A stretch of DNA of 64,000 bases from Tolypothrix brevis GSE-NOS-MK-07-07A. Its GTDB lineage: Bacteria > Cyanobacteriota > Cyanobacteriia > Cyanobacteriales > Nostocaceae. The DNA lies in the NCBI GenBank assembly GCA_019358985.1, contig JAHHIJ010000009.1, forward strand, positions 62,001-126,000. Direction: 5' to 3'. The position numbers and the translations under genes are program-made. The notes beneath the pieces were generated by a model that saw nothing but the letters and a program-made list of their open reading frames with translations, had not been told where the DNA came from and made no database searches. How positions within the stretch are numbered: position 1 is the first letter of the stretch; each line of letters begins with the position of its first letter. Positions 1 to 64,000 of this stretch are shown piece by piece.

Positions 1-70
1 AAGTTGTTGGAGAATTATCACTTTTGTAGTTGCCAAATTTAAAAGCTTGGGTTATATTAAATAAAGACGA

Positions 71-388
71 CGCGGGATAGAGCAGCCTGGTAGCTCGTCG
101 GGCTCAACGAGTAAGATTGACTAAACGCTTAAAAGTTAGTCTTACTATGGGCGGTACGTAAAGAAACTTACGTATGTTTACCTGTCAAACTCGGGGAAGC
201 CACTAGCGCGGTAATCCCGAACCAAGCTCCAGAAATGGAGAAGGTGTAGAGACTGGAAGGCAGGTACCCTAACAGGAAAGCTGAGGGTAAAGGGACAGTC
301 CAGACCACAAACTGGTTAATCCAGGCAGTGAAAACTGTAGATGGTAAGCATAACCCGAAGGTCAGTGGTTCAAATCCACTTCCCGCCA
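71..388 (+). tRNA. Initiator tRNA-fMet(CAU), interrupted by a group I intron
   Basis: The exons 71-104 and 349-388 join to a standard initiator tRNA. C1 faces C72, the unpaired first position typical of bacterial initiators. The anticodon stem UCGGG/CCCGA carries the three G:C pairs of initiators, and the 7-nt loop is CUCAUAA with anticodon CAU. The D-arm (GAGCAGCCUGGUAGCUC) and the T-arm (GUGGUUCAAAUCCAC) are intact. CCA appears to be encoded at 389-391. The 5' exon ends at U33, directly before the anticodon. Start and end follow the acceptor-stem pairing. Confidence 0.95.
105..348 (+). ncRNA. Group I self-splicing intron in tRNA-fMet
   Basis: This 244-nt insert sits directly 5' of the anticodon. 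It follows group I rules: the 5' exon ends in U (104) and the intron ends in G (348). It contains core sequences seen in cyanobacterial tRNA introns: an S-like element AAGGTGTAGAGACT near 240-253, then GGTACCCTAAC, and GAGGGTAAAGGGACAGTCC near 283-301. A P2-like hairpin pairs AAGATTGACTAA with TTAGTCTT (about 113-146). The intron has no ORF of useful size. The P1 guide pairing was not worked out. Boundaries are inferred from the tRNA fold and the U/G rule. Confidence 0.9.
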
Positions 389-402
389 CCAACTTAAGAA
401 AC

Positions 403-440
403 AAACCCTGTAACACTCAAAAGTTACAGGGTTTTGTTTT
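403..440 (+). terminator. Intrinsic terminator after tRNA-fMet
   Basis: A 12-bp stem AAACCCTGTAAC / GTTACAGGGTTT with an 8-nt loop is followed by TGTTTT. It lies 12 nt after the encoded CCA, between the tRNA and the endonuclease-like gene, so the two are probably separate transcripts or are joined only by read-through. Confidence 0.8.
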
Positions 441-472
441 ATGCTGATTAGCAGCTATTCCACAAATTGCAG

Positions 473-964
473 ATGGACACAAAGCTAAGGGGAGACATAG
501 CAGAACAAGCTGCGATTCTTCATGCTCTCAAGCGTGGTTGGGGAGTTTTAAAACCTGTTGGCGATCGCCTTGCTTACGACTTGGCGTATGATGTTGAAGG
601 AACTCTGATTAAAATCCAAGTTAAATATGCCTGGTTTGATGAGCCTTCAGGCAATTATGTCGTAGATAATCGTCGCACCAAAACAAATCGGCGACTAATG
701 GTTAGAGAAGCCTACAAACAATCCGACTTTGATTTTGCCTTGGTATATATAGAGAAACTTGACCTGTTCTATATCTTCCCGGTAGATGTGTTCATAAGCT
801 ATGGTAGCGAAATACATTTTGTTGAAACAGACAAGCGGCAGCGTAAACCACGTTCAGCCAAATATCGTGATGCTTGGGAGTTAATCTTACAAACGGTAGT
901 AAGTAAAGAAAGTAAAGAAAATTATCCGGACTTGCCCATGCAACTTGGAGAAGTGAATTTTTGA
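473..964 (+). CDS. Homing-endonuclease-like protein of the I-Ssp6803I / PDDEXK_5 type, outside the intron
   Basis: The protein is 163 aa from ATG 473; a TTG lies two codons upstream. The residues fit a restriction-fold active site: E11 (in DIAEQAA), D36 (in AYDLAYD), and Q49-x-K51 (in IKIQVKYA). As I recall, I-Ssp6803I, the PD-(D/E)XK homing endonuclease encoded inside the Synechocystis tRNA-fMet intron, uses residues at the same spacing (E11/D36/Q49/K51). That, and the position 82 nt after an intron-bearing tRNA-fMet gene, make cleavage of intron-less tRNA-fMet genes the most likely ancestral role. The unusual point is that the gene lies downstream of the tRNA and not within the intron. Whether it is still active cannot be told from sequence. 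The alternative is a generic PDDEXK_5 nuclease. Confidence 0.75.
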   Translation: MDTKLRGDIAEQAAILHALKRGWGVLKPVGDRLAYDLAYDVEGTLIKIQVKYAWFDEPSGNYVVDNRRTKTNRRLMVREAYKQSDFDFALVYIEKLDLFYIFPVDVFISYGSEIHFVETDKRQRKPRSAKYRDAWELILQTVVSKESKENYPDLPMQLGEVNF

Positions 965-1011
965 TCTATTCTGGAGGAGAAGGGATCAAAAAAGCGCGGA
1001 GAATCATAGTT

Positions 1012-2445
1012 GTGAAGCTGGAGCGACCGATTTTAGTGGGAGGATTGGGATTGTCCTTTTCTCTATGGATTTTACAAAATATGCATCATTCGATGGTGCA
1101 GATGGGAGAGTTGGGTTTATTTAGTCTGGTAGCAGTTGGTGGTGGTTTGTGGTTATTTAAGCAAAATCGCGGCAAAAATGCTTCTGATATCTTTGATGGA
1201 ATGGCTGTAAATCGGGTTAGAGTAGAAGAGGCGATCGCACTGACTGAAGTCATAATTAACCAACTTGCAACAGAAGTAGAGAATCATCCAGCTTTAGGGA
1301 CACTGCGAGAACAAGTTAATCAATTATTCTTTGAATTAGATAGACAAGAAATTAAACTAGCTGTTACCGGCGGAAAGTCGGTAGGTAAAACCACCTTAAT
1401 TCAAGTTCTACAGAAAAACTTCGCATCTGTAAAATTCAACGAAACAGCACCTTTGTTTGTAGAAGCCGCTGAAAAGTCAGATAATTTAGCAGAAGTTAAT
1501 CAATCTGATTTTATTCTGTTTTTGACAAACGGCGATTTAACAGATTCAGAATTTCAAAGCTTACAGCAGCTAAAGGCAGCAAATCAACCTGCAATGGTGG
1601 TTTTTAATAAACAAGACCAGTATCTACCAGACGAACGTCAGAGCGTGTTACTTTCGTTGAAACAGCGGATGCAAGGAAATGTAGTCGCAACTGCGGTATC
1701 TCCTTTGCCCACGAAAGTCAGGAAGCATCAAGAAGACGGTTCCGTGCAAGAATGGATGGAACAACCTGCACCAGATATTCAGCAGTTGACGCAGCATTTA
1801 TTTGAGATTGTCGCACAGCAAAGACAACAACTGGTGTGGACAACCACGATGAGAAAAGCGAAGTTGTTGAAAGCTGATGCGAAGATTGTGTTGAATGGCG
1901 TGAGATGCGATCGCGCAACTCCCATAATAGAACAATATCAGTGGATTGCTGCGGCTGCGGCATTCGCCAACCCAGTACCAGCGCTGGATATCTTGGCAAC
2001 AGCGGCAATCAATGCCCAAATGGTAATGGATTTGGGTGGTATTTATCAGCAGAAATTTTCCCTAGAACAAGCGCAAACTGTAGCCGGTGCAATGGGAAGT
2101 TTGATGCTGAAACTCGGTTTAGTGGAACTTTCTACGAAAGCTGTTAGCACTGTCCTCAAAAGTAACGCTGTCACCTTTGTTGCTGGTGGTGTGGTGCAGG
2201 GTGTCAGTGCTGCGTATCTTACTAGGGTAGCAGGTCTTAGCTTAATTGAGTATTTCGAGCAACAAGAAATCGCCTTAAATTCTGAAGGTGGTTTTAATTT
2301 GGATAAATTGCGGCAAACGTTGCAAAATGTCTTTGTGCAGAATCAGCAAATTGGTGTTTTGCAGGGATTTGTTAAGCAAGGTGTGAAGCGTTTGTTACCA
2401 GAAGCATCTCAAGGTAAAATAATCGCGTCTGAGACAGTTGCTTAA
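1012..2445 (+). CDS. Membrane-associated GTPase with DUF697-like C-terminus
   Basis: This is an Era-like P-loop GTPase of 477 aa from GTG 1012. That start lies 10 nt after a GGAG; an upstream in-frame TTG at 961 overlaps the preceding stop codon and is less likely. Two hydrophobic segments lie near residues 6-21 and 34-48. The Walker A motif GGKSVGKT is at 120-127 and the guanine-specificity motif NKQD at 199-202. The C-terminal third (about 310-470) is Ala- and Gly-rich with hydrophobic stretches, as in DUF697 domains. Such GTPase-DUF697 proteins are common in cyanobacteria and are of uncertain function, perhaps membrane stress or remodelling. Confidence 0.75.
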   Translation: MKLERPILVGGLGLSFSLWILQNMHHSMVQMGELGLFSLVAVGGGLWLFKQNRGKNASDIFDGMAVNRVRVEEAIALTEVIINQLATEVENHPALGTLREQVNQLFFELDRQEIKLAVTGGKSVGKTTLIQVLQKNFASVKFNETAPLFVEAAEKSDNLAEVNQSDFILFLTNGDLTDSEFQSLQQLKAANQPAMVVFNKQDQYLPDERQSVLLSLKQRMQGNVVATAVSPLPTKVRKHQEDGSVQEWMEQPAPDIQQLTQHLFEIVAQQRQQLVWTTTMRKAKLLKADAKIVLNGVRCDRATPIIEQYQWIAAAAAFANPVPALDILATAAINAQMVMDLGGIYQQKFSLEQAQTVAGAMGSLMLKLGLVELSTKAVSTVLKSNAVTFVAGGVVQGVSAAYLTRVAGLSLIEYFEQQEIALNSEGGFNLDKLRQTLQNVFVQNQQIGVLQGFVKQGVKRLLPEASQGKIIASETVA

Positions 2446-2459
2446 AGGTTAGTTACGTT

Positions 2460-2828
2460 TTGTGCAACTTTAGCGATCGCTTATCTGAAGAACTGCTAGC
2501 AGCGAGAAAACTCAATGTCAGACCACTGACGGTAAGCGATCGTCAATTTGAGACAACAGTCAATGCAGGAACAGTCAAATGGGCAGTTACGGAACAAAGA
2601 GAATTATTTATAGTTCCAAAATATGTACAAGGGCAAGAAATATCCCACACTGTTTTAACTAATGGGGAACCTGTACTAGCTGCGGGTGAGGCAGATATTA
2701 CTGGTTTTAATAATTACTACTACTTGCTCAATATCAACAATTACAGCGGACACTATTAACCAAGTTTAAGTAGTTTACAAATTGGCAAAGAAGCTTTTAA
2801 AGCTAACGGCATCAATATTCCAGATTGA
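2460..2828 (+). pseudogene. Hypothetical gene with an in-frame stop (probable remnant)
   Basis: A 99-aa reading frame begins near 2460 with no good start codon (TTG) and only 14 nt after the GTPase stop. It ends with TAA at 2757-2759 after the residues NNYSGHY. The same frame then continues for another 22 codons (PSLSSLQIGKEAFKANGINIPD) to TGA at 2828. The stop falls between HY and PS; a C-to-T change of CAA to TAA would give HYQPS, which reads like a natural continuation. I interpret this as a nonsense-mutated, 5'-truncated gene, or a protein shortened by about 23 residues. I do not recognise the family. Confidence 0.5.
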
Positions 2829-2853
2829 TTAGGCTAGAGTAACTGTAACTTTT

Positions 2854-3087
2854 ATGAGTAAAGATGACGTTACAAAGTTATTAAAATCCCTACTCCAAAA
2901 AGATGCAATTCAAGTACAAGCTTGGTTGAAAACTATTTGGACAGGAAAAGAGCATATATCAAATAACTTCAACTGGCATGGTTTAGCCCAGGTAGCAGCT
3001 TCGAGGGCAAGCGAGAATTTAAACCTAGAATGGGCAAAAGTGGCAATTTATGTTTACAATAGGGTGCTGTACTTTAGTTTAAAGTAA
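2854..3087 (+). CDS. Small hypothetical protein (77 aa)
   Basis: The ATG at 2854 starts a compact, probably helical soluble protein rich in K, W and N, with no signal peptide. It ends 14 nt before the DNA methyltransferase gene in the same orientation, so the two may be co-transcribed. I do not recognise the family. It could be a real small gene or the N-terminal part of a longer gene that has decayed; the preceding ORF also looks damaged. Confidence 0.4.
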   Translation: MSKDDVTKLLKSLLQKDAIQVQAWLKTIWTGKEHISNNFNWHGLAQVAASRASENLNLEWAKVAIYVYNRVLYFSLK

Positions 3088-3101
3088 GCAACGTTAATGT
3101 G

Positions 3102-4319
3102 ATGACTTTTGATCGCCCTACAATTTTCTCCTTTTTTGCCGGCTCTGGTTTCCTTGATTTAGGTTTTGAAAACAACGGTTTTAATATTGTTTATGTAAAT
3201 GAAATTTTTTGCCCTTTTATGTCAGCATACCGCTATTCACGGCAGGCTCTCAATCTGCCATTGCCGAAATACGGATATCATTACGGGGAAGAAGCCGACG
3301 TAACCAAACTTATTGAAGGTTTACCAGCAAAACGTCTGCGAGAGTTAATAAAAGATTGCCGCAAGTCTAATAATATAATTGGTTTTATTGGTGGTCCTCC
3401 CTGTCCTGATTTTTCTGTTGGTGGTAAAAACAAAGGACGTTTAGGAGATAATGGTAAACTTTCGGCTGCCTATGTTGAGTTAATTTGCCAACAACAGCCT
3501 GATTTCTTTTTGTTTGAAAACGTCAAAGGTTTGTGGAAAACAGCAAAACATCGTTTATTTTTTGAAGCGCTGAAACAACAATTACAGCAAGCAGGTTATG
3601 TATTAACAGAGCGTTTGATTAATGCGATTGAATATGGTGTACCTCAAGATAGAGAAAGAATTATTCTGATAGGTTTCCGAAAAAAACTTATTCAAGATAT
3701 GGGAATAATACTTCCGAGTGAAAATATTCTTCCTGAAGGTACTTTTCCTTGGAAAAAACACATTATATATCCTCAAAATAAAGTCTTTTCTTACCCTTGG
3801 GGGATGCGCGAAGCATTCAAAGAAGATTCTATAGTGTTATGTCCTGATGGAATTCCTCAAGAATTAACAGTTGAATATTGGTTTAGAAAGAATGATGTAT
3901 TAAATCATCCTAATTCAAAACACTATTTTCAACCAAGGGCTGGGATAAAAAAATTTGGTGTTGTTGATGAAGGAGATGATTCCAAAAAGTCTTACAAACG
4001 TCTTCACCGATGGCGTTATTCTCCCACAGCTTGTTATGGCAATAATGAAGTACATTTACATCCTTACAAAGTTAGAAGAATTTCTGTAGCGGAAGCTTTA
4101 GCGATACAATCTTTACCTGAAAATTATGTGCTTCCAGAGAATATGACGTTGACGAATATGTTTAAAACTATTGGTAATGGTGTACCATATCTAGCTTCAA
4201 AGGGATTGGCTGAAACTATCCTTGACTTTTTAGCAACAGGGGATAGTGGAAAAGAAAATGAGCTAGAAGACGATATCTACGGCACACGAGGTGAGCGATC
4301 GCAATGCTTTTTACCCTGA
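3102..4319 (+). CDS. C5 cytosine DNA methyltransferase (solitary)
   Basis: This 405-aa protein has the ordered motifs of an m5C methyltransferase: motif I FAGSGFLDLGF (12-22, SAM binding), motif IV GGPPCP with catalytic C101, motif VI ENVKG (139-143), motif VIII QDRERI, and motif X GNGVP near the C-terminus. Pro follows the catalytic Cys region as PCP in place of the commoner PCQ. A GTG sits one codon upstream of the chosen ATG 3102. No restriction endonuclease gene lies beside it, so it looks like an orphan methylase or the remnant of a restriction-modification system. Its target sequence cannot be read from the protein. A HIP1 site lies just before its stop codon. Confidence 0.9.
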   Translation: MTFDRPTIFSFFAGSGFLDLGFENNGFNIVYVNEIFCPFMSAYRYSRQALNLPLPKYGYHYGEEADVTKLIEGLPAKRLRELIKDCRKSNNIIGFIGGPPCPDFSVGGKNKGRLGDNGKLSAAYVELICQQQPDFFLFENVKGLWKTAKHRLFFEALKQQLQQAGYVLTERLINAIEYGVPQDRERIILIGFRKKLIQDMGIILPSENILPEGTFPWKKHIIYPQNKVFSYPWGMREAFKEDSIVLCPDGIPQELTVEYWFRKNDVLNHPNSKHYFQPRAGIKKFGVVDEGDDSKKSYKRLHRWRYSPTACYGNNEVHLHPYKVRRISVAEALAIQSLPENYVLPENMTLTNMFKTIGNGVPYLASKGLAETILDFLATGDSGKENELEDDIYGTRGERSQCFLP

Positions 4320-4496
4320 CTGCCTGACTACCCAATGCAAACTTAAATACTCAGAGTAATTTCAGCCAAATAACTCTCAACACCCAATCATCTGTCACAT
4401 ACTCAGGAAAAATGTCACGAATTATGGTTTAATTTAATAAAAATGTCTTTATGATTCTAAATAAAGTTTAATAATCAATTACTGGTAAAACTAACA

Positions 4497-5171
4497 ATGG
4501 CAGCAGATTATCCAGACATTGATATTGCGCCATACATCGATCATGCCCTGCTGATGCCTACGGCTACCTCAGAGCAGGTTAAGCAATGGTGTGAAGAAGC
4601 AGACAGATTTGGCTTTGCGGCAGTTTGCATCTATCCGGTACATGTCAAGCAAGCGGCGGAACTCCTCCACGGCAAAAGTCCTAAAGTCTGTACGGTGATT
4701 GGCTTTCCCTCTGGGGCTACAACTTCAGCCGTCAAGCTGTTTGAAGCTCAAGAAGCACTAGAAAATGGTGCTATTGAGTTGGATGTGGTAATTAATTTGG
4801 GCTGGCTCAAAGCTGGGAAAACTGAGGAAATACATCGGGAAATTGCCGAAATTTGCGAAGCCGCGGATGGAAATGTCAAGGTAATATTGGAAACGAACCT
4901 GCTCACGGATACTGAGAAAAGTGTGGCAGCAGAAATAGCTATGGATGCAGGGGCAGCATTTATCAAAACCTGTACAGGCTGGAATGGAGGTGTCACAGTA
5001 GCGGATGTCCGATTTTTGAAAGAAGTGGCACGAGAAAGGGTGGGAATTAAAGCTTCCGGAGGAATTAGAACCGCCGAGCAAGCTTTAGACTTAATCGTAG
5101 CGGGTGCAACTAGATTAGGTACGTCTCGCGGTATCGATTTAATCCGCCAGCGCGATACCCTGGAATCATAG
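4497..5171 (+). CDS. deoC: Deoxyribose-phosphate aldolase
   Basis: DeoC is a cytosolic class I aldolase that cleaves 2-deoxyribose-5-phosphate to glyceraldehyde-3-phosphate and acetaldehyde during deoxynucleoside salvage. The 224-aa protein has the full TIM-barrel set of motifs: IDHALL near the start, ELDVVINLG with D96, AFIKTCTGW with the Schiff-base lysine K157, and IKASGGIRT with the second active-site lysine K185. The length is normal. It is followed by a repeat-filled spacer and then recO on the same strand. Confidence 0.95.
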
Positions 5172-5292
5172 AGAGAAGTCAAAAGTCATTGGTCAAAGGT
5201 CAAAAGTCAGAGGTCAAAAGTCAAAGGATTTTTGGCTGTTGACTATTGACTGTTGACTATTGACTGTTGACTGTTGATTATTGACCAATGAC
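5172..5292. repeat. Short tandem repeats (GTCAAAA / TTGACTA type)
   Basis: The deoC-recO spacer is almost wholly made of degenerate heptamers. Repeats of the GTCAAAAGTCA type are followed by copies of TTGACTGTTGACTA, giving an overall imperfect inverted repeat. Such STRR spacers are typical of filamentous cyanobacteria. Confidence 0.8.
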
Positions 5293-5295
5293 TAA

Positions 5296-6240
5296 ATGAG
5301 TAGAACCTATAAAGCAACTGGGATTAACCTGAAAACCCAGGCGTTTGGCGAAGCCGATAGGCTAGTGACAATTTTGACGCGAGAGTTTGGTTTGATTCGA
5401 GCAATTGCTCCAGGGGCACGCAAGCACAAGTCAAGCCTTGGTGGTAGGAGTGGGATGTTTGTTGTAAATGAACTACTGATTGCCCAAGGGCGATCGCTTG
5501 ATAAAATTACACAAGCACAAACTATAAAAACTTATCCTGGTCTTGGTAAAGACTTAGCAAAACTAGCTGCTAGTCAGTATTTAGCAGAAATAGTATTATG
5601 TCAAGCTCTAAGCGAACAACCCCAAGAGGAATTGTATGAGTTACTTAATGAATATCTGGGTAGGTTGGAAGCGATACCCACCAAAGAAATAAAAAGTATT
5701 TTCGCTCATTTGGCACATGCTGTATTTCACCTTTTCGCGAATTCAGGACTGACGCCCCAAGTGCAAGTTTGTTGCTTGACTGGGTGTCCCTTAATGCCAG
5801 ACTTTTCAGACCCCAAGCCTCAGGTAGGATTTAGTGTCTCTGTTGGTGGAATAATTAGTTTACAAGCTTTGGAACGCTTGCGAAAAGAGGGGGAGATGGG
5901 GGGACAAGGGGACAGGGGGACAGGGAGACAAGGAGAACAATTCTTTTCCCGCATCTCCTCATCTCCCCATCCCTCCATCCCTCCATCTTCCTCAGCCTAC
6001 GAAACCATTGTCCATCGCCAAGAAATACCAGTGCTTTCATGCCGTTTAAATGCGACAGAACTGGCTATGCTCCAGCAGCTGTCGCAACCAGAGATAATGC
6101 CTATTGATGCTGCCAATGATGGCTGGTCATCTGTTGAGCAAATTCTGCGATTATATGCTCAATATCATCTTGGTCGTCCTATTCGCTCCGCTGCTTTGAT
6201 CGATTCTTATTTTGCTGACAACTATGATGCAACCGTCTGA
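5296..6240 (+). CDS. recO: DNA repair protein RecO with an in-frame repeat insertion
   Basis: RecO loads RecA onto SSB-coated DNA together with RecR. The 314-aa protein begins with the RecO OB-fold pattern ([23 protein letters not shown]). The helical domain keeps a partial zinc-site-like sequence ([11 protein letters not shown]). Residues about 198-235 are a low-complexity insert ([17 protein letters not shown], then a run rich in S and P). It is encoded by a G-rich then C-rich repeat (5887-5996) of the same kind found in spacers elsewhere in the window. The frame is kept and the C-terminal domain continues normally. The stop overlaps the start of the next gene by about 14 nt. Confidence 0.9.
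5887..5996. repeat. G-rich / C-rich low-complexity repeat inside recO
   Basis: Tandem GGGGACA-type units followed by CCCCATCC/CCTCCAT units form an imperfect long inverted repeat of about 110 bp within the recO coding frame. Similar sequence fills spacers at 24215-24300, 29420-29575, 53670-53742 and 58500-58625. Confidence 0.75.
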
Positions 6241-7846
6241 TTTAGAACCAAAAATCTTGCCGATGTCACCCAGTCACGGCAAAAAACATAATAGGACACC
6301 TAACTTATCACCGTCAGAAACACCACATCTTAGTGCTGTTCCCGACTTGAAATGCGATCGCATGTATACCCAAGAAATATCTCCAGACGTTTCTCAAAAT
6401 GAGAAAAATTCGTCTAAGTCGGAAATATTAAAAAGCGATCTAACAAATTTAAGCGAAAAAAACACAAGTGAAAATGGCAAAATTTCTGCTTCTGAGCATA
6501 ATTTGCCATTAACTTCTATAAATGGCAAAGAACCGCCAGATAAAGGTGAAGCAGTATCAAGTAATGTTCAACAGGGTTTTTTGCCTGTATTCAAAAATCC
6601 TAATTTTTTAGCTCTTTGGGGTGGTCAAGTCTTTTGCCAATTGGCAGATAAAATATATTTAGTACTGATGATTGCCCTGATAAATACTCAGTTTCAGGCA
6701 AGCGATCAAAGTATTAGCGGTTGGGTATCAGCGCTGATGATGACTTTTACTATTCCTGCGGTGCTGTTTGGTTCTGTTGCCGGTGTATTTGTGGATCGCT
6801 GGTCAAAAAAGGCAGTGCTAGTAGCAACAAACTTTTGGCGCGGTATTTTGGTTTTGGCAATTCCGATGCTGCTGTGGTTAACTCATGATTGGAAACCAAT
6901 CGGAGTTTTGCCAGTTGGTTTTTGCATGATTTTAGTTGTAACTTTTTTGGTTTCGACGCTGACCCAGTTTTTTGCACCAGCAGAACAGGCAGCGATTCCT
7001 TTGGTAGTGAAAGAGCAAGATTTACTCTCGGCTAACTCCCTGTATACAACAACGATGATGGCATCGGTAATTGTCGGGTTTGCAGTGGGGGAACCGCTGT
7101 TAGCTGTTGCGGATCATATTTGGCAGCTAATTGTTGGTGGTAGTGGGGGATTGGGTAAAGAACTTTTGGTGGGTGGTAGTTATGCGATCGCCAGCATAAT
7201 TTTGTTACTTTTGTCAACTAATGAGAAATCTCACTCAGATCAAAGAGAATACCCCCACGTTTTTGCTGACCTGCGTGATGGTTTTAAGTATTTAGGAGAA
7301 AATAATCGCCTTCGCAATGCTTTAATCCAACTTATTATATTATTTTCTGTTTTTGCCGCCTTAACTGTTCTCGCCGTTCGCATGGCAGAAATAATTCCTA
7401 ACTTAAAAGCCTCCCAATTCGGCTTTTTACTCGCATCTGGTGGTGTTGGTATCGCTCTTGGGGCAAGCATTATTGGTCAATTTGGTCAACGCTTTTCTTA
7501 TAACCAATTAAGTGTATTTGGATGTATGGGTATGACAGCATCCTTGATTGGTTTGTCGATATTCACAACACAGTTATGGATTATCCTTTTGTTGATAGCG
7601 CTGTTGGGTGTGTGTGGAGCGTTAGTCGGTATCCCCATGCAAACGGCGATCCAAAGCGAAACCCCACCGGAAATGCGTGGTAAAGTCTTTGGACTGCAAA
7701 ATAATGTCATTAATATTGCCCTCACTTTACCCTTGGCATTGGCAGGTGTCGCAGAAACATTCGTTGGATTACAAGCTGTCTTTTTGGGATTGGCAGCGAT
7801 CGTCTTTTCAGGTAGTATATTAACCTGGTATAACCTCTCTGACTAG
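6227..7846 (+). CDS. MFS transporter with a long polar N-terminal extension
   Basis: This is a major facilitator superfamily protein of about 539 aa. ATG codons at 6224 and 6227 both lie inside the end of recO, so the two genes are probably translationally coupled. The first 115-120 residues are polar and Ser/Asn/Lys-rich with no membrane segment. They are followed by about 12 hydrophobic helices beginning at [18 protein letters not shown]. The loop VFVDRWSKK between TM2 and TM3 fits the MFS A-motif position. It resembles the macrolide-efflux/MFS_3 type; the substrate is unknown. The polar extension is not usual for the family. Confidence 0.8.
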
Positions 7847-8214
7847 TTATCAAAAAAAAGGAGTTATTGTTAACTAGCTTGACATTATCAATTATTTACT
7901 GAAAGCTTTTGTTTTCGTGCTAAACTGAAGTCAATAATGATTTATCACGTCCTTGCTGGCAATAAACTTAACATTAACCAGAGGCGATATATCGCATCTA
8001 TGTAAGTTGTTATGAACTTATTAGGAATTAGCAACTTAGAAGTAAAGTAAAAAATCCACAAAAAGCACTTTCGTAGAGCAATATCAAATTTTGCCCTGGG
8101 AATTGGGTAATCGTGGGATTTGATAAGAACTAAAAACCTAGCAAGTACAAAACACGAAAAAGAAAGGACAAAAAGCTAATAAATCAAACCCGCTTTTCTG
8201 ATAGCTAATAAAGA
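7847..8214. other. Spacer of 368 bp, no gene seen
   Basis: The stretch is AT-rich with no ORF of interest, no tRNA and no clear repeat family. It probably carries the promoter of the downstream glycosyltransferase gene, but I cannot point to a convincing -35/-10 pair. Confidence 0.5.
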
Positions 8215-9363
8215 ATGCGTATAGCCTGGATTGGAAAAAAATCACCCTTTTGCGGCAATGTTACCTACAGTCGGGAAATCACAAATGCCTTGCTAGACAG
8301 GGGACATGAAGTTAGTTTCCTTCACTTCTCCCAAGAAGAATCTGAACCCGACAACTGGCCCAATTGCCCAGAGGTTCCGCTACCCTTCATTTACAAGTCC
8401 CAGGTTTACACAATTCCGACTTTTAAAGCGACTAAGGTTTTAACTCAATCGTTAAAGCGTATCAAGCCGGATGTAGTTCATGCTTCTTTGACTTTATCTC
8501 CCCTTGACTTTGTTTTGCCAGAAATCTGTGAAGAACTGAATTTGCCCTTAGTTGCCACTTTCCACACACCATTTGCTGGCAAAGGGGCAAAACTAATTTC
8601 TGGAACACAACTTTTGGCGTATCAACTTTATGCGCCTTTTTTGGGTAACTACGATCGCGTGATTGTATTTTCTCAAATACAGCGAGAATTGCTAGCACGT
8701 ATGGGTGTGCCAGAAGAAAATATTGCCGTAATTCCCAACGGTGTGGATACTACCAAGTATTCTCCAGGGATTTCTAAAATCAAAGCAGAATTTAAAGCAG
8801 AACGCTTGTTTGTTTATCAAGGTCGTATCGCTACTGAGAAAAACGTCGAAGCCCTCCTTCGCGCTTGGAAACAAGCAGAAATGCGCTTTGATAGTAAATT
8901 GCTGATTGTTGGTGATGGTCCAGGGAAATCTTCTTTAGAAAGCTTTTATGGTTCCGAATATGGCATCTACTGGTTAGGGTTTATTGCCAACGAAAATCGG
9001 CGCATCGAAATTTTACGCGGTGCAGATGTATTTATTTTACCTTCATTAGTAGAGGGACTTTCGCTGTCTTTGTTAGAAGCAATGGCAGTAGGAAACGCGT
9101 GTTTAGCCACAGATGTCGGTGCAGATGGGGAAGTATTAGAAAAGGGTGCGGGTGTAATTCTCAACACGAAAACAGTGCGATCGCAATTAAAAACTTTTTT
9201 GCCATTCTTCCAAGACCATCCAGAATTAACAACACTGTTAGGGCAGAAAGCCAGAAAGCGAGTACTAGAGCGATATACCCTCAGCAATAATATTACTCGA
9301 CTGGAAGAACTTTATACTAACGTTTTAAGACAGCCACGCGTGCAATTTAGTCGCGGAGCGTAG
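8215..9363 (+). CDS. GT4-family glycosyltransferase, possibly digalactosyl-lipid synthase (DgdA-like)
   Basis: The 382-aa protein has the GT-B fold of family GT4. The N-terminal nucleotide-like domain starts MRIAWIGKKSPFCGNVTYSR, a form strongly conserved among cyanobacteria. A linker carries AVIPNGVDTTKYSPG-like residues. The C-terminal donor-binding domain has LVVGDG-type (LIVGDGPG) and the E-x7-E motif in VEGLSLSLLEAM. From memory, the conserved cyanobacterial galactolipid enzyme DgdA is a GT4 protein of this size, so DGDG synthesis is a reasonable guess, but I could not verify it. It has no signal peptide or membrane helix, so it would be a soluble or peripheral-membrane enzyme. Confidence 0.75.
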   Translation: MRIAWIGKKSPFCGNVTYSREITNALLDRGHEVSFLHFSQEESEPDNWPNCPEVPLPFIYKSQVYTIPTFKATKVLTQSLKRIKPDVVHASLTLSPLDFVLPEICEELNLPLVATFHTPFAGKGAKLISGTQLLAYQLYAPFLGNYDRVIVFSQIQRELLARMGVPEENIAVIPNGVDTTKYSPGISKIKAEFKAERLFVYQGRIATEKNVEALLRAWKQAEMRFDSKLLIVGDGPGKSSLESFYGSEYGIYWLGFIANENRRIEILRGADVFILPSLVEGLSLSLLEAMAVGNACLATDVGADGEVLEKGAGVILNTKTVRSQLKTFLPFFQDHPELTTLLGQKARKRVLERYTLSNNITRLEELYTNVLRQPRVQFSRGA

Positions 9364-9907
9364 GCAAGACAAGGGGACTCCTTGGGGACAAGGGGAATAC
9401 GCTTGATGTTAAGGTAAGGATTTTTGGTACTGATTTTAAACCTGTAGAGACGCGAAATTTCGCGTCTCTACATTGTTTTCTGGAGATGTCTATTACATAA
9501 ATTTAGTTATTTAATATGAGCGATAAGCAAGTTTTGTAACTACTTTGTAAAAAAACTTTACAAAAATTCATTAAGTTTGGTAGACTTGGTTACAGAACCA
9601 AACCTCCCCTGAGGAAAGCTTCGTGACTGTGAGCAGTTAGGTTGTTGTGGTGCAAAAGTTAAACCACACCTTTGTTATTGAATTAAAGATTTACTAGGAA
9701 GACAGTCTCTCGACTGGCTTGATTAACTACGAAAAAAATTGAACACCTACAAGGGTGAAGATTTTCTCTGTCTGGCTTTTAGGACGCTAACCCTGCTCGA
9801 TTGGAGTTGACGCGCGTTTATTGCCACTCTATCTCAGTCAAGAAAATTCGCTTTTTTTGAATGAATGCTTATCAGCTAATTAACAAATAACATTGGAGAT
9901 TGCGAAC
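9364..9907. other. Spacer of 544 bp upstream of the orange carotenoid protein gene
   Basis: The left part holds a decayed copy of a small mobile repeat (AATACGCTTGATGTTAAGG near 9398, then the palindrome at 9443-9472). The right part is the long leader and promoter region of the OCP gene. It includes an 8-bp dyad TTTGTAAA / TTTACAAA at about 9545-9564, which could be a regulatory site or part of a -35 region (TTTACA). No ORF is seen. Confidence 0.5.
9443..9472. repeat. Palindromic repeat (GTAGAGACG family)
   Basis: The sequence is a perfect palindrome with arms TGTAGAGACGCGAAA and TTTCGCGTCTCTACA. The same sequence recurs at 11479-11506. It is followed by a tail ending GGAGATGTC, seen again after copies at 42434, 42531 and 50321. 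Confidence 0.85.
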
Positions 9908-10873
9908 ATGGCTTTAACTATCGAGTCCGCTCAAAATATTTTCTCTAACATTCAAGTTCCTAGCCCAATTCCAGCTACCATAGCCCTATTTGATCAATTA
10001 GGCGTTGACGATCAACTGGCTTATCTCTGGTATGCTTACACAGAAATGGGTAGGACAATTACTCCGGCAGCTCTTGGAGCAGCACGCTTGCAACTAGCGG
10101 AAGGTTTGCTCAACCAAATTAAGCAGATGTCTAAAGAAGAGCAAACCCAAGTCATGCGGGAACTTGCTAGCCGTGCTGATAGTCCAATCAGCCGTTCTTA
10201 CGGTTTCTTCAGTGTTAACACCAAGCTGGCTTTCTGGTATGAGTTAGGTGAGTTGATGAAACAGGGTGTTGTGGCTCCCATCCCTAGCGGTTATCAAATG
10301 TCTCCTGGTGTGAAAGTAGTATTAGAAGCTACCCAGAAGCTTGATGAAGGTCAGCAAATCACCGTACTGCGTAACACCGTAGTAGATATGGGATTTGATA
10401 CATCTGCTCTTAGTCCAAGTAGTTCCAAGGCTGCTGCGGAACCTGCGTTTAAACGTAGTACTCCTTCTGTTACTTCAGTCAAGATTGAGGGTATCACAGA
10501 GCCTGCTGTAATCGGCTACATCGAAGCGATGAACGCAGATAATTTTGATGCAGCTATTAACTTATTTACTACCGATGGTGCGCTGCAACCCCCATTCCAG
10601 AAGCCGATAGTCGGTCATGAGGCGATCGCTAAATACATGCGCGAAGAAGCCCAAGGACTGAACATTATGCCCCAACAAGGTATCTGCGATGTTCTAGCAG
10701 ATGGTTCTAAGCAACTGAAAATCACAGGTGTGGTACAAACTCCTTGGTTTGGTGTCACTGTGGGTATGAATATTGCTTGGCGGTTCTTAATCAATCCTCA
10801 AGGTAAGATTTTCTTTGTGGCGATCGATATGCTAGCATCTCCCCAAGAACTTATGAACCTACGCCCTGTTTAG
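9908..10873 (+). CDS. ocp: Orange carotenoid protein (photoprotection)
   Basis: OCP binds a keto-carotenoid, senses blue-green light, and then quenches phycobilisome excitation. The 321-aa protein has both domains: the all-helical N-terminal domain (1-165) and the NTF2-like C-terminal domain (about 190-318). Key residues of the Synechocystis protein align: Y44, N104, W110 and R155 (the salt-bridge arginine in TVLRNTVVDMGFD). The linker is Ser/Ala-rich. The start is ATG 9908 (MALTIESAQ); an upstream in-frame TTG is ignored. No fluorescence recovery protein gene or ketolase gene is adjacent. That, and divergence from OCP1 (for example SVNTKLAFWYELG), hints at an OCP2- or OCPx-type paralogue. 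A terminator follows. Confidence 0.95.
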   Translation: MALTIESAQNIFSNIQVPSPIPATIALFDQLGVDDQLAYLWYAYTEMGRTITPAALGAARLQLAEGLLNQIKQMSKEEQTQVMRELASRADSPISRSYGFFSVNTKLAFWYELGELMKQGVVAPIPSGYQMSPGVKVVLEATQKLDEGQQITVLRNTVVDMGFDTSALSPSSSKAAAEPAFKRSTPSVTSVKIEGITEPAVIGYIEAMNADNFDAAINLFTTDGALQPPFQKPIVGHEAIAKYMREEAQGLNIMPQQGICDVLADGSKQLKITGVVQTPWFGVTVGMNIAWRFLINPQGKIFFVAIDMLASPQELMNLRPV

Positions 10874-10883
10874 AAATAAATTT

Positions 10884-10914
10884 AGGGTGGGCAATAATAC
10901 CCACCCTAGCTTTT
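10884..10914 (+). terminator. Terminator of the OCP gene
   Basis: The stem AGGGTGGG / CCCACCCT with an 8-nt loop is followed by AGCTTTT, 11 nt after the OCP stop codon. Confidence 0.8.
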
Positions 10915-10966
10915 GAACGGCAGAAGAAGGGGTCAACCCCCTTTGAATTCAAAAAAAGTTACTTTT

Positions 10967-11380
10967 TTAGCGCTCAATTAGTCTGGCTGAATCGCGTCTT
11001 GCGTTCCAGACACAAATTATATTACGATCGCCCCTTCCATAGCGATCGCCCCTTCCATAGCGATCGCCCCTTCCATAGCGATCGCCCCTTTCATAGCGAT
11101 CGCCCCTTCCATAGCGATCGCCCCTTTCATAGCGATCGCCCCTTTCATAGCGATCGCCTCCTTGATTACCGCGATTCCGAATGCTGTAGACATAACGATA
11201 ACTGACAAGGCGCCCATTCTGGTAAACAGGTTCGCTACCTCGCCTAGCAACTACCGAATAACCATTTTCGTTGATAAGTCTATCGCAACTAATCTCGCCA
11301 TTTGCAGCCTGAGCCGGGAATGTAGGTATCATACCTAAACAGAGAACAGCGGCAGTCAATAAAAGTTTTGTACGTTTCAT
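10967..11380 (-). CDS. Secreted protein with a GDRYER/GDRYGR hexapeptide repeat
   Basis: The 137-aa protein starts at ATG 11380 (MKRTKLLLTAAVLCLGM), a clear Sec signal peptide with likely cleavage after AQA. A short conserved-looking region with two cysteines spaced far apart (C39-type and the C-terminal CVWNARRD) surrounds seven to eight tandem hexapeptides G-D-R-Y-(E/G)-R. Each hexapeptide is encoded by an 18-bp unit containing one HIP1 site. The family is not recognised; the repeat is very basic and polar. A longer frame to 11584 would run through a mobile repeat and is rejected as the start. Confidence 0.7.
   Translation of the reverse strand: MKRTKLLLTAAVLCLGMIPTFPAQAANGEISCDRLINENGYSVVARRGSEPVYQNGRLVSYRYVYSIRNRGNQGGDRYERGDRYERGDRYGRGDRYERGDRYGRGDRYGRGDRYGRGDRNIICVWNARRDSARLIER
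11024..11157. repeat. HIP1 minisatellite: 18-bp tandem repeat
   Basis: Seven perfect GCGATCGC octamers lie exactly 18 bp apart, starting at 11042, 11060, 11078, 11096, 11114, 11132 and 11150. An eighth, degenerate unit (ACGATCGC) starts at 11024. The spacer is CCC(C)TT(C/T)CATA. The array lies inside the coding region of the secreted protein and encodes its hexapeptide repeat. Confidence 0.95.
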
Positions 11381-11761
11381 GGTTTTATATCCTGATTGAA
11401 AAGCTGAAATTGAAATTAAAAATATCTGATAACTCAATACACTTGGTGTTGAGACTTTTTGGTAATGATTTTTGATCTGTAGAGACGCGAAATTTCGCGT
11501 CTCTACGCTCGTCCGATCAGGCTTAACACCAAGCGTATTGTCTGATAACCCACTTTGAGTTGAGGCTTGCTGAATTGAAGCCACCCCAATTGTAGAAATT
11601 AGAGTTGCATCAACACATCAATCGAAGGTAATGATCTAAACATGACTTAAATCATGTTTTTCTATTTAAAAGCACGTCTTGGGTTTTATTTTTAATTTTT
11701 AATTTAGAATTGGAGGAAAGCGATGATCGTCGCTCAATGATAGTTCTAGTGGCAAAAAGGT
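11381..11761. other. Spacer of 381 bp with a small mobile element
   Basis: It lies between two minus-strand genes. It holds the 106-bp element at 11435-11540 and otherwise AT-rich sequence with no ORF that I trust. Confidence 0.6.
11435..11540. mobile_element. MITE-like element with terminal inverted repeats and 9-bp target duplication
   Basis: The left end CAATACACTTGGTGTTGAG (11435-11453) and the right end CTTAACACCAAGCGTATTG (11522-11540) are inverted repeats with two mismatches. The middle holds the palindrome GTAGAGACGCGAAA/TTTCGCGTCTCTAC (11479-11506). The element is flanked by the direct repeat TCTGATAAC at 11425-11433 and 11541-11549. No transposase is encoded. Related ends occur near 9398 and 44207. 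Confidence 0.8.
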
Positions 11762-12607
11762 TTAGTTTTGATACTTTTTCTCCGAAGACCAACCCAAACT
11801 AGTAGGCTGTTCGTAAACGCGCTTCAAAGTATTTACATCTCTGGTAGAAATAGGCGGCGGGTTGCGAACTTGGGAAAAGTATAAAGCATCACTTTGTATC
11901 GGGCTATGACCCCAAATTCCCAGCGCGTGACCGAATTCGTGGCGAGCGGCTGCGGTAAGATAATTACCAGTCTGGGTAGGACTCAGCAATATCGTGAAGC
12001 GGTGAGATAAAATTTTGTTATTTGTGTATAACTCGTAAGTAGTTTGTGCCGATCGCGCACGGGGAATGTTACTATTAGGCGACTTCTGAAGAGCTGGGGC
12101 TTTTCGCACAATTGTAATATTCGCAACTTCCGGCTGTTTGACTACCTCCAAAGGTAAATAAACATTCCACTCTTGCACTGCTTGTAGGACGGTATTAACC
12201 CATATTTGAGCCTGTTCTCTGCTAATTTCTTTCGGTGTTTCTACGTAAATGCGAACGGGAAACTTTGACCAAACTAAATAGCCGACTTCAGTTAATTTAA
12301 CTTGAGAAAAGTAGTCACCGCCGTTGGTGTTGTCTTTCCACTTTACCAGGGTCGGCGGTAAGGGATGAGGTTTTGGGGAAGTAGCGAGAATTGTTCTTAA
12401 CTCTGATGCATCTTTCGATCTTTGTGTCAAGATGCCATTTTCCGCAAGGGTGGGGTTGTTCTGAAAGTTAGTAAAAATAACTAACAGCCCTGTGCAAATA
12501 GCTAAGACAAGGGCTGCAATTAAACGTAAAATACTTTCCTTCGTAGTGAGCGGTTTACCGCTCATATCTTCCCTTTTAAGGGCTGAAGCCCTGACTACGA
12601 ACTTCAT
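11762..12607 (-). CDS. Matrixin-like zinc metalloprotease, membrane-anchored or secreted
   Basis: The zinc-binding motif HEFGHALGIWGH near the C-terminal third matches HExxHxxGxxGH of M10-type peptidases. An N-terminal hydrophobic segment (ILRLIAALVLAICTGLLVIF) serves as signal or anchor, so the catalytic domain should lie outside the cytoplasm. The first ATG (12607) is 3 nt after the secG stop, suggesting translational coupling. A second ATG (12565) has a better ribosome site (AAGGGAAGAT). The first ~20 codons are encoded by a dispersed palindromic repeat, so the native start is uncertain. The Met-turn is not obvious. The substrate is unknown. Confidence 0.75.
   Translation of the reverse strand: MKFVVRASALKREDMSGKPLTTKESILRLIAALVLAICTGLLVIFTNFQNNPTLAENGILTQRSKDASELRTILATSPKPHPLPPTLVKWKDNTNGGDYFSQVKLTEVGYLVWSKFPVRIYVETPKEISREQAQIWVNTVLQAVQEWNVYLPLEVVKQPEVANITIVRKAPALQKSPNSNIPRARSAQTTYELYTNNKILSHRFTILLSPTQTGNYLTAAARHEFGHALGIWGHSPIQSDALYFSQVRNPPPISTRDVNTLKRVYEQPTSLGWSSEKKYQN
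12540..12602. repeat. Dispersed palindromic repeat at the 5' end of the metalloprotease gene
   Basis: The sequence reads TTCGTAGTGAGCGG...CCGCTC, then AAGGGCTGAAGCCCT, and ends GACTACGAA. It has outer inverted ends CGTAGT/ACTACG and two inner hairpins (GAGCGGTTTACCGCTC and AGGGCTGAAGCCCT). This is a typical non-autonomous cyanobacterial repeat. Confidence 0.65.
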
Positions 12608-12609
12608 CC

Positions 12610-12843
12610 TTACTTAGGCAGCCAACCAGCGCTTAAAACTACAGTTAAGCCGAGGAAAATTACCGTAAGCGTCCAGGTAACTCGGTTGAGTGTGGTTTCT
12701 GCGCTTTTGGTGCTGCTAAACAATTGAGCCTGTCCGCCAATGGCAGCAACGCCATCGCCTTTCGGACTATGCAGTAATACTAAAACAATCAAACCAATGG
12801 CGGAAAATGCCCAGATGCCTTGCACAATATTAGTAACAGTCAT
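12610..12843 (-). CDS. secG: Protein translocase subunit SecG
   Basis: SecG is the small accessory subunit of the SecYEG channel in plasma and thylakoid membranes. The 77-aa protein has the typical pattern of two membrane helices (about 6-24 and 52-74) around a Gly-rich loop. That loop has HSPKGDGVAAIGGQAQLF followed by SSTKSAETTLNR, matching the SecG family. The metalloprotease gene follows after 2 nt. Upstream lies the hairpin array. Confidence 0.9.
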   Translation of the reverse strand: MTVTNIVQGIWAFSAIGLIVLVLLHSPKGDGVAAIGGQAQLFSSTKSAETTLNRVTWTLTVIFLGLTVVLSAGWLPK

Positions 12844-12864
12844 GGTAGGAATTTAAAGAGTTAG

Positions 12865-13056
12865 GTAGAGACGTTCCGGCGGAACGTCTGTACGAAAGTT
12901 GCAGTAGAGACGTTCCGCCGGAACGTCTGTACGAAAGTTGCAGTAGAGACGTTCCGCCGGAACGTCTGTAGGAAAGTTGCAGTAGACACGTTCCGGCGGA
13001 ACGTCTGTAGGAAAGTTGCAGTAGACACGTTCCGCCGGAACGTCTGTAGGAAAGTT
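12865..13056. repeat. Tandem array of five 39-bp hairpin units
   Basis: Each unit is a palindrome GTAGA(G/C)ACGTTCC-GSCGG-AACGTCTGTA plus the linker (C/G)GAAAGTTGCA, repeated every 39 bp from 12865, 12904, 12943, 12982 and 13021. The palindrome centre is GGCGG in units 1 and 4 and GCCGG in units 2, 3 and 5. The array sits between gpmI and secG (both minus strand) and is related to the GTAGAGACG palindrome family. Confidence 0.9.
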
Positions 13057-13103
13057 AAAAAATTATTAATTTTTAACTTCTCACTCATGAAGGACTAACT
13101 TTT

Positions 13104-14702
13104 TTACAATCCAACTGGTGCGGGAGTGCGTTTTAATTGCACTTCATACTCAGCATTTTGGAGTAGCGATCGCCCTGTCATTTCTTCTGGAATCGGCAGT
13201 TGTAAAATCTCCAGAATTGTCGGGGCAATGTCAGCTAGCTTACCATCGTTTCGCAGGCTGACATCAGTACCATGTCCGGGGATTTTTGCACCTTCTCCTT
13301 CTACCACAATTAAGGGGACTGGATTGGTGGTGTGAGCTGTCCAAGGATTGCCCGCATTATCTAGCATATGCTCGGCGTTGCCGTGGTCGGCGGTAATAAT
13401 TGCTGTACCTCCGGCTTTGCTAATGCTTTCTAGAAGGCGTCCCAAACATCGGTCAACGGTTTCCAATGCTTTAATCGTAGCGTCTATTTGACCAGTATGC
13501 CCTACCATGTCTGGGTTAGCATAATTAATTACAATTAGCGAGTAAATTTTCTTTTTGATGCCAGCGATCGCTACCTCTGTTAATGGTGCTGCTGACATCG
13601 CCGGCGCTTTGTCGTAGGTCGCTACCATTGGACTGCTGACCATTTCCCGGTCTTCTCCGGGAAAAGGTTCTTCCAAACCGCCGTTGAAAAAGTAGGTGAC
13701 GTGAGCGTATTTTTCAGTTTCGGAGGTGCGAAACTGCTTTAAATCATGATTGGCAATTACTTCCCCCAGAATATGACTGAGATTCTGAGGTTCAAAGGCT
13801 ACATCAACTCCTAATTCTGGATCGTACTGAGTAAAAGTAGCAAACGACAGCGGCGCGATCGCCCTTGTTTCAAAGTCGTTAAAATTGGGATTGACAAAAG
13901 CTTGCGTCAATTGTCTGGCGCGATCGGGGCGGAAGTTAAAGAATATCACTCCATCGCCTGATTCTACTGCGCCAGGAGCAATGCGTGTTGGTAAAATGAA
14001 TTCGTCGTTAACACCTTCGACGTAAGATGCTTCTATGACTTCCACAGCCTTACGACCGTCAAGAGCGCCATCTTGTGTCATGATGTCGTAGGCGCGTTTG
14101 ACTCGATCCCAACGGCGATCGCGATCCATTGCGTAATAGCGACCGCTAATGGTGGCTATTCGTCCAACGCCGATGCGGTCAATGTAATTTTGCAGCAACC
14201 CGATTGCTTGTACAGCATCTTTTGGTGTGGTGTCACGACCATCGGTGATGGCGTGGATGCAAATTTCGTCAAGTCCTTGACATTTGGCTAAGTCAAGTAA
14301 TCCAAACAAATGCGACAGGTGCGAGTGTACCCCACCCTCGGAACAAAGCCCAACTATATGCAGCTTGCCATTTCGACTGCGGACTTCCTGGCAAGTTTTG
14401 ACCAGTGCGGGGTTGCGTTGGATCGAACCGTCTTCCACAGCATCTGAGATGCGGACTAATTCTTGCGGTACAACTCGCCCAGCGCCAATGTTCAAATGAC
14501 CAACTTCTGAGTTGCCCATTTGACCCTCTGGCAATCCCACGGCTTTTCCGGATGTGTGGATGAGGGTATGCGGATAAGCTGCCCATAAGCTTTGCATTAC
14601 GGGAGTTTTAGCAGCAGCGATCGCGTTTCCTCGTGTTTCCTCGCAGTAGCCCCATCCATCTAAAATGACAAGCACCACGGGAGCAACAGGTGCCTTGGTC
14701 AT
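13104..14702 (-). CDS. gpmI: 2,3-bisphosphoglycerate-independent phosphoglycerate mutase
   Basis: GpmI interconverts 3- and 2-phosphoglycerate in glycolysis through a phosphoserine intermediate and two manganese ions. The 532-aa protein shows VILDGWG (D15), the active-site serine in QMGNSEVGH (S65), GVHSH, HAITDGRDT, RPDRARQ, and the C-terminal metal motif TADHGNAE. The start is ATG 14702 (MTKAPVAPVVLVILDGWG); upstream in-frame residues lack family similarity. The length is normal for a cyanobacterial iPGM. Confidence 0.95.
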   Translation of the reverse strand: MTKAPVAPVVLVILDGWGYCEETRGNAIAAAKTPVMQSLWAAYPHTLIHTSGKAVGLPEGQMGNSEVGHLNIGAGRVVPQELVRISDAVEDGSIQRNPALVKTCQEVRSRNGKLHIVGLCSEGGVHSHLSHLFGLLDLAKCQGLDEICIHAITDGRDTTPKDAVQAIGLLQNYIDRIGVGRIATISGRYYAMDRDRRWDRVKRAYDIMTQDGALDGRKAVEVIEASYVEGVNDEFILPTRIAPGAVESGDGVIFFNFRPDRARQLTQAFVNPNFNDFETRAIAPLSFATFTQYDPELGVDVAFEPQNLSHILGEVIANHDLKQFRTSETEKYAHVTYFFNGGLEEPFPGEDREMVSSPMVATYDKAPAMSAAPLTEVAIAGIKKKIYSLIVINYANPDMVGHTGQIDATIKALETVDRCLGRLLESISKAGGTAIITADHGNAEHMLDNAGNPWTAHTTNPVPLIVVEGEGAKIPGHGTDVSLRNDGKLADIAPTILEILQLPIPEEMTGRSLLQNAEYEVQLKRTPAPVGL

Positions 14703-14962
14703 AATAAAATTGCCCTTTACTTTTTGTAATACCCGAATGATACCACTGCTACCCACCCCCGCAAGTGAATTTCTGCTTATTAACTTTATTTATGATGTAA
14801 TTACGATTTTTTTTAACATTTTTTCAATTGGAATAATTTTTCCTGATTTTTTGTGGTAAACGTGGTTAGTTGTTGGTTGTTGGTTGTTAGTTGTAAAAAC
14901 TATAAGTACGCTTCCACCATGCACTAACCACTATTTACTATCAACTAACCACTCCCAACCCC

Positions 14963-16657
14963 TTATTTACTTTTGCCGCTGGTTTTGGCAGCTTTTGCGG
15001 CTTTTTTGGCAGCTTTCTCAGCAGCGATCGCTTCTAACTTTGCTTGTTCTTTTTCTTCGGCAATTTTATCCAGATAGTAATGATAATCCCCTAGATAGAC
15101 GCGAAATTCACCATTGCGGATTTCGACGATTTTATTTGCTACCTGAGAAATAAAATAACGGTCGTGAGAAACGACAATTACAGTGCCATCATAATTTTGG
15201 ATTGCTTCTTCCAGCATTTCTTTGGCTGGGATATCAAGATGGTTTGTCGGTTCATCTAAAATGAGTAAATTCGCAGGACACAAAAGCATTTTTGCCAACG
15301 CTAAACGCGCTTTTTCTCCCCCACTTAATGCTGCGACTGGTTTCAACACCGTGTCACCAGAAAACAAAAAGCGTCCCAACAGCGTGCGGACTTCTTCATT
15401 TTTCCAGTCGGGAACTTCATCATGGATGGTTTCCATGACAGTTTTCTTTAAATCCAAGGCTTCGGCTTGATTTTGCTCAAAGTAACCGGGAATAACATTG
15501 TGTTCGCCTAGCCCAACAGTACCCTCTGTAGGTTTTTCGCTACCCGTAATCAAACGTAACAAAGTAGATTTCCCGGCACCGTTGGGACCGAGAAAAGCGA
15601 TGCGATCGCCTTTTTCAATTAGGAGATTTGCGCCCAGAAAGAGAATTTTATCATCGTAAACATGAGTTAAATCTTTAATTTCCACTACTTCACGTCCGCT
15701 GCGGGGTGCGGGTGGAAAGCGGAAGTGCAAAGTTCTCATCCCACCTACGGGTGCTTCGATGCGTTCGATTTTATCAAGTTGTTTTTCCCGGCTTTTTGCT
15801 TGGGTACTGCGGGTAGCACTAGCGCGGAATCTGTCAACAAAGGTTTGCTGTTTTTCTAGTTCTTTTTGCTGACGTTCGTAAGCGCTAAGTTGCGCTTGTT
15901 GACTTTCAGATTTTTGTAACAGGTAAGCCGAGTAATTGCCAAGATAAGTGCTGGAAACACCGCGTTCTGTTTCCACAACTTGGGTGCAGAGGCGATCTAA
16001 AAATTCCCGGTCATGAGATACTATTACCATCGGGGTAGTCAACCCTTTAAGGTAAGTTTCTAACCACTCGATGGTTTCTAAGTCAAGGTGGTTTGTAGGT
16101 TCGTCCAGTAGCAATAAGTCGGGTTTTTGCAGCAGGATTTTACCCAAACTCATCCGCATTTGCCAACCGCCACTGAAAGCACTTACTAAGCGATCGCCAT
16201 CAGTACCATCAAAACCCATTTCTGGCAAAATCTTATCAATTTTTGCCTCTAATCCATAGCCATCAAGCCCTTCAAACTGCCTTTGGAGACGATCCATTTT
16301 GTCGATCAGTTTGTTTAACTCCTCTGGAGTTGCCGTTTCCATTTCCCGATGCACCTGTGACAAAGCTTCATTAACTTTGTTTGCTTCGACAAAGGCACGC
16401 CAAAATTCTTCTTTAACAGTACGGCTGGGGTCTACTTCAAATTCTTGGTTAAGGTAAGCTATGTGTAAGCTAGAAGGACGAATAATTTCCCCAGCGGTGG
16501 GTTCGATTTCGCCGGCGATGATTTTCAATTGGGTGGATTTTCCGGCACCGTTGACACCCACCAAGCCGATGCGATCGCCAACTTTGACTTCCCAGTTGAC
16601 ATCTTTAAGAATTTCGCCTGTGGGATAAATTTTACTTATATGTTCAAGTCGCAGCAT
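14963..16657 (-). CDS. ABC-F family ATPase (ribosome-associated, EttA/Uup type)
   Basis: This is a 564-aa soluble protein with two ABC nucleotide-binding domains and no membrane segments. Walker A sequences are GVNGAGKST and GPNGAGKST. Signature motifs are FSGGWQMR and LSGGEKAR, and both Walker B segments read LLLDEPTNHLD or LILDEPTNHLD. A coiled linker (about 240-300, rich in Q, E and R) separates the domains. ABC-F proteins act on ribosomes, at the E site, in translation control or antibiotic protection. The C-terminus is a Lys/Ala-rich tail (AEKAAKKAAKAAK) likely to bind RNA. Subfamily not resolved. Confidence 0.9.
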   Translation of the reverse strand: MLRLEHISKIYPTGEILKDVNWEVKVGDRIGLVGVNGAGKSTQLKIIAGEIEPTAGEIIRPSSLHIAYLNQEFEVDPSRTVKEEFWRAFVEANKVNEALSQVHREMETATPEELNKLIDKMDRLQRQFEGLDGYGLEAKIDKILPEMGFDGTDGDRLVSAFSGGWQMRMSLGKILLQKPDLLLLDEPTNHLDLETIEWLETYLKGLTTPMVIVSHDREFLDRLCTQVVETERGVSSTYLGNYSAYLLQKSESQQAQLSAYERQQKELEKQQTFVDRFRASATRSTQAKSREKQLDKIERIEAPVGGMRTLHFRFPPAPRSGREVVEIKDLTHVYDDKILFLGANLLIEKGDRIAFLGPNGAGKSTLLRLITGSEKPTEGTVGLGEHNVIPGYFEQNQAEALDLKKTVMETIHDEVPDWKNEEVRTLLGRFLFSGDTVLKPVAALSGGEKARLALAKMLLCPANLLILDEPTNHLDIPAKEMLEEAIQNYDGTVIVVSHDRYFISQVANKIVEIRNGEFRVYLGDYHYYLDKIAEEKEQAKLEAIAAEKAAKKAAKAAKTSGKSK

Positions 16658-16810
16658 TCGGTGTCTCTAGGGTTAGGGTATGGGTAACAGAGGCGCAGAA
16701 GCTTACGCCGTGTCCAAATATTAACAAAATTTAACTACATATTTCGTATTGATTCTGGGCATAAACAGAAGATTTTCAAAGGCGTCACGAGAATGCTGCT
16801 ACTGTGCTAT

Positions 16811-17035
16811 TTACCTCACCTCTTCAATGCTCAAGCCTAAACCTTCTGCTATCTGCTCTAAACTCAATCCTAATGCCCAAAAGCGACGTACAGCGCTTGA
16901 ATAAAATTCGCGTTTGCCTTCAAGCTTGCCTTCTTCCCTACCTTCAAGCTTGCCTTCTTCCCTACCTTCAAGCTTGCCTTCTGTGAAAGCGTCCTGATAA
17001 AATCTGGTTTGCTTAAACTCACTTAAACTAAACAT
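16811..17035 (-). pseudogene. Duplicated C-terminal fragment of the DUF2887 gene
   Basis: The 74-residue frame repeats the end of the neighbouring gene at 17077: MFSLSEFKQTRFYQDAFTEG, then an expanded KLEGREEG repeat, then GLSLEQIAEGLGLSIEEVR. Sequence just before it (…EEIQPMFSLSE) also matches the internal part of the full gene, so this is a partial tandem duplication without the nuclease domain. It may be translated from the internal ATG, but I treat it as a remnant. Confidence 0.65.
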
Positions 17036-17076
17036 TGGCTGTATTTCCTCTACAAGCTTGTTATCAAGTTATAATT

Positions 17077-17904
17077 TCAACTATTGCCTTGCTCGTTTGA
17101 AGACTGTTGTTGTGCCATTTGTCTTACTTCCTCAACACTTAGACTTAAGCCTTGTGCTATCTGTTCTAAACTAAGCCCCAAAGCCAAAAATTGGCGTACA
17201 GCGTTTAAAGTTAGTTCACGTTTGCCTTCAAGCTTGCCTTCTTCCCTACCTTCTGTGAAAGCATCCTGATAAAATCTGGTTTGCTTCAACTCACTTAAAC
17301 TAAACATTGCTTGTATTTCCTCCCTAGTCATCCTTGGAAACTTGTAGACGATGATTGTCTCTATTAATTGTAATAATTGCTGTTGAGAAATTCCACCGCC
17401 GACACTTTGCGTAACTCTGTCTATCAACTCCCTTGCGAGTGCGATCGCTCTCTCTTCATCTTCAATAACTAACTTGATAGTAGCAATGCCAATAGGTAGC
17501 GATGTCGCTTCACCTAATTCATCTAGATAAATGCGAGTGACTCGCTGACTGCTGAAGAACTCGCGGTAATGTTTTATATTTCCTGTGTCTACACTCCGGG
17601 TTGGATAGATAACAGCAGCAAACCAATCGTTTTTGGGTTTATTTTGACGAAGATATAAACATATTTCTGCAAACAATCGAGAGTAAATTTCTGAGTCTGG
17701 CTGAAATTGAACTTCCACAAAGTAAATTGGGTTTTCCTCTGTTTGTGTAGGAAGAAAAACCCCATCAATTCTAAATGCTGTTTGTTTAACTTCAACTGAT
17801 GAAAATTGATACAAGTTCGCTTCTTCTGGAGGTTCACCGATGAGTTCAAAGAAGATACTAGGAAATTCTTGAAATAAGCGATAAAAGATGCTGTCGGTTT
17901 TCAC
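17077..17904 (-). CDS. DUF2887 / Rpn-family putative PD-(D/E)XK nuclease
   Basis: The 275-aa protein starts with GTG 17904 (KTDSIFYRLFQEFPSIFFELIG). Residues about 40-75 hold the nuclease-like core FRIDGVFLP ... IYFVEVQFQ, fitting D-x(n)-E-x-(Q) of Rpn/transposase_31-like enzymes. The C-terminal third is a basic and acidic helix repeat (REEGKLEGKRE) followed by a short helix-turn-helix-like LGLSLEQIAQGLSLSVEEVRQ. Rpn-type proteins promote recombination and are abundant in cyanobacteria, often in repeat-rich regions. Activity is uncertain because the usual ExK lysine is replaced by Q. Confidence 0.75.
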   Translation of the reverse strand: MKTDSIFYRLFQEFPSIFFELIGEPPEEANLYQFSSVEVKQTAFRIDGVFLPTQTEENPIYFVEVQFQPDSEIYSRLFAEICLYLRQNKPKNDWFAAVIYPTRSVDTGNIKHYREFFSSQRVTRIYLDELGEATSLPIGIATIKLVIEDEERAIALARELIDRVTQSVGGGISQQQLLQLIETIIVYKFPRMTREEIQAMFSLSELKQTRFYQDAFTEGREEGKLEGKRELTLNAVRQFLALGLSLEQIAQGLSLSVEEVRQMAQQQSSNEQGNS

Positions 17905-17974
17905 AACTTAGGAAATAAAACACCCATCACCAGATTATCATGTATCGCTTTCTTCTTTTTCATCACTCACCAAC

Positions 17975-18120
17975 GGTTCTAAACCTCAGTCGTCTTTAGA
18001 CGACTTCAGCTATTAGCCTTAGAATTCATTCTAAGGCGGTTGTTGGGATTAGTGCAAGATATCCATTTTAATGGACTTTCGCTATTAGCCAGGGAATTTA
18101 TTCTTGGCGGGATGGGTTTT
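17975..18120. repeat. Dispersed hairpin repeats
   Basis: The spacer between the DUF2887 gene and the restriction-modification gene holds consecutive hairpins: CGTCTTTAGACG, CCTTAGAATTCATTCTAAGG, and two copies of the phrase GCTATTAGCC. It looks like a non-coding cyanobacterial repeat element. Confidence 0.6.
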
Positions 18121-18128
18121 ATTTGACT

Positions 18129-20816
18129 TCAAACTGGTGTCCAACAACCTACAATAGTTTCACCCCGCTTTTCTTTTTCGGCTAATTCTAAATTCAATTC
18201 CACCAGCTTCTCTAAAATATCGTCATTAGGATTAAAACCGTAAGCTTGCATCACCAATTTATCAAGCTGTTCATGCAGTTTATAAAGTTGGCTCGTTGGC
18301 TCATTAAAAAACTTATTGTATAGTGTCGTAATTCCCCATTGTTTCGCTTCCATTTGTTGAGTGCGATATTGATGAAGTTCTCCAGCTTTGGTACGAATTT
18401 GATTAACTAATTTAGCGTCAGGTGTTTGGGGAAAAGGGAAGGTTTCAAAGCAGCTTGTAGGTGTATAGGCTGTAGTTTCACCTAGTGTTGATTTTTGAGC
18501 ATTCATCCAAATGCGATGCACTATCGATGAAACGATGCCAAAAACATAAAAATCATCATTAGTCAGAACAACTGACTTATCACCTGCTAACCAGTTAATA
18601 GATGCAGGGATAAAAACAGCCCATTTTGATACTCTAGGTACTGTAAAGTAGCAACTTAAATTAGTAATTGCTGTTCTCATTGCTTCGTTAGTACGCTTAA
18701 ATATCCACCACTTTTGTTGTAGAATCCTTTCACGGTTATTTAAACGCTCTGGCTTGACAAAAGTTTCAACATGTCTGAAAGGCAGTATATAATTGCTTGC
18801 TTCTTCAATAGACATATTTACAAAGTCAATAATCCAACGTTCTGGAGTGCCGTAAGGATTTTTAGCTAGATTAGCACCCATTGAAAAGAGTTTGAGAACT
18901 TCTTGATTTTTGGAATCGGCTGTAACCCAAGCTTTTACCTGTTCCTCAGTAACTATAAATCCATTCCCATTGGGTTCTACTCCTCGAATGCAGCACCCAA
19001 TATTTGCTTTTATTCGATTTGCTTTAGTAACATCAATAGTTGATTTCAGTGAAGAACTTATAGCTGTAACTAAACAATTATCTAGATATAATATTTGAGG
19101 TTTTTCTTGACTCCAGTTAATAATACTAACATGAACACTTGCTTCACCCGACCAAGGTTGACTAGAGATAGCATCATGAATATATCCATTATTTTTAACA
19201 ACGTAGTCTAAAGAAGCTTCCCTACTTTTACCTTGACAAATTGAATTTGTAGCAACTAATCCTGCTCTGCCTTTTTTTTCAAGCTGTGAGTGAGCTAATC
19301 GAAACCAATAGCAGGCTATATCTATTTGCTGATTTTTAATTTCTGTAAATTTCTTAAAAACCTTTTCAGTATAATCGTCACCTAACTCTTTTCTTATTCT
19401 ATGCCCACCCAAAAAAGGAGGATTGCCAATAATTACATCCGCTTTCTGCCATTCACTAAAAAGCGCATCCTGACAAACAATATTATTATCCAACGTATCC
19501 AAAGGCAAAGCCGGCTCAGTCAACTTAAAATTATCAATTGCAATCTTCCGCGCAATCATCAAAGTCACTCGCGCTAACTCCACCGCAAACGGATTTGTAT
19601 CCATCCCATAAAATTGTTGCGGTGTCACAAAACCCATTTGCATTTGCTCATTAGCAGACTTCCGACGCTGGGCAATTTTATCTAACAGCAGCATTTCAAT
19701 TCGCTTTAATTCCTGATATGCCATGTAGAGAAAATTCCCCGAACCACAAGCCGGATCTAACACCCGATAACTTTGTAATTCCAATTGCAAAGCCGAAAGT
19801 TCACCTATAGTCGTAGCCTCTTCAATTCTTTCTTCCCAATATCTACTAATAGTTGGACGGACAATTTTCATAATGTCCGCTTCTGAAGTAAAGTGAATTC
19901 CCCGTGCATGACGCTCTTTTTTATCCACCGTCCCTTCAAACAAATTCCCGAAAATTGCCGGACGTACTTTACTCCAATCTTCCCGCGCTGATACATCCAA
20001 AAAGTTCAATTCTTCCCGCGTCAAATCAATTCCATGAATCAACGAAAATAAACCGCCGTTAAAATAATCTACACCTTGATAACGTCCCGCTGGCGTAATT
20101 CCTGGCTGATTCATTTCCCGAAATAAACCACCCAAAACATCGTAAGAATTTGCCCCTTTCATACAATCCTGAACGCAGGAAATAAACATATCACGGGGTA
20201 ATAATTGCCTATCCTCAGCAAACATCGCTAGCACGCATTGCAAAATAAACCCCTGCGCTGTCAACTTCTCAATTTTGCGCTTTTCCAACTCCAGTAGTAA
20301 TTCTCCCATACGACGTGCGGCGCGTTCTGTAACTACTAGCTGGTTATTTCTAAATACAGGAGTTTTGTCTCCCAATTCCATAAACGCAAAGGCTCCTGCC
20401 CTTTCTGGCAGTTGCTCCAGGGGAATTACATCTACGGGTGTATCTAGTTGGATATCAAAGTCAAAAATCCAGAATTCGTCAAAATTGCACAACAAAACAT
20501 AACGCGGACGATTTGGAACTAACCGCGTCCAATAATCAAAAGCCTGAGAATAATGCTTACTTAAATCTTCCCCGCGCTTCTTCATCTCAATCAATACGCG
20601 GGGTTTCCACACCAAATCAGCAAAGCCGGTTTTACCCTTTTTGCTGCTTTTTTTAATCGCTTCTTCGTAACTCGCTCCCGCTTCTAGCGCTCCCTCATGT
20701 CCAAACGCTCGAAAAAACCGATCTAGAAACGTTTGCGCTTCTTTTCTTTCTTCACCTTTGATGTGTTGTTGACAAAAATTAACAAACTTGTGGAGACTTT
20801 CAGGTGTTGCTACCAT
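18129..20816 (-). CDS. MmeI-like single-chain restriction-modification enzyme (type IIG/IIL)
   Basis: The 895-aa protein combines an N-terminal nuclease and an N6-adenine methyltransferase. The nuclease motif is D67 (FADLVW), E77 and K79 (VLIEMKK), a D-x9-E-x-K spacing like that of MmeI. A helical connector follows. The SAM-binding motif I is LDPACGSGNFLYMA (about 355-368) and the catalytic motif IV is IIGNPPF. The C-terminal part (about 600-880) should be the target recognition domain, ending in a helical region. In such enzymes one DNA strand is methylated and cleavage occurs some distance away. The target sequence cannot be inferred. Two XRE regulator genes lie upstream on the same strand. 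Confidence 0.85.
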   Translation of the reverse strand: MVATPESLHKFVNFCQQHIKGEERKEAQTFLDRFFRAFGHEGALEAGASYEEAIKKSSKKGKTGFADLVWKPRVLIEMKKRGEDLSKHYSQAFDYWTRLVPNRPRYVLLCNFDEFWIFDFDIQLDTPVDVIPLEQLPERAGAFAFMELGDKTPVFRNNQLVVTERAARRMGELLLELEKRKIEKLTAQGFILQCVLAMFAEDRQLLPRDMFISCVQDCMKGANSYDVLGGLFREMNQPGITPAGRYQGVDYFNGGLFSLIHGIDLTREELNFLDVSAREDWSKVRPAIFGNLFEGTVDKKERHARGIHFTSEADIMKIVRPTISRYWEERIEEATTIGELSALQLELQSYRVLDPACGSGNFLYMAYQELKRIEMLLLDKIAQRRKSANEQMQMGFVTPQQFYGMDTNPFAVELARVTLMIARKIAIDNFKLTEPALPLDTLDNNIVCQDALFSEWQKADVIIGNPPFLGGHRIRKELGDDYTEKVFKKFTEIKNQQIDIACYWFRLAHSQLEKKGRAGLVATNSICQGKSREASLDYVVKNNGYIHDAISSQPWSGEASVHVSIINWSQEKPQILYLDNCLVTAISSSLKSTIDVTKANRIKANIGCCIRGVEPNGNGFIVTEEQVKAWVTADSKNQEVLKLFSMGANLAKNPYGTPERWIIDFVNMSIEEASNYILPFRHVETFVKPERLNNRERILQQKWWIFKRTNEAMRTAITNLSCYFTVPRVSKWAVFIPASINWLAGDKSVVLTNDDFYVFGIVSSIVHRIWMNAQKSTLGETTAYTPTSCFETFPFPQTPDAKLVNQIRTKAGELHQYRTQQMEAKQWGITTLYNKFFNEPTSQLYKLHEQLDKLVMQAYGFNPNDDILEKLVELNLELAEKEKRGETIVGCWTPV

Positions 20817-20918
20817 TTTGGATTTTTGATGCTTGGGGAATAATCAGTATTTTTAACTATTCCTTTGTGATAAATTCATCGATCCAAATGGTATTTTATA
20901 TTTGGGAAATTTGCACTC

Positions 20919-20998
20919 CCTCAGGCTGGAAGCCTGGGGCTATAGAAACAAAGCCCACCCAGGTGGGCTTTGTTTCTATAGCCGCACCCTTCTAGGGT
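20919..20998. repeat. Dispersed hairpin repeat (CCCACCTGGGTGGGC family)
   Basis: Inverted arms GGCTATAGAAACAAAGCCCACC / GGTGGGCTTTGTTTCTATAGCC are separated by CA. Relatives lie at 25291-25376, 41720-41825, 48708-48765 and 60629-60705. Confidence 0.8.
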
Positions 20999-21048
20999 GT
21001 TGGGCAGAATTGTATTGAGATGGGCGATCGCTCAATTCCCCTCAAAAT

Positions 21049-21411
21049 TCAACTAACTTTCGCTTCATCTCCCGCAGACTCAGCCACAGCAGCTAATCTC
21101 GCAGCAGCAGCTTGAACTATCTGAGCCACTTGAGACAAAGGCATATGATTGATTTGTCTTAAAATCACGGTCAAATCTGAAGTTTCTGGCACTGCCCTGC
21201 CTTCCAAACAGCAGAGTAACTCTTCCAACGTATACCCTGCTCTGGTTGCAATTTGAGCCAGATTTTCAGTATCTGGAACCTTCACACCCTTTTCCCACAT
21301 TTGAACAGCAGTAGCAGAAACTCCCAGAAGCTTGCCAAAAGCTCTTTGACTCGTTGAACCACGAGCTAATTTAATGATTTCAATCAGTTTTTGTCTACTT
21401 TCGATGTTCAC
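21049..21411 (-). CDS. XRE-family helix-turn-helix regulator (copy 1)
   Basis: The 120-aa protein starts with GTG 21411 (NIESRQKLIEIIKLARG). The HTH spans about 18-60: SQRAFGKLLGVSATAVQMWEKGVKVPDTENLAQIA, the Cro/CI-type fold. The C-terminal half is helical and ends with repeated Ala-rich sequence (VAQIVQAAAARLAAV). It is a close paralogue of the next gene. It lies 232 bp upstream of the restriction-modification gene, in the same orientation, so it could regulate that gene; this is only positional inference. Confidence 0.8.
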   Translation of the reverse strand: MNIESRQKLIEIIKLARGSTSQRAFGKLLGVSATAVQMWEKGVKVPDTENLAQIATRAGYTLEELLCCLEGRAVPETSDLTVILRQINHMPLSQVAQIVQAAAARLAAVAESAGDEAKVS

Positions 21412-21616
21412 TGCTTTTATAGCTAGTCAACTTTATTTACAAGTTTAGTTGCAATATTACAAGTTTACTTTTATATTGACAGGCTTGTCTTTTAGCAGTA
21501 ATCTATATCTTATGTTGCAATACGGCAACTTAGGTTTAAAGTAGATAACAATGTTCACTACTTACAAGTTTCGTATTTATGTTTTTCTGCCTGGAGTGAT
21601 TCGTTTTTTGTGTTTC

Positions 21617-21979
21617 TCAACTGGCTTTGGCTTCATCTCCTGAAGCTTCAGCAACAGAAGCAAATCGCTCCGCAGCAGCTTGAGCTATCTGAGCGACTTG
21701 AGACAAAGGCATATACTTGATTTGTTTCAAAATTGTTGAAAATTCGGAATTTTCTGGTAATGACTTGCCGTCTAAATAGGCGAGTAACTGCTCTAAGCTG
21801 TAGCTTGCACGAGCTGCTATTTTTGCCAAATTCTCGGTATCTGGAACGCTGTCACCCCTTTCCCATGACTGAACAGCCGTAGTAGAAACTCCCAAAAGTT
21901 TAGCAAACCCTCGCTGACTCATGGTACCACGAGTTTTTTTGACTATTTCTATTAGTTTCTTTCTAGCCTCTGTATTCAC
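21617..21979 (-). CDS. XRE-family helix-turn-helix regulator (copy 2)
   Basis: From GTG 21979 the protein is 120 aa (NTEARKKLIEIVKKTRG), the same length as its paralogue at 21049, which decides the start over an upstream TTG at 21997. The HTH reads SQRGFAKLLGVSTTAVQSWERGDSVPDTENLAKIA. Both copies share the ending PLSQVAQI-QAAAxR. The tandem pair suggests duplication, with divergence mainly in the recognition helix flanks (QMWEKG versus QSWERG). Confidence 0.8.
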   Translation of the reverse strand: MNTEARKKLIEIVKKTRGTMSQRGFAKLLGVSTTAVQSWERGDSVPDTENLAKIAARASYSLEQLLAYLDGKSLPENSEFSTILKQIKYMPLSQVAQIAQAAAERFASVAEASGDEAKAS

Positions 21980-22222
21980 GGCTTGATGGCAACTCAACTG
22001 TAATTACCAGTTTACTTGTACGTTTCGACGTTTTGTATATAGTTATTTAACACTAAGGCTAGTTAATATTGACTTGCAGCAACTGTTAGTGATAATCTAA
22101 AGATACTAAGGTCTTTCTCAGGAAGAAGGCTTATACAGTAATCTTTCATACGAAAAACTCGATTTGCTTAAATGGCAATGCTTACGTATGGGCATTGCCG
22201 CCAATAACTCTTAGGGTGCATC

Positions 22223-22714
22223 ATGGTTAGTTGGACACGCAAGAAAACACAATATCGCCGCAAAGGTCAAAGTTTAATCGCCGCTAATAAAATTAAACCA
22301 CAATTATGGCACATTTTGGAAGCCGAAGCCAAAGAAGCACTTATAGCCCAAGGTGAGCGTGTCCAGAAAATCAAGAAAATCCGCTGCCTGAAGCATCAAG
22401 TTTGTATTTCTTATTGGAATCAGAAAGGTGGTGTATGCAGCAGCTTTTTCAGCTACCGGATTTTTGCACGTTGGCAAAATGAAGTAGAAAAGGTAATTTA
22501 TACCTGTCCTACAGTGAAGGAATGGACGAGATTAAATCGTATCATGCGGTATGAATTCGCTTATTACAATTATTTCCGAGAAATCGAAGATGCACTTGAC
22601 ACCGCATTAGAAAACCGCTTGTGTGTATTGAAAGCAACATCACTACAACCGGTTTCTAAAGACAATTACGTAGAGACGTTCCACGGTCACGTCTCTACAG
22701 CGTGTAATAATTAA
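22223..22714 (+). CDS. Hypothetical protein with a palindromic repeat at its 3' end
   Basis: ATG 22223 starts a 163-aa basic protein rich in aromatic residues ([15 protein letters not shown] at the N-terminus). It has three cysteines in the first half and no signal peptide or membrane helix. I do not recognise the family. The last ~15 codons ([15 protein letters not shown]) are read from a GTAGAGACG-type palindrome at 22670-22698, so the original C-terminus has probably been replaced. The stop codon overlaps the end of the convergent prfA gene by 4 nt. Confidence 0.55.
22670..22698. repeat. Palindromic repeat (GTAGAGACG family) inside a gene end
   Basis: The arms GTAGAGACGT and ACGTCTCTAC surround TCCACGGTC. 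It provides the 3' end of the hypothetical gene at 22223. Confidence 0.8.
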
Positions 22715-23811
22715 TTACTAGCGCCGGAAGTGGCGAGTTCTGCTAACCTTTCCTGCTGATCTTGGGAGATACAAGATTGAATCAGTGGCTCTAAATCGCC
22801 TTCCAAGACGGGGTTAAGGGAATAATTTTGACCAAGACGGTGGTCGGTGGCGCGGTTATCTTTGTAGTTGTAGGTGCGAATCTTTTCAGAACGGGAACCT
22901 GTACCAACTTGCGATCGCCTCATGGAAGTTACTTCTTCTTGTTGTTCACGCAACTTGATTTCATACAACTTTGCCCGCAGAATTTGCATAGCCCGTTCTT
23001 TATTTTGTAACTGGCTGCGTTCTTCAGTACAGAAAATCCGAATTCCGGTGGGTTTGTGCATCAAGTCAGCCGCTGTTTCCACCTTGTTGACGTTTTGCCC
23101 TCCAGCACCGCCAGACCTAGCGGTAGTCATCTCAATGTCCTTCGGGTCGATGTGAATTTCCACCTCATCCACCTCTGGCATGATCGCCACAGTCGCTGTG
23201 GAGGTGTGAACTCGTCCACCAGCTTCGGTTGCCGGCACACGCTGCACGCGATGCACTCCAGCTTCAAACTTCAGCTTGCTGTAAACGCTCTCACCCTGAA
23301 TTTCTAGAATTACTTCTTTGAAGCCGCCCATCTCACCGAGAGACTCACTTACCAGCTTCACTTTCCAACCTTCAGTATCAGCATAGCGCGAATACATCCG
23401 CAGCAAATCCCCAGCCCAAATACTTGCCTCATCGCCACCAGTACCGGCGCGAATTTCCAACATGATGTTTTTATCATCATTCGGATCGCGGGGTAACAGC
23501 AACACCTTCAAGCGAGTTTCTAAATGTTCGATTTTCTGCTCAAGTTCATCGACTTCCAGTGCTGCCATTTCATGCATTTCTGGATCGCTGCTTGCTTCTT
23601 TGTAAACTTGACGTGCCCCAATCAAGTCTTCAGTAGCAGTTTTCCAAATTTCATAAGTATCTACTACCTCTTCTAAAGAAGAGCGCGACTTGGCAATTTT
23701 TTGATACTCATCCGGATTTTTGGCAGTATCGGGATCGCCAAGCCGACGGGTTAATTCATTAAAAGTTTGTTCAACGGATTTTAATTTATCCAGCAGGTAT
23801 GATTCAGCCAT
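22711..23811 (-). CDS. prfA: Peptide chain release factor 1
   Basis: RF1 reads UAA and UAG stop codons and triggers peptide release. The 366-aa protein has the universal GGQ motif ([16 protein letters not shown]), which contacts the peptidyl transferase centre. It also has the RF1 N-terminal helical region and the basic tail region [19 protein letters not shown]. The start is ATG 23811 ([15 protein letters not shown]), ten codons inside the longest frame. It is the last gene of the long minus-strand ribosomal superoperon, directly after rpmE. Confidence 0.95.
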
Positions 23812-23913
23812 GATGAGTCTTTGCGCTCCTTTAAATAACAAATTGGCTTAGGAAAAAAGACAATCGACCCCGAAAAGTACAGGGTCGTCGTTGACACTGC
23901 CCAAGCCTTTTTG

Positions 23914-24162
23914 CTACTTTTTCTTTTTGCCGCCTGCGCCTTCTTCATCTGACGATGAGGACATACCGTATTTGCGAAGGAAGCGTTCTACTCGACCTTC
24001 GGTGTCAATCATCTTCTGGGTGCCGGTATAGAATGGGTGGTTTCCAGACCAAACATCTACATGCAATTCTGGCTTGGTTGAGCCAATGGTCATTACAACT
24101 TGACCGTTGCAGTAAACTTTCGCATCTGGATACCACTTAGGATGAATATCAGGTTTAGCCAT
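23914..24162 (-). CDS. rpmE: 50S ribosomal protein L31 (non-zinc form)
   Basis: The 82-aa protein has the L31 core HPKWYPDAKVYCNGQVV and HPFYTGTQKMIDTEGRVERF. Of the four zinc cysteines of the C+ form only one remains; the CxxC before HPF is replaced by WSGN, so this is a C-minus L31 that does not bind zinc. The C-terminal extension is acidic then basic (SSSSDEEGAGGKKKK). It lies between rpsI and prfA. Confidence 0.95.
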   Translation of the reverse strand: MAKPDIHPKWYPDAKVYCNGQVVMTIGSTKPELHVDVWSGNHPFYTGTQKMIDTEGRVERFLRKYGMSSSSDEEGAGGKKKK

Positions 24163-24214
24163 TTTCCTTTCGTGGTTAATCTATATAAATTATAACTTGG
24201 GACAGGTAATGGAG

Positions 24215-24300
24215 ATTGGGGAGACGGAGGGAGCAGGGTGAGCAGGGGGAAATATTTCTTCCTTTCCCCTTTCCCCTTTCCCCTTTTCCCCTCTGAAAAT
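24215..24300. repeat. G-rich / C-rich low-complexity repeat
   Basis: The rpmE-rpsI spacer carries GGGGAGAC/GGGAGCAG and TTCCCCTTTCCCC units, similar to those inside recO. Confidence 0.65.
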
Positions 24301-24318
24301 TGCCCCATGCCCAATTGC

Positions 24319-24735
24319 TTATCGTTTCGAGTATTGAGGTGCTTTGCGGGCTTTGTGCAAACCGTATTTTTTCCGCTCTTTCGCCCGTGGATCGCGGGTG
24401 AGGTAGCCTTCGGTTTTCAAAGGTGGGCGATTTTCTGGATCTAGTTGACATAGCGCACGGGCGACTCCTAAGCGAACAGAGTCCGCTTGTCCGGTTAAGC
24501 CGCCACCTTCAGCTTTCACCAAAATGTCATATTCGTTTTCCAGTCCCAAAGTTTCTAGGGGTGCTTTGATGACTCCTAAATAGTTGGCGTTGAATTGGAA
24601 GTATAAATCTCCAGGTTTGCCATTTACGGTCATCTGACCGGTACCTGGAACTAGGCGTACCCGTGCGACTGCTGATTTACGGCGACCAGTACCCCAGTAA
24701 ACGGCGCGACCACTGTTGGTGTCTAGTGCTTGCAT
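24319..24735 (-). CDS. rpsI: 30S ribosomal protein S9
   Basis: The 138-aa protein carries the S9 signature [17 protein letters not shown] and [19 protein letters not shown]. The C-terminus [17 protein letters not shown] has the KR end that reaches the P-site tRNA anticodon. Its ATG overlaps the rplM stop by one base (TAATG), so the L13-S9 pair is translationally coupled, as in most bacteria. Confidence 0.97.
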
Positions 24736-25196
24736 TAGTTTTCGGCTCCAGGAATTGTATTAATTTTTAGTTCTTTCGGTTGTTGCGCTGCGTGGGGATG
24801 ATCTGCACCAGCGTAAACTTTCAGTTTGGTAAATAACTGCCTGCCAAGGCTATTTTTCGGTAGCATACCTTTGACGGCGACTTCGATAATCCGTTCTGGT
24901 AAACGGTCTTGCAGCTTGGCGAAGGTTTCGGTTTTCATCCCACCGGGACGACCGGAGTGGCGACGGTAGATTTTTTGAGTCCGCTTTTTGCCTGTGACTG
25001 TGACTTTCTCAGCATTGACGACAATGACGAAGCCGCCTGTGTCCATGTGAGGGGTATATTCTGGTTTATTTTTGCCGCGCAAAATCATGGCAATTTCGGT
25101 GGCGAGGCGACCTAAGCGTTTGTCGGTGGCATCTACTATGTACCACTCACGCTCAATGGATGCTAGGGGAGGAAGGTAGGTTTTGTTTGTTGTCAT
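24735..25196 (-). CDS. rplM: 50S ribosomal protein L13
   Basis: The 153-aa protein has the L13 features [19 protein letters not shown] near the start and the central signature [13 protein letters not shown], with HPHAAQQP near the end. It is an early-assembling subunit protein and, in other bacteria, an mRNA-binding autoregulator of rplM-rpsI. It follows truA after a 209-bp repeat-bearing spacer. Confidence 0.97.
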
Positions 25197-25204
25197 TTGT
25201 CCTA

Positions 25205-25376
25205 TGTCCTTTGTTTGTTAATGGTTAGTTGTTGGTTGATAGTTGATAGTTGAGAGTGGTTAGTAGTTAGTTGTTCTACTAATACCCTTTTTATATGAAG
25301 GTGCGCCTAGTTTAGCCCACGCAGGTGGGCTTTGTTCGTGTAGCCCCAGGCTTCCAGCCTGAGGGCGATCAGGTGC
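25205..25376. repeat. Heptamer repeats followed by a dispersed hairpin repeat
   Basis: At 25215-25275 there are GTTAGTTGTTGG-type repeats. At 25291-25376 the hairpin element contains GCCCACGCAGGTGGGC and CCCCAGGCTTCCAGCCTGAGGG, a member of the family also at 20919, 41720, 48708 and 60629. Confidence 0.75.
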
Positions 25377-25405
25377 AGCCTCAATAACTGCGCCCCTCCC
25401 AACAA

Positions 25406-26230
25406 CTAACCAAAAACTAATTTTGGTAAGGTGTCGTACCAAACTTCTTGGGGAAAGGGAAAATCTGGATAGCCGACTCGCAACAAGCATAATCCTTGGG
25501 GTGGTGCGGCATATTTTACTTTTTCCCGGTGTTGATATGTCCAGATTTCTGTAAAGTTAGAAAGCGATCGCTCTTGTGAACCTACTTCTACCAACATCCC
25601 TACCAACAGCCGCACCATGCCGTACAAAAATCCATCTGCCTGAATTTCAATATGAAGAAATGATCCTGTACGATAACACTCCGCTGCTTGCACTTCTACC
25701 CAGGAATGCTTGCGCTTTGAACCGGCACGGTGAAAAGCAGCTAAATGATGCTTTCCCATCAAGGGTTTAAGGGCAGCCTGAATTAAAGCTTCATCCAGGG
25801 GTGCATAATAATAATGCCAACTAAAGGGTCTAACGAACAAGTTCGGTCGGTCTTCGGTGTAAAGCGTGTAACGATACCGTCGATAAGCTGCACCAAAGCG
25901 AGCGTGCCAACTGTTACTTACACCTGCCGAAGCCCGAATCAATATATCTTTGGGCAAATAGCTATTAAGAACTGTTGCCCATTTTTCGGCGGGGATTCTA
26001 CCTGTGGCATCAAAATGGGCTACTTGAGCAGCCGCGTGAACTCCGGAGTCGGTTCGCCCTGCACCGTGTAGTGTCACCTGATACCCCAGTATAACTGAGA
26101 TAGCTTTTTCTATCTCTTCTTGGACGGTGCGCTGTTGTAGTTGTCGTTGCCACCCATGAAAATGAGTGCCCAGGTATTGAATTACTAGGGCTACTCTATA
26201 AGTCGGTGTTGAGGAGTGGCTTTCTAACAT
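25406..26230 (-). CDS. truA: tRNA pseudouridine(38-40) synthase
   Basis: TruA converts uridines 38-40 of tRNA anticodon stems to pseudouridine. From ATG 26230 (MLESHSSTPTYRVALVIQYLGT) it is 274 aa; an upstream TTG is less likely. The catalytic aspartate is in GAGRTDSGVHA. FHGWQRQ near the N-terminus and DGFLYGMVRLLVGMLVEVG near the C-terminus are family motifs. The truA gene after rplQ is common in bacterial alpha operons. Confidence 0.95.
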   Translation of the reverse strand: MLESHSSTPTYRVALVIQYLGTHFHGWQRQLQQRTVQEEIEKAISVILGYQVTLHGAGRTDSGVHAAAQVAHFDATGRIPAEKWATVLNSYLPKDILIRASAGVSNSWHARFGAAYRRYRYTLYTEDRPNLFVRPFSWHYYYAPLDEALIQAALKPLMGKHHLAAFHRAGSKRKHSWVEVQAAECYRTGSFLHIEIQADGFLYGMVRLLVGMLVEVGSQERSLSNFTEIWTYQHREKVKYAAPPQGLCLLRVGYPDFPFPQEVWYDTLPKLVFG

Positions 26231-26304
26231 AGGGATTTGGTCAATTGTCAATAGTCAAAAGTCATTTGTTTAAAATTCTTAACTAATGACCACTGACTAA
26301 TGAC

Positions 26305-26655
26305 TTAAACCAATTCAATTATTGCCATTTCCGCATTGTCACCCCGACGCGGGACGGTATGCAGAATGCGAGTATAACCACCTTGACGATTACCATATCT
26401 GGTGGGGGCTTGTTCAAACAAAGCATGAACTAGTTGTTTGTCGAATATATAGCCAAGGGCTTCACGACGTGCTGTCAGCGAGCCATTTTTAGCTAGGGTA
26501 ATCATTTTATCCACTTCGCTTCGCAAAACTTTAGCGCGAATTAAAGTGGTGGTGATCCGACCATGACGAATCAGCTCAGTAGTGAGCGATCGCAATAAAG
26601 CACGACGCTGGTCAGCTGGTTTACCAAGTTTTTTGACGCGACAACGGTGACGCAT
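26305..26655 (-). CDS. rplQ: 50S ribosomal protein L17
   Basis: The 116-aa protein starts [20 protein letters not shown], the L17 signature, and continues [19 protein letters not shown]. The standard neighbour of rpoA. A 118-bp spacer filled with GTTAGTTGTT repeats separates it from rpoA upstream. Confidence 0.97.
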
Positions 26656-26658
26656 AAT

Positions 26659-26775
26659 CTTTTTGTTAGTTGTTAGTTGTTGATTGTTAGTTGTTGATTG
26701 TTAGTTGTTAGTTGTTAGTTGTTAGTTGCTCTACTATCTACTAACCACTCTCCTACTAACAACTAACAACCAACT
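26659..26775. repeat. Short tandem repeats, rpoA-rplQ spacer
   Basis: The spacer is almost wholly GTTAGTTGTTGATTGTTAGTTG-like heptamers and then their complement (ACTAACAACTAACAACC), forming a long imperfect inverted repeat. Confidence 0.8.
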
Positions 26776-27721
26776 ATGCGTGTTTGGAGCCTCTTTCTTG
26801 TGGCAGAGTAATGCCTAAGCGTCGCTGTAAAGCTTCTACAACTTCTTCTGCCGATTTCTGACCGAAGTTTTTGATTTCTAAGAGGTCTTCTTGGGTAAAA
26901 TCCAACAAATCTGCTACAGAGTTTACTTGTGCTCGTTTGAGACAGTTATAAGCTCGTACAGAAAGCTGCAATTCTTCGATGGGAATCTGAGCGGTTGGAT
27001 CGTCCGGGACATCAGAGTTTGTATCGACTGGATCGAGGGAGATATCTTTCAACGGATTGAATAAATCTACCAAGATAGCAGCAGCAGAGGAAAGTGCTTC
27101 TTGAGGTGAGATACTGCCATTTGTCCAAACTTCCAACAGTAGTCGGTCTTTGGGCATGGAGTTATCTCCACGGAAGTCTTCAACGCTATAATTAACTTTC
27201 CGCACTGGCATAAACACGGAGTCGATTTGGAGAAAGTCTAAAGATGTAGCTTCCTCACGTCCTCGCTCTACGGTGCGATATCCTTTGCCTTTTTCGATGC
27301 GGAATTCCATTTCCAGCTTTGCTCCCTCAGCGATGGTCGCTACATACTGGGTTTGGTCGATGACTTCTACTTCACTAGGCAAGTCAAAATGTGATGCAGT
27401 GATTGTGGCTGGACCTGTCACAAGTAACCGACCGATCTGGGGTTGAGAAGAATAGTTTTTCAGGATAACTTCCTTCATTTTCATGAGGATTTCCAGTACG
27501 TCTTCTCGCACACCCGGAACTGTGGCAAACTCGTGGGAAACCCCTGCAATCCGCACTGCGGTAACTGCTGTACCCTCTAGATTAGATAGTAAAACTCTTC
27601 TCAGGGCGTTGCCTACTGTTGTTCCCTGACCGCGCTCTAGTGGTTCTAAGACAAATTTACTGTAATGGTTCCGACTTTCCTCGGTATTAGATTCTACACA
27701 TTCAATTTGAAACTGCGGCAC
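26774..27721 (-). CDS. rpoA: DNA-directed RNA polymerase subunit alpha
   Basis: Alpha dimerises to nucleate RNA polymerase assembly. The 315-aa protein has the N-terminal dimerisation domain (FVLEPLERGQGTTVGNALRRVLLS, about 23-46) and the C-terminal helix-hairpin-helix domain (about 245-305: LSVRAYNCLKRAQVNSVADLL and LLEIKNFGQKSAEEV). That domain binds UP elements and activators. The length is normal for cyanobacteria. It sits between rpsK and rplQ, as expected. Confidence 0.97.
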   Translation of the reverse strand: MPQFQIECVESNTEESRNHYSKFVLEPLERGQGTTVGNALRRVLLSNLEGTAVTAVRIAGVSHEFATVPGVREDVLEILMKMKEVILKNYSSQPQIGRLLVTGPATITASHFDLPSEVEVIDQTQYVATIAEGAKLEMEFRIEKGKGYRTVERGREEATSLDFLQIDSVFMPVRKVNYSVEDFRGDNSMPKDRLLLEVWTNGSISPQEALSSAAAILVDLFNPLKDISLDPVDTNSDVPDDPTAQIPIEELQLSVRAYNCLKRAQVNSVADLLDFTQEDLLEIKNFGQKSAEEVVEALQRRLGITLPQERGSKHA

Positions 27722-27902
27722 GGAGTAGCCTCCCTTCTTTTAAGGTGCTGCTAAAAGGCAAATCAATTGCCTCGTCTTTATTTACTTAATACTTTGGAAC
27801 TTCAAGGAAGCTTTTTAATACCTGCCAATGTTGGTATTTGAAGCTTCACTCACAGATTGTGGACGATGCAGCTAAAATGCGATCGCCCAACAGCTAGAAT
27901 GT

Positions 27903-28298
27903 CTAAACTCGACGGCGCTTCGGCGGACGGCAACCATTGTGAGGAATTGGGGTAATATCCCGAATCAGTGTAATTTCCAATCCGGCTCCTTGCAGTGCCC
28001 GAATAGCGGTTTCTCTGCCCGCTCCCGGACCACTAACCATTACCTCAATTTGGCGCATTCCAGAGTCCATCGCTCGGCGTGCTGCACTTTCTGCGGCGGT
28101 TTGGGCTGCGAAAGGAGTTCCCTTTTTTGCTCCTTTAAAACCGCTAGAACCAGCACTTGCCCAGGAAATCACATCTCCGTTTTGATCGGTAATCGTGACA
28201 ATGCTATTGTTGAAAGTAGACTGGATATATGCCATTCCATTAGGAACGTTGCGTTTTTGCTTTTTGCTGCCACTTTTTTTAGTTGGTTGTCGCGCCAT
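27903..28298 (-). CDS. rpsK: 30S ribosomal protein S11
   Basis: The 131-aa protein has the S11 pattern [30 protein letters not shown] and the C-terminal signature [14 protein letters not shown] with [15 protein letters not shown]. It forms the mRNA exit platform with S6 and S18. It lies 51 bp after rpsM, and the spacer to rpoA is 181 bp. Confidence 0.97.
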
Positions 28299-28349
28299 AA
28301 TATCGGTGTAGTTGAATAATGGTAATAGTTCTTGTCAGACAAAAGAAAC

Positions 28350-28730
28350 TTATTTGCCGGGAGCTTTCTTCTTACCTGCCACTGTCTGCCGTCTGCCTCG
28401 ACGAGTTCTGGCATTTGTACGAGTTCTTTGTCCTCTGACTGGCAAGCCCATCCGATGACGACGACCTCTGTAGGAGCCAATATCAATCAGACGCTTGATG
28501 TTCAGTCCCTCTAAACGCCGCAAGTCACCTTCTACTTGATAGTCGCTCTCGATGATTCCCCGTAGCGCTGCTACATCAGCATCACTTAAATCTTTTACAC
28601 GAATATCTGGATTTACACCAGTATTAGCTAATATTTCTTGCGATCTAGATAATCCAATTCCGTAGATATAAGTTAGACCAATTTCTACGCGTTTGTCGCG
28701 TGGAAGGTCTACTCCGGCAATACGTGCCAT
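28350..28730 (-). CDS. rpsM: 30S ribosomal protein S13
   Basis: The 126-aa protein starts [26 protein letters not shown], and its C-terminal basic tail contains the signature [15 protein letters not shown]13 sits in the 30S head and contacts S19, the P-site tRNA and bridge B1. It is between rpmJ and rpsK, the usual order. Confidence 0.97.
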
Positions 28731-28831
28731 TTATTGCTTTCTCCCTATTGTTCTTGCCAGTACTGTTACTATCTTCGTGACGGTGATTTTTTCGTTTCAC
28801 CTAATTAATGTCATTGCTAGCAGTATCGATG

Positions 28832-28945
28832 CTATCCCTGACGTTGCTTGTGCTTGGGATTAACACAAATAACCATCACGCGCCCGCGACGTTTGATCAC
28901 GTTACACTTTTCACAAATTTTCTTGACTGAAGCTCTGACTTTCAT
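28832..28945 (-). CDS. rpmJ: 50S ribosomal protein L36
   Basis: A 37-residue protein reads [20 protein letters not shown], then [17 protein letters not shown], and stops at TAG. It keeps the zinc set CxxC...C...H (C11, C14, C27, H32), so it is the zinc-binding form. It lies in the infA-rpmJ-rpsM order typical of spc/alpha operons. Confidence 0.97.
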
Positions 28946-29059
28946 GCCGTTCTTAATTGACTCCAAATAGTAAATTATAGCATTTCTGGGTAATTTAGTC
29001 GGTTATTTTTTTGCTTAACACCTAATTTGGTGGTTTATGGTAAGATTCTCTACATATAC

Positions 29060-29284
29060 TTACTTTTTCCGCAGTCGATAAGTGATTCTACCCTTTGTTA
29101 GGTCGTAGGGAGTTAATTCCACTTTGACGCGATCGCCAGGTAAAATCTTGATATAGTTCCGGCGAATCTTACCAGAAATATGAGCCAGAACATTAAAGCC
29201 ATTATCCAGGTCAACGCGAAACATAGCATTTGGTAGGGACTCTGTGACAGTGCCTTCCATTTCAATCAAATCTTGTTTAGACAA
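29060..29284 (-). CDS. infA: Translation initiation factor IF-1
   Basis: The 74-aa protein is a single S1-type OB fold: [43 protein letters not shown] and [16 protein letters not shown]. It binds the 30S A site during initiation. It follows adk after a 301-bp spacer that contains G/C-rich repeats, and precedes rpmJ. Confidence 0.97.
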
Positions 29285-29419
29285 TTTATTTTTTCCTCAA
29301 TTCAACAGTCTCCCCCAACAGTTGGAGTAATTACATCTGCAAGAGAACACAATTTGGCGATTATATCAACAGTTTCTTAATATATTTTAGCGAAATTTTG
29401 AATTCATCCTGTCCTAAGG

Positions 29420-29575
29420 GGGAGTGGAGGATGGGGAAGCACTTCGTGCAGGGGAAAGGGGAAAGGGGAAGAAATATCTAGAATTCGTTTTTAAATAACT
29501 CTTTATCTCCATACCTTTGCCCCTCTTCAAATCCCTTGTCCCCTTGTGTCCTTGTCTCCTTGTCCTCTTGTCCCC
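29420..29575. repeat. G-rich / C-rich repeat in the adk-infA spacer
   Basis: GGGGAAAGGGGAAG units are followed by CTTGTCCCCTTGTGTCCTTGTCTCC units, an imperfect inverted repeat of the type found in recO. No gene is present in this 301-bp spacer. Confidence 0.7.
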
Positions 29576-29585
29576 ATGATTGAAA

Positions 29586-30143
29586 CTAAAAAGCGATTAC
29601 CTTCTTAAGTTCATTAGTGACTTCTTCTTGGGATTGATTACCATTGACGGTGAGAAGTTTTTGCCTCGAGCCGTAATAATCAATCAAAGGTGCAGTTTCA
29701 TTGCGATAAACTTCTAAGCGACGACGAATTACCTCTTCGGTATCATCTTTTCGTCCGCGCTCAAGTAAACGTGCTACCACTACATCATCTGGGACATCCA
29801 GATTGACCACCTTTTCACCGCTAGGAAGATCCATATGAAGCAGCAATTCCTGCAAAAAAACTGCTTGCGTTACTTTGCGAGGAAAGCCATCTAAAATCCA
29901 TCCAGACTTAATATCTGGTTGACTAAGACGCTCCTGCACTAGCTCCTGCATTAGCTGGTCGGGAACCAACTCGCCGCTATCAACGTAATTTTGAGCTTTG
30001 ATTCCTAAAAGGGTTTGCTCTTTCATTGCTTGACGCAAAATATCACCCGTGGAAATATGGGGAATATTGCAGTCGTAAGCTAAATTTTGAGCTTGAGTTC
30101 CCTTACCAGCTCCAGGCGGTCCCAAGAAGATTAATCGCGTCAC
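29586..30143 (-). CDS. adk: Adenylate kinase
   Basis: Adk catalyses ATP + AMP to 2 ADP. The 185-aa protein starts with GTG 30143 and has the P-loop FLGPPGAGKGTQAQ (residues 6-19), the AMP-binding STGDILR and the DGFPR motif (WILDGFPRKVTQA). It is the short-lid type, lacking the long zinc lid. It begins 2 nt after the secY stop, so the pair is probably coupled. Confidence 0.95.
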   Translation of the reverse strand: MTRLIFLGPPGAGKGTQAQNLAYDCNIPHISTGDILRQAMKEQTLLGIKAQNYVDSGELVPDQLMQELVQERLSQPDIKSGWILDGFPRKVTQAVFLQELLLHMDLPSGEKVVNLDVPDDVVVARLLERGRKDDTEEVIRRRLEVYRNETAPLIDYYGSRQKLLTVNGNQSQEEVTNELKKVIAF

Positions 30144-30145
30144 TA

Positions 30146-31456
30146 TTATTTCACCATTCCTTCATAGCGCTGAGAGATGACGTAAGTTTGGACTTGTTTT
30201 GCTGTTTCAATCGCCACACCAACCAGAATTAATAACGAAGTTGCGCCAATTCCTTTAAAAGTTGGCACACCTAAAGAGCTTTCTACAGCGGTGGGGATAA
30301 TTGCAACCAACCCCAAAAAGATAGCACCTAAAAAAGTTAGTCGATTCGTCACCCGCTCAATATACTCGCTCGTTGTTTTACCCGGACGAACGCCAGGAAT
30401 GCTAGAACCCATTTTTTTCAAGTTCTGCGCCACATCTACTGGGTTAAGAATCAACGAAGAGTAGAAATAGCTGAAGAAAACAATAGAAATGAGGTAAATC
30501 AGCGAGTATGCCCAAGGCGCAGAACCACCCGGACTCAAATAAGTGTTAACAATATTAATCAAGTCCGGATTTTTGGTGAAATTCGCCAGCAAAAGTGGCA
30601 AACTCAAGATGGCAGCCGCGAAAATAATCGGCATGACACCGCCCTGATTTAGCCGCAGGGGTAGATAGCTACGCTGCTCTGCCAAAACACGCCGACCGAC
30701 TTGACGACGAGCGGAAATAATGGGGATGCGCCGCGTTCCTTCTTGAACAAAGACAATCCCAACAATCGTTACCAAGAACACCAATACCAGTACAATTACA
30801 CGCCCGACTATTTCCCGACCGCCTACTTGCACCAAGTCGATGGTATCGCCCAAAGATTTTGGTAGTGAGGCGACAATGTTGACAAAAATCAACAAAGATG
30901 CTCCGTTACCAATACCTCGTTCGGTGATTAGTTCTGATGCCCACATAACGAACATAGAACCAGCCGTGAGAGCGATCGCTGTTTCCGCTACAAAAACCGG
31001 ACCGGGTTCTTTAGCAAATTGCTGTAAGAAAAATGCTGAGAACGCAGTACTTTGAATAATCGCCCAACCTAAAGACACATAGCGTGTAATTTGGGAAATT
31101 TTTCGCCGTCCAGCTTCACCTTCATTTTTCTGTAAATTTTCTAAAGCTGGAATCGCAGTTGTGAGCAATTGGATAATAATGGAAGCGTTAATGTAAGGCA
31201 AAATGCCCAAGGCAAAGACTCCCAAAGTAGAAAGTCCGCGTCCTGAGAATATGTCTAACAAGCCGAATATCGCGCTGTTGTTTTGGATAGCTTGACCAAA
31301 CAAGTCGCGATTAATTCCTGGCACCGGCAAAAAGATGCCCAGGCGAATCAAAATTAAAATACCGACGGTGACAAGCAGCCGACCTCTTAGTCCAGCGGCT
31401 TGCGCCATCTGCATAAAAGTTTCTTGAGCCGTTGGGGCTTTGTCTCGACTAATCAT
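30146..31456 (-). CDS. secY: Protein translocase subunit SecY
   Basis: SecY is the channel-forming subunit of the Sec translocon. The 436-aa protein has about ten hydrophobic helices, the plug-region sequence near IFGLLDIFSGRGLSTLGVFALGI, and the conserved loop RRIPIISARRQVGRR. Its C-terminal cytosolic loop carries GSSIPGVRPGKTT. It sits between rplO and adk as in most spc operons. The partner secG is at 12610. Confidence 0.97.
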   Translation of the reverse strand: MISRDKAPTAQETFMQMAQAAGLRGRLLVTVGILILIRLGIFLPVPGINRDLFGQAIQNNSAIFGLLDIFSGRGLSTLGVFALGILPYINASIIIQLLTTAIPALENLQKNEGEAGRRKISQITRYVSLGWAIIQSTAFSAFFLQQFAKEPGPVFVAETAIALTAGSMFVMWASELITERGIGNGASLLIFVNIVASLPKSLGDTIDLVQVGGREIVGRVIVLVLVFLVTIVGIVFVQEGTRRIPIISARRQVGRRVLAEQRSYLPLRLNQGGVMPIIFAAAILSLPLLLANFTKNPDLINIVNTYLSPGGSAPWAYSLIYLISIVFFSYFYSSLILNPVDVAQNLKKMGSSIPGVRPGKTTSEYIERVTNRLTFLGAIFLGLVAIIPTAVESSLGVPTFKGIGATSLLILVGVAIETAKQVQTYVISQRYEGMVK

Positions 31457-31592
31457 AAAGGGCTACCTTTGAAGTATGAAATGTGAAATGTGAAGTACGC
31501 TCGTCAGAAGTATAAAACGTGAAGTATGTATTTTTCATCCTTCATCCTTCATCCTTCTCCTTCGGAGACGCTTTGCGAACATCATTCATCAT

Positions 31593-32036
31593 TTAGATAA
31601 CTTCACAACTCCCACCAGCTGCCTCAATTTTGCTTCGAGCTTGGCTTGTGAAAGCTGCGGCTTTGACATTGAGTGCAACGCTTAATTCCCCATTGCCCAA
31701 AATTTTCAATGGTGCTTTGGCACTAGTGATAATACCTGATGCCTTTAAAGATACCAAAGTAACTTCTGTATTGGCAGGAAGGGAAGCTAGTTTCTCTACA
31801 TTAATCGTAGTGTAATTTTTACGATTAATAACTGGAAAGCCCTTTAACTTAGGGATACGGCGATACAACGGCTGTTGACCACCTTCAAATCCAGGTCGGG
31901 TGCTGCTACCAGAGCGAGATTTTTGACCCCGCATACCTAAACCAGCACTGGCACCTTGACCGGCAGAAATACCCCTACCTACACGCTTCTTGCGTTTTTT
32001 GGAGCCTTTTTGAGGACGAACATCATTTAGTCTCAT
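31593..32036 (-). CDS. rplO: 50S ribosomal protein L15
   Basis: The 147-aa protein has the Gly/Arg-rich N-terminal extension ([32 protein letters not shown]) and the C-terminal signature region [20 protein letters not shown]. It stabilises 23S rRNA late in assembly. The spacer to secY contains a short inverted repeat (CTCCTTCGGAGACGCTTTGCGAACATTC) that also occurs upstream of rplB. Confidence 0.97.
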
Positions 32037-32104
32037 AATTTTGTTAATGGTTAATGGTCAATAGTCAATGGTCAATGAACTCTTGACTCTTGACTTTTGA
32101 CTTG

Positions 32105-32632
32105 TTAAATGTAGAGATTCTCAATAGGAACGCCTCTATCTTCGGCAACTTGGGCAAAGGTACGCAGGGTAGATAGGGCATTAACTGCGGCTCTAGCATT
32201 ATTGAGTGGATTGTTGGAGCCGAGTTGTTTGGCTAAAATGTTGCGAACTCCAGCTAACTCCAATACGGTACGGACAGCACCACCTGCAATTACCCCGGTT
32301 CCAGGGGATGCTGGTCGCATCATGACTTTTGCACCACCACCGGTACCATCAATAGGATGGGGAATGGAGTTAGATTTTGTCATAGGGATTTCAATCAGAT
32401 GCTTTTTGCCGTCGGCTACACCTTTTTTAACGGCACCAATTACATCTGAAGCTTTACCTACTCCCACACCAACTTGACCGCGTTCGTTACCAACGACAAC
32501 GATCGCTCGGAAGCTGAGTTTTTTACCTCCCTTAACGACCTTACTGACGCGTCGGATCTGAATCACCCGTTCTTGCCAGGTTGTCTCTTCTTTTTTGGCG
32601 CGTTTTGTTTTGTTTTTACGCTCGGTTGCCAT
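32105..32632 (-). CDS. rpsE: 30S ribosomal protein S5
   Basis: From ATG 32632 ([16 protein letters not shown]) the protein is 175 aa. The longer upstream frame reads through GGGCAAT repeats and is rejected. It has the S5 N-terminal signature [30 protein letters not shown] and the C-terminal domain [20 protein letters not shown]5 helps form the mRNA entry helicase region. It lies between rplR and rplO. Confidence 0.97.
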
Positions 32633-32639
32633 AATTAAT

Positions 32640-32705
32640 GCTATGTAGGTTGTTGGGCGATGGGCAATGGGCAATGGGCAATGGGCAATGGGCATTGGGC
32701 ATTTG
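32640..32705. repeat. GGGCAAT heptamer repeats
   Basis: About eight consecutive copies of GGGCAAT/GGGCGAT/GGGCATT lie in the rplR-rpsE spacer. A shorter run of the same unit occurs at 33726-33752. Confidence 0.85.
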
Positions 32706-32760
32706 TAATAACTCTTTTCCCTTTCCCCCTCTTCAAATTCCCACTAACCAATTACTAATT

Positions 32761-33123
32761 TTAGAAATTTAAGCCGGCTTCCCGTGCGGCATCGGCTAAA
32801 GCTTTGACGCGACCATGATATAAATTACCACCGCGATCAAAAACTACTTGAGTTATGCCTTTTTCGAGCGATCGCGCTGCAATTAACTTGCCGACTTGAG
32901 CTGATGCTTCCCGGTTAGAGCCTGAAGCCAAATTAGACTTCAAATCTGGTTCTACACTCGAAGCTGCCACAATTGTGTGATGCTTAGTATCATCAATTAC
33001 CTGAGCATAAATATGCTCGTTCGAGCGAAATACAGCTAACCGTGGACGTTCTTCAGAACCGCTTACTTTACCACGGACGCGTCGATGGCGACGCTGTTTA
33101 GATTCTTTGCGAGTAAGTTTCAT
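32761..33123 (-). CDS. rplR: 50S ribosomal protein L18
   Basis: The 120-aa protein starts [20 protein letters not shown] and contains [20 protein letters not shown] and [26 protein letters not shown], the L18 family pattern. It binds 5S rRNA with L5. It begins 2 nt after the rplF stop. Confidence 0.97.
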
Positions 33124-33125
33124 TT

Positions 33126-33671
33126 TTACTTCTTACCTTTACCAGTCTTACCAGCTTTACGTCTGACCACTTCACCGGCGTAGCGAATACCTTTACCCTT
33201 ATAAGGTTCTGGTCGGCGAACTTCGCGAATTTTCGCTGCGGTGTTACCTACTATTTCTTTGTCATACCCGCTAACGATGACGTTAGTGGTACCTTCAACT
33301 GCAAACTGAATTCCGTCTGGTGGGGGAATTTGAACTTGATGGCTATAACCCATATTCAAGACTAGATTACGACCTTGAAGTTGCGCCCTATAACCTACCC
33401 CTTGAATTTCCAACCGACGTTGAAAACCTGTGGAAACTCCTTCTACCATGTTGGCAACTAAGGTACGGCATAAACCGTGTAGCTGCCGAGATGTGCGGGA
33501 ATCATCGCGCCGATTTACTTGTAATATTTCCCCATCTTGAGAGACACTCACATTAGTCGGCAGATCGCGAGAAAGTTCACCTTTGGGACCTTTCACCACA
33601 ACTTTTGTGCCGTCAATTGTTATTTCTACTTTGGCAGGGACTGTAATTGGACGTTTACCAATTCGAGACAT
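33126..33671 (-). CDS. rplF: 50S ribosomal protein L6
   Basis: The 181-aa protein starts [21 protein letters not shown] and has the C-terminal signature [25 protein letters not shown]. It is made of two related alpha/beta domains near the factor-binding site. It lies between rpsH (152-bp spacer with heptamer repeats) and rplR. Confidence 0.97.
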
Positions 33672-33683
33672 AATTTTTTATCC

Positions 33684-33815
33684 TTTGTTATTTGTTAGTT
33701 GTTGGTTGTTGGTTGTTATTTGTTGAGCAATGGGCATTGGGCAATGGGCATTGGTAATAATTCTTTCCCCTTTCCCCCTCTTCAAATTCCCACTAACTAC
33801 TAACCACTAACTACT
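33684..33815. repeat. Short tandem repeats, rpsH-rplF spacer
   Basis: The spacer holds GTTAGTTGTTGGTTGTTGG, then GGGCATTGGGCAATGGGCATT, then CCCCTTTCCCCCTC and ACTAACTACTAACC units. Nearly the whole 150-bp spacer is repeat. Confidence 0.8.
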
Positions 33816-33822
33816 AACTTTT

Positions 33823-34224
33823 TTACCAAACGTAGCAAAGCACTTCACCACCCAAGTTTTGACGTCGCGCTTCGCGATCGGTCATAATGCCACTGGATGT
33901 AGAAATAATGGCAATGCCAATACCACCTAGTACCCGTGGTAATTCTTTTTTGTTGGAGTAAACTCGCAAGCCTGGTTTGCTCACTCGCTTTAAAGCGGTA
34001 ATTAGAGGCTGGCGATTTTTACCCTTGTATTTCAGGGCAATCACCAAGTTACGCTTTACTCCATCTTCTGCTTCTTCGTATTCGGAAATAAAGCCTTCTT
34101 CACGAAGCACTTTAGCAATACTACGGGTTGTTTTTGTCGCTGGCACTAGTGTCTGTTGATGCCTCGCCATAGTAGCATTGCGGATGCGCGTCAGCATATC
34201 TGCAATTGTGTCGTTAGCCGCCAT
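33823..34224 (-). CDS. rpsH: 30S ribosomal protein S8
   Basis: The 133-aa protein starts [17 protein letters not shown] and ends with the signature [31 protein letters not shown]. It binds the 16S central domain and, in E. coli, represses the spc operon at the rplE start. It follows rplE directly: rpsN (S14) is absent between them, as is usual in cyanobacteria. Confidence 0.97.
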
Positions 34225-34245
34225 CGTTCCCTCGTATAACTGAAC

Positions 34246-34794
34246 TTATTGATCGCGAAAGGGCATTCCCATTTCTTTGAGTAACGCGCGTCCCTCTTCG
34301 TCATTTTTTGCGCTGGTGATGATGGAAATATCCATACCACGTACTTGATCGATGCTGTCGTACTCGACTTCTGGAAAAATTAGCTGTTCTCTGACGCCGA
34401 GAGTGTAATTTCCCCGACCATCAAAGCTTTTGGGACTAATGCCGCGAAAGTCTCTAATTCTAGGCAAAGAAAGGCTGATCAGTCGGTCGATAAAGGCGTA
34501 CATTCGTTCGCCTCTAAGTGTCACCATGATTCCAACAGGCATTCCTTGACGAATTTTGAAGCCAGCGATCGCCTTTTTCGCTCGTGTGACTACCGGTTTT
34601 TGACCTGTAATCACGGCAATTTCATTTAATGAGGCTTCTAATGCTTTCGCGTTGGAAGCTGCTTCCCCCAATCCCCGGTTCACCGTAATTTTTAGTAACT
34701 TCGGTACTTGATGAATGTTGGTATATTGAAACTGATTCATCAGTTTGGGAACGATTGTCTCTTGGTATAAATTTTTGAGTCTTGTTGGCGCCAT
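34246..34794 (-). CDS. rplE: 50S ribosomal protein L5
   Basis: The 182-aa protein has the L5 N-terminal signature [18 protein letters not shown] and [25 protein letters not shown], and ends [14 protein letters not shown]. It binds 5S rRNA and contacts P-site tRNA. It is 21 bp upstream of rpsH. Confidence 0.97.
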
Positions 34795-34898
34795 ATTTTT
34801 TTTCCTGTTTATCCCTGGTCTTGGTCAGGGGAAAAGAAGTTATGAGTTTTGAGTTATGAGTTAAAGCTAACTCTTAACTCCTTACTCGTGACTTCTGA

Positions 34899-35249
34899 CT
34901 ATTTATCAAGTATCTCGCCGGTTTTCTTTAACATCCGTACCTTCTTCCCTTCTTGGGTTGTGGTGTAGCAGATGCGACTAGCAACGTTTTGCTTAGTTGA
35001 ATAAAGCATTACGTTGGAACTATGAATTGGGAATTCTTGGGTAAGAATGCGTCCCGATTCGCCTTCGGCTTGGGGTTTGACGTGCTTAGTTTTAATGTTG
35101 ACGCCTTTGACAATGACTTGACTAACTTGGGGAAGTGCTGTGACTATTTCACCAACTTTGCCTTTGTCTTTACCGGCAATCACTTGCACGGTGTCGCCAG
35201 TTTTGACGTGCATTTTATGGAAAACTTTAGGTTTCGGCTGTTTTGCCAT
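34899..35249 (-). CDS. rplX: 50S ribosomal protein L24
   Basis: The 116-aa protein has the KOW motif [22 protein letters not shown] (about 15-36) followed by [20 protein letters not shown], the L24 pattern. It is an assembly initiator for the 50S subunit. Its start codon overlaps the rplN stop by one base. Confidence 0.97.
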
Positions 35250-35623
35250 TACAGCACCTCCGGAGCCAAAGAAACGATTTTGGTAAAGTTTTTCTCGCGC
35301 AATTCCCGTGCTACTGGTCCGAAAACCCGCGTACCTCTGGGATTACCATCTTTGTTGATGATTACTGCGGCGTTGTCGTCAAAGCGGATACTCATACCGC
35401 TATCACGGCTCATGGCTTTGCGGGTACGGACAATAACCGCTTCCACAACATCAGATTTTTTTACTGCCATGTTAGGAATGGCATCTTTAACAACGGCAAT
35501 AATTTTATCACCGACGCCGCCATAACGACGGTTTCCTCCGCCTCCGCCTAAAACGCGGATGCACATTAATTTGCGGGCGCCGCTATTATCTGCGACATTG
35601 AGGTAGGTCTGGGATTGAATCAC
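35249..35623 (-). CDS. rplN: 50S ribosomal protein L14
   Basis: The 124-aa protein starts with GTG 35623 ([20 protein letters not shown]). It contains the signature region [20 protein letters not shown] and [26 protein letters not shown]. It sits at the subunit interface (bridges B5 and B8). It lies between rpsQ and rplX. Confidence 0.97.
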
Positions 35624-35664
35624 AATTTTTCTTCCTTGTGAGGTTGTTAGTTTTCTAACAACTA

Positions 35665-35916
35665 TTACGTTATAGCTTTAGTGTTCAGGATTTCTGTGAC
35701 TTGCCAGCGCTTGGTTTTGCTCAGGGGTCGAGTTTCCTGAATGCGAACGCGATCGCCCACTTTACATTTGTTTTCTTCGTCGTGGACTTTATAGCGCTGG
35801 GTATTCACTACAATCTTGCCGTACTTGGGGTGAGGAGCGCGGTTTTCAATGGCGACTACCACCGTTTTCTGCATTTTGTCGCTCACTACCAAACCAACTC
35901 TTTCTTTGACTGCCAT
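35665..35916 (-). CDS. rpsQ: 30S ribosomal protein S17
   Basis: The 83-aa protein has the S17 OB-fold pattern [21 protein letters not shown] and the signature [18 protein letters not shown]. It is 6 nt downstream of rpmC and 41 nt upstream of rplN. Confidence 0.97.
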
Positions 35917-35922
35917 AATCTC

Positions 35923-36150
35923 CTACTTTTCTTCTTTAACCAATTCAGTTGCTTGTTGTTTGCGCTCTGTTTCTACTGTCAGCAACTGGGCTAAACGGTG
36001 TCGAGCATGTTTGAATTGATGGGGTTTTTCTAATTGTCTGGTTGCTTTTTGCAAACGCAATTGAAATAGGTGCTTTTTCACAGCAAGAATTTCATCAGAC
36101 AATTTTTCGTCACTTAATTCTCTTGCTTCTGAAACTTTAGGCAGAGGCAT
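35923..36150 (-). CDS. rpmC: 50S ribosomal protein L29
   Basis: The 75-aa helical protein has the L29 pattern with [20 protein letters not shown] and [17 protein letters not shown]. It lies near the peptide exit tunnel. It begins 3 nt after the rplP stop. The C-terminus has an extra Lys/Glu tail. Confidence 0.95.
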
Positions 36151-36153
36151 GAC

Positions 36154-36579
36154 TTACTCCTGCGGCTCCGATTCGGAGCGTGTAATGAACTTAGTTTTAA
36201 TTGGTAACTTAAAAGCTGCCAAGCGCATGGCTTCGCGAGCGATTTCTTCAGTAACGCCAGCAATTTCAAATAAAATCCGTCCTGGCTTGACGACTGCTAC
36301 CCAAAATTCCGGCGAACCTTTACCGGAACCCATCCGAGTTTCTGCGGGACGCATGGTTACAGGTTTGTCTGGGAAAATACGAATCCAGATTTTACCACCC
36401 CGACGGATATAACGAGTCATTGCTCGGCGAGAAGCCTCTATTTGTCGAGAGGTGATCCAAGCTGGTTCTTGTGCTTGGAGGGCAAAATCGCCAAAATTCA
36501 GGCTGCTACCACGGGTAGCTACACCGCACATCCGTCCGCGTTGTTGTTTGCGGAATTTAGTTCTTCTAGGACTTAACAT
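36154..36579 (-). CDS. rplP: 50S ribosomal protein L16
   Basis: The 141-aa protein starts [20 protein letters not shown]. It has the signatures [20 protein letters not shown] and [21 protein letters not shown]. It helps position the A-site tRNA elbow. Upstream is rpsC, across a 93-bp repeat-filled spacer. Confidence 0.97.
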
Positions 36580-36580
36580 G

Positions 36581-36672
36581 ACTTGTTAGTTGTTGGTTGT
36601 TAGTTGTTGGTTGTTAGTTGTTGGTTGTTAGTTGTTAGTTATTACCACTAACCAATAACCACTAACCACTAA
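36581..36672. repeat. Short tandem repeats, rpsC-rplP spacer
   Basis: About seven copies of GTTAGTTGTTGGTT are followed by the complementary ACTAACCAATAACCACTAACC, filling the entire spacer. Confidence 0.85.
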
Positions 36673-37428
36673 CTATCCTTCATTTGAACGATCTTCAAAT
36701 TGTTGGCGACGTCGTTGTTGTTGACGACGACGAGGTTCGCGATCTCTGGTTGTTGGTTGGGAAGGAGTTTCTTCCTGTCCGGGAATAATTTCTCCTTTAA
36801 ACACCCACACTTTGATACCGAGAATGCCGTAAATGGTTTTTGCGGTACAGCAAGAGTAGTCAATATCAGCCCGTAAGGTATGTAGAGGTACTCTACCTTC
36901 ACGAGTCCATTCTGTCCGGGCAATTTCTGCACCGTTGAGCCGACCGCCAACTTGAATTTTAATGCCTTGCACACCAGCGCGTTGAGCACGTTGGATGGAT
37001 TGACGCACTACCCGACGGAAGGAAACGCGGCGTTCCAATTGTTGCGCGATGTATTCCGCAATCAAGTAAGCATCGGCATCAACTCGTTGTACTTCAACTA
37101 CGTTAATGCGAATTTGGCGATTGCCGCCTAACAAATCTTGCAGTCCGGTACGCAATGCTTCAATACCTTGTCCGCCTCGACCTACAACTACACCCGGTCG
37201 AGCCGTGCGTACTTCTAAGTCGATTTGGTCTGCTTTGCGCTCAATTCGTACTTCCGAGATGCCAGCGTTGTTTTGAGCGTATCTACCCAGCTTTTTTTCT
37301 ATGTAGTTACGCAGTTTGTAGTCTTCTTGAAGAAGTTCTGGATAACGGTCAGGAACGGCAAACCAACGTGATTGGTGTTCTTGAGTAATACCCAGTCGAA
37401 AACCGACTGGATGAATTTTTTGTCCCAC
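36673..37428 (-). CDS. rpsC: 30S ribosomal protein S3
   Basis: The 251-aa protein starts with GTG 37428 ([21 protein letters not shown]). It has the KH domain ([21 protein letters not shown]) and the C-terminal S3 domain, including [20 protein letters not shown]. The C-terminus is extended by a Gln/Arg-rich tail of about 20 residues ([16 protein letters not shown]). S3 lines the mRNA entry channel. It lies between rplV and rplP. Confidence 0.97.
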
Positions 37429-37481
37429 AAATAGTTCCTCTAAAAATTTCTGACTGTACGCAATTTTTTTCTGGGAGAAGC

Positions 37482-37838
37482 TTATTCAGCCGCTCCAGTT
37501 GCAACTGCTACTGTAATGTGACATGTCGGCTTGCGAATTTGGTAAGCTCGACCTTGCGCTCTTGGTTGGAACCGTTTCAGGACTGGACCTTGATCGGCGT
37601 ATGCTTGAGTAATCACCAATTTGGCGCGATCTAATCCATCGTTATGCTCGGCATTCGCTGCCGCGCTTCTAATTAGCTTTAATACTGGTTCGCAAGCACG
37701 ATAGGGCATGAATTCCAGGATAATTAGCGCTTCCCGGTAGGATCTGCCGCGAATTTGATCGAGTACGCGACGCACTTTCAGGGGAGACATGCGTACAAAA
37801 CGGGCGATCGCTTTTACTTCTTTAGTATCAGTTGCCAT
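37482..37838 (-). CDS. rplV: 50S ribosomal protein L22
   Basis: The 118-aa protein has the L22 pattern [22 protein letters not shown] and the beta-hairpin end [23 protein letters not shown], which lines the peptide exit tunnel. It lies between rpsS and rpsC. Confidence 0.97.
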
Positions 37839-37923
37839 AAGTTTCTCCTTTTTTGTTATTAGTTAGTTGTTAATTGTGAGTTGAATTCAATTTCTACTAA
37901 CAACTAACCACTAACCACTAACT

Positions 37924-38202
37924 CTATCTCCCTGCTTTTTTATCACTTTTTCCATGACCCCTGTATGTGCGTGTCGGGGCAAATTCACCTAATTTGTGTC
38001 CTACCATTTGCTCATTCACAAAAACTGGTACGTGTTGGCGTCCGTTGTGAACAGCGATGGTATGTCCTACCATTAGGGGCAAAATTGTTGAAGCTCTCGA
38101 CCAAGTTTTAATAACTTCTTTTCTGTTGATTGCGTCGAGCTTTTCAATTTTCTTGAGTAAATGATCCGCAACGAAGGGACCTTTTTTTAGAGAACGACCC
38201 AT
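37924..38202 (-). CDS. rpsS: 30S ribosomal protein S19
   Basis: The 92-aa protein starts [20 protein letters not shown] and ends with the signature [26 protein letters not shown]19 sits in the 30S head beside S13. The spacer to rplV contains heptamer repeats (37855-37920) and the spacer to rplB the GTTCGCAAAGCGTCTCC repeat. Confidence 0.97.
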
Positions 38203-38323
38203 AATAAAGGATGAAGGATTAAGGATAAAGGATGAAAATAAAGAATGTTCGCAAAGCGTCTCCGCAGGAGAAGGATTAAGGATGAATCACACTTCAGATT
38301 TCATCCTTCATACTTCGTACTTT

Positions 38324-39187
38324 TTAAGACTCGCGTCCGCCGCGTCCGCGTTTAGAAGACTTACGACGACGACGTACAATAAATTTGCTGCTTGGTTTTT
38401 TACGCTTGCGTGTCTTCATACCCAAGGTAGGTTTACCCCAAGGTGTCACAGGACCGGATCTACCAATGGGAGCGCGACCTTCACCACCTCCATGTGGGTG
38501 ATCCACTGGGTTCATGACGCTACCTCTGACCTTAGGACGGCGACCTTTCCAGCGGTTTCTTCCTGCTTTACCTGCACTTAGGTTTCTCGCGTCGGTGTTC
38601 CCAACTTGTCCGATGGTGGCGTAGCATTCGCGCCGAATCATTCGGACTTCACCAGAAGGTAGTTTGATGGTTACGTAATTTCCTTCTTTTGCCACAACTT
38701 GCGCGGTAGCACCGGCGGAACGAACGATTTGACCGCCTTTTCCTGGGGTCAATTCTACGTTGTGAATGCTAGTACCCAAGGGAATATTCGACAAAGGTAA
38801 GGCGTTACCATCTTCAAAGGGCGCATCTGGTCCAGCAATAACTGTTGTCCCGACTTTCAAGCCGTTGGGATGAAGAATGTAGCGTTTTTCACCATCTTTG
38901 TAAAACAAAAGGGCGATTCGGGCGTTGCGGTTTGGATCGTATTCAATCGCTTCGACTTTCGCGGGAATATTCCGTTTATCTCGTTTAAAGTCGATGATCC
39001 GGTAAAGTTGTTTATGTCCGCCACCCCGCCGGCGACTAGTAATCCGCCCTTGGTTATTTCTACCTTTAGGACGATGCTTGTTTGTCGTTAAAGACTTTTC
39101 CGGCTCGGTTTTGGTAATTTCCGCAAAGTCGGAGATAGTAACTTGGCGAGTACTGGGGGTATAAGGGCGATAAGAACGAGTACCCAT
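38324..39187 (-). CDS. rplB: 50S ribosomal protein L2
   Basis: The 287-aa protein has the L2 features [28 protein letters not shown]-like ([17 protein letters not shown]), and the catalytic-centre region [20 protein letters not shown]. The conserved histidine of L2 lies in that last region. It is needed for subunit association and peptidyl transferase structure. It lies between rplW and rpsS. Confidence 0.97.
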
Positions 39188-39189
39188 AA

Positions 39190-39272
39190 TTGGAGTTGTT
39201 AGTTGTTAGTTGGAGCGTTGTTAGTTGGAGCGTTGTTAGTTGTTAGTTCTAATAACTACTAACTACTAACTA
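39190..39272. repeat. Short tandem repeats, rplW-rplB spacer
   Basis: GTTGTTAGTTGGAGC is present as a direct repeat (two copies of a 16-17 bp unit) and is followed by the complementary ACTACTAACTAC repeats. Confidence 0.8.
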
Positions 39273-39273
39273 A

Positions 39274-39588
39274 TTACACTTCTGGGAATAGAACTTGTCT
39301 AATCTTGTCTTCGTCCCCAGGTGCCACTGTGATAATGGCTTTCTTGTATTGGGGTTTGTAACCAAGAAATTTACCAACGCGCCGCTTTTTGCGGGGTGGT
39401 CTTGAAGTATTCACTTTCACAACTTTGACATCAAACAAGGTTTCAATTGCGGCTTTGATTTCTGGCTTGGTTGCTTTGGGAATTACTTCAAAAGTGTATT
39501 TATTCTGCTCCATCGCAATGGTCGCTTTTTCGGTGACAATTGGGCGACGCACTAAGTCGGGCAAATAACGGGGGTCAAAGTTAGGCAC
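39274..39588 (-). CDS. rplW: 50S ribosomal protein L23
   Basis: The 104-aa protein has [27 protein letters not shown] and the loop [21 protein letters not shown] typical of L23, which sits at the tunnel exit and docks trigger factor and SRP. The start is GTG 39588, overlapping the end of rplD by 8 nt, so the two are coupled. Confidence 0.97.
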
Positions 39589-40216
39589 TGTAGACCTCCT
39601 GAATTTTTTCTAAAGCTGGTGCTGTGATGACAATTTTGTCAGCCCGCAGCAAGTCGTAAATGTTTAGTTGGTCAGCGGCAATTAACTTTAATTTTTCGAT
39701 GTTGCGAGCTGAGAGATAAACGTTTTCGGTGCGTTCCGACAAAATCAAAAGTGTATTGCTTTCTGGTTGTGAACCCCAACGGGCGATCGCTTGTACTAAT
39801 TCTTTGGTTTTCGGGCGTTGAAACTCGTTCCCAAATTCTTCCACTATAATCAAATCGTCAATGCGACTGGCGAACGCTGTCCGCAATGCTAAACGCCGCT
39901 CTTTGCGGTTCATCTTCAGATTATAATCTCTGGGCTTTGGTCCAAAGATCACACCACCACCACGCCACAAGGGTGAACGAATTGAACCGGCACGCGCTCT
40001 TCCTGTACCTTTTTGCCGCCACGGTTTGCGACCACCACCTCTAACTTCTGCACGGGTCTTTGTACTGGCAGTTCCCTGGCGAGCATTGGTCATCTGTCTC
40101 ACTAAGGCTCTATGCACAATATGAGACGCCGTTGTTTCTTTGGCAACTCGCAAATCGAAGCTTTTCTCTCCGACTTGTTCTCCTTGCCAATTTTTAACTA
40201 CACACTCAAATGTCAT
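39581..40216 (-). CDS. rplD: 50S ribosomal protein L4
   Basis: The 211-aa protein has the L4 tunnel loop [41 protein letters not shown] and the fold region [11 protein letters not shown]. In E. coli L4 represses its own S10 operon. Here the leader upstream of rplC has a small hairpin, but homology to that control is not shown. It lies 94 bp downstream of rplC. Confidence 0.97.
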
Positions 40217-40285
40217 CTTTTTGTCCTTTGTTCTTTGTTAATTGCTATTTGTTAGTTCTACTAACCACTAGCCACTAACTTTTGT

Positions 40286-40313
40286 ACAGACGCGATTAAT
40301 CGCGTCTCTACTA
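40286..40313. repeat. Palindromic repeat (GTAGAGACG family), rplC-rplD spacer
   Basis: The sequence is GTACAGACGCGATTAATCGCGTCTCTAC, a near-perfect palindrome. The same ends, interrupted by a second repeat, lie inside trpE at 59312-59384. Confidence 0.85.
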
Positions 40314-40946
40314 CTTACCAACTTTGTTGGTTGGGATAATACTTATCAATGCTCCAGGCTTACCAGGAATAGCTCCCTTAATTAGCAATAAGTTACGTTC
40401 TGGGTCTACTCGCACTACAGTCAGCTTGCGAATTGTGATGCGCTTACCACCTAAACGTCCTGCCATCCGCTTACCTGGATAGACACGACCGGGTGTTGTA
40501 CCCGCACCAATCGAACCGGGTGCCCTATGGTTTTTGGAACCGTGTGACATGGGTCCACGACCAAAGTTGTTTCGTTTCTGGTTCCCTGCAAAACCGCGAC
40601 CGATACTTTTACCGCTTATATCTACAATTTGACCTGCACTAAAAATATCTGCCGTAATTTGTTGACCTAAAGAATACTCACTAGCGTTCTCAATGTGATA
40701 TTCCCGTAAGTGACGCAATGCTGGAGCTTCTGATTTTGCCAGATGTCCCAGCAAAGGCTTGTTTAAAGCCTTTGGCTTCACTTCACGATAGCCAACTTGA
40801 ATGGCAGAGTAACCGTCGGTCTGTTTTGTTTTTACTTGTGTTACCGTGCATGGTCCCGCTTGGACGATAGTGATAGGAATGGATACTCCTGCTTCGTCAA
40901 ATATTTGGGTCATGCCAAGTTTGGTGCCGAGAATGCCTACAGACAC
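40311..40946 (-). CDS. rplC: 50S ribosomal protein L3
   Basis: The 211-aa protein starts with GTG 40946 ([19 protein letters not shown]). It contains the L3 signature region [33 protein letters not shown]3 initiates 50S assembly. It is the first gene of the superoperon in this window; rpsJ (S10), which begins the operon in many bacteria, is not upstream of it here. Confidence 0.97.
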
Positions 40947-41915
40947 AGTTACTGGCTCTCCTTATCTACTTACTTTTAAAATCGGATTCATCAAATACTC
41001 GTTTCAATGCCCTAACTAGGGCATTTTGCAGCAAGCGGACGCTTCTGGCTGCAACAAGGGTATCCTTCTAGGGTTGCTGAATCCGTTTATTTTCACTCTT
41101 TGCAGCTAAAATCATCTTCCCGATTGGAAATCTTTCAGTGAGTGAAATTAACTTCGCGCTTACTTTATAGCTTTGCGCTTTGTGCAGCAATGCTTCGTCC
41201 CTTAAGCGATCGCTATGGCACTTTTTGGCGGACACTGCTTTTGACGAAGAAATGAAAACGACTTGCGTCACACTTCATGTGTCCGTGTTGCAGTGGGACT
41301 TAAGCATACAATTGTTGCTCAGTATCCCTTGGCTGAGGCTGATGCAATGTCATCAAACCAAGATGACTGCTCAGTTTTTACTTCTAAATACATCAAGCGA
41401 TCGCTTAATGTTTTGCCTAGTTTCAAGAGATACGCATGAGTGAATGCGCTTTTTTCCTTAGGTTGTGCTTTGGTTTTTATTCCAATGCTCCTAAGTTTAC
41501 TCAAGGCTCTATTAGTTTATCAGCTTCTTACCCATCCGAGCGATTATATCACATTTTGAATTTAATTATCAACCCTAAATGCTAAAACTAGCTAAGAATG
41601 CTAATTAGAAGGTAAACTAATTTATATTTTGGTCACAATCTAATATCATAGTTCATCTATTTGTGTTTGTCTATAATTTTTGCGAAAAGAGGGTGTAGCA
41701 CCAGCGCCTGACGAATAGAATTCGCGGCTATACAAACGAAGTCCACCTGCGTGGACTAAGAGAAAATCAAGGGTTTTAAACCCACGCAGGTGGGTTTTGT
41801 CTGTGTAGTCGCGACTTCTAGTCGCCAAGGCTTTTCTTATAAGTTTGTTATCTAACTAAATATATCGATTAACAGTGAATAATAGAGATATATAAGTGGG
41901 ATAATACGAAAAACT
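40947..41915. other. Divergent spacer of 969 bp between rplC and ndhN
   Basis: The spacer must carry the promoter of the ribosomal superoperon (leftward) and of ndhN (rightward). A small hairpin TGCCCTAACTAGGGCA lies at 41009-41024 in the rplC leader, and an AAGCGATCGC pair lies near 41207 and 41396. Short open frames here (for example 41068-41271 and 41319-41504, minus strand) show no family features and I do not call them genes. A hairpin repeat fills 41720-41825. Confidence 0.5.
41720..41825. repeat. Dispersed hairpin repeat upstream of ndhN
   Basis: It contains GTCCACCTGCGTGGAC and CCCACGCAGGTGGG hairpins, flanked by inverted TTCGCGGCTATACAAACGAA and TGTGTAGTCGCGACTT sequences. It belongs to the family at 20919 and 25291. 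Confidence 0.75.
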
Positions 41916-42395
41916 ATGGCACTAATAACCACTGGCAAACCTTTCATTCGCGACCTGGAAAAATTTGGCACTCTTGGCGTATACGCACCTCTGGAAGGGG
42001 GTTTTGAAGGTCGGTATCAACGCCGACTGCGTGCGGCTGGTTATGCCACTTTGCATATTACCGCAAGAGGACTGGGCGATTTAGCTGCTTATTTGACGGG
42101 AGTTCATGGAATCAGACCTCCTCACCTGGGTAAAAAAACTATCCCTAATGGTGCAGCAGTCGGTTTTGTATACTATGTACCACCGATTATCAACTATCAG
42201 CTAGAACAGCTACCACCAAAGTCAAAGGGTCTAGTGTTGTGGATTATTGAAGGGCATATTCTTTCCAATCAGGAAGTTGAATATTTAGCGTCTTTGCCTA
42301 GTATAGAGCCACGAGTGAAAGTAGTTCTCGAAAGAGGAGGCGATCGCTTCTTCCGTTGGACACCTCTGGAGAAAACGCTTTTAGCTGCTAGTTAA
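41916..42395 (+). CDS. ndhN: NAD(P)H-quinone oxidoreductase subunit N
   Basis: NdhN is a peripheral subunit of photosynthetic complex I (NDH-1), found in cyanobacteria and chloroplasts and needed for cyclic electron flow and respiration. The 159-aa protein starts MALITTGKPFIRDLEKFGTL and contains GYATLHITARGLGDLAAYLTGVHG and YYVPPIINYQLEQLP, matching NdhN over its full length. No membrane helices. It stands alone, not near other ndh genes in the window. Confidence 0.95.
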   Translation: MALITTGKPFIRDLEKFGTLGVYAPLEGGFEGRYQRRLRAAGYATLHITARGLGDLAAYLTGVHGIRPPHLGKKTIPNGAAVGFVYYVPPIINYQLEQLPPKSKGLVLWIIEGHILSNQEVEYLASLPSIEPRVKVVLERGGDRFFRWTPLEKTLLAAS

Positions 42396-42433
42396 CAGTT
42401 AAAAGTCCAATAGACAACCTATTTGGAAAAGAT

Positions 42434-42605
42434 GTAGAGACGTAGCACTACTACGTCTCTACAAGGGTTTAGGGCAACGCATAATTTATTTCTGGAGATG
42501 TCCAATAAATAATAGACATCTCCACAAAAAACGTAGAGACGTTCCGGCGGAACGTCTTTACAAGGGTTTCGCTTAAGGCATAATTAATTTGTGGAGATGT
42601 CCAAT
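42434..42605. repeat. Two tandem copies of the GTAGAGACG palindrome with GGAGATGTC tail
   Basis: Copy 1 (palindrome at 42434-42462) and copy 2 (42531-42559) are each followed by ACAAGGGTTT...GCATAATT...GGAGATGTCC. Between them GGAGATGTCCAATAAATAATAGACATCTCC is an inverted repeat. A third copy is at 50321-50392. Confidence 0.8.
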
Positions 42606-42614
42606 GACTCTTGA

Positions 42615-43100
42615 CTATGGACTTTTGACTCCTAACTCTTTGAGCATTTCTATGGTGCTGATGCGAAAACCGCAGGATGCAAATAATTGTCGTGCTGCTT
42701 CGTTGACTGCTGTGGTATCAAGTCGAATTTGCTGAACTTCCATTTCTTTGAAGCGATCGCTACACAACATTACCATTTGTTGCGCTACTCCGTTTTGCCG
42801 ATATTCTGGTTCAACCCAGATATCGTGAATAAAAGCATATTCCTGTAAACGGTAAATTGGAATTTCTCGCTCAACTGTCGCTACTAGAAATCCCCCCAAT
42901 TTACCTTCATCTTCCGCTACTAGGAAGACATTGCGATCGCTATTATTCGCTAACCGCGTCAACCATTTTTCATAACGCTGTTCTGGATAAGGTAAAAATC
43001 CATATTTGGCGCTGTCCCAATTTTCGTGCAAGGCGCAAATTTTAGCAACCATTGGTAAAACTTGGGGTACATCGTCTGATGTGGCACTGCGAATTAGCAT
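42615..43100 (-). CDS. GNAT-family N-acetyltransferase
   Basis: From ATG 43100 (MLIRSATSDDVPQVLPMVAKI) the protein is 161 aa. The acetyl-CoA site pattern VEPEYRQNGVAQQMV (about 110-124) fits the GNAT motif A (Q/RxxGxA). Family features also include DIWVEP on the preceding strand and NEAARQLFASCGF near the end. It resembles diamine/polyamine-type acetyltransferases in general shape, but the substrate cannot be assigned. It follows the ABC permease gene by about 26 bp on the same strand. Confidence 0.85.
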   Translation of the reverse strand: MLIRSATSDDVPQVLPMVAKICALHENWDSAKYGFLPYPEQRYEKWLTRLANNSDRNVFLVAEDEGKLGGFLVATVEREIPIYRLQEYAFIHDIWVEPEYRQNGVAQQMVMLCSDRFKEMEVQQIRLDTTAVNEAARQLFASCGFRISTIEMLKELGVKSP

Positions 43101-43126
43101 TTTGGATAATTGGCTTTTTGCAAATT

Positions 43127-43954
43127 TTAATCTTGTTGGTGGGCAAAAATGTAAGCACCCCAGAGAGAAAGAGCGATCGCCATCACTAACAAAATCGGTA
43201 TGCTGTACCAAGGAAACTGGGACAATGGCAAAAAAGCAGCTGCACGCAGTCCTAAGGTGGCATAAGTAAGCGGTAACAAATAAACTACAACTTTTAAAGC
43301 TGCGGGTAATGTATTTGGGTCAAAGAAAGTCCCTCCTAGAAAGGACATGGGGATGATGATAAAGTTATTGTAGAGTCCGACAGCTTCAAGCGATCGCACA
43401 CTTAACCCGACAATTACCCCCAACCCAGAAAAAACTGCACAACTCAGCACTAACAATAACAAAAACAACGGGTGCAGAAAACGCCAGTTACCAGTAAACA
43501 ACAACGCTACCAAAATTACACCCAGCGAAGTTAATAACCCCCGCATTACTCCCGCGAGCATTTTACCGATGTGCAAAGCTAAAGGATGCACGGGTACAAG
43601 CAACAATTCTTCAAAGCTTTTGGTAAACAGTCTGTCTCCGCAAATCGAAAACGTCGTCCCCACAAAACTGACTGTCATCGACGACAGCGCCACCATCCCT
43701 GGCAAAATGAATTCTAAGTAGCTCTTATAATCACCACTAATTCCTGCCCCTGGTTTAATTGAACCTCCCAAACCAAAGCCAAAAGCCAGAATGTATACCA
43801 GTGGAGAGATTAAGCCTGATGTAGCAAGTTGTGGAATTCTCACACGTAAATCCAGCCATTCTCCCCAAAAAATAGTCAGACTATCAGCTAGAAGAATTTG
43901 AATTTGCGAGATTTTGAAGCTTTTGCTTAAGAGTAGCGGTCTTGTAGATGTCAC
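43127..43954 (-). CDS. ABC-2 type transporter permease
   Basis: This is an integral membrane protein with six predicted helices and the family sequence FILPGMVALSSMTVSFVGTTFSICGDRLFTKSFEELLLVPV, typical of ABC-2 permeases of drug or polysaccharide exporters. Start choices are TTG 43975 and GTG 43954; I use the GTG. An N-terminal amphipathic region contains ILLADSLTIFWGEWLDLR. The ATP-binding subunit is not in the window next to it. Substrate unknown. Confidence 0.85.
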   Translation of the reverse strand: MTSTRPLLLSKSFKISQIQILLADSLTIFWGEWLDLRVRIPQLATSGLISPLVYILAFGFGLGGSIKPGAGISGDYKSYLEFILPGMVALSSMTVSFVGTTFSICGDRLFTKSFEELLLVPVHPLALHIGKMLAGVMRGLLTSLGVILVALLFTGNWRFLHPLFLLLLVLSCAVFSGLGVIVGLSVRSLEAVGLYNNFIIIPMSFLGGTFFDPNTLPAALKVVVYLLPLTYATLGLRAAAFLPLSQFPWYSIPILLVMAIALSLWGAYIFAHQQD

Positions 43955-43975
43955 TTTTTTTAAGTTATGTATCAA

Positions 43976-44449
43976 ATTTTTCTTAATTAATATTTTATAT
44001 TTTTTGATAGCTTAACTATCCAAAGTAAGTAGGTGGACAAAAATATTTACAGTCATTGCGAACGTAATGAAATGAAGTGAAGCAATCGCAAGACTTTGAG
44101 ATTGCGTCATTCCGCTTCGCTTCATTCGCAATGACGTTGTGTAATTAATTCTGTCCGACTACTTATTAAAAGTGAGATGGGGAAGGAGGACAAGAGAAGG
44201 GGCAATACGCTTGGTGTTAAGGCAAGAGACGCAAGGGAATCGCCGTCTTTACAATAATCAGTCCTTTGTAGAGACGGCGATTTATCGCGTCTTTGTGATC
44301 TATAATTTTCATCAAAAAACCTTATCCGAACCGTATTGTGAGATGGGGAAGGAGGACTGTTGAAAAAAAATTAGATCGTTCCGCTCCGCTACACTAAAAA
44401 AGGGTAAAAGAAACAAGAGTAGAGGGCAAAAGAACTAAAGTATAAAGGG
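43976..44449. other. Spacer of about 475 bp with repeats downstream of the caspase-FGE gene
   Basis: At 44056-44137 a long imperfect inverted repeat (CATTGCGAACGTAATGAAATGAAG ... CGCTTCATTCGCAATG) is present. At 44207-44300 there is a copy of the CAATACGCTTGGTGTTAAGG element with two GTAGAGACGG/AGACGC half palindromes. At 44361-44450, directly after the caspase-FGE gene on its coding strand, lies a T/C-rich stretch and the sequence TAGTGTAGCGGAGCGGAACG. No reverse transcriptase or template repeat is seen. Confidence 0.6.
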
Positions 44450-47035
44450 CTACTTAAGAATCCTCCCAACGGCGCAGACAACACGAAAACCAATAACGCT
44501 GATGATGTAGTCGCGCTCCGCCCTAATGCCGTTGTAGCGAGACGCGGAACGGCAGTACTCAGGATCGTTGAACCAGGAACCGCCCCGCAGTATTTGATAT
44601 TGATTATCATTATCTATCCAAGCACTTCCATCTTTAGGCGCTCCTTTATAGCTGTCATGCCAAGTATCTTGACACCACTCCCAAACGTTACCGTGCATGT
44701 CGTACAAGCCAAAAGCGTTAGGTGGAAAAATTCCTACTTCTGTTGTTTGTCCACGATTTTTGCCCTTTGGCTCAGAAGCGTAAGTGTAATTCCCATCGTA
44801 GTTAGCTAACCCAGTTGTAATCGTCTCGCCGAAGTGAAATGGTGTTGTTGTTCCTGCACGACAAGCATATTCCCATTGTGCTTCCGAAGGCAGGCGATAA
44901 GTGCGTCCTGTCTTTTGACTCAACTTTTTGCAAAATTGCACTGCATCATTCCAGGAAACTAACTCTACAGGACGTTTCTCTCCCTTGAAGTTGGATGGAT
45001 TTGTATCCATCACTTGTTTATACTGTTCCTGGGTGACTTCAAACCGTCCCATAAAAAAAGCAGGCACATTTACATCGTGCTGCGGACTTTCACTTGAACT
45101 TCGACTTTTCTCTTCTGATGGTGAACCCATCTTAAATGAACCATCAGGAATAGAGACCATTTCTAGAGTTACACCATTACCCAAGTCCTCCTTAAAAAAT
45201 TTGGCTTGCTTGTTAGAATCTCGTTTAATTACCTGTCCCTTTTCATCTACCGTTACCGTTTCAAACTCAACCCTGGACAAGGGTAATCCGAATGCTTTCT
45301 CGGTTGCTAAGAGTGTGTATTTAGGTTCTGCTACAGAAATTGGTGTTGATGTTGGTATTGGTGTTGGTGTTGATGTTGGTGTCTGTGATTGATCCTTAAA
45401 AATTTCACCGGCTACCACTGCTGTCACTAAACCTGCACCTCCCAAGCCAGCCCACTTCAAAAACTTTTGTCGGGTTATTCGCTCTTGAATCGGTTGAGTA
45501 GGTTGAGCAACGCTTGGCTGCTGAATCGGAGATTTAATCAATTCTTGGCTTGCTACAACTCTCCTTTCAATTGCAATGATATCTGTTTGTTTAAGTCCTA
45601 AAATCCATTTAAGTATGTTTAACCTCAGCCGAATAACATGACTCTCAAGAGAATTTCCGGCATTAATTGTTTTAATTAATTCTTGTTCATACTGCTGTAA
45701 TTTTTGACGATATTCTGCTTCCTCTCGCTGCCGTTTTGTTTCTGCCTCCTGCTGCTTCAGTCGTGCTGCTTCTTCTTGTTGTCGTTGTTTTTCTGCTTCT
45801 TGTTGCTGCCTGATTCTCTCTTGCTGTTTCCGATATTCTGCTTCCTTCGGCGCAACAATTGGTTGCTCAATCTGTAATACTTCTGCTTCTTTGAGTCGCA
45901 AAGATTTCTGTAATTGCTTCAACTGACGACGAGCTGATTCTTTGAGCGGATATTCTCGCTCAATTGCTTCGGAGAAAGCTTGCTGATAACGAACTAAATT
46001 CTGTCGATGTTCTTCTTGCCTTTGAGCAAACAGTGATTCTTGGGCTGATTCAGAACTTACTGACCTACCTCCACTTGATGAAGTAACAGACTCATCAGGT
46101 GCAATTGTAAGTTCAAAACTTCCTCGTTGACGCAGTGCAATCCTTCCAATAGCGTCAATTGCATCCAAATCACCACGGGATACAGCTAAAACTCTCACCC
46201 ATAATTGCTTTGCTAATGATAAATTACCTCTGTTTTCAGCTTGAGAGGCTTGATATTTTAATGGCTCTACATCTCTAAGTGTGGCAGTTTGCTCTAATAA
46301 AATAAAATACATTTTGTAGGGCGGTTCTGCCTGCCAATAAGGATTTTGTGCAGGCTTTCCATAGCGAGTATTCAGATCGGGAACTTGGTAACGTAAATAT
46401 TGTGCTAAACGCTCTACTGTGGCACAATTAGCCTCTCCCTGTAGTCGCAATCCCTCTAATAGTGAATGGGTAAATGAACCATGTTCTAATTCCTCAATTT
46501 CCCAAGATTTTTGGTTAGCTGTGCAGGAATAAAAGGTGATAACTCCCTGATACCTTTGTTCACCAATTCCTAATCCGGCTCTACTACTTTCATCTCGGCA
46601 AGCATCCAAAAACAACACTACATTATCAGCGCCACTGCGCCGTAGTCTTTGGGTTACAAAATCAACAGAAATAGCAGTATGTTCTATATCTCCAGGGTCA
46701 CTGTCTGAGAACATTAAATAATCTTTATCTTTATATCGATTGCCATGACCTGCAAAGAAAAACCATAAATTATCTTCTGGCTTTAATAAAGGGTTTTCAA
46801 TGTTCTCAAACTGTGCGCGTAAAAATCGCCACAGGTGTCCGCGTGTAGGTTGAGTAGGAATTGGCGGATTGGCTGGAATTGGGGGAGAATCGTCAGTAAA
46901 CAGGAAAACTTGATCAAATCTGACTTCTTGTCGAAACCAAGTAGCCATCACAGAAGCATCTCGCTTGGCAAAGTTTAGCGATCGCAGGTTTTCATAGTGA
47001 TTAATCCCAACAACAATCGCCCAATTCCTTCCCAT
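44450..47035 (-). CDS. Caspase-FGE protein with a C-terminal DGR-like variable region
   Basis: The protein is 861 aa from ATG 47035 (MGRNWAIVVGINHYENLRSL). Domains: a C14 caspase/metacaspase (1-240) with catalytic H97 (FFFAGHGN) and C146 (LFLDACRDES); a linker; a long charged coiled coil (about 330-490, rich in Q, E, K and R); a hydrophobic segment (KWAGLGGAGLVTAVVAGEIF, about 520-540); a Thr/Pro-rich spacer; and an FGE/C-type-lectin fold (about 600-858: LEMVSIPDGSFKMGS, FEVTQEQY, YRLPSEAQWEYACRAG, YDMHGNVWEWCQDTW). The end (RGGSWFNDPEYCRSASRYNG ... IGFRVV) has the layout of a diversity-generating-retroelement variable region. The lectin-fold end would bind a ligand and control the protease. 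The Pepco-like gene precedes it by 13 nt. Confidence 0.85.
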   Translation of the reverse strand: MGRNWAIVVGINHYENLRSLNFAKRDASVMATWFRQEVRFDQVFLFTDDSPPIPANPPIPTQPTRGHLWRFLRAQFENIENPLLKPEDNLWFFFAGHGNRYKDKDYLMFSDSDPGDIEHTAISVDFVTQRLRRSGADNVVLFLDACRDESSRAGLGIGEQRYQGVITFYSCTANQKSWEIEELEHGSFTHSLLEGLRLQGEANCATVERLAQYLRYQVPDLNTRYGKPAQNPYWQAEPPYKMYFILLEQTATLRDVEPLKYQASQAENRGNLSLAKQLWVRVLAVSRGDLDAIDAIGRIALRQRGSFELTIAPDESVTSSSGGRSVSSESAQESLFAQRQEEHRQNLVRYQQAFSEAIEREYPLKESARRQLKQLQKSLRLKEAEVLQIEQPIVAPKEAEYRKQQERIRQQQEAEKQRQQEEAARLKQQEAETKRQREEAEYRQKLQQYEQELIKTINAGNSLESHVIRLRLNILKWILGLKQTDIIAIERRVVASQELIKSPIQQPSVAQPTQPIQERITRQKFLKWAGLGGAGLVTAVVAGEIFKDQSQTPTSTPTPIPTSTPISVAEPKYTLLATEKAFGLPLSRVEFETVTVDEKGQVIKRDSNKQAKFFKEDLGNGVTLEMVSIPDGSFKMGSPSEEKSRSSSESPQHDVNVPAFFMGRFEVTQEQYKQVMDTNPSNFKGEKRPVELVSWNDAVQFCKKLSQKTGRTYRLPSEAQWEYACRAGTTTPFHFGETITTGLANYDGNYTYASEPKGKNRGQTTEVGIFPPNAFGLYDMHGNVWEWCQDTWHDSYKGAPKDGSAWIDNDNQYQILRGGSWFNDPEYCRSASRYNGIRAERDYIISVIGFRVVCAVGRILK
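44462..44590 (-). other. Putative DGR variable region (VR)
   Basis: The stretch encodes the last ~40 residues of the FGE domain and is GC-richer than the rest of the gene. On the coding strand, variable-looking codons keep a final C or T while the first two bases differ: TTC, AAC, GAT, TAC, TAC, AAC, GGC, GAC, TAC, ATC, ATC, AGC. They lie between fixed codons for GGSW, CRSA and IGFRVVCA. This is the pattern expected when adenines of AAC codons in a template repeat are mutagenised. No template repeat or RT gene is in the window, so mutagenesis would have to act in trans. Confidence 0.7.
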
Positions 47036-47048
47036 ATTCAAGTACCAA

Positions 47049-47483
47049 TTATTTCCGCTTAAATTTAAAAGTCATCGCTCCTTTTCCCCCGACTTTACCA
47101 CCACCAATCCCAAGCAGGCTGATTTGTCCTTCACCATTGACTTCTACTGAAAGTTCGACCTCATTCAGCTGGAGCTTAGAATCGGGTTGGTCAGCTTCAT
47201 CAAGCATTTCCCGCATTGCTTGCAGAAACCCCTTCATTTCTTCCTTGAGTTTAGTTACCTCAACTTTGCGTCTGGTAATGACTATTTCGTCTTTTTTTCG
47301 GCTCACAACTATTTCTTCAGTGGTTTGGACACCACCGAGTAGTCCTCCTCTATCTCCACTGCTTCTTGCTCCACTGCTTCTGGTTACATTATCTGTGAAT
47401 GTTTCAGTAGTTGTATTTAATGTTTCAGCGGTTTCTTCGGTAAGAATCCAGATGGCTTTGGGGGTGGAATTTTCTGCTGACAT
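47049..47483 (-). CDS. Small Pepco-like protein preceding the caspase-FGE gene
   Basis: The 144-aa protein has no signal peptide. The N-terminus is Thr/Ser/Glu-rich and includes ARSSGDRGGLLGG. The C-terminal half has a helix (KEEMKGFLQAMREMLDEADQ) followed by beta strands LQLNEVELSVEVNGEGQISLLGIGGGKVGGKGAMTFKFKRK. The shape and wording (VELSVEVN-EGQ-SLLG-G-GGKGAM-F-F) resemble the Pepco and trypsin-co-occurring domains described for bacterial conflict systems; I assign this from memory and only by pattern. It ends 13 nt before the caspase-FGE start, so the two form one operon. Confidence 0.6.
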   Translation of the reverse strand: MSAENSTPKAIWILTEETAETLNTTTETFTDNVTRSSGARSSGDRGGLLGGVQTTEEIVVSRKKDEIVITRRKVEVTKLKEEMKGFLQAMREMLDEADQPDSKLQLNEVELSVEVNGEGQISLLGIGGGKVGGKGAMTFKFKRK

Positions 47484-47975
47484 AAATTTAATTATTTAAA
47501 TTATTCTTGATTTAATTGGCTTTTACTAAAGCTTACAGCACCGCACTTCTGGCTTCCAGTTCGGCAAGTTTTTGGTTCAATGGTAAATTTTCTTTGAGGT
47601 TTGGTCATGACAGGCAACTATTTTTTAGTTCTAGACTAGAAATTGCATGACACTACATTACTATTATTCAGTAGTAGTACGTAAACTGGCAACAGCCAAG
47701 AACAAATCAGCCAATACCAACGTAGAAATGGCTAAAAATATGAATTTTGATGTAGAGACGTTGCAATGCAACGTCTCTACAAAGGTTTTCAAATCACGCA
47801 ACGTCTCTACAAAGGTTTTCAAATCACACAAAACCATTTTCACGTCCTGAATTCAGCAACGCTAACAATTGATTATTGACTATTGACCAATTTTAGCTAA
47901 GACTCGTCATACTTAAAGAGGGAGAACCCTTGAATTACTCCCAGCTATTTAAGGCGTGAAGTTGATTAAGCAACA
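47484..47975. other. Spacer of 492 bp with short repeats
   Basis: The spacer lies between the divergent Pepco-like and DUF3172 genes. At 47753-47832 the palindrome GTAGAGACGTTGCAATGCAACGTCTCTAC is followed by two direct repeats of (AC)GCAACGTCTCTACAAAGGTTTTCAAATCA. A small open frame at 47647-47850 reads through these repeats and is not called. No other gene is seen. Confidence 0.6.
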
Positions 47976-48515
47976 ATGAGACGTAAATCTACTGGTAGAA
48001 CAGTTACCAATTCTAAACCCCCTGGTATTCAATCTCCTGCGTTTAATTTCACCACTATGGCGATTTTGGCGGGGGTGTTTATTTTGGGAATTGGGATTGG
48101 TATTGCTTTTAGCTCTACAACCACCTTGACTCCATCAAATGTGGCTTCCCGCGAATTTATTGACACCAAAGCACCGAACCCGGAGATTTGCGTGCAGTAT
48201 GGAGCTAGCGCTATGGTGATGGATGCCAGACTTTTCGTGACTCTCAACCCGTTTAATGTCTACGTTGCTCAACCGAGTATGCGTCCTGGATGCGTTATCC
48301 GCCAAAATAACTGGGCACTTTTAGAGCAACGAAAGCTCGTATCATCGCAGCAGGTGAACGAATGCAAAAATCGACTGAACACTTTTGGTTTTACGGGTAA
48401 TTTGGATAGCGAAAAACCTGATATTAGGTGTATTTATCAAAATGAAGCTGCTCAAAACTTCTTTATCAATCAACCAGGAGCAGTCTCACAACCACAGGAA
48501 ACGGATAGATTCTAA
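47976..48515 (+). CDS. DUF3172 protein, single-pass membrane protein
   Basis: The 179-aa protein has a basic, Ser/Thr-rich N-terminus, one membrane helix (about 28-47: MAILAGVFILGIGIGIAF), then a soluble domain. That domain has NPEICVQYGASAMVMDARLFVTLNPFNVYVAQPSMRPGCVIRQNNWALLE and two further cysteines. This matches the DUF3172 family of cyanobacteria and plastid-bearing plants, of unknown function. It begins after the repeat-rich spacer and is not in an operon with its neighbours. Confidence 0.85.
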   Translation: MRRKSTGRTVTNSKPPGIQSPAFNFTTMAILAGVFILGIGIGIAFSSTTTLTPSNVASREFIDTKAPNPEICVQYGASAMVMDARLFVTLNPFNVYVAQPSMRPGCVIRQNNWALLEQRKLVSSQQVNECKNRLNTFGFTGNLDSEKPDIRCIYQNEAAQNFFINQPGAVSQPQETDRF

Positions 48516-48582
48516 AAACAAAAAGAAGGAAGCGCTTAATCATCCCTCACGCTAGAAGGCTACCGTGTACATACAAGTCGGA

Positions 48583-48673
48583 AAAACCTCACCCTCGCTT
48601 TTAGCTACGCTAAAATCTTTCCCTCTCCTTACCAAGGAGAGGGATGTCCGGAACGGACAGGGTGAGGTTTTTC
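48583..48673. repeat. Long imperfect inverted repeat
   Basis: Arms AAAACCTCACCCTCGC and ...CAGGGTGAGGTTTTT surround TCCCTCTCCTTACCAAGGAGAGGGA. This is a familiar dispersed hairpin; it also acts as a possible terminator for the gene upstream. Confidence 0.7.
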
Positions 48674-48707
48674 ACTCCTTTTTGGCAATTTGATGACTTG
48701 TGTGTAC

Positions 48708-48765
48708 ACCGTAGCCCTAGAAGGGTGGAGCTATAGAAATAGAGCTTACCTGCGTGGGCTAATTA
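48708..48765. repeat. Dispersed hairpin repeat fragment
   Basis: It contains GGAGCTATAGAAATAGAGCTTACCTGCGTGGGCT, a degenerate member of the CCCACGCAGGTGGGC family. Confidence 0.55.
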
Positions 48766-48789
48766 AACGCATCTTCACAGAGAAGCGGC

Positions 48790-49845
48790 TTACCGATTGG
48801 AGTTGGGAAAGGGTTGACCAAACTCAAATACCCCAGAATTAGGAACATTAACTGGATAGTTAGGGACGGTTTGAACAGGAAAACCGGGGGCACCGACACT
48901 AAGAGGAGCAGTATTAAACTTACCAGGCTGATTTGGGAAAGTCGCTGGGGGAAGAACAGAACCAGGTTGTTGAGTAGGGTTGTTAGAATTCAGCGGCGGT
49001 ACTGTTACTAAAGGTATCTGTGAGTTGTTATAGTTACTGGGCGGTAAGTTGCTCGGTGGTAAGTTGTTAGGCGGTGGATAGTTATAATTACTTGGCGGTA
49101 AGTTGCTAGGTGGTAAGTTGTTAGGCGGTGGATAGTTATAATTACTTGGTGGTAAGTTACTTGGTGGTAAGTTATTAGGCGGTGGATAGTTATAATTACT
49201 TGGCGGTAAGTTGCTAGGTGGTAAGTTATTAGGCGGTGGATAGTTATAATTACTCGGTGGTAAGTTGCTTGGTGGTAAGTTAGTAGGCGGTGGATAGTTA
49301 TAGTTACTCGGTGGTAAGTTGCTTGGTGGTAAGTTGTTAGGCGGTGGATAGTTATAGTTACTCGGTGGTAAGTTGCTTGGTGGTGGATAGTTTCCCTGTT
49401 GAGAATATGTGCCACGAGCAATTAAAGGACGTAAAACCCAGCGAGTGTTATTTTGCGCGGAAACGGGTTGCAGTTGTACCTGATTTGGTTCTAAAGAAGT
49501 TCCTGGTGCTAAATCTAAAACAATTCGAGTTACGTTTGCGTTTAATTGGGAAACGCGAATTTTTTGAATTGCTCCAGAATAATTTTGTTGGGTGGGAACA
49601 TAGCCTAATTTGGTATCAGGCAAATCTATAACCATGCGCGGGGGTTGGGCAAGATAAAAGTAGCGCGGTGTTGTACCTGCTGAGAGATTAATTTCTAGTT
49701 GAAAAGCTTCTGGGTAAAAACGCCAATCTTCTAGCCTTGCTGCTGGGGCTGCAATACTGCTATTAGTTTTGAGAGTGATTGCTGTGAATAAGCCAAACAA
49801 ACTCACATAAAGAAAAAATTGCCTAATCCTCAACACCATTACCAT
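48790..49845 (-). CDS. AMIN-domain periplasmic protein with an 18-residue Pro/Asn/Ser repeat
   Basis: The 351-aa protein has a signal peptide (VLRIRQFFLYVSLFGLFTAITL ... AAPAA). An AMIN-like domain follows (about 37-142: LEDWRFYPEAFQLEINLSAGTTP, PRMVIDLPDTKLG, IQKIRVSQLNANVTRIVLDL). Then come about six copies of the unit NYNYPPPNNLPPSNLPPS. The end is Pro-rich with no catalytic domain. AMIN domains direct cell-wall amidases and secretins to peptidoglycan, so an envelope role is likely. The repeat is encoded by 54-bp tandem units (49022-49385). Confidence 0.8.
   Translation of the reverse strand: MVMVLRIRQFFLYVSLFGLFTAITLKTNSSIAAPAARLEDWRFYPEAFQLEINLSAGTTPRYFYLAQPPRMVIDLPDTKLGYVPTQQNYSGAIQKIRVSQLNANVTRIVLDLAPGTSLEPNQVQLQPVSAQNNTRWVLRPLIARGTYSQQGNYPPPSNLPPSNYNYPPPNNLPPSNLPPSNYNYPPPTNLPPSNLPPSNYNYPPPNNLPPSNLPPSNYNYPPPNNLPPSNLPPSNYNYPPPNNLPPSNLPPSNYNYPPPNNLPPSNLPPSNYNNSQIPLVTVPPLNSNNPTQQPGSVLPPATFPNQPGKFNTAPLSVGAPGFPVQTVPNYPVNVPNSGVFEFGQPFPNSNR
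49022..49385. repeat. 54-bp tandem repeat in the AMIN protein gene
   Basis: About six and a half units of GGTGGTAAGTTG(C/T)TAGGCGGTGGATAGTTATAATTACTCGGTGGTAAGTTGCTT are present, with scattered third-base changes. It is a coding minisatellite, likely to vary in copy number. Confidence 0.9.
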
Positions 49846-50422
49846 TATTTGTGTCCTTTGGCTTTTGTTTACGGTGTAGCTGTAATTTTAATCGTTTTAG
49901 GAATCTCTTTCACCTGCAAGATTATTTTTATCTAATATGATGTTCAGTCAAACAGCCATAATAAAAGAACCCCTCCCCAACCCTCCCCGCAAGCGGGGAG
50001 GGTGCCACAGGCGGGTGGGGTTCTTCATGAATTATGGGTGATTGCGCGGTCATCATATAACATCTGAAGTTGAATTATAACTGATACCAATTCTATAGGA
50101 TTACTATTTGATTTTTGAAATCCACGTAGGGTGTGTTAGCGCTCTTGGTAACGCACCAAAAGCTTGGAATGGTGCGTTACGCTTTGCTAACACACCCTAC
50201 AAGACTACTTAGATTTTTTCAAAAACAATTTACGGTTCCTATATGTGAGGTTGCGCTTTATTCGCCCTCATGCCTGCTAAGGGTGGCACAAGGGGACAAT
50301 AGACATCTGGTTGAAAAGACGTAGAGACGTAGCAATGCTACCTCTCTACAAGGGTTTCGGGCAACGCATGATTAAACTCTGGAGATGTCTAAGGAGAATA
50401 ATTCTTCTTTATTCCCCTCCTC
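49846..50422. other. Spacer of 577 bp with three repeat types
   Basis: At 49971-50025 the hairpin CCCCTCCCCAACCCTCCCCGC / GCGGGGAGGGTGCC is present. At 50129-50201 the inverted repeat GTAGGGTGTGTTAGC ... GCTAACACACCCTAC surrounds GTGCGTTAC, a common cyanobacterial element. At 50321-50392 the GTAGAGACGT palindrome is followed by its GGAGATGTC tail. No gene is seen. Confidence 0.7.
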
Positions 50423-52618
50423 CTATCCTCTAAGTGCTGATTCGTGAGTGTTAGCATCAGCAAGGACTGAAGCTAAGACAGGGGTGACTTGACTGTAACG
50501 ACGAGTAATTAAAAGTGAGGAACGACACTGAATCGCTAGCTCGTCTGTATAACGTCCGAGGGTTTGACGTTCAATACCCCAAGCACGGCTAGTACCTGCA
50601 ATAGTGAGGTCTACCCTTTCTGAGGCTTTGACTACAGCTTGGATTGGCTCGGAGGATTCAATCGTTTTAATGTCAATGCGATCGCGTACACTTTGAGGCA
50701 ATTGCTCCATCATTTTGTGTAATTCGTAGCTCATTTCATTTTTGACGCGATTTTCTGAGACAACCTGTAAAATCTTTAACAGGCAAGTATCACGATTTCT
50801 GAGCAGTCTTAACGCAAGTATCAGTGCTAAATCATCGTGGATATTTGCAGAGTAGGGCACCAACAAATTTTCTAAGCGCTTTTTGCCTCTGTCTATAAAC
50901 ACTGCTACATCAACCGGTGCTGTAGTGAGAATTTGACCAACTCGCCCACCTAAGCGATTATTACTAAAAGCTGGGCGATGCCATCCCACTAAAATTAAAT
51001 TAGCAGTTTCAAGTTCGGCTATCTCTGCTGTTTCTCGTGCAACGTTACTGGATATGCGAATTATTGGATGTACATAAGAGCGTGTAGACGGCGGCTCTAA
51101 GGTATCAATTAATTCTTCTAGCTGTTGCCGACGTTCTTCGACTAATCGATTTGCTTCAACTGGGGTACTTTCAAAGGTATAATCTTCTGAAAGTTCAATC
51201 AAACTAAGAGGATGAACAGCTGTAGGTTGTTGGTAGTTGAGTGCGATCGCTACTGCTAACTGTACTAAACCTTTTTGTGTACTCGGATTCGCTACTGGTA
51301 CTAAAATCCGGTAAATTTGACCGTAAGAGTCTTCAGTGGCAATTTCTCTACTCGCTTCTGGTTCATCTTCTTTTTCAACCACATCTAGTCCGATTAGCCG
51401 TGTCGGATATATCCACTCTAACAAAGGCGAGGTCATAAATGTGGTTACTAGCGTCACCATCACCAGCATGGTGAAAAGTAAAGGCGTAATTACTCCCAAT
51501 GACAAACCAATATTTAATACTATCAGTTCGGTTAAACCGCGAGTATTCATCAACCAACCGAGTGCTGAAGCTTCACGTTTTTCAATTCCTGAGAAACGAG
51601 CTGCTACATAAGTGCCTATGTATTTTCCGGCGATCGCTACAAATAGCACCAATCCACATAATAACCACAATTCTGGACGGTTAACTAAGCCGATTTGCGT
51701 CCGCAGACCACTATCAGCGAAAAATACTGGTAGTAGAACTATCAACACAAAACCTTCAGTTTTTCCCCTTATTTCCCGCACCAAAGCAGCATTCTTGGGC
51801 ATTATCGTCCCTAGCAAAAATGCCCCAAAAATCAAGTGAATACCAATTATTTGGGTAATCAAAGCGGAAGCAACTACTCCCATGTAAATTAAAGCTAGAA
51901 CTAATTTGTTAAGGCTTCTTCTGCGACGGTAGTAAATAGCAAGACGTTGCAAAAAACTTCGTCCCACTGTCACCATAAACCCGATGTAAAGCAAAAGAGC
52001 GATAATGCTGTGCCAAGCCTCAACAATATTACCTTCTCTAGCGACAGCAATTCCTAGTGCTAACAAACACCAAGCGATCAAATCATTCACAGCGGCAGAA
52101 GTTAACGCCAAAGTTCCTAAGCGCGTTGCCTGTAATTTTTTCTCGGTAATTATTCTGGTAAGCACTGGAAATGCTGTCATCGATGTTGCCGATGCCAAAA
52201 ATAGTGCAAAAGCGGTAAATGAAACATTTCCATGAGAAAGCAACGGATACAGTAACAAAGCTAATAAAGTTGCTAAGGCAAATTGTACTAAAACAGACAT
52301 TGCAATAGTCGAAAATGCTACATTTATTTTTCCTTTGAGATACTTTGGATCTAACTCTAACCCAATCAGAAACATGAAAAATATCAGTCCCACCTGAGAT
52401 AAAATATTTAGAAAGGGAACAGTTGACGGTGGGAATAGGGTAGCGGCTAGATTTGGAGCAAGCCAACCAAATAATGATGGTCCAAGCATAATGCCTGCAA
52501 CAATCTCACCAATTACCACGGGTTGCTTAATCCATCGGAATGCCAATCTTATTAAGCGTGACATTCCAATTACAATCAGCACCTCAATCAAAACGAGAAT
52601 AACTGTGTCAATATGCAT
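50423..52618 (-). CDS. CPA2-type cation/proton antiporter with C-terminal universal-stress domain
   Basis: From ATG 52618 the protein is 731 aa; GAGGAA lies just upstream as ribosome site, and a GTG six codons earlier is less likely. The first ~410 residues hold about 12 membrane helices and CPA2 motifs (GLIFFMFLIGLELDP, DLIAWCLLALG, RGLTELIVLNIGLSLG). The C-terminal ~300 residues are soluble and contain two USP-like alpha/beta units (RILVPVANPSTQKGLVQLA, NLLVPYSANIHDD ... TIAGTSRAWG) that could sense nucleotides. It probably exchanges Na+ or K+ for H+ to manage pH and salt; ion specificity is unknown. Confidence 0.9.
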   Translation of the reverse strand: MHIDTVILVLIEVLIVIGMSRLIRLAFRWIKQPVVIGEIVAGIMLGPSLFGWLAPNLAATLFPPSTVPFLNILSQVGLIFFMFLIGLELDPKYLKGKINVAFSTIAMSVLVQFALATLLALLLYPLLSHGNVSFTAFALFLASATSMTAFPVLTRIITEKKLQATRLGTLALTSAAVNDLIAWCLLALGIAVAREGNIVEAWHSIIALLLYIGFMVTVGRSFLQRLAIYYRRRRSLNKLVLALIYMGVVASALITQIIGIHLIFGAFLLGTIMPKNAALVREIRGKTEGFVLIVLLPVFFADSGLRTQIGLVNRPELWLLCGLVLFVAIAGKYIGTYVAARFSGIEKREASALGWLMNTRGLTELIVLNIGLSLGVITPLLFTMLVMVTLVTTFMTSPLLEWIYPTRLIGLDVVEKEDEPEASREIATEDSYGQIYRILVPVANPSTQKGLVQLAVAIALNYQQPTAVHPLSLIELSEDYTFESTPVEANRLVEERRQQLEELIDTLEPPSTRSYVHPIIRISSNVARETAEIAELETANLILVGWHRPAFSNNRLGGRVGQILTTAPVDVAVFIDRGKKRLENLLVPYSANIHDDLALILALRLLRNRDTCLLKILQVVSENRVKNEMSYELHKMMEQLPQSVRDRIDIKTIESSEPIQAVVKASERVDLTIAGTSRAWGIERQTLGRYTDELAIQCRSSLLITRRYSQVTPVLASVLADANTHESALRG

Positions 52619-52885
52619 AGTTTCCTCTACATCCACTAGCCGATGTCCCTTTGATGATTCTCCAAATCAGCTGAATATGTCAATGTCTTTGAAGATAACT
52701 AAGATTTTTTGGTAAGATATTTTATTGTTAATTATTATGACGATTGGGTTATATAACCTGAAAATAATAGTGGAAATACTGATGTTTTCCGCAAATATGC
52801 GTAGATAAAAAAGATCGGCAATGCCTATCAGCAAAATAATGCCAAAATGTAAATTTTTACTTAAAACTCGGTACTGTAAATGATG
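52619..52885. other. Spacer of 267 bp, no gene seen
   Basis: AT-rich sequence between the antiporter gene and the SGNH hydrolase gene (both minus strand). No repeat family or clear regulatory site found. Confidence 0.4.
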
Positions 52886-53530
52886 CTAGCTGACAATTGT
52901 TTGGGAATTATAGGTGGCGATCGCTTCCCAATTCATCACATCTTCTAACAATGCTTGATAACCTTGTGTATTCGGGTGAAGTCCATCTTTACTTAGACGT
53001 TTGTGTCTCCAATTTTCACTGCGTCCCATCCAACGCTCAAAAATATCAAGATAGGGAATGCGTCTTTTACTGCAAGCGATGCGAGTAGCTTCTTTGTAGC
53101 GGTACTGATCGGCTTGATTATAATATAAACAATCCAAAAATGGCATCTTGGCTTCATCCACTGGCACCATCCCAACAAATAACACGGGACACAGTTGCTG
53201 TGCTTGTTTGAGTAAAGAAGCGATTTGTGATTCAAACATAGCAAAATCTGTATAGTTGCGTCCATTAGGACGTGCCAATCGTGCTGAATCATTCACTCCG
53301 AGTGAGAGAATAATTAAATCGGGGACGCGGTTTCGCAGTTCTCCCCGATGACGAAATTCAATTTCGAGTCTTTGTGCTACTTGTTGAGTGCGATCGCCTC
53401 GCACTCCCAAATTATAAACAATATGACCCGCACTATCCGGCGACATCCACGACCGTCGCAATCGTTCAACCCAGCCTCCCCCTTCTGGATCGCCAAATCC
53501 GTAAACTAAGCTATCTTTAGAGTGCGACAA
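52886..53530 (-). CDS. SGNH/GDSL-family hydrolase
   Basis: The 214-aa protein has the SGNH blocks: block I DSLVYGFGD (nucleophile serine of DSL), block III LSLGVNDSAR (GxND with Gly and Asn of the oxyanion hole), and block V DGLHPNTQGY (Asp and His). Block I usually reads GDS, but here Lys precedes DS (SKDSL). The start is TTG 53530, because an in-frame stop lies just upstream, so the normal N-terminal strand before GDS is missing or replaced. It is probably an esterase or lipase-like hydrolase; the substrate is unknown. The N-terminus may have been lost. Confidence 0.75.
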   Translation of the reverse strand: MSHSKDSLVYGFGDPEGGGWVERLRRSWMSPDSAGHIVYNLGVRGDRTQQVAQRLEIEFRHRGELRNRVPDLIILSLGVNDSARLARPNGRNYTDFAMFESQIASLLKQAQQLCPVLFVGMVPVDEAKMPFLDCLYYNQADQYRYKEATRIACSKRRIPYLDIFERWMGRSENWRHKRLSKDGLHPNTQGYQALLEDVMNWEAIATYNSQTIVS

Positions 53531-53669
53531 TCTTTAAAGGCTGACAATCAGTTGGTCTAGACAGTTGCATTGAGGAAGAAGCTACAAATGTGTGCATTTA
53601 AAAAGAATGTATTTTATATCTTTTAAAGATTCTATACATTCCTACACCATTTTTGGGTAACTAATTAAG

Positions 53670-53742
53670 GGTAAAGGGGAAAGGGGAAAGGTAAGAAGAA
53701 GAAATATTTCTCCCCCTTGTCTCCCCATCCCCCCCTTGTCCC
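53670..53742. repeat. G-rich / C-rich low-complexity repeat
   Basis: GGGGAAAGGGGAAAGG is followed by CCCCCTTGTCTCCCCATCCCCCCCTTG, as in recO and the adk-infA spacer. Confidence 0.6.
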
Positions 53743-53744
53743 CC

Positions 53745-54767
53745 TCAAAGCACCATCGCGTAAGCCTTTTCATACTCATCGGTCATAGACTCGACGCTAA
53801 AGCGGCTAATAACATACTCCCGACAAGTATGCCGGTCTATTTTCGTCGCGTCTGGAAGAACCTCAATCATTTGTTCTAGAGAGTCACAAACAAAACCAGT
53901 TTTGCCGTGAGCGATGACTTCTGGTACTGAACCTAACCCCATACCAATTACAGGTGTACCGGTTGCCATTGACTCAATCATTACTAAACCAAAAGGCTCT
54001 CGCCAATTTATGGGGAATAAAGTGATAGTCGCTCCACCTAGCAGTTTAACTTTGTCTTGGTGGGAAATTTCACCCAAGTACTGAATCTGTTCGCCGTCAA
54101 TTAGCGGTTCAACTTGTTCTGTATAAAACTCTTTGTCTACAACGTCAATTTTGCCAGCCATTTTCAAAGGTAAGCCAACCGCACGCGCTATTTTAATCGC
54201 TTGGACTGGTCCTTTGTCGGGAGATATTCGCCCGACAAAGGCAAGATATGCAGGTTGTGTTGGTTCGGGATAAAACCGATAAACGGCGGTGTCAATGCCG
54301 TTGTAGACGGTATGGATGTAGTTTAAACCTAAGCGGGGTTCTCGTTGTGCCTCGCTTATGCTGATTAAAGGCTCCCAAGAAAATTTTTGGAATATTTTTT
54401 CGTTATCAGGTGTGAAAATGCCATGCATTGTATGGACGGTGGGCGTTTTCACAAAACTGCAATAACTAAGGGCGTTATAGCCTATGTGGGAGTGAATAAG
54501 GTCGAAATGATCAGCTTGTTGATAAACTTCGGCAAGCATCATTTGTTCGTAAATTGATGGCTCTTTAATTTTGGGGTCGAGTCGCAAAGCTTGGGAATGA
54601 ACTGAGCGTAGCTTTGCTGTAGTAATTGAGTCACCGGAGGCAAATAAAGTAACTTCATGACCGCGCCGAACTAATTCATCTGTGACTAGCTTGACAATTA
54701 GTTCTGTACCGCCGTAACGGAAGGGAGGAACACGCTCCCATAATGGAGAAATTTGGGCAATCTTCAT
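53745..54767 (-). CDS. GT4-family glycosyltransferase
   Basis: The 340-aa GT-B protein starts MKIAQISPLWERVPPFRYGG (Gly-rich acceptor loop PPFRYGGTE). It has IHSHIGYNAL in the first domain, the donor-domain motif FVGRISPDKGPVQAI (about 190-204), and an E-x7-E-like motif in EPFGLVMIESMATGTPVIG. It resembles sugar transferases of exopolysaccharide or trehalose/sucrose-type glycan synthesis, but the acceptor is not known. It has no neighbours of related function in the window. Confidence 0.85.
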   Translation of the reverse strand: MKIAQISPLWERVPPFRYGGTELIVKLVTDELVRRGHEVTLFASGDSITTAKLRSVHSQALRLDPKIKEPSIYEQMMLAEVYQQADHFDLIHSHIGYNALSYCSFVKTPTVHTMHGIFTPDNEKIFQKFSWEPLISISEAQREPRLGLNYIHTVYNGIDTAVYRFYPEPTQPAYLAFVGRISPDKGPVQAIKIARAVGLPLKMAGKIDVVDKEFYTEQVEPLIDGEQIQYLGEISHQDKVKLLGGATITLFPINWREPFGLVMIESMATGTPVIGMGLGSVPEVIAHGKTGFVCDSLEQMIEVLPDATKIDRHTCREYVISRFSVESMTDEYEKAYAMVL

Positions 54768-55898
54768 GTCTCACCTGAGCCGATAAATTTCAGCACATTA
54801 TCTGAATAAATTTGAACACAAGAAACTAATTGTTTCTTGAAATTTCAGATTATATGCCATGTTTGTTTAGTCTTGAAAGCCCTGATGGTGGAAAATCGCG
54901 TCAGCTTTGTATCTGCTTTTAATCAAGGCATTGGAGAATGATTTTTCCTGCTTTTTTTATTTAATATGGTATTATTCTCCTCCCACCAAGGCTTACTTTG
55001 CCAAGGATTCAGCCGATTTTACTCAATTCTTATGCATTAACTGCTATGAGTAAAAGGCAGAGATTTTACTTTTGTTCCATTACTTAAAAAGTATTGATTT
55101 TTATCGACTAAAGTATATTACCTGAAATTACTATATTTAGCAATACGCTGAAAAATTATGTGCAATAAATACTAATAGATTATCCGTAATTAAGTTCTTG
55201 AGGGTATTAAGTATAGTGTAAATGCTGATACATTTAAATTGAAACTTACAACAATCAAACCAAAGTATTTAGAAAAGCATAAAACCTTTTATTTAATAGC
55301 TTTCATGTGGAAAAAAGGTAATTGTCCACCAAGGCTACTCATGCCAAATATGTACTAATGCGTGACGAATATGAACATTGCCAACAAGAAAATAGTTGGT
55401 TAAGTTTTGTGTTGTCCTTTGATAAGAATTTATACTAATTGTTTCTATAATACTTATAAAGACTTTTTCATCTTCATCTGACTTTGGGGAGTCAGCAATT
55501 AGGGGGAATTGATTTGATCGCGCTTGTTGTAATTGCCTGGAATACATGTTCTGGCGTTACATTTGATGTCAGAACATTGTTCGTTGTGGTGTATTTGATT
55601 CTTCACGATAAATATACTATAGACATAAGAGTGGAAAAGGTGTAAGACGTAGTATTGCTAGGTTTCTACATTGTTTTCCGGAGATACCTAATGAATAAAA
55701 GACGTTGATTTTTGTAAAGAAATTCCTATGCGTTCCTTTTAAGTGATATTTTAGCCCTGCGCTTTTGGGAAAGCTGAAAAGTATATTCAGGATTCTTTAC
55801 ATATTGCAACTATCTACTTAACTTGAAAGTCCGTTGTAATTTGTACAATGCATCTGTGACGTCGATATTGTCCAACTTGGGCTTCGTTAAAGACATTC
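54768..55898. other. Spacer of 1131 bp, apparently non-coding
   Basis: It lies between divergent genes and is AT-rich. A 70-codon frame at 55335-55547 (minus strand) starts with ATG but has no recognisable features, and I do not call it. A decayed palindrome GTAAGACGTAGTATTGCTAGGTTTCTAC with a GGAGATACC tail lies at 55646-55705. The right end should carry the histidine kinase promoter. The size of this gap is unusual for the window, so a small RNA could be missed. Confidence 0.45.
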
Positions 55899-57941
55899 AT
55901 GAGCATTTCGACTTCTGTGTTGAGCGATCTGCTACAGACGCTACCTCACGTGCGACCCCAGCTATATTTCAAAGCTTCTCTAACAGCGCTCTCCCATGCG
56001 ATGGAAGATCAGGTTTTGGCGGCAACTTTAGACCATCCCTTGGTCATTGCGAGCTTCCAACGAGAAAGATTCTACCGTCAAGAAGCTCATCGATATCAGC
56101 GACTTGCCGATCGCAGTAATCAACTATACGTGTTAGCTGCACCGGAAACGGATTTCACTAATAGCTCGGAATACTACGAAAAAATCGCCTTTGAGCAAGA
56201 AGATGGCTTAAGTCACGAATGGCATTTGGTGGTGATTGCCCAAAACTATGCAACTTGCTTGGTGTGCCGAGAAAGCCTTGGCTCTATGAGCAAAAAGAAG
56301 CAGATGCCAGAATTGAATATAGGTCTGGATATGGAGACAGCACGCAGGTTTGAGGGGATTTGGACTAGTGAGCGAGAAGTAAGCCTAAAAGCAGCCGAGT
56401 TGCTATTAGACAGAATCGTAATTTACAGACCAGAATTGACAAGCAAAGTTGAGCAGGTAAGCCAGAGATTTGGGATTGGGGTATATCAGGGTAAGGGAGG
56501 AGTGACTCAGGATTTGCTGTCAAGCTACTCAAAAGTAGAAGAAATACCTTTAGATTTTTGTGACATTGACACTAACCCATTTGTGCAGCGTTTGGTAACT
56601 TACTTGCAAGCTAGTCAGTACAAATTGCACAAAGCTTATCGTTCAATTGCCGCTCAAGCACGCAAAGAGCGCTTGATCAATTCAATTACCACCGCAATTA
56701 GGCGATCGCTTAATCCTCACGAAGTTCTCCAAGTCGCAGTGGAAGAACTAGGAGAACATCTAGAAGCTTCGAGGTGTTTAATTTACCGCGCTCAAGCTAC
56801 AGATGCAAGCGCAAAAATAGAACACGAGTTTTTGAGTCCTGGTGTTTTATCTGTTGTCGGGCAAACTTGGCATTTACAAAATAATCCCTTATTTGGGGCG
56901 ATCGCACAACAGGGTGAGGGTATCAGTGTTGTCAATACTGTCGGTGACGATCGCATTAACAGTGATAGCGAACTTTCTTTAATTGTCAAAAAGTTTGCGA
57001 TTCGTTCTTGGCTGATGGAACCAGTATTATTTCAAGGACGATTGTTGGGGATAGTTGAGTTACATTATTGCAGTTTGCCTCCCCATCAGTGGCAACCTGG
57101 AGAATTGGATTTAGTGAAAGCGATCGCCACTCAAGTTGGCTCGGCTCTAATTCAAGCTGAAGCTTATGCTAACCTAGAAGACCTCAACCAACAACTTGAA
57201 GCCCTCGACCGCACCCGCAGCAACCTTATAGCCATCACCGGACACGAACTCCGCACCCCTCTATCCACCATTCAGGTTTGCCTGGAAAGCCTCGCCAGCG
57301 AACCGGATATGCCTCTAGAATTGCAACAAGTGATGCTGAGTACCGCTCTAGCTGACTCCGAACGAATGCGGAAACTGGTGCAAGATTTCTTAACACTTTC
57401 TAACTTAGAAAGTGGTCGGGTAGAATGGCATCCAGAATCTTTGACCATAGAAGAGTGCGTGGAACTAGCAATTAGCCGTTTTCGCACTCGCTCTGCTACA
57501 GAAAAGCAGCCAAAAATCAAGAGTAAAATTGCCCAAAATTTACCTTTGATCAGAGCAGATGGCGATTGGTTAGTAGAGGTAATAGCAAAAATTGTTGATA
57601 ACGCTTGTAAATTTACACCTCCACAAGGAGAAATCACCATTAAAGCGACTCGCAACAGAGATCAAATGCTTGAAGTGACTGTGGCTGATACTGGACGCGG
57701 TATTGAACCGAATCGATTAGAAGTAGTTTTTGACCGCTTTTATCAAGAAGAGGGAGCGTTGCGACGTACAACTGGCGGCACTGGATTGGGACTAGCAATA
57801 TGTCGTCAAATTGTCAATGGGTGGGGTGGAGAAATTTGGGCTTCCTCAAAGGGCAAAGACAAAGGCAGTGAGTTTCACTTTACCATCCCGATTGTCGAGG
57901 GTAGTCAAGAGCAGAAGAGGTCAAAAGTCAAAATTCAATAG
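55899..57941 (+). CDS. DICT-GAF hybrid sensor histidine kinase
   Basis: The 680-aa protein from ATG 55899 has an N-terminal DICT domain (about 20-165; VLSDLLQTLPHVRPQLYFKASLTALSHAMEDQ), a GAF domain (about 265-425), HisKA and HATPase_c. The H-box is TGHELRTPLS with phosphorylated H449. The N-box is IVDNACKFTPP, and the G-boxes are DTGRGIEPNRLEVVFDRFY and GGTGLGLAICRQIVNGWGGEIW. DICT domains are linked to light and c-di-GMP-type signalling; the signal here is unknown. GAF could bind a bilin, but the canonical Cys is not apparent. No response regulator is next to it. Confidence 0.9.
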   Translation: MSISTSVLSDLLQTLPHVRPQLYFKASLTALSHAMEDQVLAATLDHPLVIASFQRERFYRQEAHRYQRLADRSNQLYVLAAPETDFTNSSEYYEKIAFEQEDGLSHEWHLVVIAQNYATCLVCRESLGSMSKKKQMPELNIGLDMETARRFEGIWTSEREVSLKAAELLLDRIVIYRPELTSKVEQVSQRFGIGVYQGKGGVTQDLLSSYSKVEEIPLDFCDIDTNPFVQRLVTYLQASQYKLHKAYRSIAAQARKERLINSITTAIRRSLNPHEVLQVAVEELGEHLEASRCLIYRAQATDASAKIEHEFLSPGVLSVVGQTWHLQNNPLFGAIAQQGEGISVVNTVGDDRINSDSELSLIVKKFAIRSWLMEPVLFQGRLLGIVELHYCSLPPHQWQPGELDLVKAIATQVGSALIQAEAYANLEDLNQQLEALDRTRSNLIAITGHELRTPLSTIQVCLESLASEPDMPLELQQVMLSTALADSERMRKLVQDFLTLSNLESGRVEWHPESLTIEECVELAISRFRTRSATEKQPKIKSKIAQNLPLIRADGDWLVEVIAKIVDNACKFTPPQGEITIKATRNRDQMLEVTVADTGRGIEPNRLEVVFDRFYQEEGALRRTTGGTGLGLAICRQIVNGWGGEIWASSKGKDKGSEFHFTIPIVEGSQEQKRSKVKIQ

Positions 57942-58062
57942 TCAAGGGTCAATGGGAACAACTTAGAATTAACAAAGAACTGTTACAGTCTATAACGCGA
58001 TCGCAACATGACCCAGGTTGCAGTGTTACGATGCCCTAAAAACGTTGAGAGACAATTTTTTT

Positions 58063-58482
58063 ATGGCAGAAACACTAACTGGACAAACTCCCATATTCGG
58101 TGGCAGCACTGGCGGTTTGCTTTCAAAGGCATACGAAGAAGAAAAGTACGCTATCACCTGGACTAGCCCCAAAGAGCAAGTGTTTGAAATGCCTACAGGC
58201 GGCTCTGCTATCATGAACCAAGGCGAAAACCTGCTTTACTTAGCTCGTAAAGAATACGGTATCGCTTTGGGCGGTCAACTCCGGAAGTTCAAAATCACAG
58301 ATTACAAAATCTACCGGATTTATCCCAGCGGCGAAACTCAGTATCTGCACCCGGCTGATGGTGTGTTCCCTGAAAAGGTAAACCCAGGTCGTGGGAAAGT
58401 GGGCTATGTAGACCGCAACATCGGCAGCAATCCCAATGCATCTCAACTCAAGTTCAGCGGTAAATCTCCTTACGATGCATAA
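58063..58482 (+). CDS. psaD: Photosystem I reaction centre subunit II (ferredoxin-docking)
   Basis: PsaD sits on the stromal/cytoplasmic side of photosystem I and docks ferredoxin. From ATG 58063 ([20 protein letters not shown]) the protein is 139 aa, the usual size. Conserved features are the PsaD core [50 protein letters not shown] and the C-terminal [17 protein letters not shown]. The promoter region has ACTGTTACAGTCTATAACGCG about 80 bp upstream, a possible half of an HLR1/RpaB site, not proven. It is followed by trpE on the same strand. Confidence 0.97.
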
Positions 58483-58499
58483 GGAATAGAGCAATTTAA

Positions 58500-58625
58500 G
58501 AGGGGGAAAGGGGAGGCAGTGCGTTGCGGGGGTTCCCCCCGTTGTAGCATCTGCCGTGAAAAGGGAAAGGGGAAGAAATATTGCTCCCCCTGCCCCCTGC
58601 TCCTTGCCCCCTGCTCCTTGCCCCC
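58500..58625. repeat. G-rich/C-rich repeat and a GCGTTGCGG hairpin in the psaD-trpE spacer
   Basis: At 58515-58556 the hairpin GGCAGTGCGTTGCGGGGGTTCCCCCCGTTGTAGCATCTGCC is close to the reverse complement of the sequence nested inside trpE (59325-59364). Around it lie GGGGGAAAGGGGAGG and CCCCCTGCCCCCTGCTCC repeats. Confidence 0.7.
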
Positions 58626-58656
58626 TGCCCAATGCCCTATGCCCTATTCCTAAATT

Positions 58657-60252
58657 ATGATTTTTCCTGATTTTGCCGAATTTCAAGAGCTAGCCAAACA
58701 AGGTAATTTTGTCCCAGTGTATCAGGAATGGGTAGCAGACCTGGATACGCCCGTATCTGCTTGGTATAAAGTATGTGCTGGTCAGCCTTATAGCTTTTTG
58801 TTGGAATCGGTAGAAGGCGGAGAAAACCTCGGACGTTATAGTTTACTGGGTTGTGATCCGTTGTGGACTTTGGCAGCTAGGGGAGATTGCACAACTCAAA
58901 CCCATCGCGATGGTTCGCAAATTGTCTTTGAAGGCGATCCTTTTGCAGCTTTAAGTAAATGTCTGGAACCTTTTCATCCAGTAAAATTACCCCAATTACC
59001 GCCGGGAATTGGCGGTTTGTTTGGTTTTTGGGGCTATGAATTAATTAATTGGATTGAGCCGCGCGTGCCAATTCATGCCCAAGATGACCGTAATATTCCG
59101 GATGGGTTATGGATGCAAATAGACCATCTGTTGATTTTCGATCAGGTGAAGCGGAAAATTTGGGCAGTTGCTTATGCTGATTTACGTAACGCAAAAGTAG
59201 ATTTACAAGCAGCATATCAACAAGCGTGCGATCGCGTCACCCAGATGGTTCACAAGTTATCTTTACCCCTATCGCCCCAAAATACTATCTTGGAATGGAC
59301 ACCACCAGGAAGTAGAGACGCGACGCCAGACGCTACAACGGAGGGAACCTCCGCAACGCGCTGGCTCATTAATCGCGTCTCTACAAAAGTGGGGGAGAGG
59401 GAGAGCGGGGGAGTGGGGGAGTATACCAGCAACTTCACGCGAGATGAATTTTGCGCCCAAGTTGAAAAAGCAAAGCATTATATCAAAGCGGGCGATATTT
59501 TTCAAGTAGTAGTTTCCCAACGATTATCAACAGAATACACTGGCGACCCTTTTGCACTTTATCGTTCTCTGCGCCAAATTAATCCTTCGCCTTACATGTC
59601 TTACTTTCACTTCCAAGATTGGCAAATTATCGGTTCCAGTCCAGAAGTGATGGTGAAAGCTGAACGCGATGGAGATGATATAATCGCCACAGTCCGCCCG
59701 ATTGCCGGAACCCGTCCACGAGGGAAAACAACCCAGGAAGATGCAGTTTTAGCCGCAGATTTGCTGCAAGATCCCAAGGAAATCGCTGAACATGTCATGT
59801 TGGTAGATTTAGGGCGTAACGATTTGGGGCGAGTCTGCGAAAGTGGTAGTGTGAGAGTTGATGAATTAATGGGGGTAGAAAAATACTCTCATGTAATGCA
59901 TATTGTCAGTAATGTTGTGGGGAAATTAGCGCAGGGTAAAAGTGCCTGGGATTTGCTCAAGGCTTGCTTTCCAGCGGGTACAGTCAGCGGCGCACCCAAA
60001 ATTAGGGCTATGGAAATTATACACGAATTAGAACCGTGTCGGCGGGGTGTATATTCTGGCGTGTATGGATATTACGATTTTGAAGGACAATTAAATAGTG
60101 CGATCGCTATCCGGACAATGGTAGTGCATGATGGTAAAGTCAGCGTGCAAGCTGGCGCCGGTATGGTAGCTGATTCCCAGCCAGAGAAAGAGTATGAAGA
60201 AACGTTAAATAAAGCGCGGGGACTTTTAGAAGCGATTCGCTGTTTGCGGTAA
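58657..60252 (+). CDS. trpE: Anthranilate synthase component I with an in-frame repeat insertion
   Basis: TrpE makes anthranilate from chorismate with glutamine-derived ammonia, the first step of tryptophan synthesis. The 531-aa protein has the N-terminal feedback-binding domain (SFLLESVEGGENLGRYSLLG) and the chorismate-binding core: SPSPYMSYF-like (NPSPYMSYFHF), PIAGTRPRGKT, LLVDLGRNDLGRV-like (MLVDLGRNDLGRV), and FPAGTVSGAPKIRAMEII. Residues about 218-255 are an extra loop read from nested palindromic repeats (59312-59384) plus a G-rich stretch. Homologues lack this loop. The frame is preserved and all catalytic motifs follow. The gene lies 174 bp after psaD. Confidence 0.95.
   Translation: MIFPDFAEFQELAKQGNFVPVYQEWVADLDTPVSAWYKVCAGQPYSFLLESVEGGENLGRYSLLGCDPLWTLAARGDCTTQTHRDGSQIVFEGDPFAALSKCLEPFHPVKLPQLPPGIGGLFGFWGYELINWIEPRVPIHAQDDRNIPDGLWMQIDHLLIFDQVKRKIWAVAYADLRNAKVDLQAAYQQACDRVTQMVHKLSLPLSPQNTILEWTPPGSRDATPDATTEGTSATRWLINRVSTKVGERESGGVGEYTSNFTRDEFCAQVEKAKHYIKAGDIFQVVVSQRLSTEYTGDPFALYRSLRQINPSPYMSYFHFQDWQIIGSSPEVMVKAERDGDDIIATVRPIAGTRPRGKTTQEDAVLAADLLQDPKEIAEHVMLVDLGRNDLGRVCESGSVRVDELMGVEKYSHVMHIVSNVVGKLAQGKSAWDLLKACFPAGTVSGAPKIRAMEIIHELEPCRRGVYSGVYGYYDFEGQLNSAIAIRTMVVHDGKVSVQAGAGMVADSQPEKEYEETLNKARGLLEAIRCLR
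59312..59384. mobile_element. Nested palindromic repeats inside trpE
   Basis: The outer element is GTAGAGACGCGA ... TTAATCGCGTCTCTAC (59312 to 59384), equal to the uninterrupted palindrome at 40286. Between the arms lies a second element with inverted ends CGCCAG...CGCTGGC and the phrase CGCTACAACGGAGGGAACCTCCGCAACGCG. The whole is 73 bp, but the total insertion with flanking low-complexity sequence keeps the trpE frame. Confidence 0.75.
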
Positions 60253-60254
60253 CT

Positions 60255-60560
60255 TTATACATCAGAACGAATCTCTCTCCAATTAACTAGCTTAAGAGGT
60301 GTAATGCGACCTTCAAAAATGTCTTTCTTACCCTTTTCAAAGGATTCAACAAAGCCAGGAATTTTCTCAAGTTCTTGAGTTGCTTCCTCACTCTCCTTAT
60401 CTGCAAGGTAAGCTACAAAGTCAGCAACAACTTGTAAGCGTTCTAAGGATAATTGTTTGAGGTGTTGATTGATTTTATCTTGGATTTGTATCGCTTGAGC
60501 AAGAGCGATCGCTTCGGTATTTTCGCAACTTTCTTCAATCGTGTTAATTGTGTTTTCCAT
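60255..60560 (-). CDS. Small antitoxin-like protein
   Basis: From ATG 60560 (MENTINTIEESCENTEAIALAQ) the protein is 101 aa; a TTG four codons earlier is less likely. It is acidic and helical, with INQHLKQLSLERLQVVADFVAYL, a pattern seen in many cyanobacterial VapB/RelB-like or DUF2281-like proteins that usually precede a toxin gene. No toxin gene is next to it, so it is solitary or a relic. It is convergent with trpE, whose stop lies 2 nt from its own. Confidence 0.55.
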   Translation of the reverse strand: MENTINTIEESCENTEAIALAQAIQIQDKINQHLKQLSLERLQVVADFVAYLADKESEEATQELEKIPGFVESFEKGKKDIFEGRITPLKLVNWREIRSDV

Positions 60561-60628
60561 TGCAAAAACCAACTCGTAGAAAGCTGGAATATTTAGCTTT
60601 AATATAACGCTTATACCATTTCTGTATG

Positions 60629-60705
60629 AAGATGCGCCTAATGAGTGCCCACGCAGGTAAGCTCTTGTTCGTTTAGCCCCAGGCTAAAGCGCCTGAGGGC
60701 GTTAT
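60629..60705. repeat. Dispersed hairpin repeat (AGCGCCTGAGGGCG type)
   Basis: It contains GTGCCCACGCAGGTAAGCTC and CCCCAGGCTAAAGCGCCTGAGGG, a diverged member of the family at 20919 and 25291. Confidence 0.6.
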
Positions 60706-60762
60706 GTGCAACAGAATTAAAATAGAAACTACTCACCCACAAACAGATGTTTAGGTAAGTTT

Positions 60763-61350
60763 ATGAACACCACTACAATTGCCTTACCTTCTACACTAAA
60801 ATTGAATATAGATTTGACTGATGAGCAATATTTCCAACTGTGTCAAAATAACCGCGATTATCGATTTGAACACACAGCATCAGGGGAATTATTAATTATG
60901 CCACCTACGGGTAGTGATACTGGCAGACGTAATGTTAAAATAACCACTCAACTAGATATTTGGAATTCTCAGAATAACTTAGGCGAAGTTTTTGACTCTT
61001 CAACCGGCTTTACATTACCCAATGGTGCTAAACGTTCCCCTGATGCTTCTTGGGTGAAAATTGAGCGGTGGAATGCTTTAACCCCCGAACAACAAGAAAG
61101 CTTTGCTCCCCTAACTCCTGACTTTGTAATTGAGTTGCGATCGCGTACTGATTCTCTCAAAGAATTGCAGGATAAAATGCAAGAATATATTGACAATGGT
61201 GCTTCCTTAGGTTGGTTAATTGATAGGAAAAATAAGCGAGTAGAAATTTATCGTCCTCTTAAAGATGTAGAGATATTAGAAAATCCTGCCACTTTATCAG
61301 GTGAAGATGTTTTACCTGGATTTGTGTTGGATTTAACGGCAATATTATAA
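60763..61350 (+). CDS. Uma2-family (DUF820) putative PD-(D/E)XK endonuclease, copy 1
   Basis: The 195-aa protein matches the Uma2 family, very abundant in cyanobacteria and of uncertain function. Key positions are RFEHTASGELLIMPPTG in the first third, then SPDASWVKIERW (the D of PD) and PDFVIELRSRTDSLKELQDKM (ExR-type catalytic region). It ends with GASLGWLIDRKNKRVEIYRP. It is nearly identical to the following gene, and the two are in direct orientation. Confidence 0.85.
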   Translation: MNTTTIALPSTLKLNIDLTDEQYFQLCQNNRDYRFEHTASGELLIMPPTGSDTGRRNVKITTQLDIWNSQNNLGEVFDSSTGFTLPNGAKRSPDASWVKIERWNALTPEQQESFAPLTPDFVIELRSRTDSLKELQDKMQEYIDNGASLGWLIDRKNKRVEIYRPLKDVEILENPATLSGEDVLPGFVLDLTAIL

Positions 61351-61419
61351 GTCAATTTAGCGTGCGATCTATAATGAAAATAGAAAGTATTCACCATCCA
61401 CAGATGTTTAGGTAAGTTT

Positions 61420-62007
61420 ATGAACACCACTACAATTGCCTTACCTTCTACACTAAAATTGAATATAGATTTAACTGATGAGCAATATTTCCAACTGTGT
61501 CAAAATAACCGCGATTATCGATTTGAACACACAGCATCAGGGGAATTATTAATTATGTCACCTACAGGTAGTGATACTGGCAACCGTAATATTGAACTAG
61601 CCTATCAACTTCAAGCTTGGAGTCGTCAAAATAATCTTGGTAAAGCTTTTGACTCTTCAACCGGTTTTACCCTACCCAATGGTGCTAAACGTTCCCCTGA
61701 TGCTTCTTGGGTGAAAATTGAACGGTGGAATGCTTTAACCTCGGAAGAACAAGAAAGGTTTGCTCCCCTAACTCCTGACTTTGTAATTGAGTTGCGATCG
61801 CGTACTGATTCTCTCAAAGAATTGCAGGATAAAATGCAAGAATATATTGACAATGGTGCTTCTTTAGGGTGGTTAATTGACCGCAAAAACAAGCGAGTAG
61901 AAATTTATCGTCCTCTTAAAGAAGTAGAAATTTTAGAAAATCCTGCCACTTTATCAGGTGAAGATGTTTTACCTGGATTTGTGTTGGATTTAACGGCAAT
62001 ATTATAA
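61420..62007 (+). CDS. Uma2-family (DUF820) putative endonuclease, copy 2
   Basis: This is the same length (195 aa) as the gene at 60763. The first ~45 residues and the second half are almost identical to it; differences cluster around residues 46-80 (NRNIELAYQLQAWSRQNN versus RRNVKITTQLDIWNSQNN). The 5' leader CAGATGTTTAGGTAAGTTTATG and the 3' flank TTATAAGTCAATTTAGCGTGCGAT are duplicated as well. It is a recent tandem duplication, perhaps with gene conversion outside the variable patch. Confidence 0.85.
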   Translation: MNTTTIALPSTLKLNIDLTDEQYFQLCQNNRDYRFEHTASGELLIMSPTGSDTGNRNIELAYQLQAWSRQNNLGKAFDSSTGFTLPNGAKRSPDASWVKIERWNALTSEEQERFAPLTPDFVIELRSRTDSLKELQDKMQEYIDNGASLGWLIDRKNKRVEIYRPLKEVEILENPATLSGEDVLPGFVLDLTAIL

Positions 62008-62039
62008 GTCAATTTAGCGTGCGATGCCTACCTAAAATC

Positions 62040-64000
62040 CTACTTCTCATCATCCGGTGGGTGTAAAACACTATCTCTATAAAGAATTAAATTCAGTACA
62101 TTTAACTCATTAGAAGTTAAAAGATACTTGTCTGTAAAAACTTTTTGCCTCATTTCCTCTAGACTGTAACTTCTAAAAACAACAAAAGGAAAATCTTGAT
62201 AATTGTTACCAATAGGCAAAATATTACCAACAGGATACAGCAAGCGAATATATGCAGCTAGGATATCACGGAAGCGTTCATCTTCAGGTTCATTAGGTTC
62301 ATTCGCAAAATATTCACTCATAGCCTCACCGCTAATAAATGCATATAATGGCAATGCATAATACTGATCAAAACGCTGGCTAAATTGTTCAAGTCTCTGT
62401 GTTTTTTCAACCCCATCCGTGAGCTTTGTGATTAACTCTATAGCATCCTTAATCGCAGAGCGCAAACTTTCCGGGTAAGATTTCCGGTGACTAATTTGCT
62501 GCATATTTAGCCACAATTCATCAGTAGAATTTGCAATATCAAGCAATCGTATTTGATAAATTTCTTCTAAAGTATTGTTAGCAATAGGCACTATCAACAG
62601 ACTACCACTAATGTAGCCCAGTTCAATTTTACCAAAATCCAGTAACTTATCTAGAGTGTGACAAATTTGATAAAAATCCCGATTGAAAGACTCCCGTAAC
62701 GCTAGATAATTAGATTTAGTTGTATCTCTAACAGTAAATTCTGCTCGTCCTAATAACTGTTCTAAGCTTGTATAAACCTTTTCTACTAAAACATCGCTTT
62801 TGTTTCTATAATGTTCTTTTTTCAATTGGTTGATGAGATTTACCATCTGAGCAGAAAATGTTTCACCAGCAGCTAAAACAGACTTACCACCTATAGGTAT
62901 AATGATAAAATTATCGCGTCCTATGCAACCAGAGCCAAAAATTCTGGTCATTATAGAAGCTTTCAAAATTAATAAGATATTTAACAGACTCAGCACACTT
63001 TCTTGTAAAGATAATTGCTGGTCATCCTGATAATAAACTGAACGTTCTGATAAATAGAAAACTAATTCTTTATCCTGACTATCTATCTTATCATTACCAC
63101 GACCTCTGTAAATTACTTGAATTACTTCCATGAGATTTTTCTCAATCTCAAATTTGGGAATTTCTACCAGGATGTGTTTAGCTTTGGGGAAGGATAAACC
63201 CCGACTTCCGGAAGAAGTCATAAAAACTACTTTTACGGTTTCTTGAAAATTCTGTATTTCTTTCTTTTCCTCTTCAGATATATTTGCGTGTATCTCCAGA
63301 TAATCGGTGAACTTATCAAATTGTCCCCGATGTTCTTTAATTCTTTCAATCAGTTCTGCTAATCTGCGCTGATTTTGGATGTAAACTATTATCTGGTCAA
63401 CATCAGATTGATTTAAAAAAGCTTCGATGTCTTTTAAAATCTCCTTTTGCAAACTTGCTTCCAAGTTATGTTTTTGCTTGAAACGCGCTTCATCAATAAA
63501 CTTGCAAGATTCTATCAATACTTTATATGTGATAGATAAACTTTTTGCCGGGTAGGAGTTAGTATTGATAACAGTTGCTGCGAAATCTTTAAATACTAAT
63601 GGTTGAATTGAAATAGGTTGAGCAATTTCTGTAGCACGACGAAAATAGATTTTGTCTGGTTCTGGTGATTTATCAGAAAGGTGTTGAATTATGACGTTTT
63701 TATCAACGATAGAAGCATCGGCAACAATCACCTTTGTATTAAAACCATACTGATTATCATTTAATTTATACGTAGATATAATCTTATGAATTCCATCTAA
63801 AAAGTGAACTCCGCTATCATCCCCTGTTATTTCATCTATCATGATGAATAAGTGCTTGATTCTGCCAGAAATCTCTCGCATTCTCTCAGGAAAGATTATA
63901 TTTTCTCTTTCGTTGTAAGCATTTCTAAATATTTTTTCAAAATGCTTCAAAGTGTCGTCAGTTTGTGTTTTTTTTAAAGCTTGGATAGAAGCAGTAGCGA
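62040..64000 (-). CDS. Helicase-like protein, N-terminal part beyond the window
   Basis: The frame is open from 62040 to the right edge, so the gene is partial. The segment beginning at TTG 63950 is probably not the true start, because codons upstream (… ALKKTQTDDT) continue without a stop. The visible part has a Walker B-like LFIMIDEITGDD and, about 230 residues on, a helicase C-like region VVFMTSSGSRGLSFPKAKHILVEI followed by VIQVIYRGRGNDKID, fitting motifs V and VI of superfamily 2. The remaining ~330 residues resemble no family I know. No neighbouring defence genes are visible on the left. Confidence 0.6.
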   Translation of the reverse strand, partial: ATASIQALKKTQTDDTLKHFEKIFRNAYNERENIIFPERMREISGRIKHLFIMIDEITGDDSGVHFLDGIHKIISTYKLNDNQYGFNTKVIVADASIVDKNVIIQHLSDKSPEPDKIYFRRATEIAQPISIQPLVFKDFAATVINTNSYPAKSLSITYKVLIESCKFIDEARFKQKHNLEASLQKEILKDIEAFLNQSDVDQIIVYIQNQRRLAELIERIKEHRGQFDKFTDYLEIHANISEEEKKEIQNFQETVKVVFMTSSGSRGLSFPKAKHILVEIPKFEIEKNLMEVIQVIYRGRGNDKIDSQDKELVFYLSERSVYYQDDQQLSLQESVLSLLNILLILKASIMTRIFGSGCIGRDNFIIIPIGGKSVLAAGETFSAQMVNLINQLKKEHYRNKSDVLVEKVYTSLEQLLGRAEFTVRDTTKSNYLALRESFNRDFYQICHTLDKLLDFGKIELGYISGSLLIVPIANNTLEEIYQIRLLDIANSTDELWLNMQQISHRKSYPESLRSAIKDAIELITKLTDGVEKTQRLEQFSQRFDQYYALPLYAFISGEAMSEYFANEPNEPEDERFRDILAAYIRLLYPVGNILPIGNNYQDFPFVVFRSYSLEEMRQKVFTDKYLLTSNELNVLNLILYRDSVLHPPDDEK

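Follow-up and report, generated by a model that had tools for sequence, protein, structure and literature searches.

The tRNA-fMet gene of Synechocystis PCC 6803 is interrupted by a 655-nt intron with a 150-aa open reading frame encoding the endonuclease I-Ssp6803I, as set out in the relevant passage of PMC1995217. The locus considered here involves the same enzyme family and the same tRNA. It differs in that the gene of I-Ssp6803I is located inside the intron, whereas the present gene forms a separate insert past the terminator of the tRNA, next to an ORF-less intron. The Synechocystis layout recurs in two of the loci that we read (L052 and L053), where a 655-nt intron inserted at the same point encloses the gene. 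In the cyanophage S-PM2, F-CphI lies beside the intron-bearing psbA, which the corresponding part of PMC6083498 describes as collaborative homing. The present locus resembles it, since a free-standing endonuclease gene adjoins a gene whose group I intron would block the cleavage site, with the same logic of a shield and a spreader. However, F-CphI belongs to a phage, is linked to a protein gene and is of the Endo VII type, whereas here the partners are a bacterial chromosome, a tRNA gene and a PD-(D/E)XK enzyme. Furthermore, sequence evidence at the present system points to exit of the gene from the intron, as opposed to convergence on it for F-CphI.

According to section 12 of PMC3984707, the consensus is that free-standing endonucleases invade introns, and that collaborative homing is an independent convergence of the two on one site. 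Of these hallmarks, a free-standing gene and an ORF-less intron are found at our locus, but independent convergence on one site is not. The part of PMC3610870 that deals with Nodularia notes that this genus lacks a tRNA-fMet intron present in some other cyanobacteria. A description of the outside-gene arrangement was not found in the open literature searched; the primary papers on I-Ssp6803I, F-CphI and the cyanobacterial tRNA introns lie beyond that scope and may contain a prior mention.

We analysed a 64,000-nt stretch of contig JAHHIJ010000009.1 of Tolypothrix brevis GSE-NOS-MK-07-07A, hereafter the window. Its features are collected in Table 1. ARAGORN, run with introns allowed, reports a tRNA-fMet at 71–391 of the plus strand, with an encoded CCA and a 244-nt intron; run without this option, it misses the split gene. 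At the borders 105–348 the 5′ exon ends in U and the intron ends in G, in line with the splice rules of group I introns, and the anticodon CAT (349–351) opens the 3′ exon. This agrees with a preliminary description of the same DNA, in which a 244-nt ORF-less intron was placed directly before the anticodon. Sense reading frames of at least 40 aa are absent from the intron, and an antisense frame of 82 aa crosses it (168–416). The general Rfam family Intron_gpI (RF00028) matches 121–318 with 47.2 bits (E 1.1e-10); as this is below the gathering score of 50, a scan at the gathering cut-off returns nothing on the intron. The group I fold that had been proposed for checking by covariance is supported by an alignment of 26 introns, where 38 of the 66 pairs in the consensus fold have both partners altered in one or more of the sequences. 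The intron thus appears to be of the group I type and would be self-splicing. When the split tRNA was searched against the organism's own genome, the only full match was this locus; apart from it, 62 nt of the intron core matched at another place, and there was one match of 19 nt. A second tRNA-fMet was not found in this genome, so splicing is presumably needed.

Table 1. Features of the tRNA-fMet locus in the window.
Feature	Positions	Strand	Basis or remark
tRNA-fMet 5′ exon	71..104	+	ends in CGGGCT; ARAGORN and sequence
Group I intron, ORF-less, 244 nt	105..348	+	C first, G last, anticodon next; RF00028, alignment, consensus fold
P1-loop stretch, putative scar of a former internal gene	129..148	+	resembles the last endonuclease codons at the junction register
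tRNA-fMet 3′ exon, CCA encoded	349..391	+	ARAGORN and sequence
Rho-independent terminator of the tRNA, 5′ of the endonuclease gene	403..434	+	stem-loop, -21.5 kcal/mol, z -6.35
Inserted DNA with the endonuclease gene	442..958	+	set against 8 empty loci; ends known to within a few nt
Free-standing PD-(D/E)XK homing-endonuclease gene, I-Ssp6803I family, 163 aa	473..964	+	PF11645, 2OST
Endonuclease 3′ coding tail, codons 141–163	893..961	+	homologous in relatives to intron nt ~46–96 (ribozyme core)
slr1306-family GTPase-like gene	1012..2445	+	717 bits; directly past the terminator in empty loci

The endonuclease gene starts 82 nt past the end of the tRNA-fMet, and its protein matches PF11645 (PDDEXK_5) with 184.8 bits against a cut-off of 26.1, residues 3–139 covering positions 1–137 of the 138 in the profile. 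In a phmmer comparison, residues 2–144 align with I-Ssp6803I (PDB 2OST) with an E-value of 6.1e-69 and 234 bits, so the gene does not belong to an unrelated PDDEXK family, which had been named as the outcome that would speak against its identity. The preliminary description had also read the spacing of E11, D36, Q49 and K51 as that of I-Ssp6803I; all four residues are present and are invariant in the 77 intact copies, the window gene included. We take this numbering to be that of the I-Ssp6803I active site. A gene is called intact here if it is open from its first codons through at least 132 codons; the first codons of the 77 are ATG in 65, GTG in 7, TTG in 3, and ATA and ACG in one each. The gene is under purifying selection, with a median dN/dS of 0.114 (367 of 561 pairs) compared to 0.16 for the GTPase. 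A second copy was not found in the own genome, where one further match has an E-value of 0.5. A role of the enzyme in restriction or defence was considered and rejected: the sole PADLOC match is to a model itself named homing endonuclease.

The terminator that was said to part the endonuclease gene from the intron is borne out by a predicted stem-loop (Table 1), and a comparable one is visible by eye in the loci of relatives. In eight empty relatives, the terminator end GTTTTA abuts TTTTGATCTATTC, followed by the GTPase gene. In invaded relatives, about 515 bp holding the endonuclease gene separates GTTTTA and TTTTGATCTATTC, and the stop codon of the gene is made jointly with host sequence at the insert border. 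Among loci with the GTPase in view, a pattern search located the right border in 29 of the 34 with an intact gene and 7 of the 8 with a broken one; it did so in 9 of the 12 remnant loci, 10 of the 12 empty ones and 1 of the 6 that have the intron only. The distance from tRNA to gene in the 35 intact loci has a median of about 85 nt, 26 of them lying within 200 nt and the farthest at about 2.1 kb. The gap between tRNA-fMet and GTPase also holds varied small reading frames in other genomes (L152, L172, L180, L131, L149) and is perhaps an insertion hotspot. Further downstream, the window carries a DNA cytosine methyltransferase gene (3099–4319), the best PADLOC models for which are MTase_II and DruM.

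The arrangement was surveyed in a family set of 217 genomes of Nostocaceae, where the near relatives include Plectonema, Nostoc and Anabaena. It turned out to be patchy, the intron being present in 50 of the 217, and the concern that it might be universal in cyanobacteria is thereby removed. A survey for introns without the gene and for the reverse had been suggested in the preliminary description. Downstream of the 50 introns the gene is intact in 35 genomes, broken in 8 and without a match in 7, in one of which (G533) the contig ends soon after the tRNA. An intact gene beside an uninterrupted tRNA-fMet was not found anywhere in the set. All 43 genomes with a gene match at E <1e-45 (35 intact, 8 broken) are among the 50 with the intron. 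This cut was chosen after viewing the matches; the one that follows (E 2e-33), in the intronless genome G521, contains three stops and was counted as a remnant. Decayed pieces of the gene were seen 3′ of the tRNA in 15 intronless genomes, or 16 including G445, which comes from the locus-level search only. The 23-nt anticodon-arm site is uninterrupted in all 30 intronless loci read (16 with remnants and 14 sampled without clear remnants), and the exon-joined 23-nt strings, with the frame set one base early, are the same in 50 of 50.

With and without the intron, intact genes number 35 and 0, and broken or remnant ones 8 and 15 (Fisher p 1.6e-8, kinship uncorrected). In ten kinship-corrected pairs drawn from a GTPase tree (72 of 80 loci had the GTPase), a mean of 6.6 went the same way, 0 the opposite way and 3.4 showed no difference, with a median p of 0.031 (range 0.004–0.06). 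Similarly, a 386-genome sample of the phylum gave 18 intron matches and 14 genes at E <1e-40, all within the 18; 9 of these 14 carriers are also in the family set. Of the loci taken from named genomes, 40 in all, 34 have an intact or broken gene outside an ORF-less intron and 4 have it inside the intron, and remnants accompany an intronless tRNA in 2 (L042 being one). The four inside cases belong to a Deltaproteobacterium, one member each of Omnitrophota and Armatimonadetes, and an Uhrbacteria bin. Of the families among the loci read, f5, f17 and f38 are of the inside type and f1, f3, f50 and f58 of the outside type. The gene fossils fit a precise loss of the intron preceded by the death of the gene.

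Judging from these comparisons, it is likely that the locus is a split mobile group I intron, in which the gene once sat in the P1 loop and moved out, and the intron serves as a shield against the enzyme. The intron interrupts the sole tRNA-fMet found, at what is predicted to be the recognition site of the enzyme, so that genomes with the intron would be immune and those that lack it would be cut in the anticodon loop. That the target spans the intron insertion site is suggested by the homology to I-Ssp6803I and by the co-occurrence of intron and gene. Repair of the cut from an intron-bearing chromosome would copy the intron, and conversion running in the 3′ direction would carry along the 3′ half of the tRNA, the terminator and, some 0.1 kb beyond, the gene of the endonuclease. 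Since the gene is outside the intron, intron loss with an active enzyme should be self-destructive, and the gene would therefore have to decay first. Earlier, the gene would have resided in the P1 loop, reading into the ribozyme core, and would have left with part of the core as its C-terminal tail. Cleavage, immunity and homing, like self-splicing, are what we infer, and the mode is most likely a cis-linked collaborative homing. The preliminary description had offered an intermediate or relic of collaborative homing. Its logic is supported, as an intact gene co-occurs with the intron, but a one-off relic is at odds with an arrangement that recurs widely under purifying selection.

The homing cycle of Goddard and Burt is said to run through invasion, decay and loss. 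Invaded, decayed and empty states coexist here too, side by side in close relatives; what differs is that intron and gene are separable, so that intron loss leaves a gene fossil which orders the steps. The cycle is among those named in section 12 of PMC3984707. The dS of the endonuclease gene tracks that of the neighbouring GTPase (median ratio 0.955, 298 pairs), suggesting that vertical inheritance and loss account for much of the pattern seen today. Pairwise distances are correlated (Spearman) at 0.74 between endonuclease gene and GTPase, 0.49 between intron and endonuclease gene, and 0.43 between intron and GTPase. Allowing for the GTPase, the correlation between intron and endonuclease gene is 0.29, a value as high as which was reached in 1 of 1000 permutations. 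The dS ratio, the strong purifying selection and gene distances that follow the host gene all speak for an alternative that we consider unlikely but serious, namely that the pair is a vertically inherited immobile remnant, fixed in an ancestor and now only lost, with the gene kept since intron loss is blocked or a host role has been gained. However, the host-gene tree has empty loci interspersed with invaded ones, L130 falling with L153 and L185, for example, and the seven intron-bearing genomes with no gene match show that the intron persists without the gene.

The spacer between tRNA and gene is a further point against an immobile remnant, as it tracks the state of invasion and not host relatedness. 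Over 58 nt, at similar host relatedness, its identity is 0.743 between empty and invaded loci (41 pairs), 0.874 between empty ones (6) and 0.81 between invaded ones (66), and 9 of 5000 permutations gave a difference as large. For the 60 bp 5′ of the tRNA, the respective values are 0.910, 0.939 and 0.913. The spacers of remnant genomes are slightly closer to invaded loci (0.811) than to empty ones (0.76). In one genome (L116) the endonuclease gene comes from the branch of L180, L183 and L124, that is, from another genus, while its own intron and flanks are kept. We read the history of the split intron as mostly vertical descent with repeated decay and some homing, the horizontal part being seen indirectly.

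Several signs point to the intron as the former place of the gene. In intron-internal genes, the reading frame starts a few nucleotides into the intron and runs into the ribozyme core. Many of the free-standing cyanobacterial genes have an ending of this kind. In L161, for instance, the coding tail is identical to its own intron (47–96) at 38 of 50 positions, with a score of 52, and none of 5000 shuffles exceeded 32. Tails of at least 40 nt were compared with their own introns in 31 family genes, 3 short ones of 34 being dropped. The match has p <0.05 in 25 of them, p <0.01 in 16 and p >0.05 in 6, and the best matches start at intron positions 40–100 in 28 of 31. A score of at least 26 was reached by 22 of 31 tails vs. 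11 of the 367 control windows from gene bodies and 17 of the 1252 from GTPases, the top gene-body window (35) exceeding the median tail (28). The tail of the window gene itself has diverged: it matches its own intron at 54–95 with p 0.016, while the tail of its sister L157 fits (p 0.002). With a profile HMM of 26 ORF-less introns, nhmmer gave matches at E ≤0.01 (best 1.4e-7) to 14 of the 41 outside genes from cyanobacteria, the window gene not being on this list. The same profile found none of the 6 outside genes of Omnitrophota, and the best GTPase control had an E-value of 3. The matches sit at the junction seen in inside genes, within one codon either way: model 6–55 corresponds to nt 421–470 of L161, and model 2–81 to nt 420–499 of L029.

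The ORF-less introns may hold a counterpart of this tail. The 20 nt 5′ of the junction agree with the last codons of the gene at a mean of 11.2 of 20 positions at register 0 (34 rows; 14 of 20 in the window), vs. 1.7 to 9.6 of 20 at 36 other offsets. This sign is weaker than the tail, because the stretch also takes part in P1 pairing and may itself belong to the older intron, from which the gene captured it; under either reading, the gene would once have been at the P1-loop junction. Among the 11 tails outside the family, 9 have no significant match to their own intron. Those of other cyanobacterial families comprise L196, which fits (p 0.003 at intron 76–135), L032, which has p 0.010 but at a different place in the intron (203–231), and L197, L198, L199 and L200, with no significant match. 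In Omnitrophota, none of the five outside-gene tails compared (L258 not among them) is significant, L242 showing 11 identical nt with p 0.10. An origin of the gene leader from the tRNA or from the 5′ end of the intron was rejected, as 25 of 26 loci gave no signal and one had p 0.023.

Since the genes of relatives carry ribozyme-derived coding sequence, the gene seems to have come from inside the intron. The suggestion that an endonuclease lost its intron position, one of those in the preliminary description, thus gains support, and independent origins of intron and gene are ruled out by the ribozyme-derived tail. A reversed order would make the free-standing gene ancestral and have internal genes of the Synechocystis type captured afterwards; this is the consensus that section 12 of PMC3984707 gives for mobile introns. 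The gene tree would permit it, as a single clade of the seven nearest internal genes is compatible with the data (AU p 0.448), and the direction is not fixed by the tree alone; the clade of cyanobacterial outside genes has a support of 92/56, with a bootstrap that had not settled. Nevertheless, we regard this order as quite improbable for cyanobacteria, to which the contradiction is confined, because the free-standing genes end in ribozyme core in the register of the internal genes and the ORF-less intron resembles the last gene codons at the junction, unless the tail was gained by recombination with an internal gene.

The family also occurs in Omnitrophota (the phylum label being that of record L039), at E <1e-40 in 31 of 285 genomes. 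Of 30 loci read, 23 have the gene inside the intron, 6 outside, and one is at a contig end with no tRNA in view. Some split tRNAs of this phylum were mislabelled by ARAGORN and were taken as tRNA-fMet from their exons. In L258, the outside gene is located 5′ of the intron-bearing tRNA-fMet and is divergent from it, within an open frame of 532 codons that has a long stretch after the endonuclease part. A single clade of the outside copies of both phyla is rejected (AU p 2e-59, in a tree where the branches concerned are long), which implies that the outside position originated, or was retained, on more than one occasion. A viral relative of the gene was not found in one scan of viral contigs. 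In L240, also from Omnitrophota, a gene for a 237-aa LAGLIDADG_2 endonuclease (1905–2618, minus strand; 66 bits) lies between the intron-bearing tRNA-fMet and the PD-(D/E)XK gene, giving two homing-type genes in a row. That the gene is one of many unrelated passengers of an insertion hotspot 3′ of tRNA-fMet, its link to the intron being incidental, is hardly credible. Other reading frames in the same gap (e.g., L152, L172, L180, L131) speak for it; against it, each of the 43 substantial copies comes from a genome that has the intron, and the same linkage is seen in Omnitrophota, whose genes do not group with the cyanobacterial ones in a single clade.

A second PF11645 family, of about 220–240 aa and with a C-terminus like that of a phage HNH endonuclease, was observed in Nostocaceae (L259, 1346–2169; L262–L281; L283–L287). 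In 21 of 22 fetched loci its gene starts tens of nucleotides 3′ of an intronless tRNA-Arg(UCU); L260 has neither. Among these tRNAs the anticodon stem exists in several discrete versions, and it differs even within a genus, as L271 and L281 show. In the genus of the window, the gene is present in two genomes and as remnants in two, and it is absent from the window's own genome. It may be another free-standing, tRNA-linked endonuclease, with immunity provided by recoded anticodon stems.

On balance, we favour the view that intron-encoded endonucleases can leave their intron and turn the two into an addiction pair, the intron being a DNA-level antidote that could not be lost while the enzyme is alive. 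The exit would date back to a common ancestor of many cyanobacteria, with perhaps an independent case in Omnitrophota, and the C-terminus of the freed cyanobacterial enzyme would have been written by the ribozyme. Two sequence fossils, namely the stretch of ribozyme core at the end of the gene and, with less certainty, the codons of the gene left in the loop of the intron, speak for the reverse of the accepted step. As the parts are separable and several stages are preserved in close relatives, the order of the homing cycle and the idea of the intron as an antidote should be directly testable.
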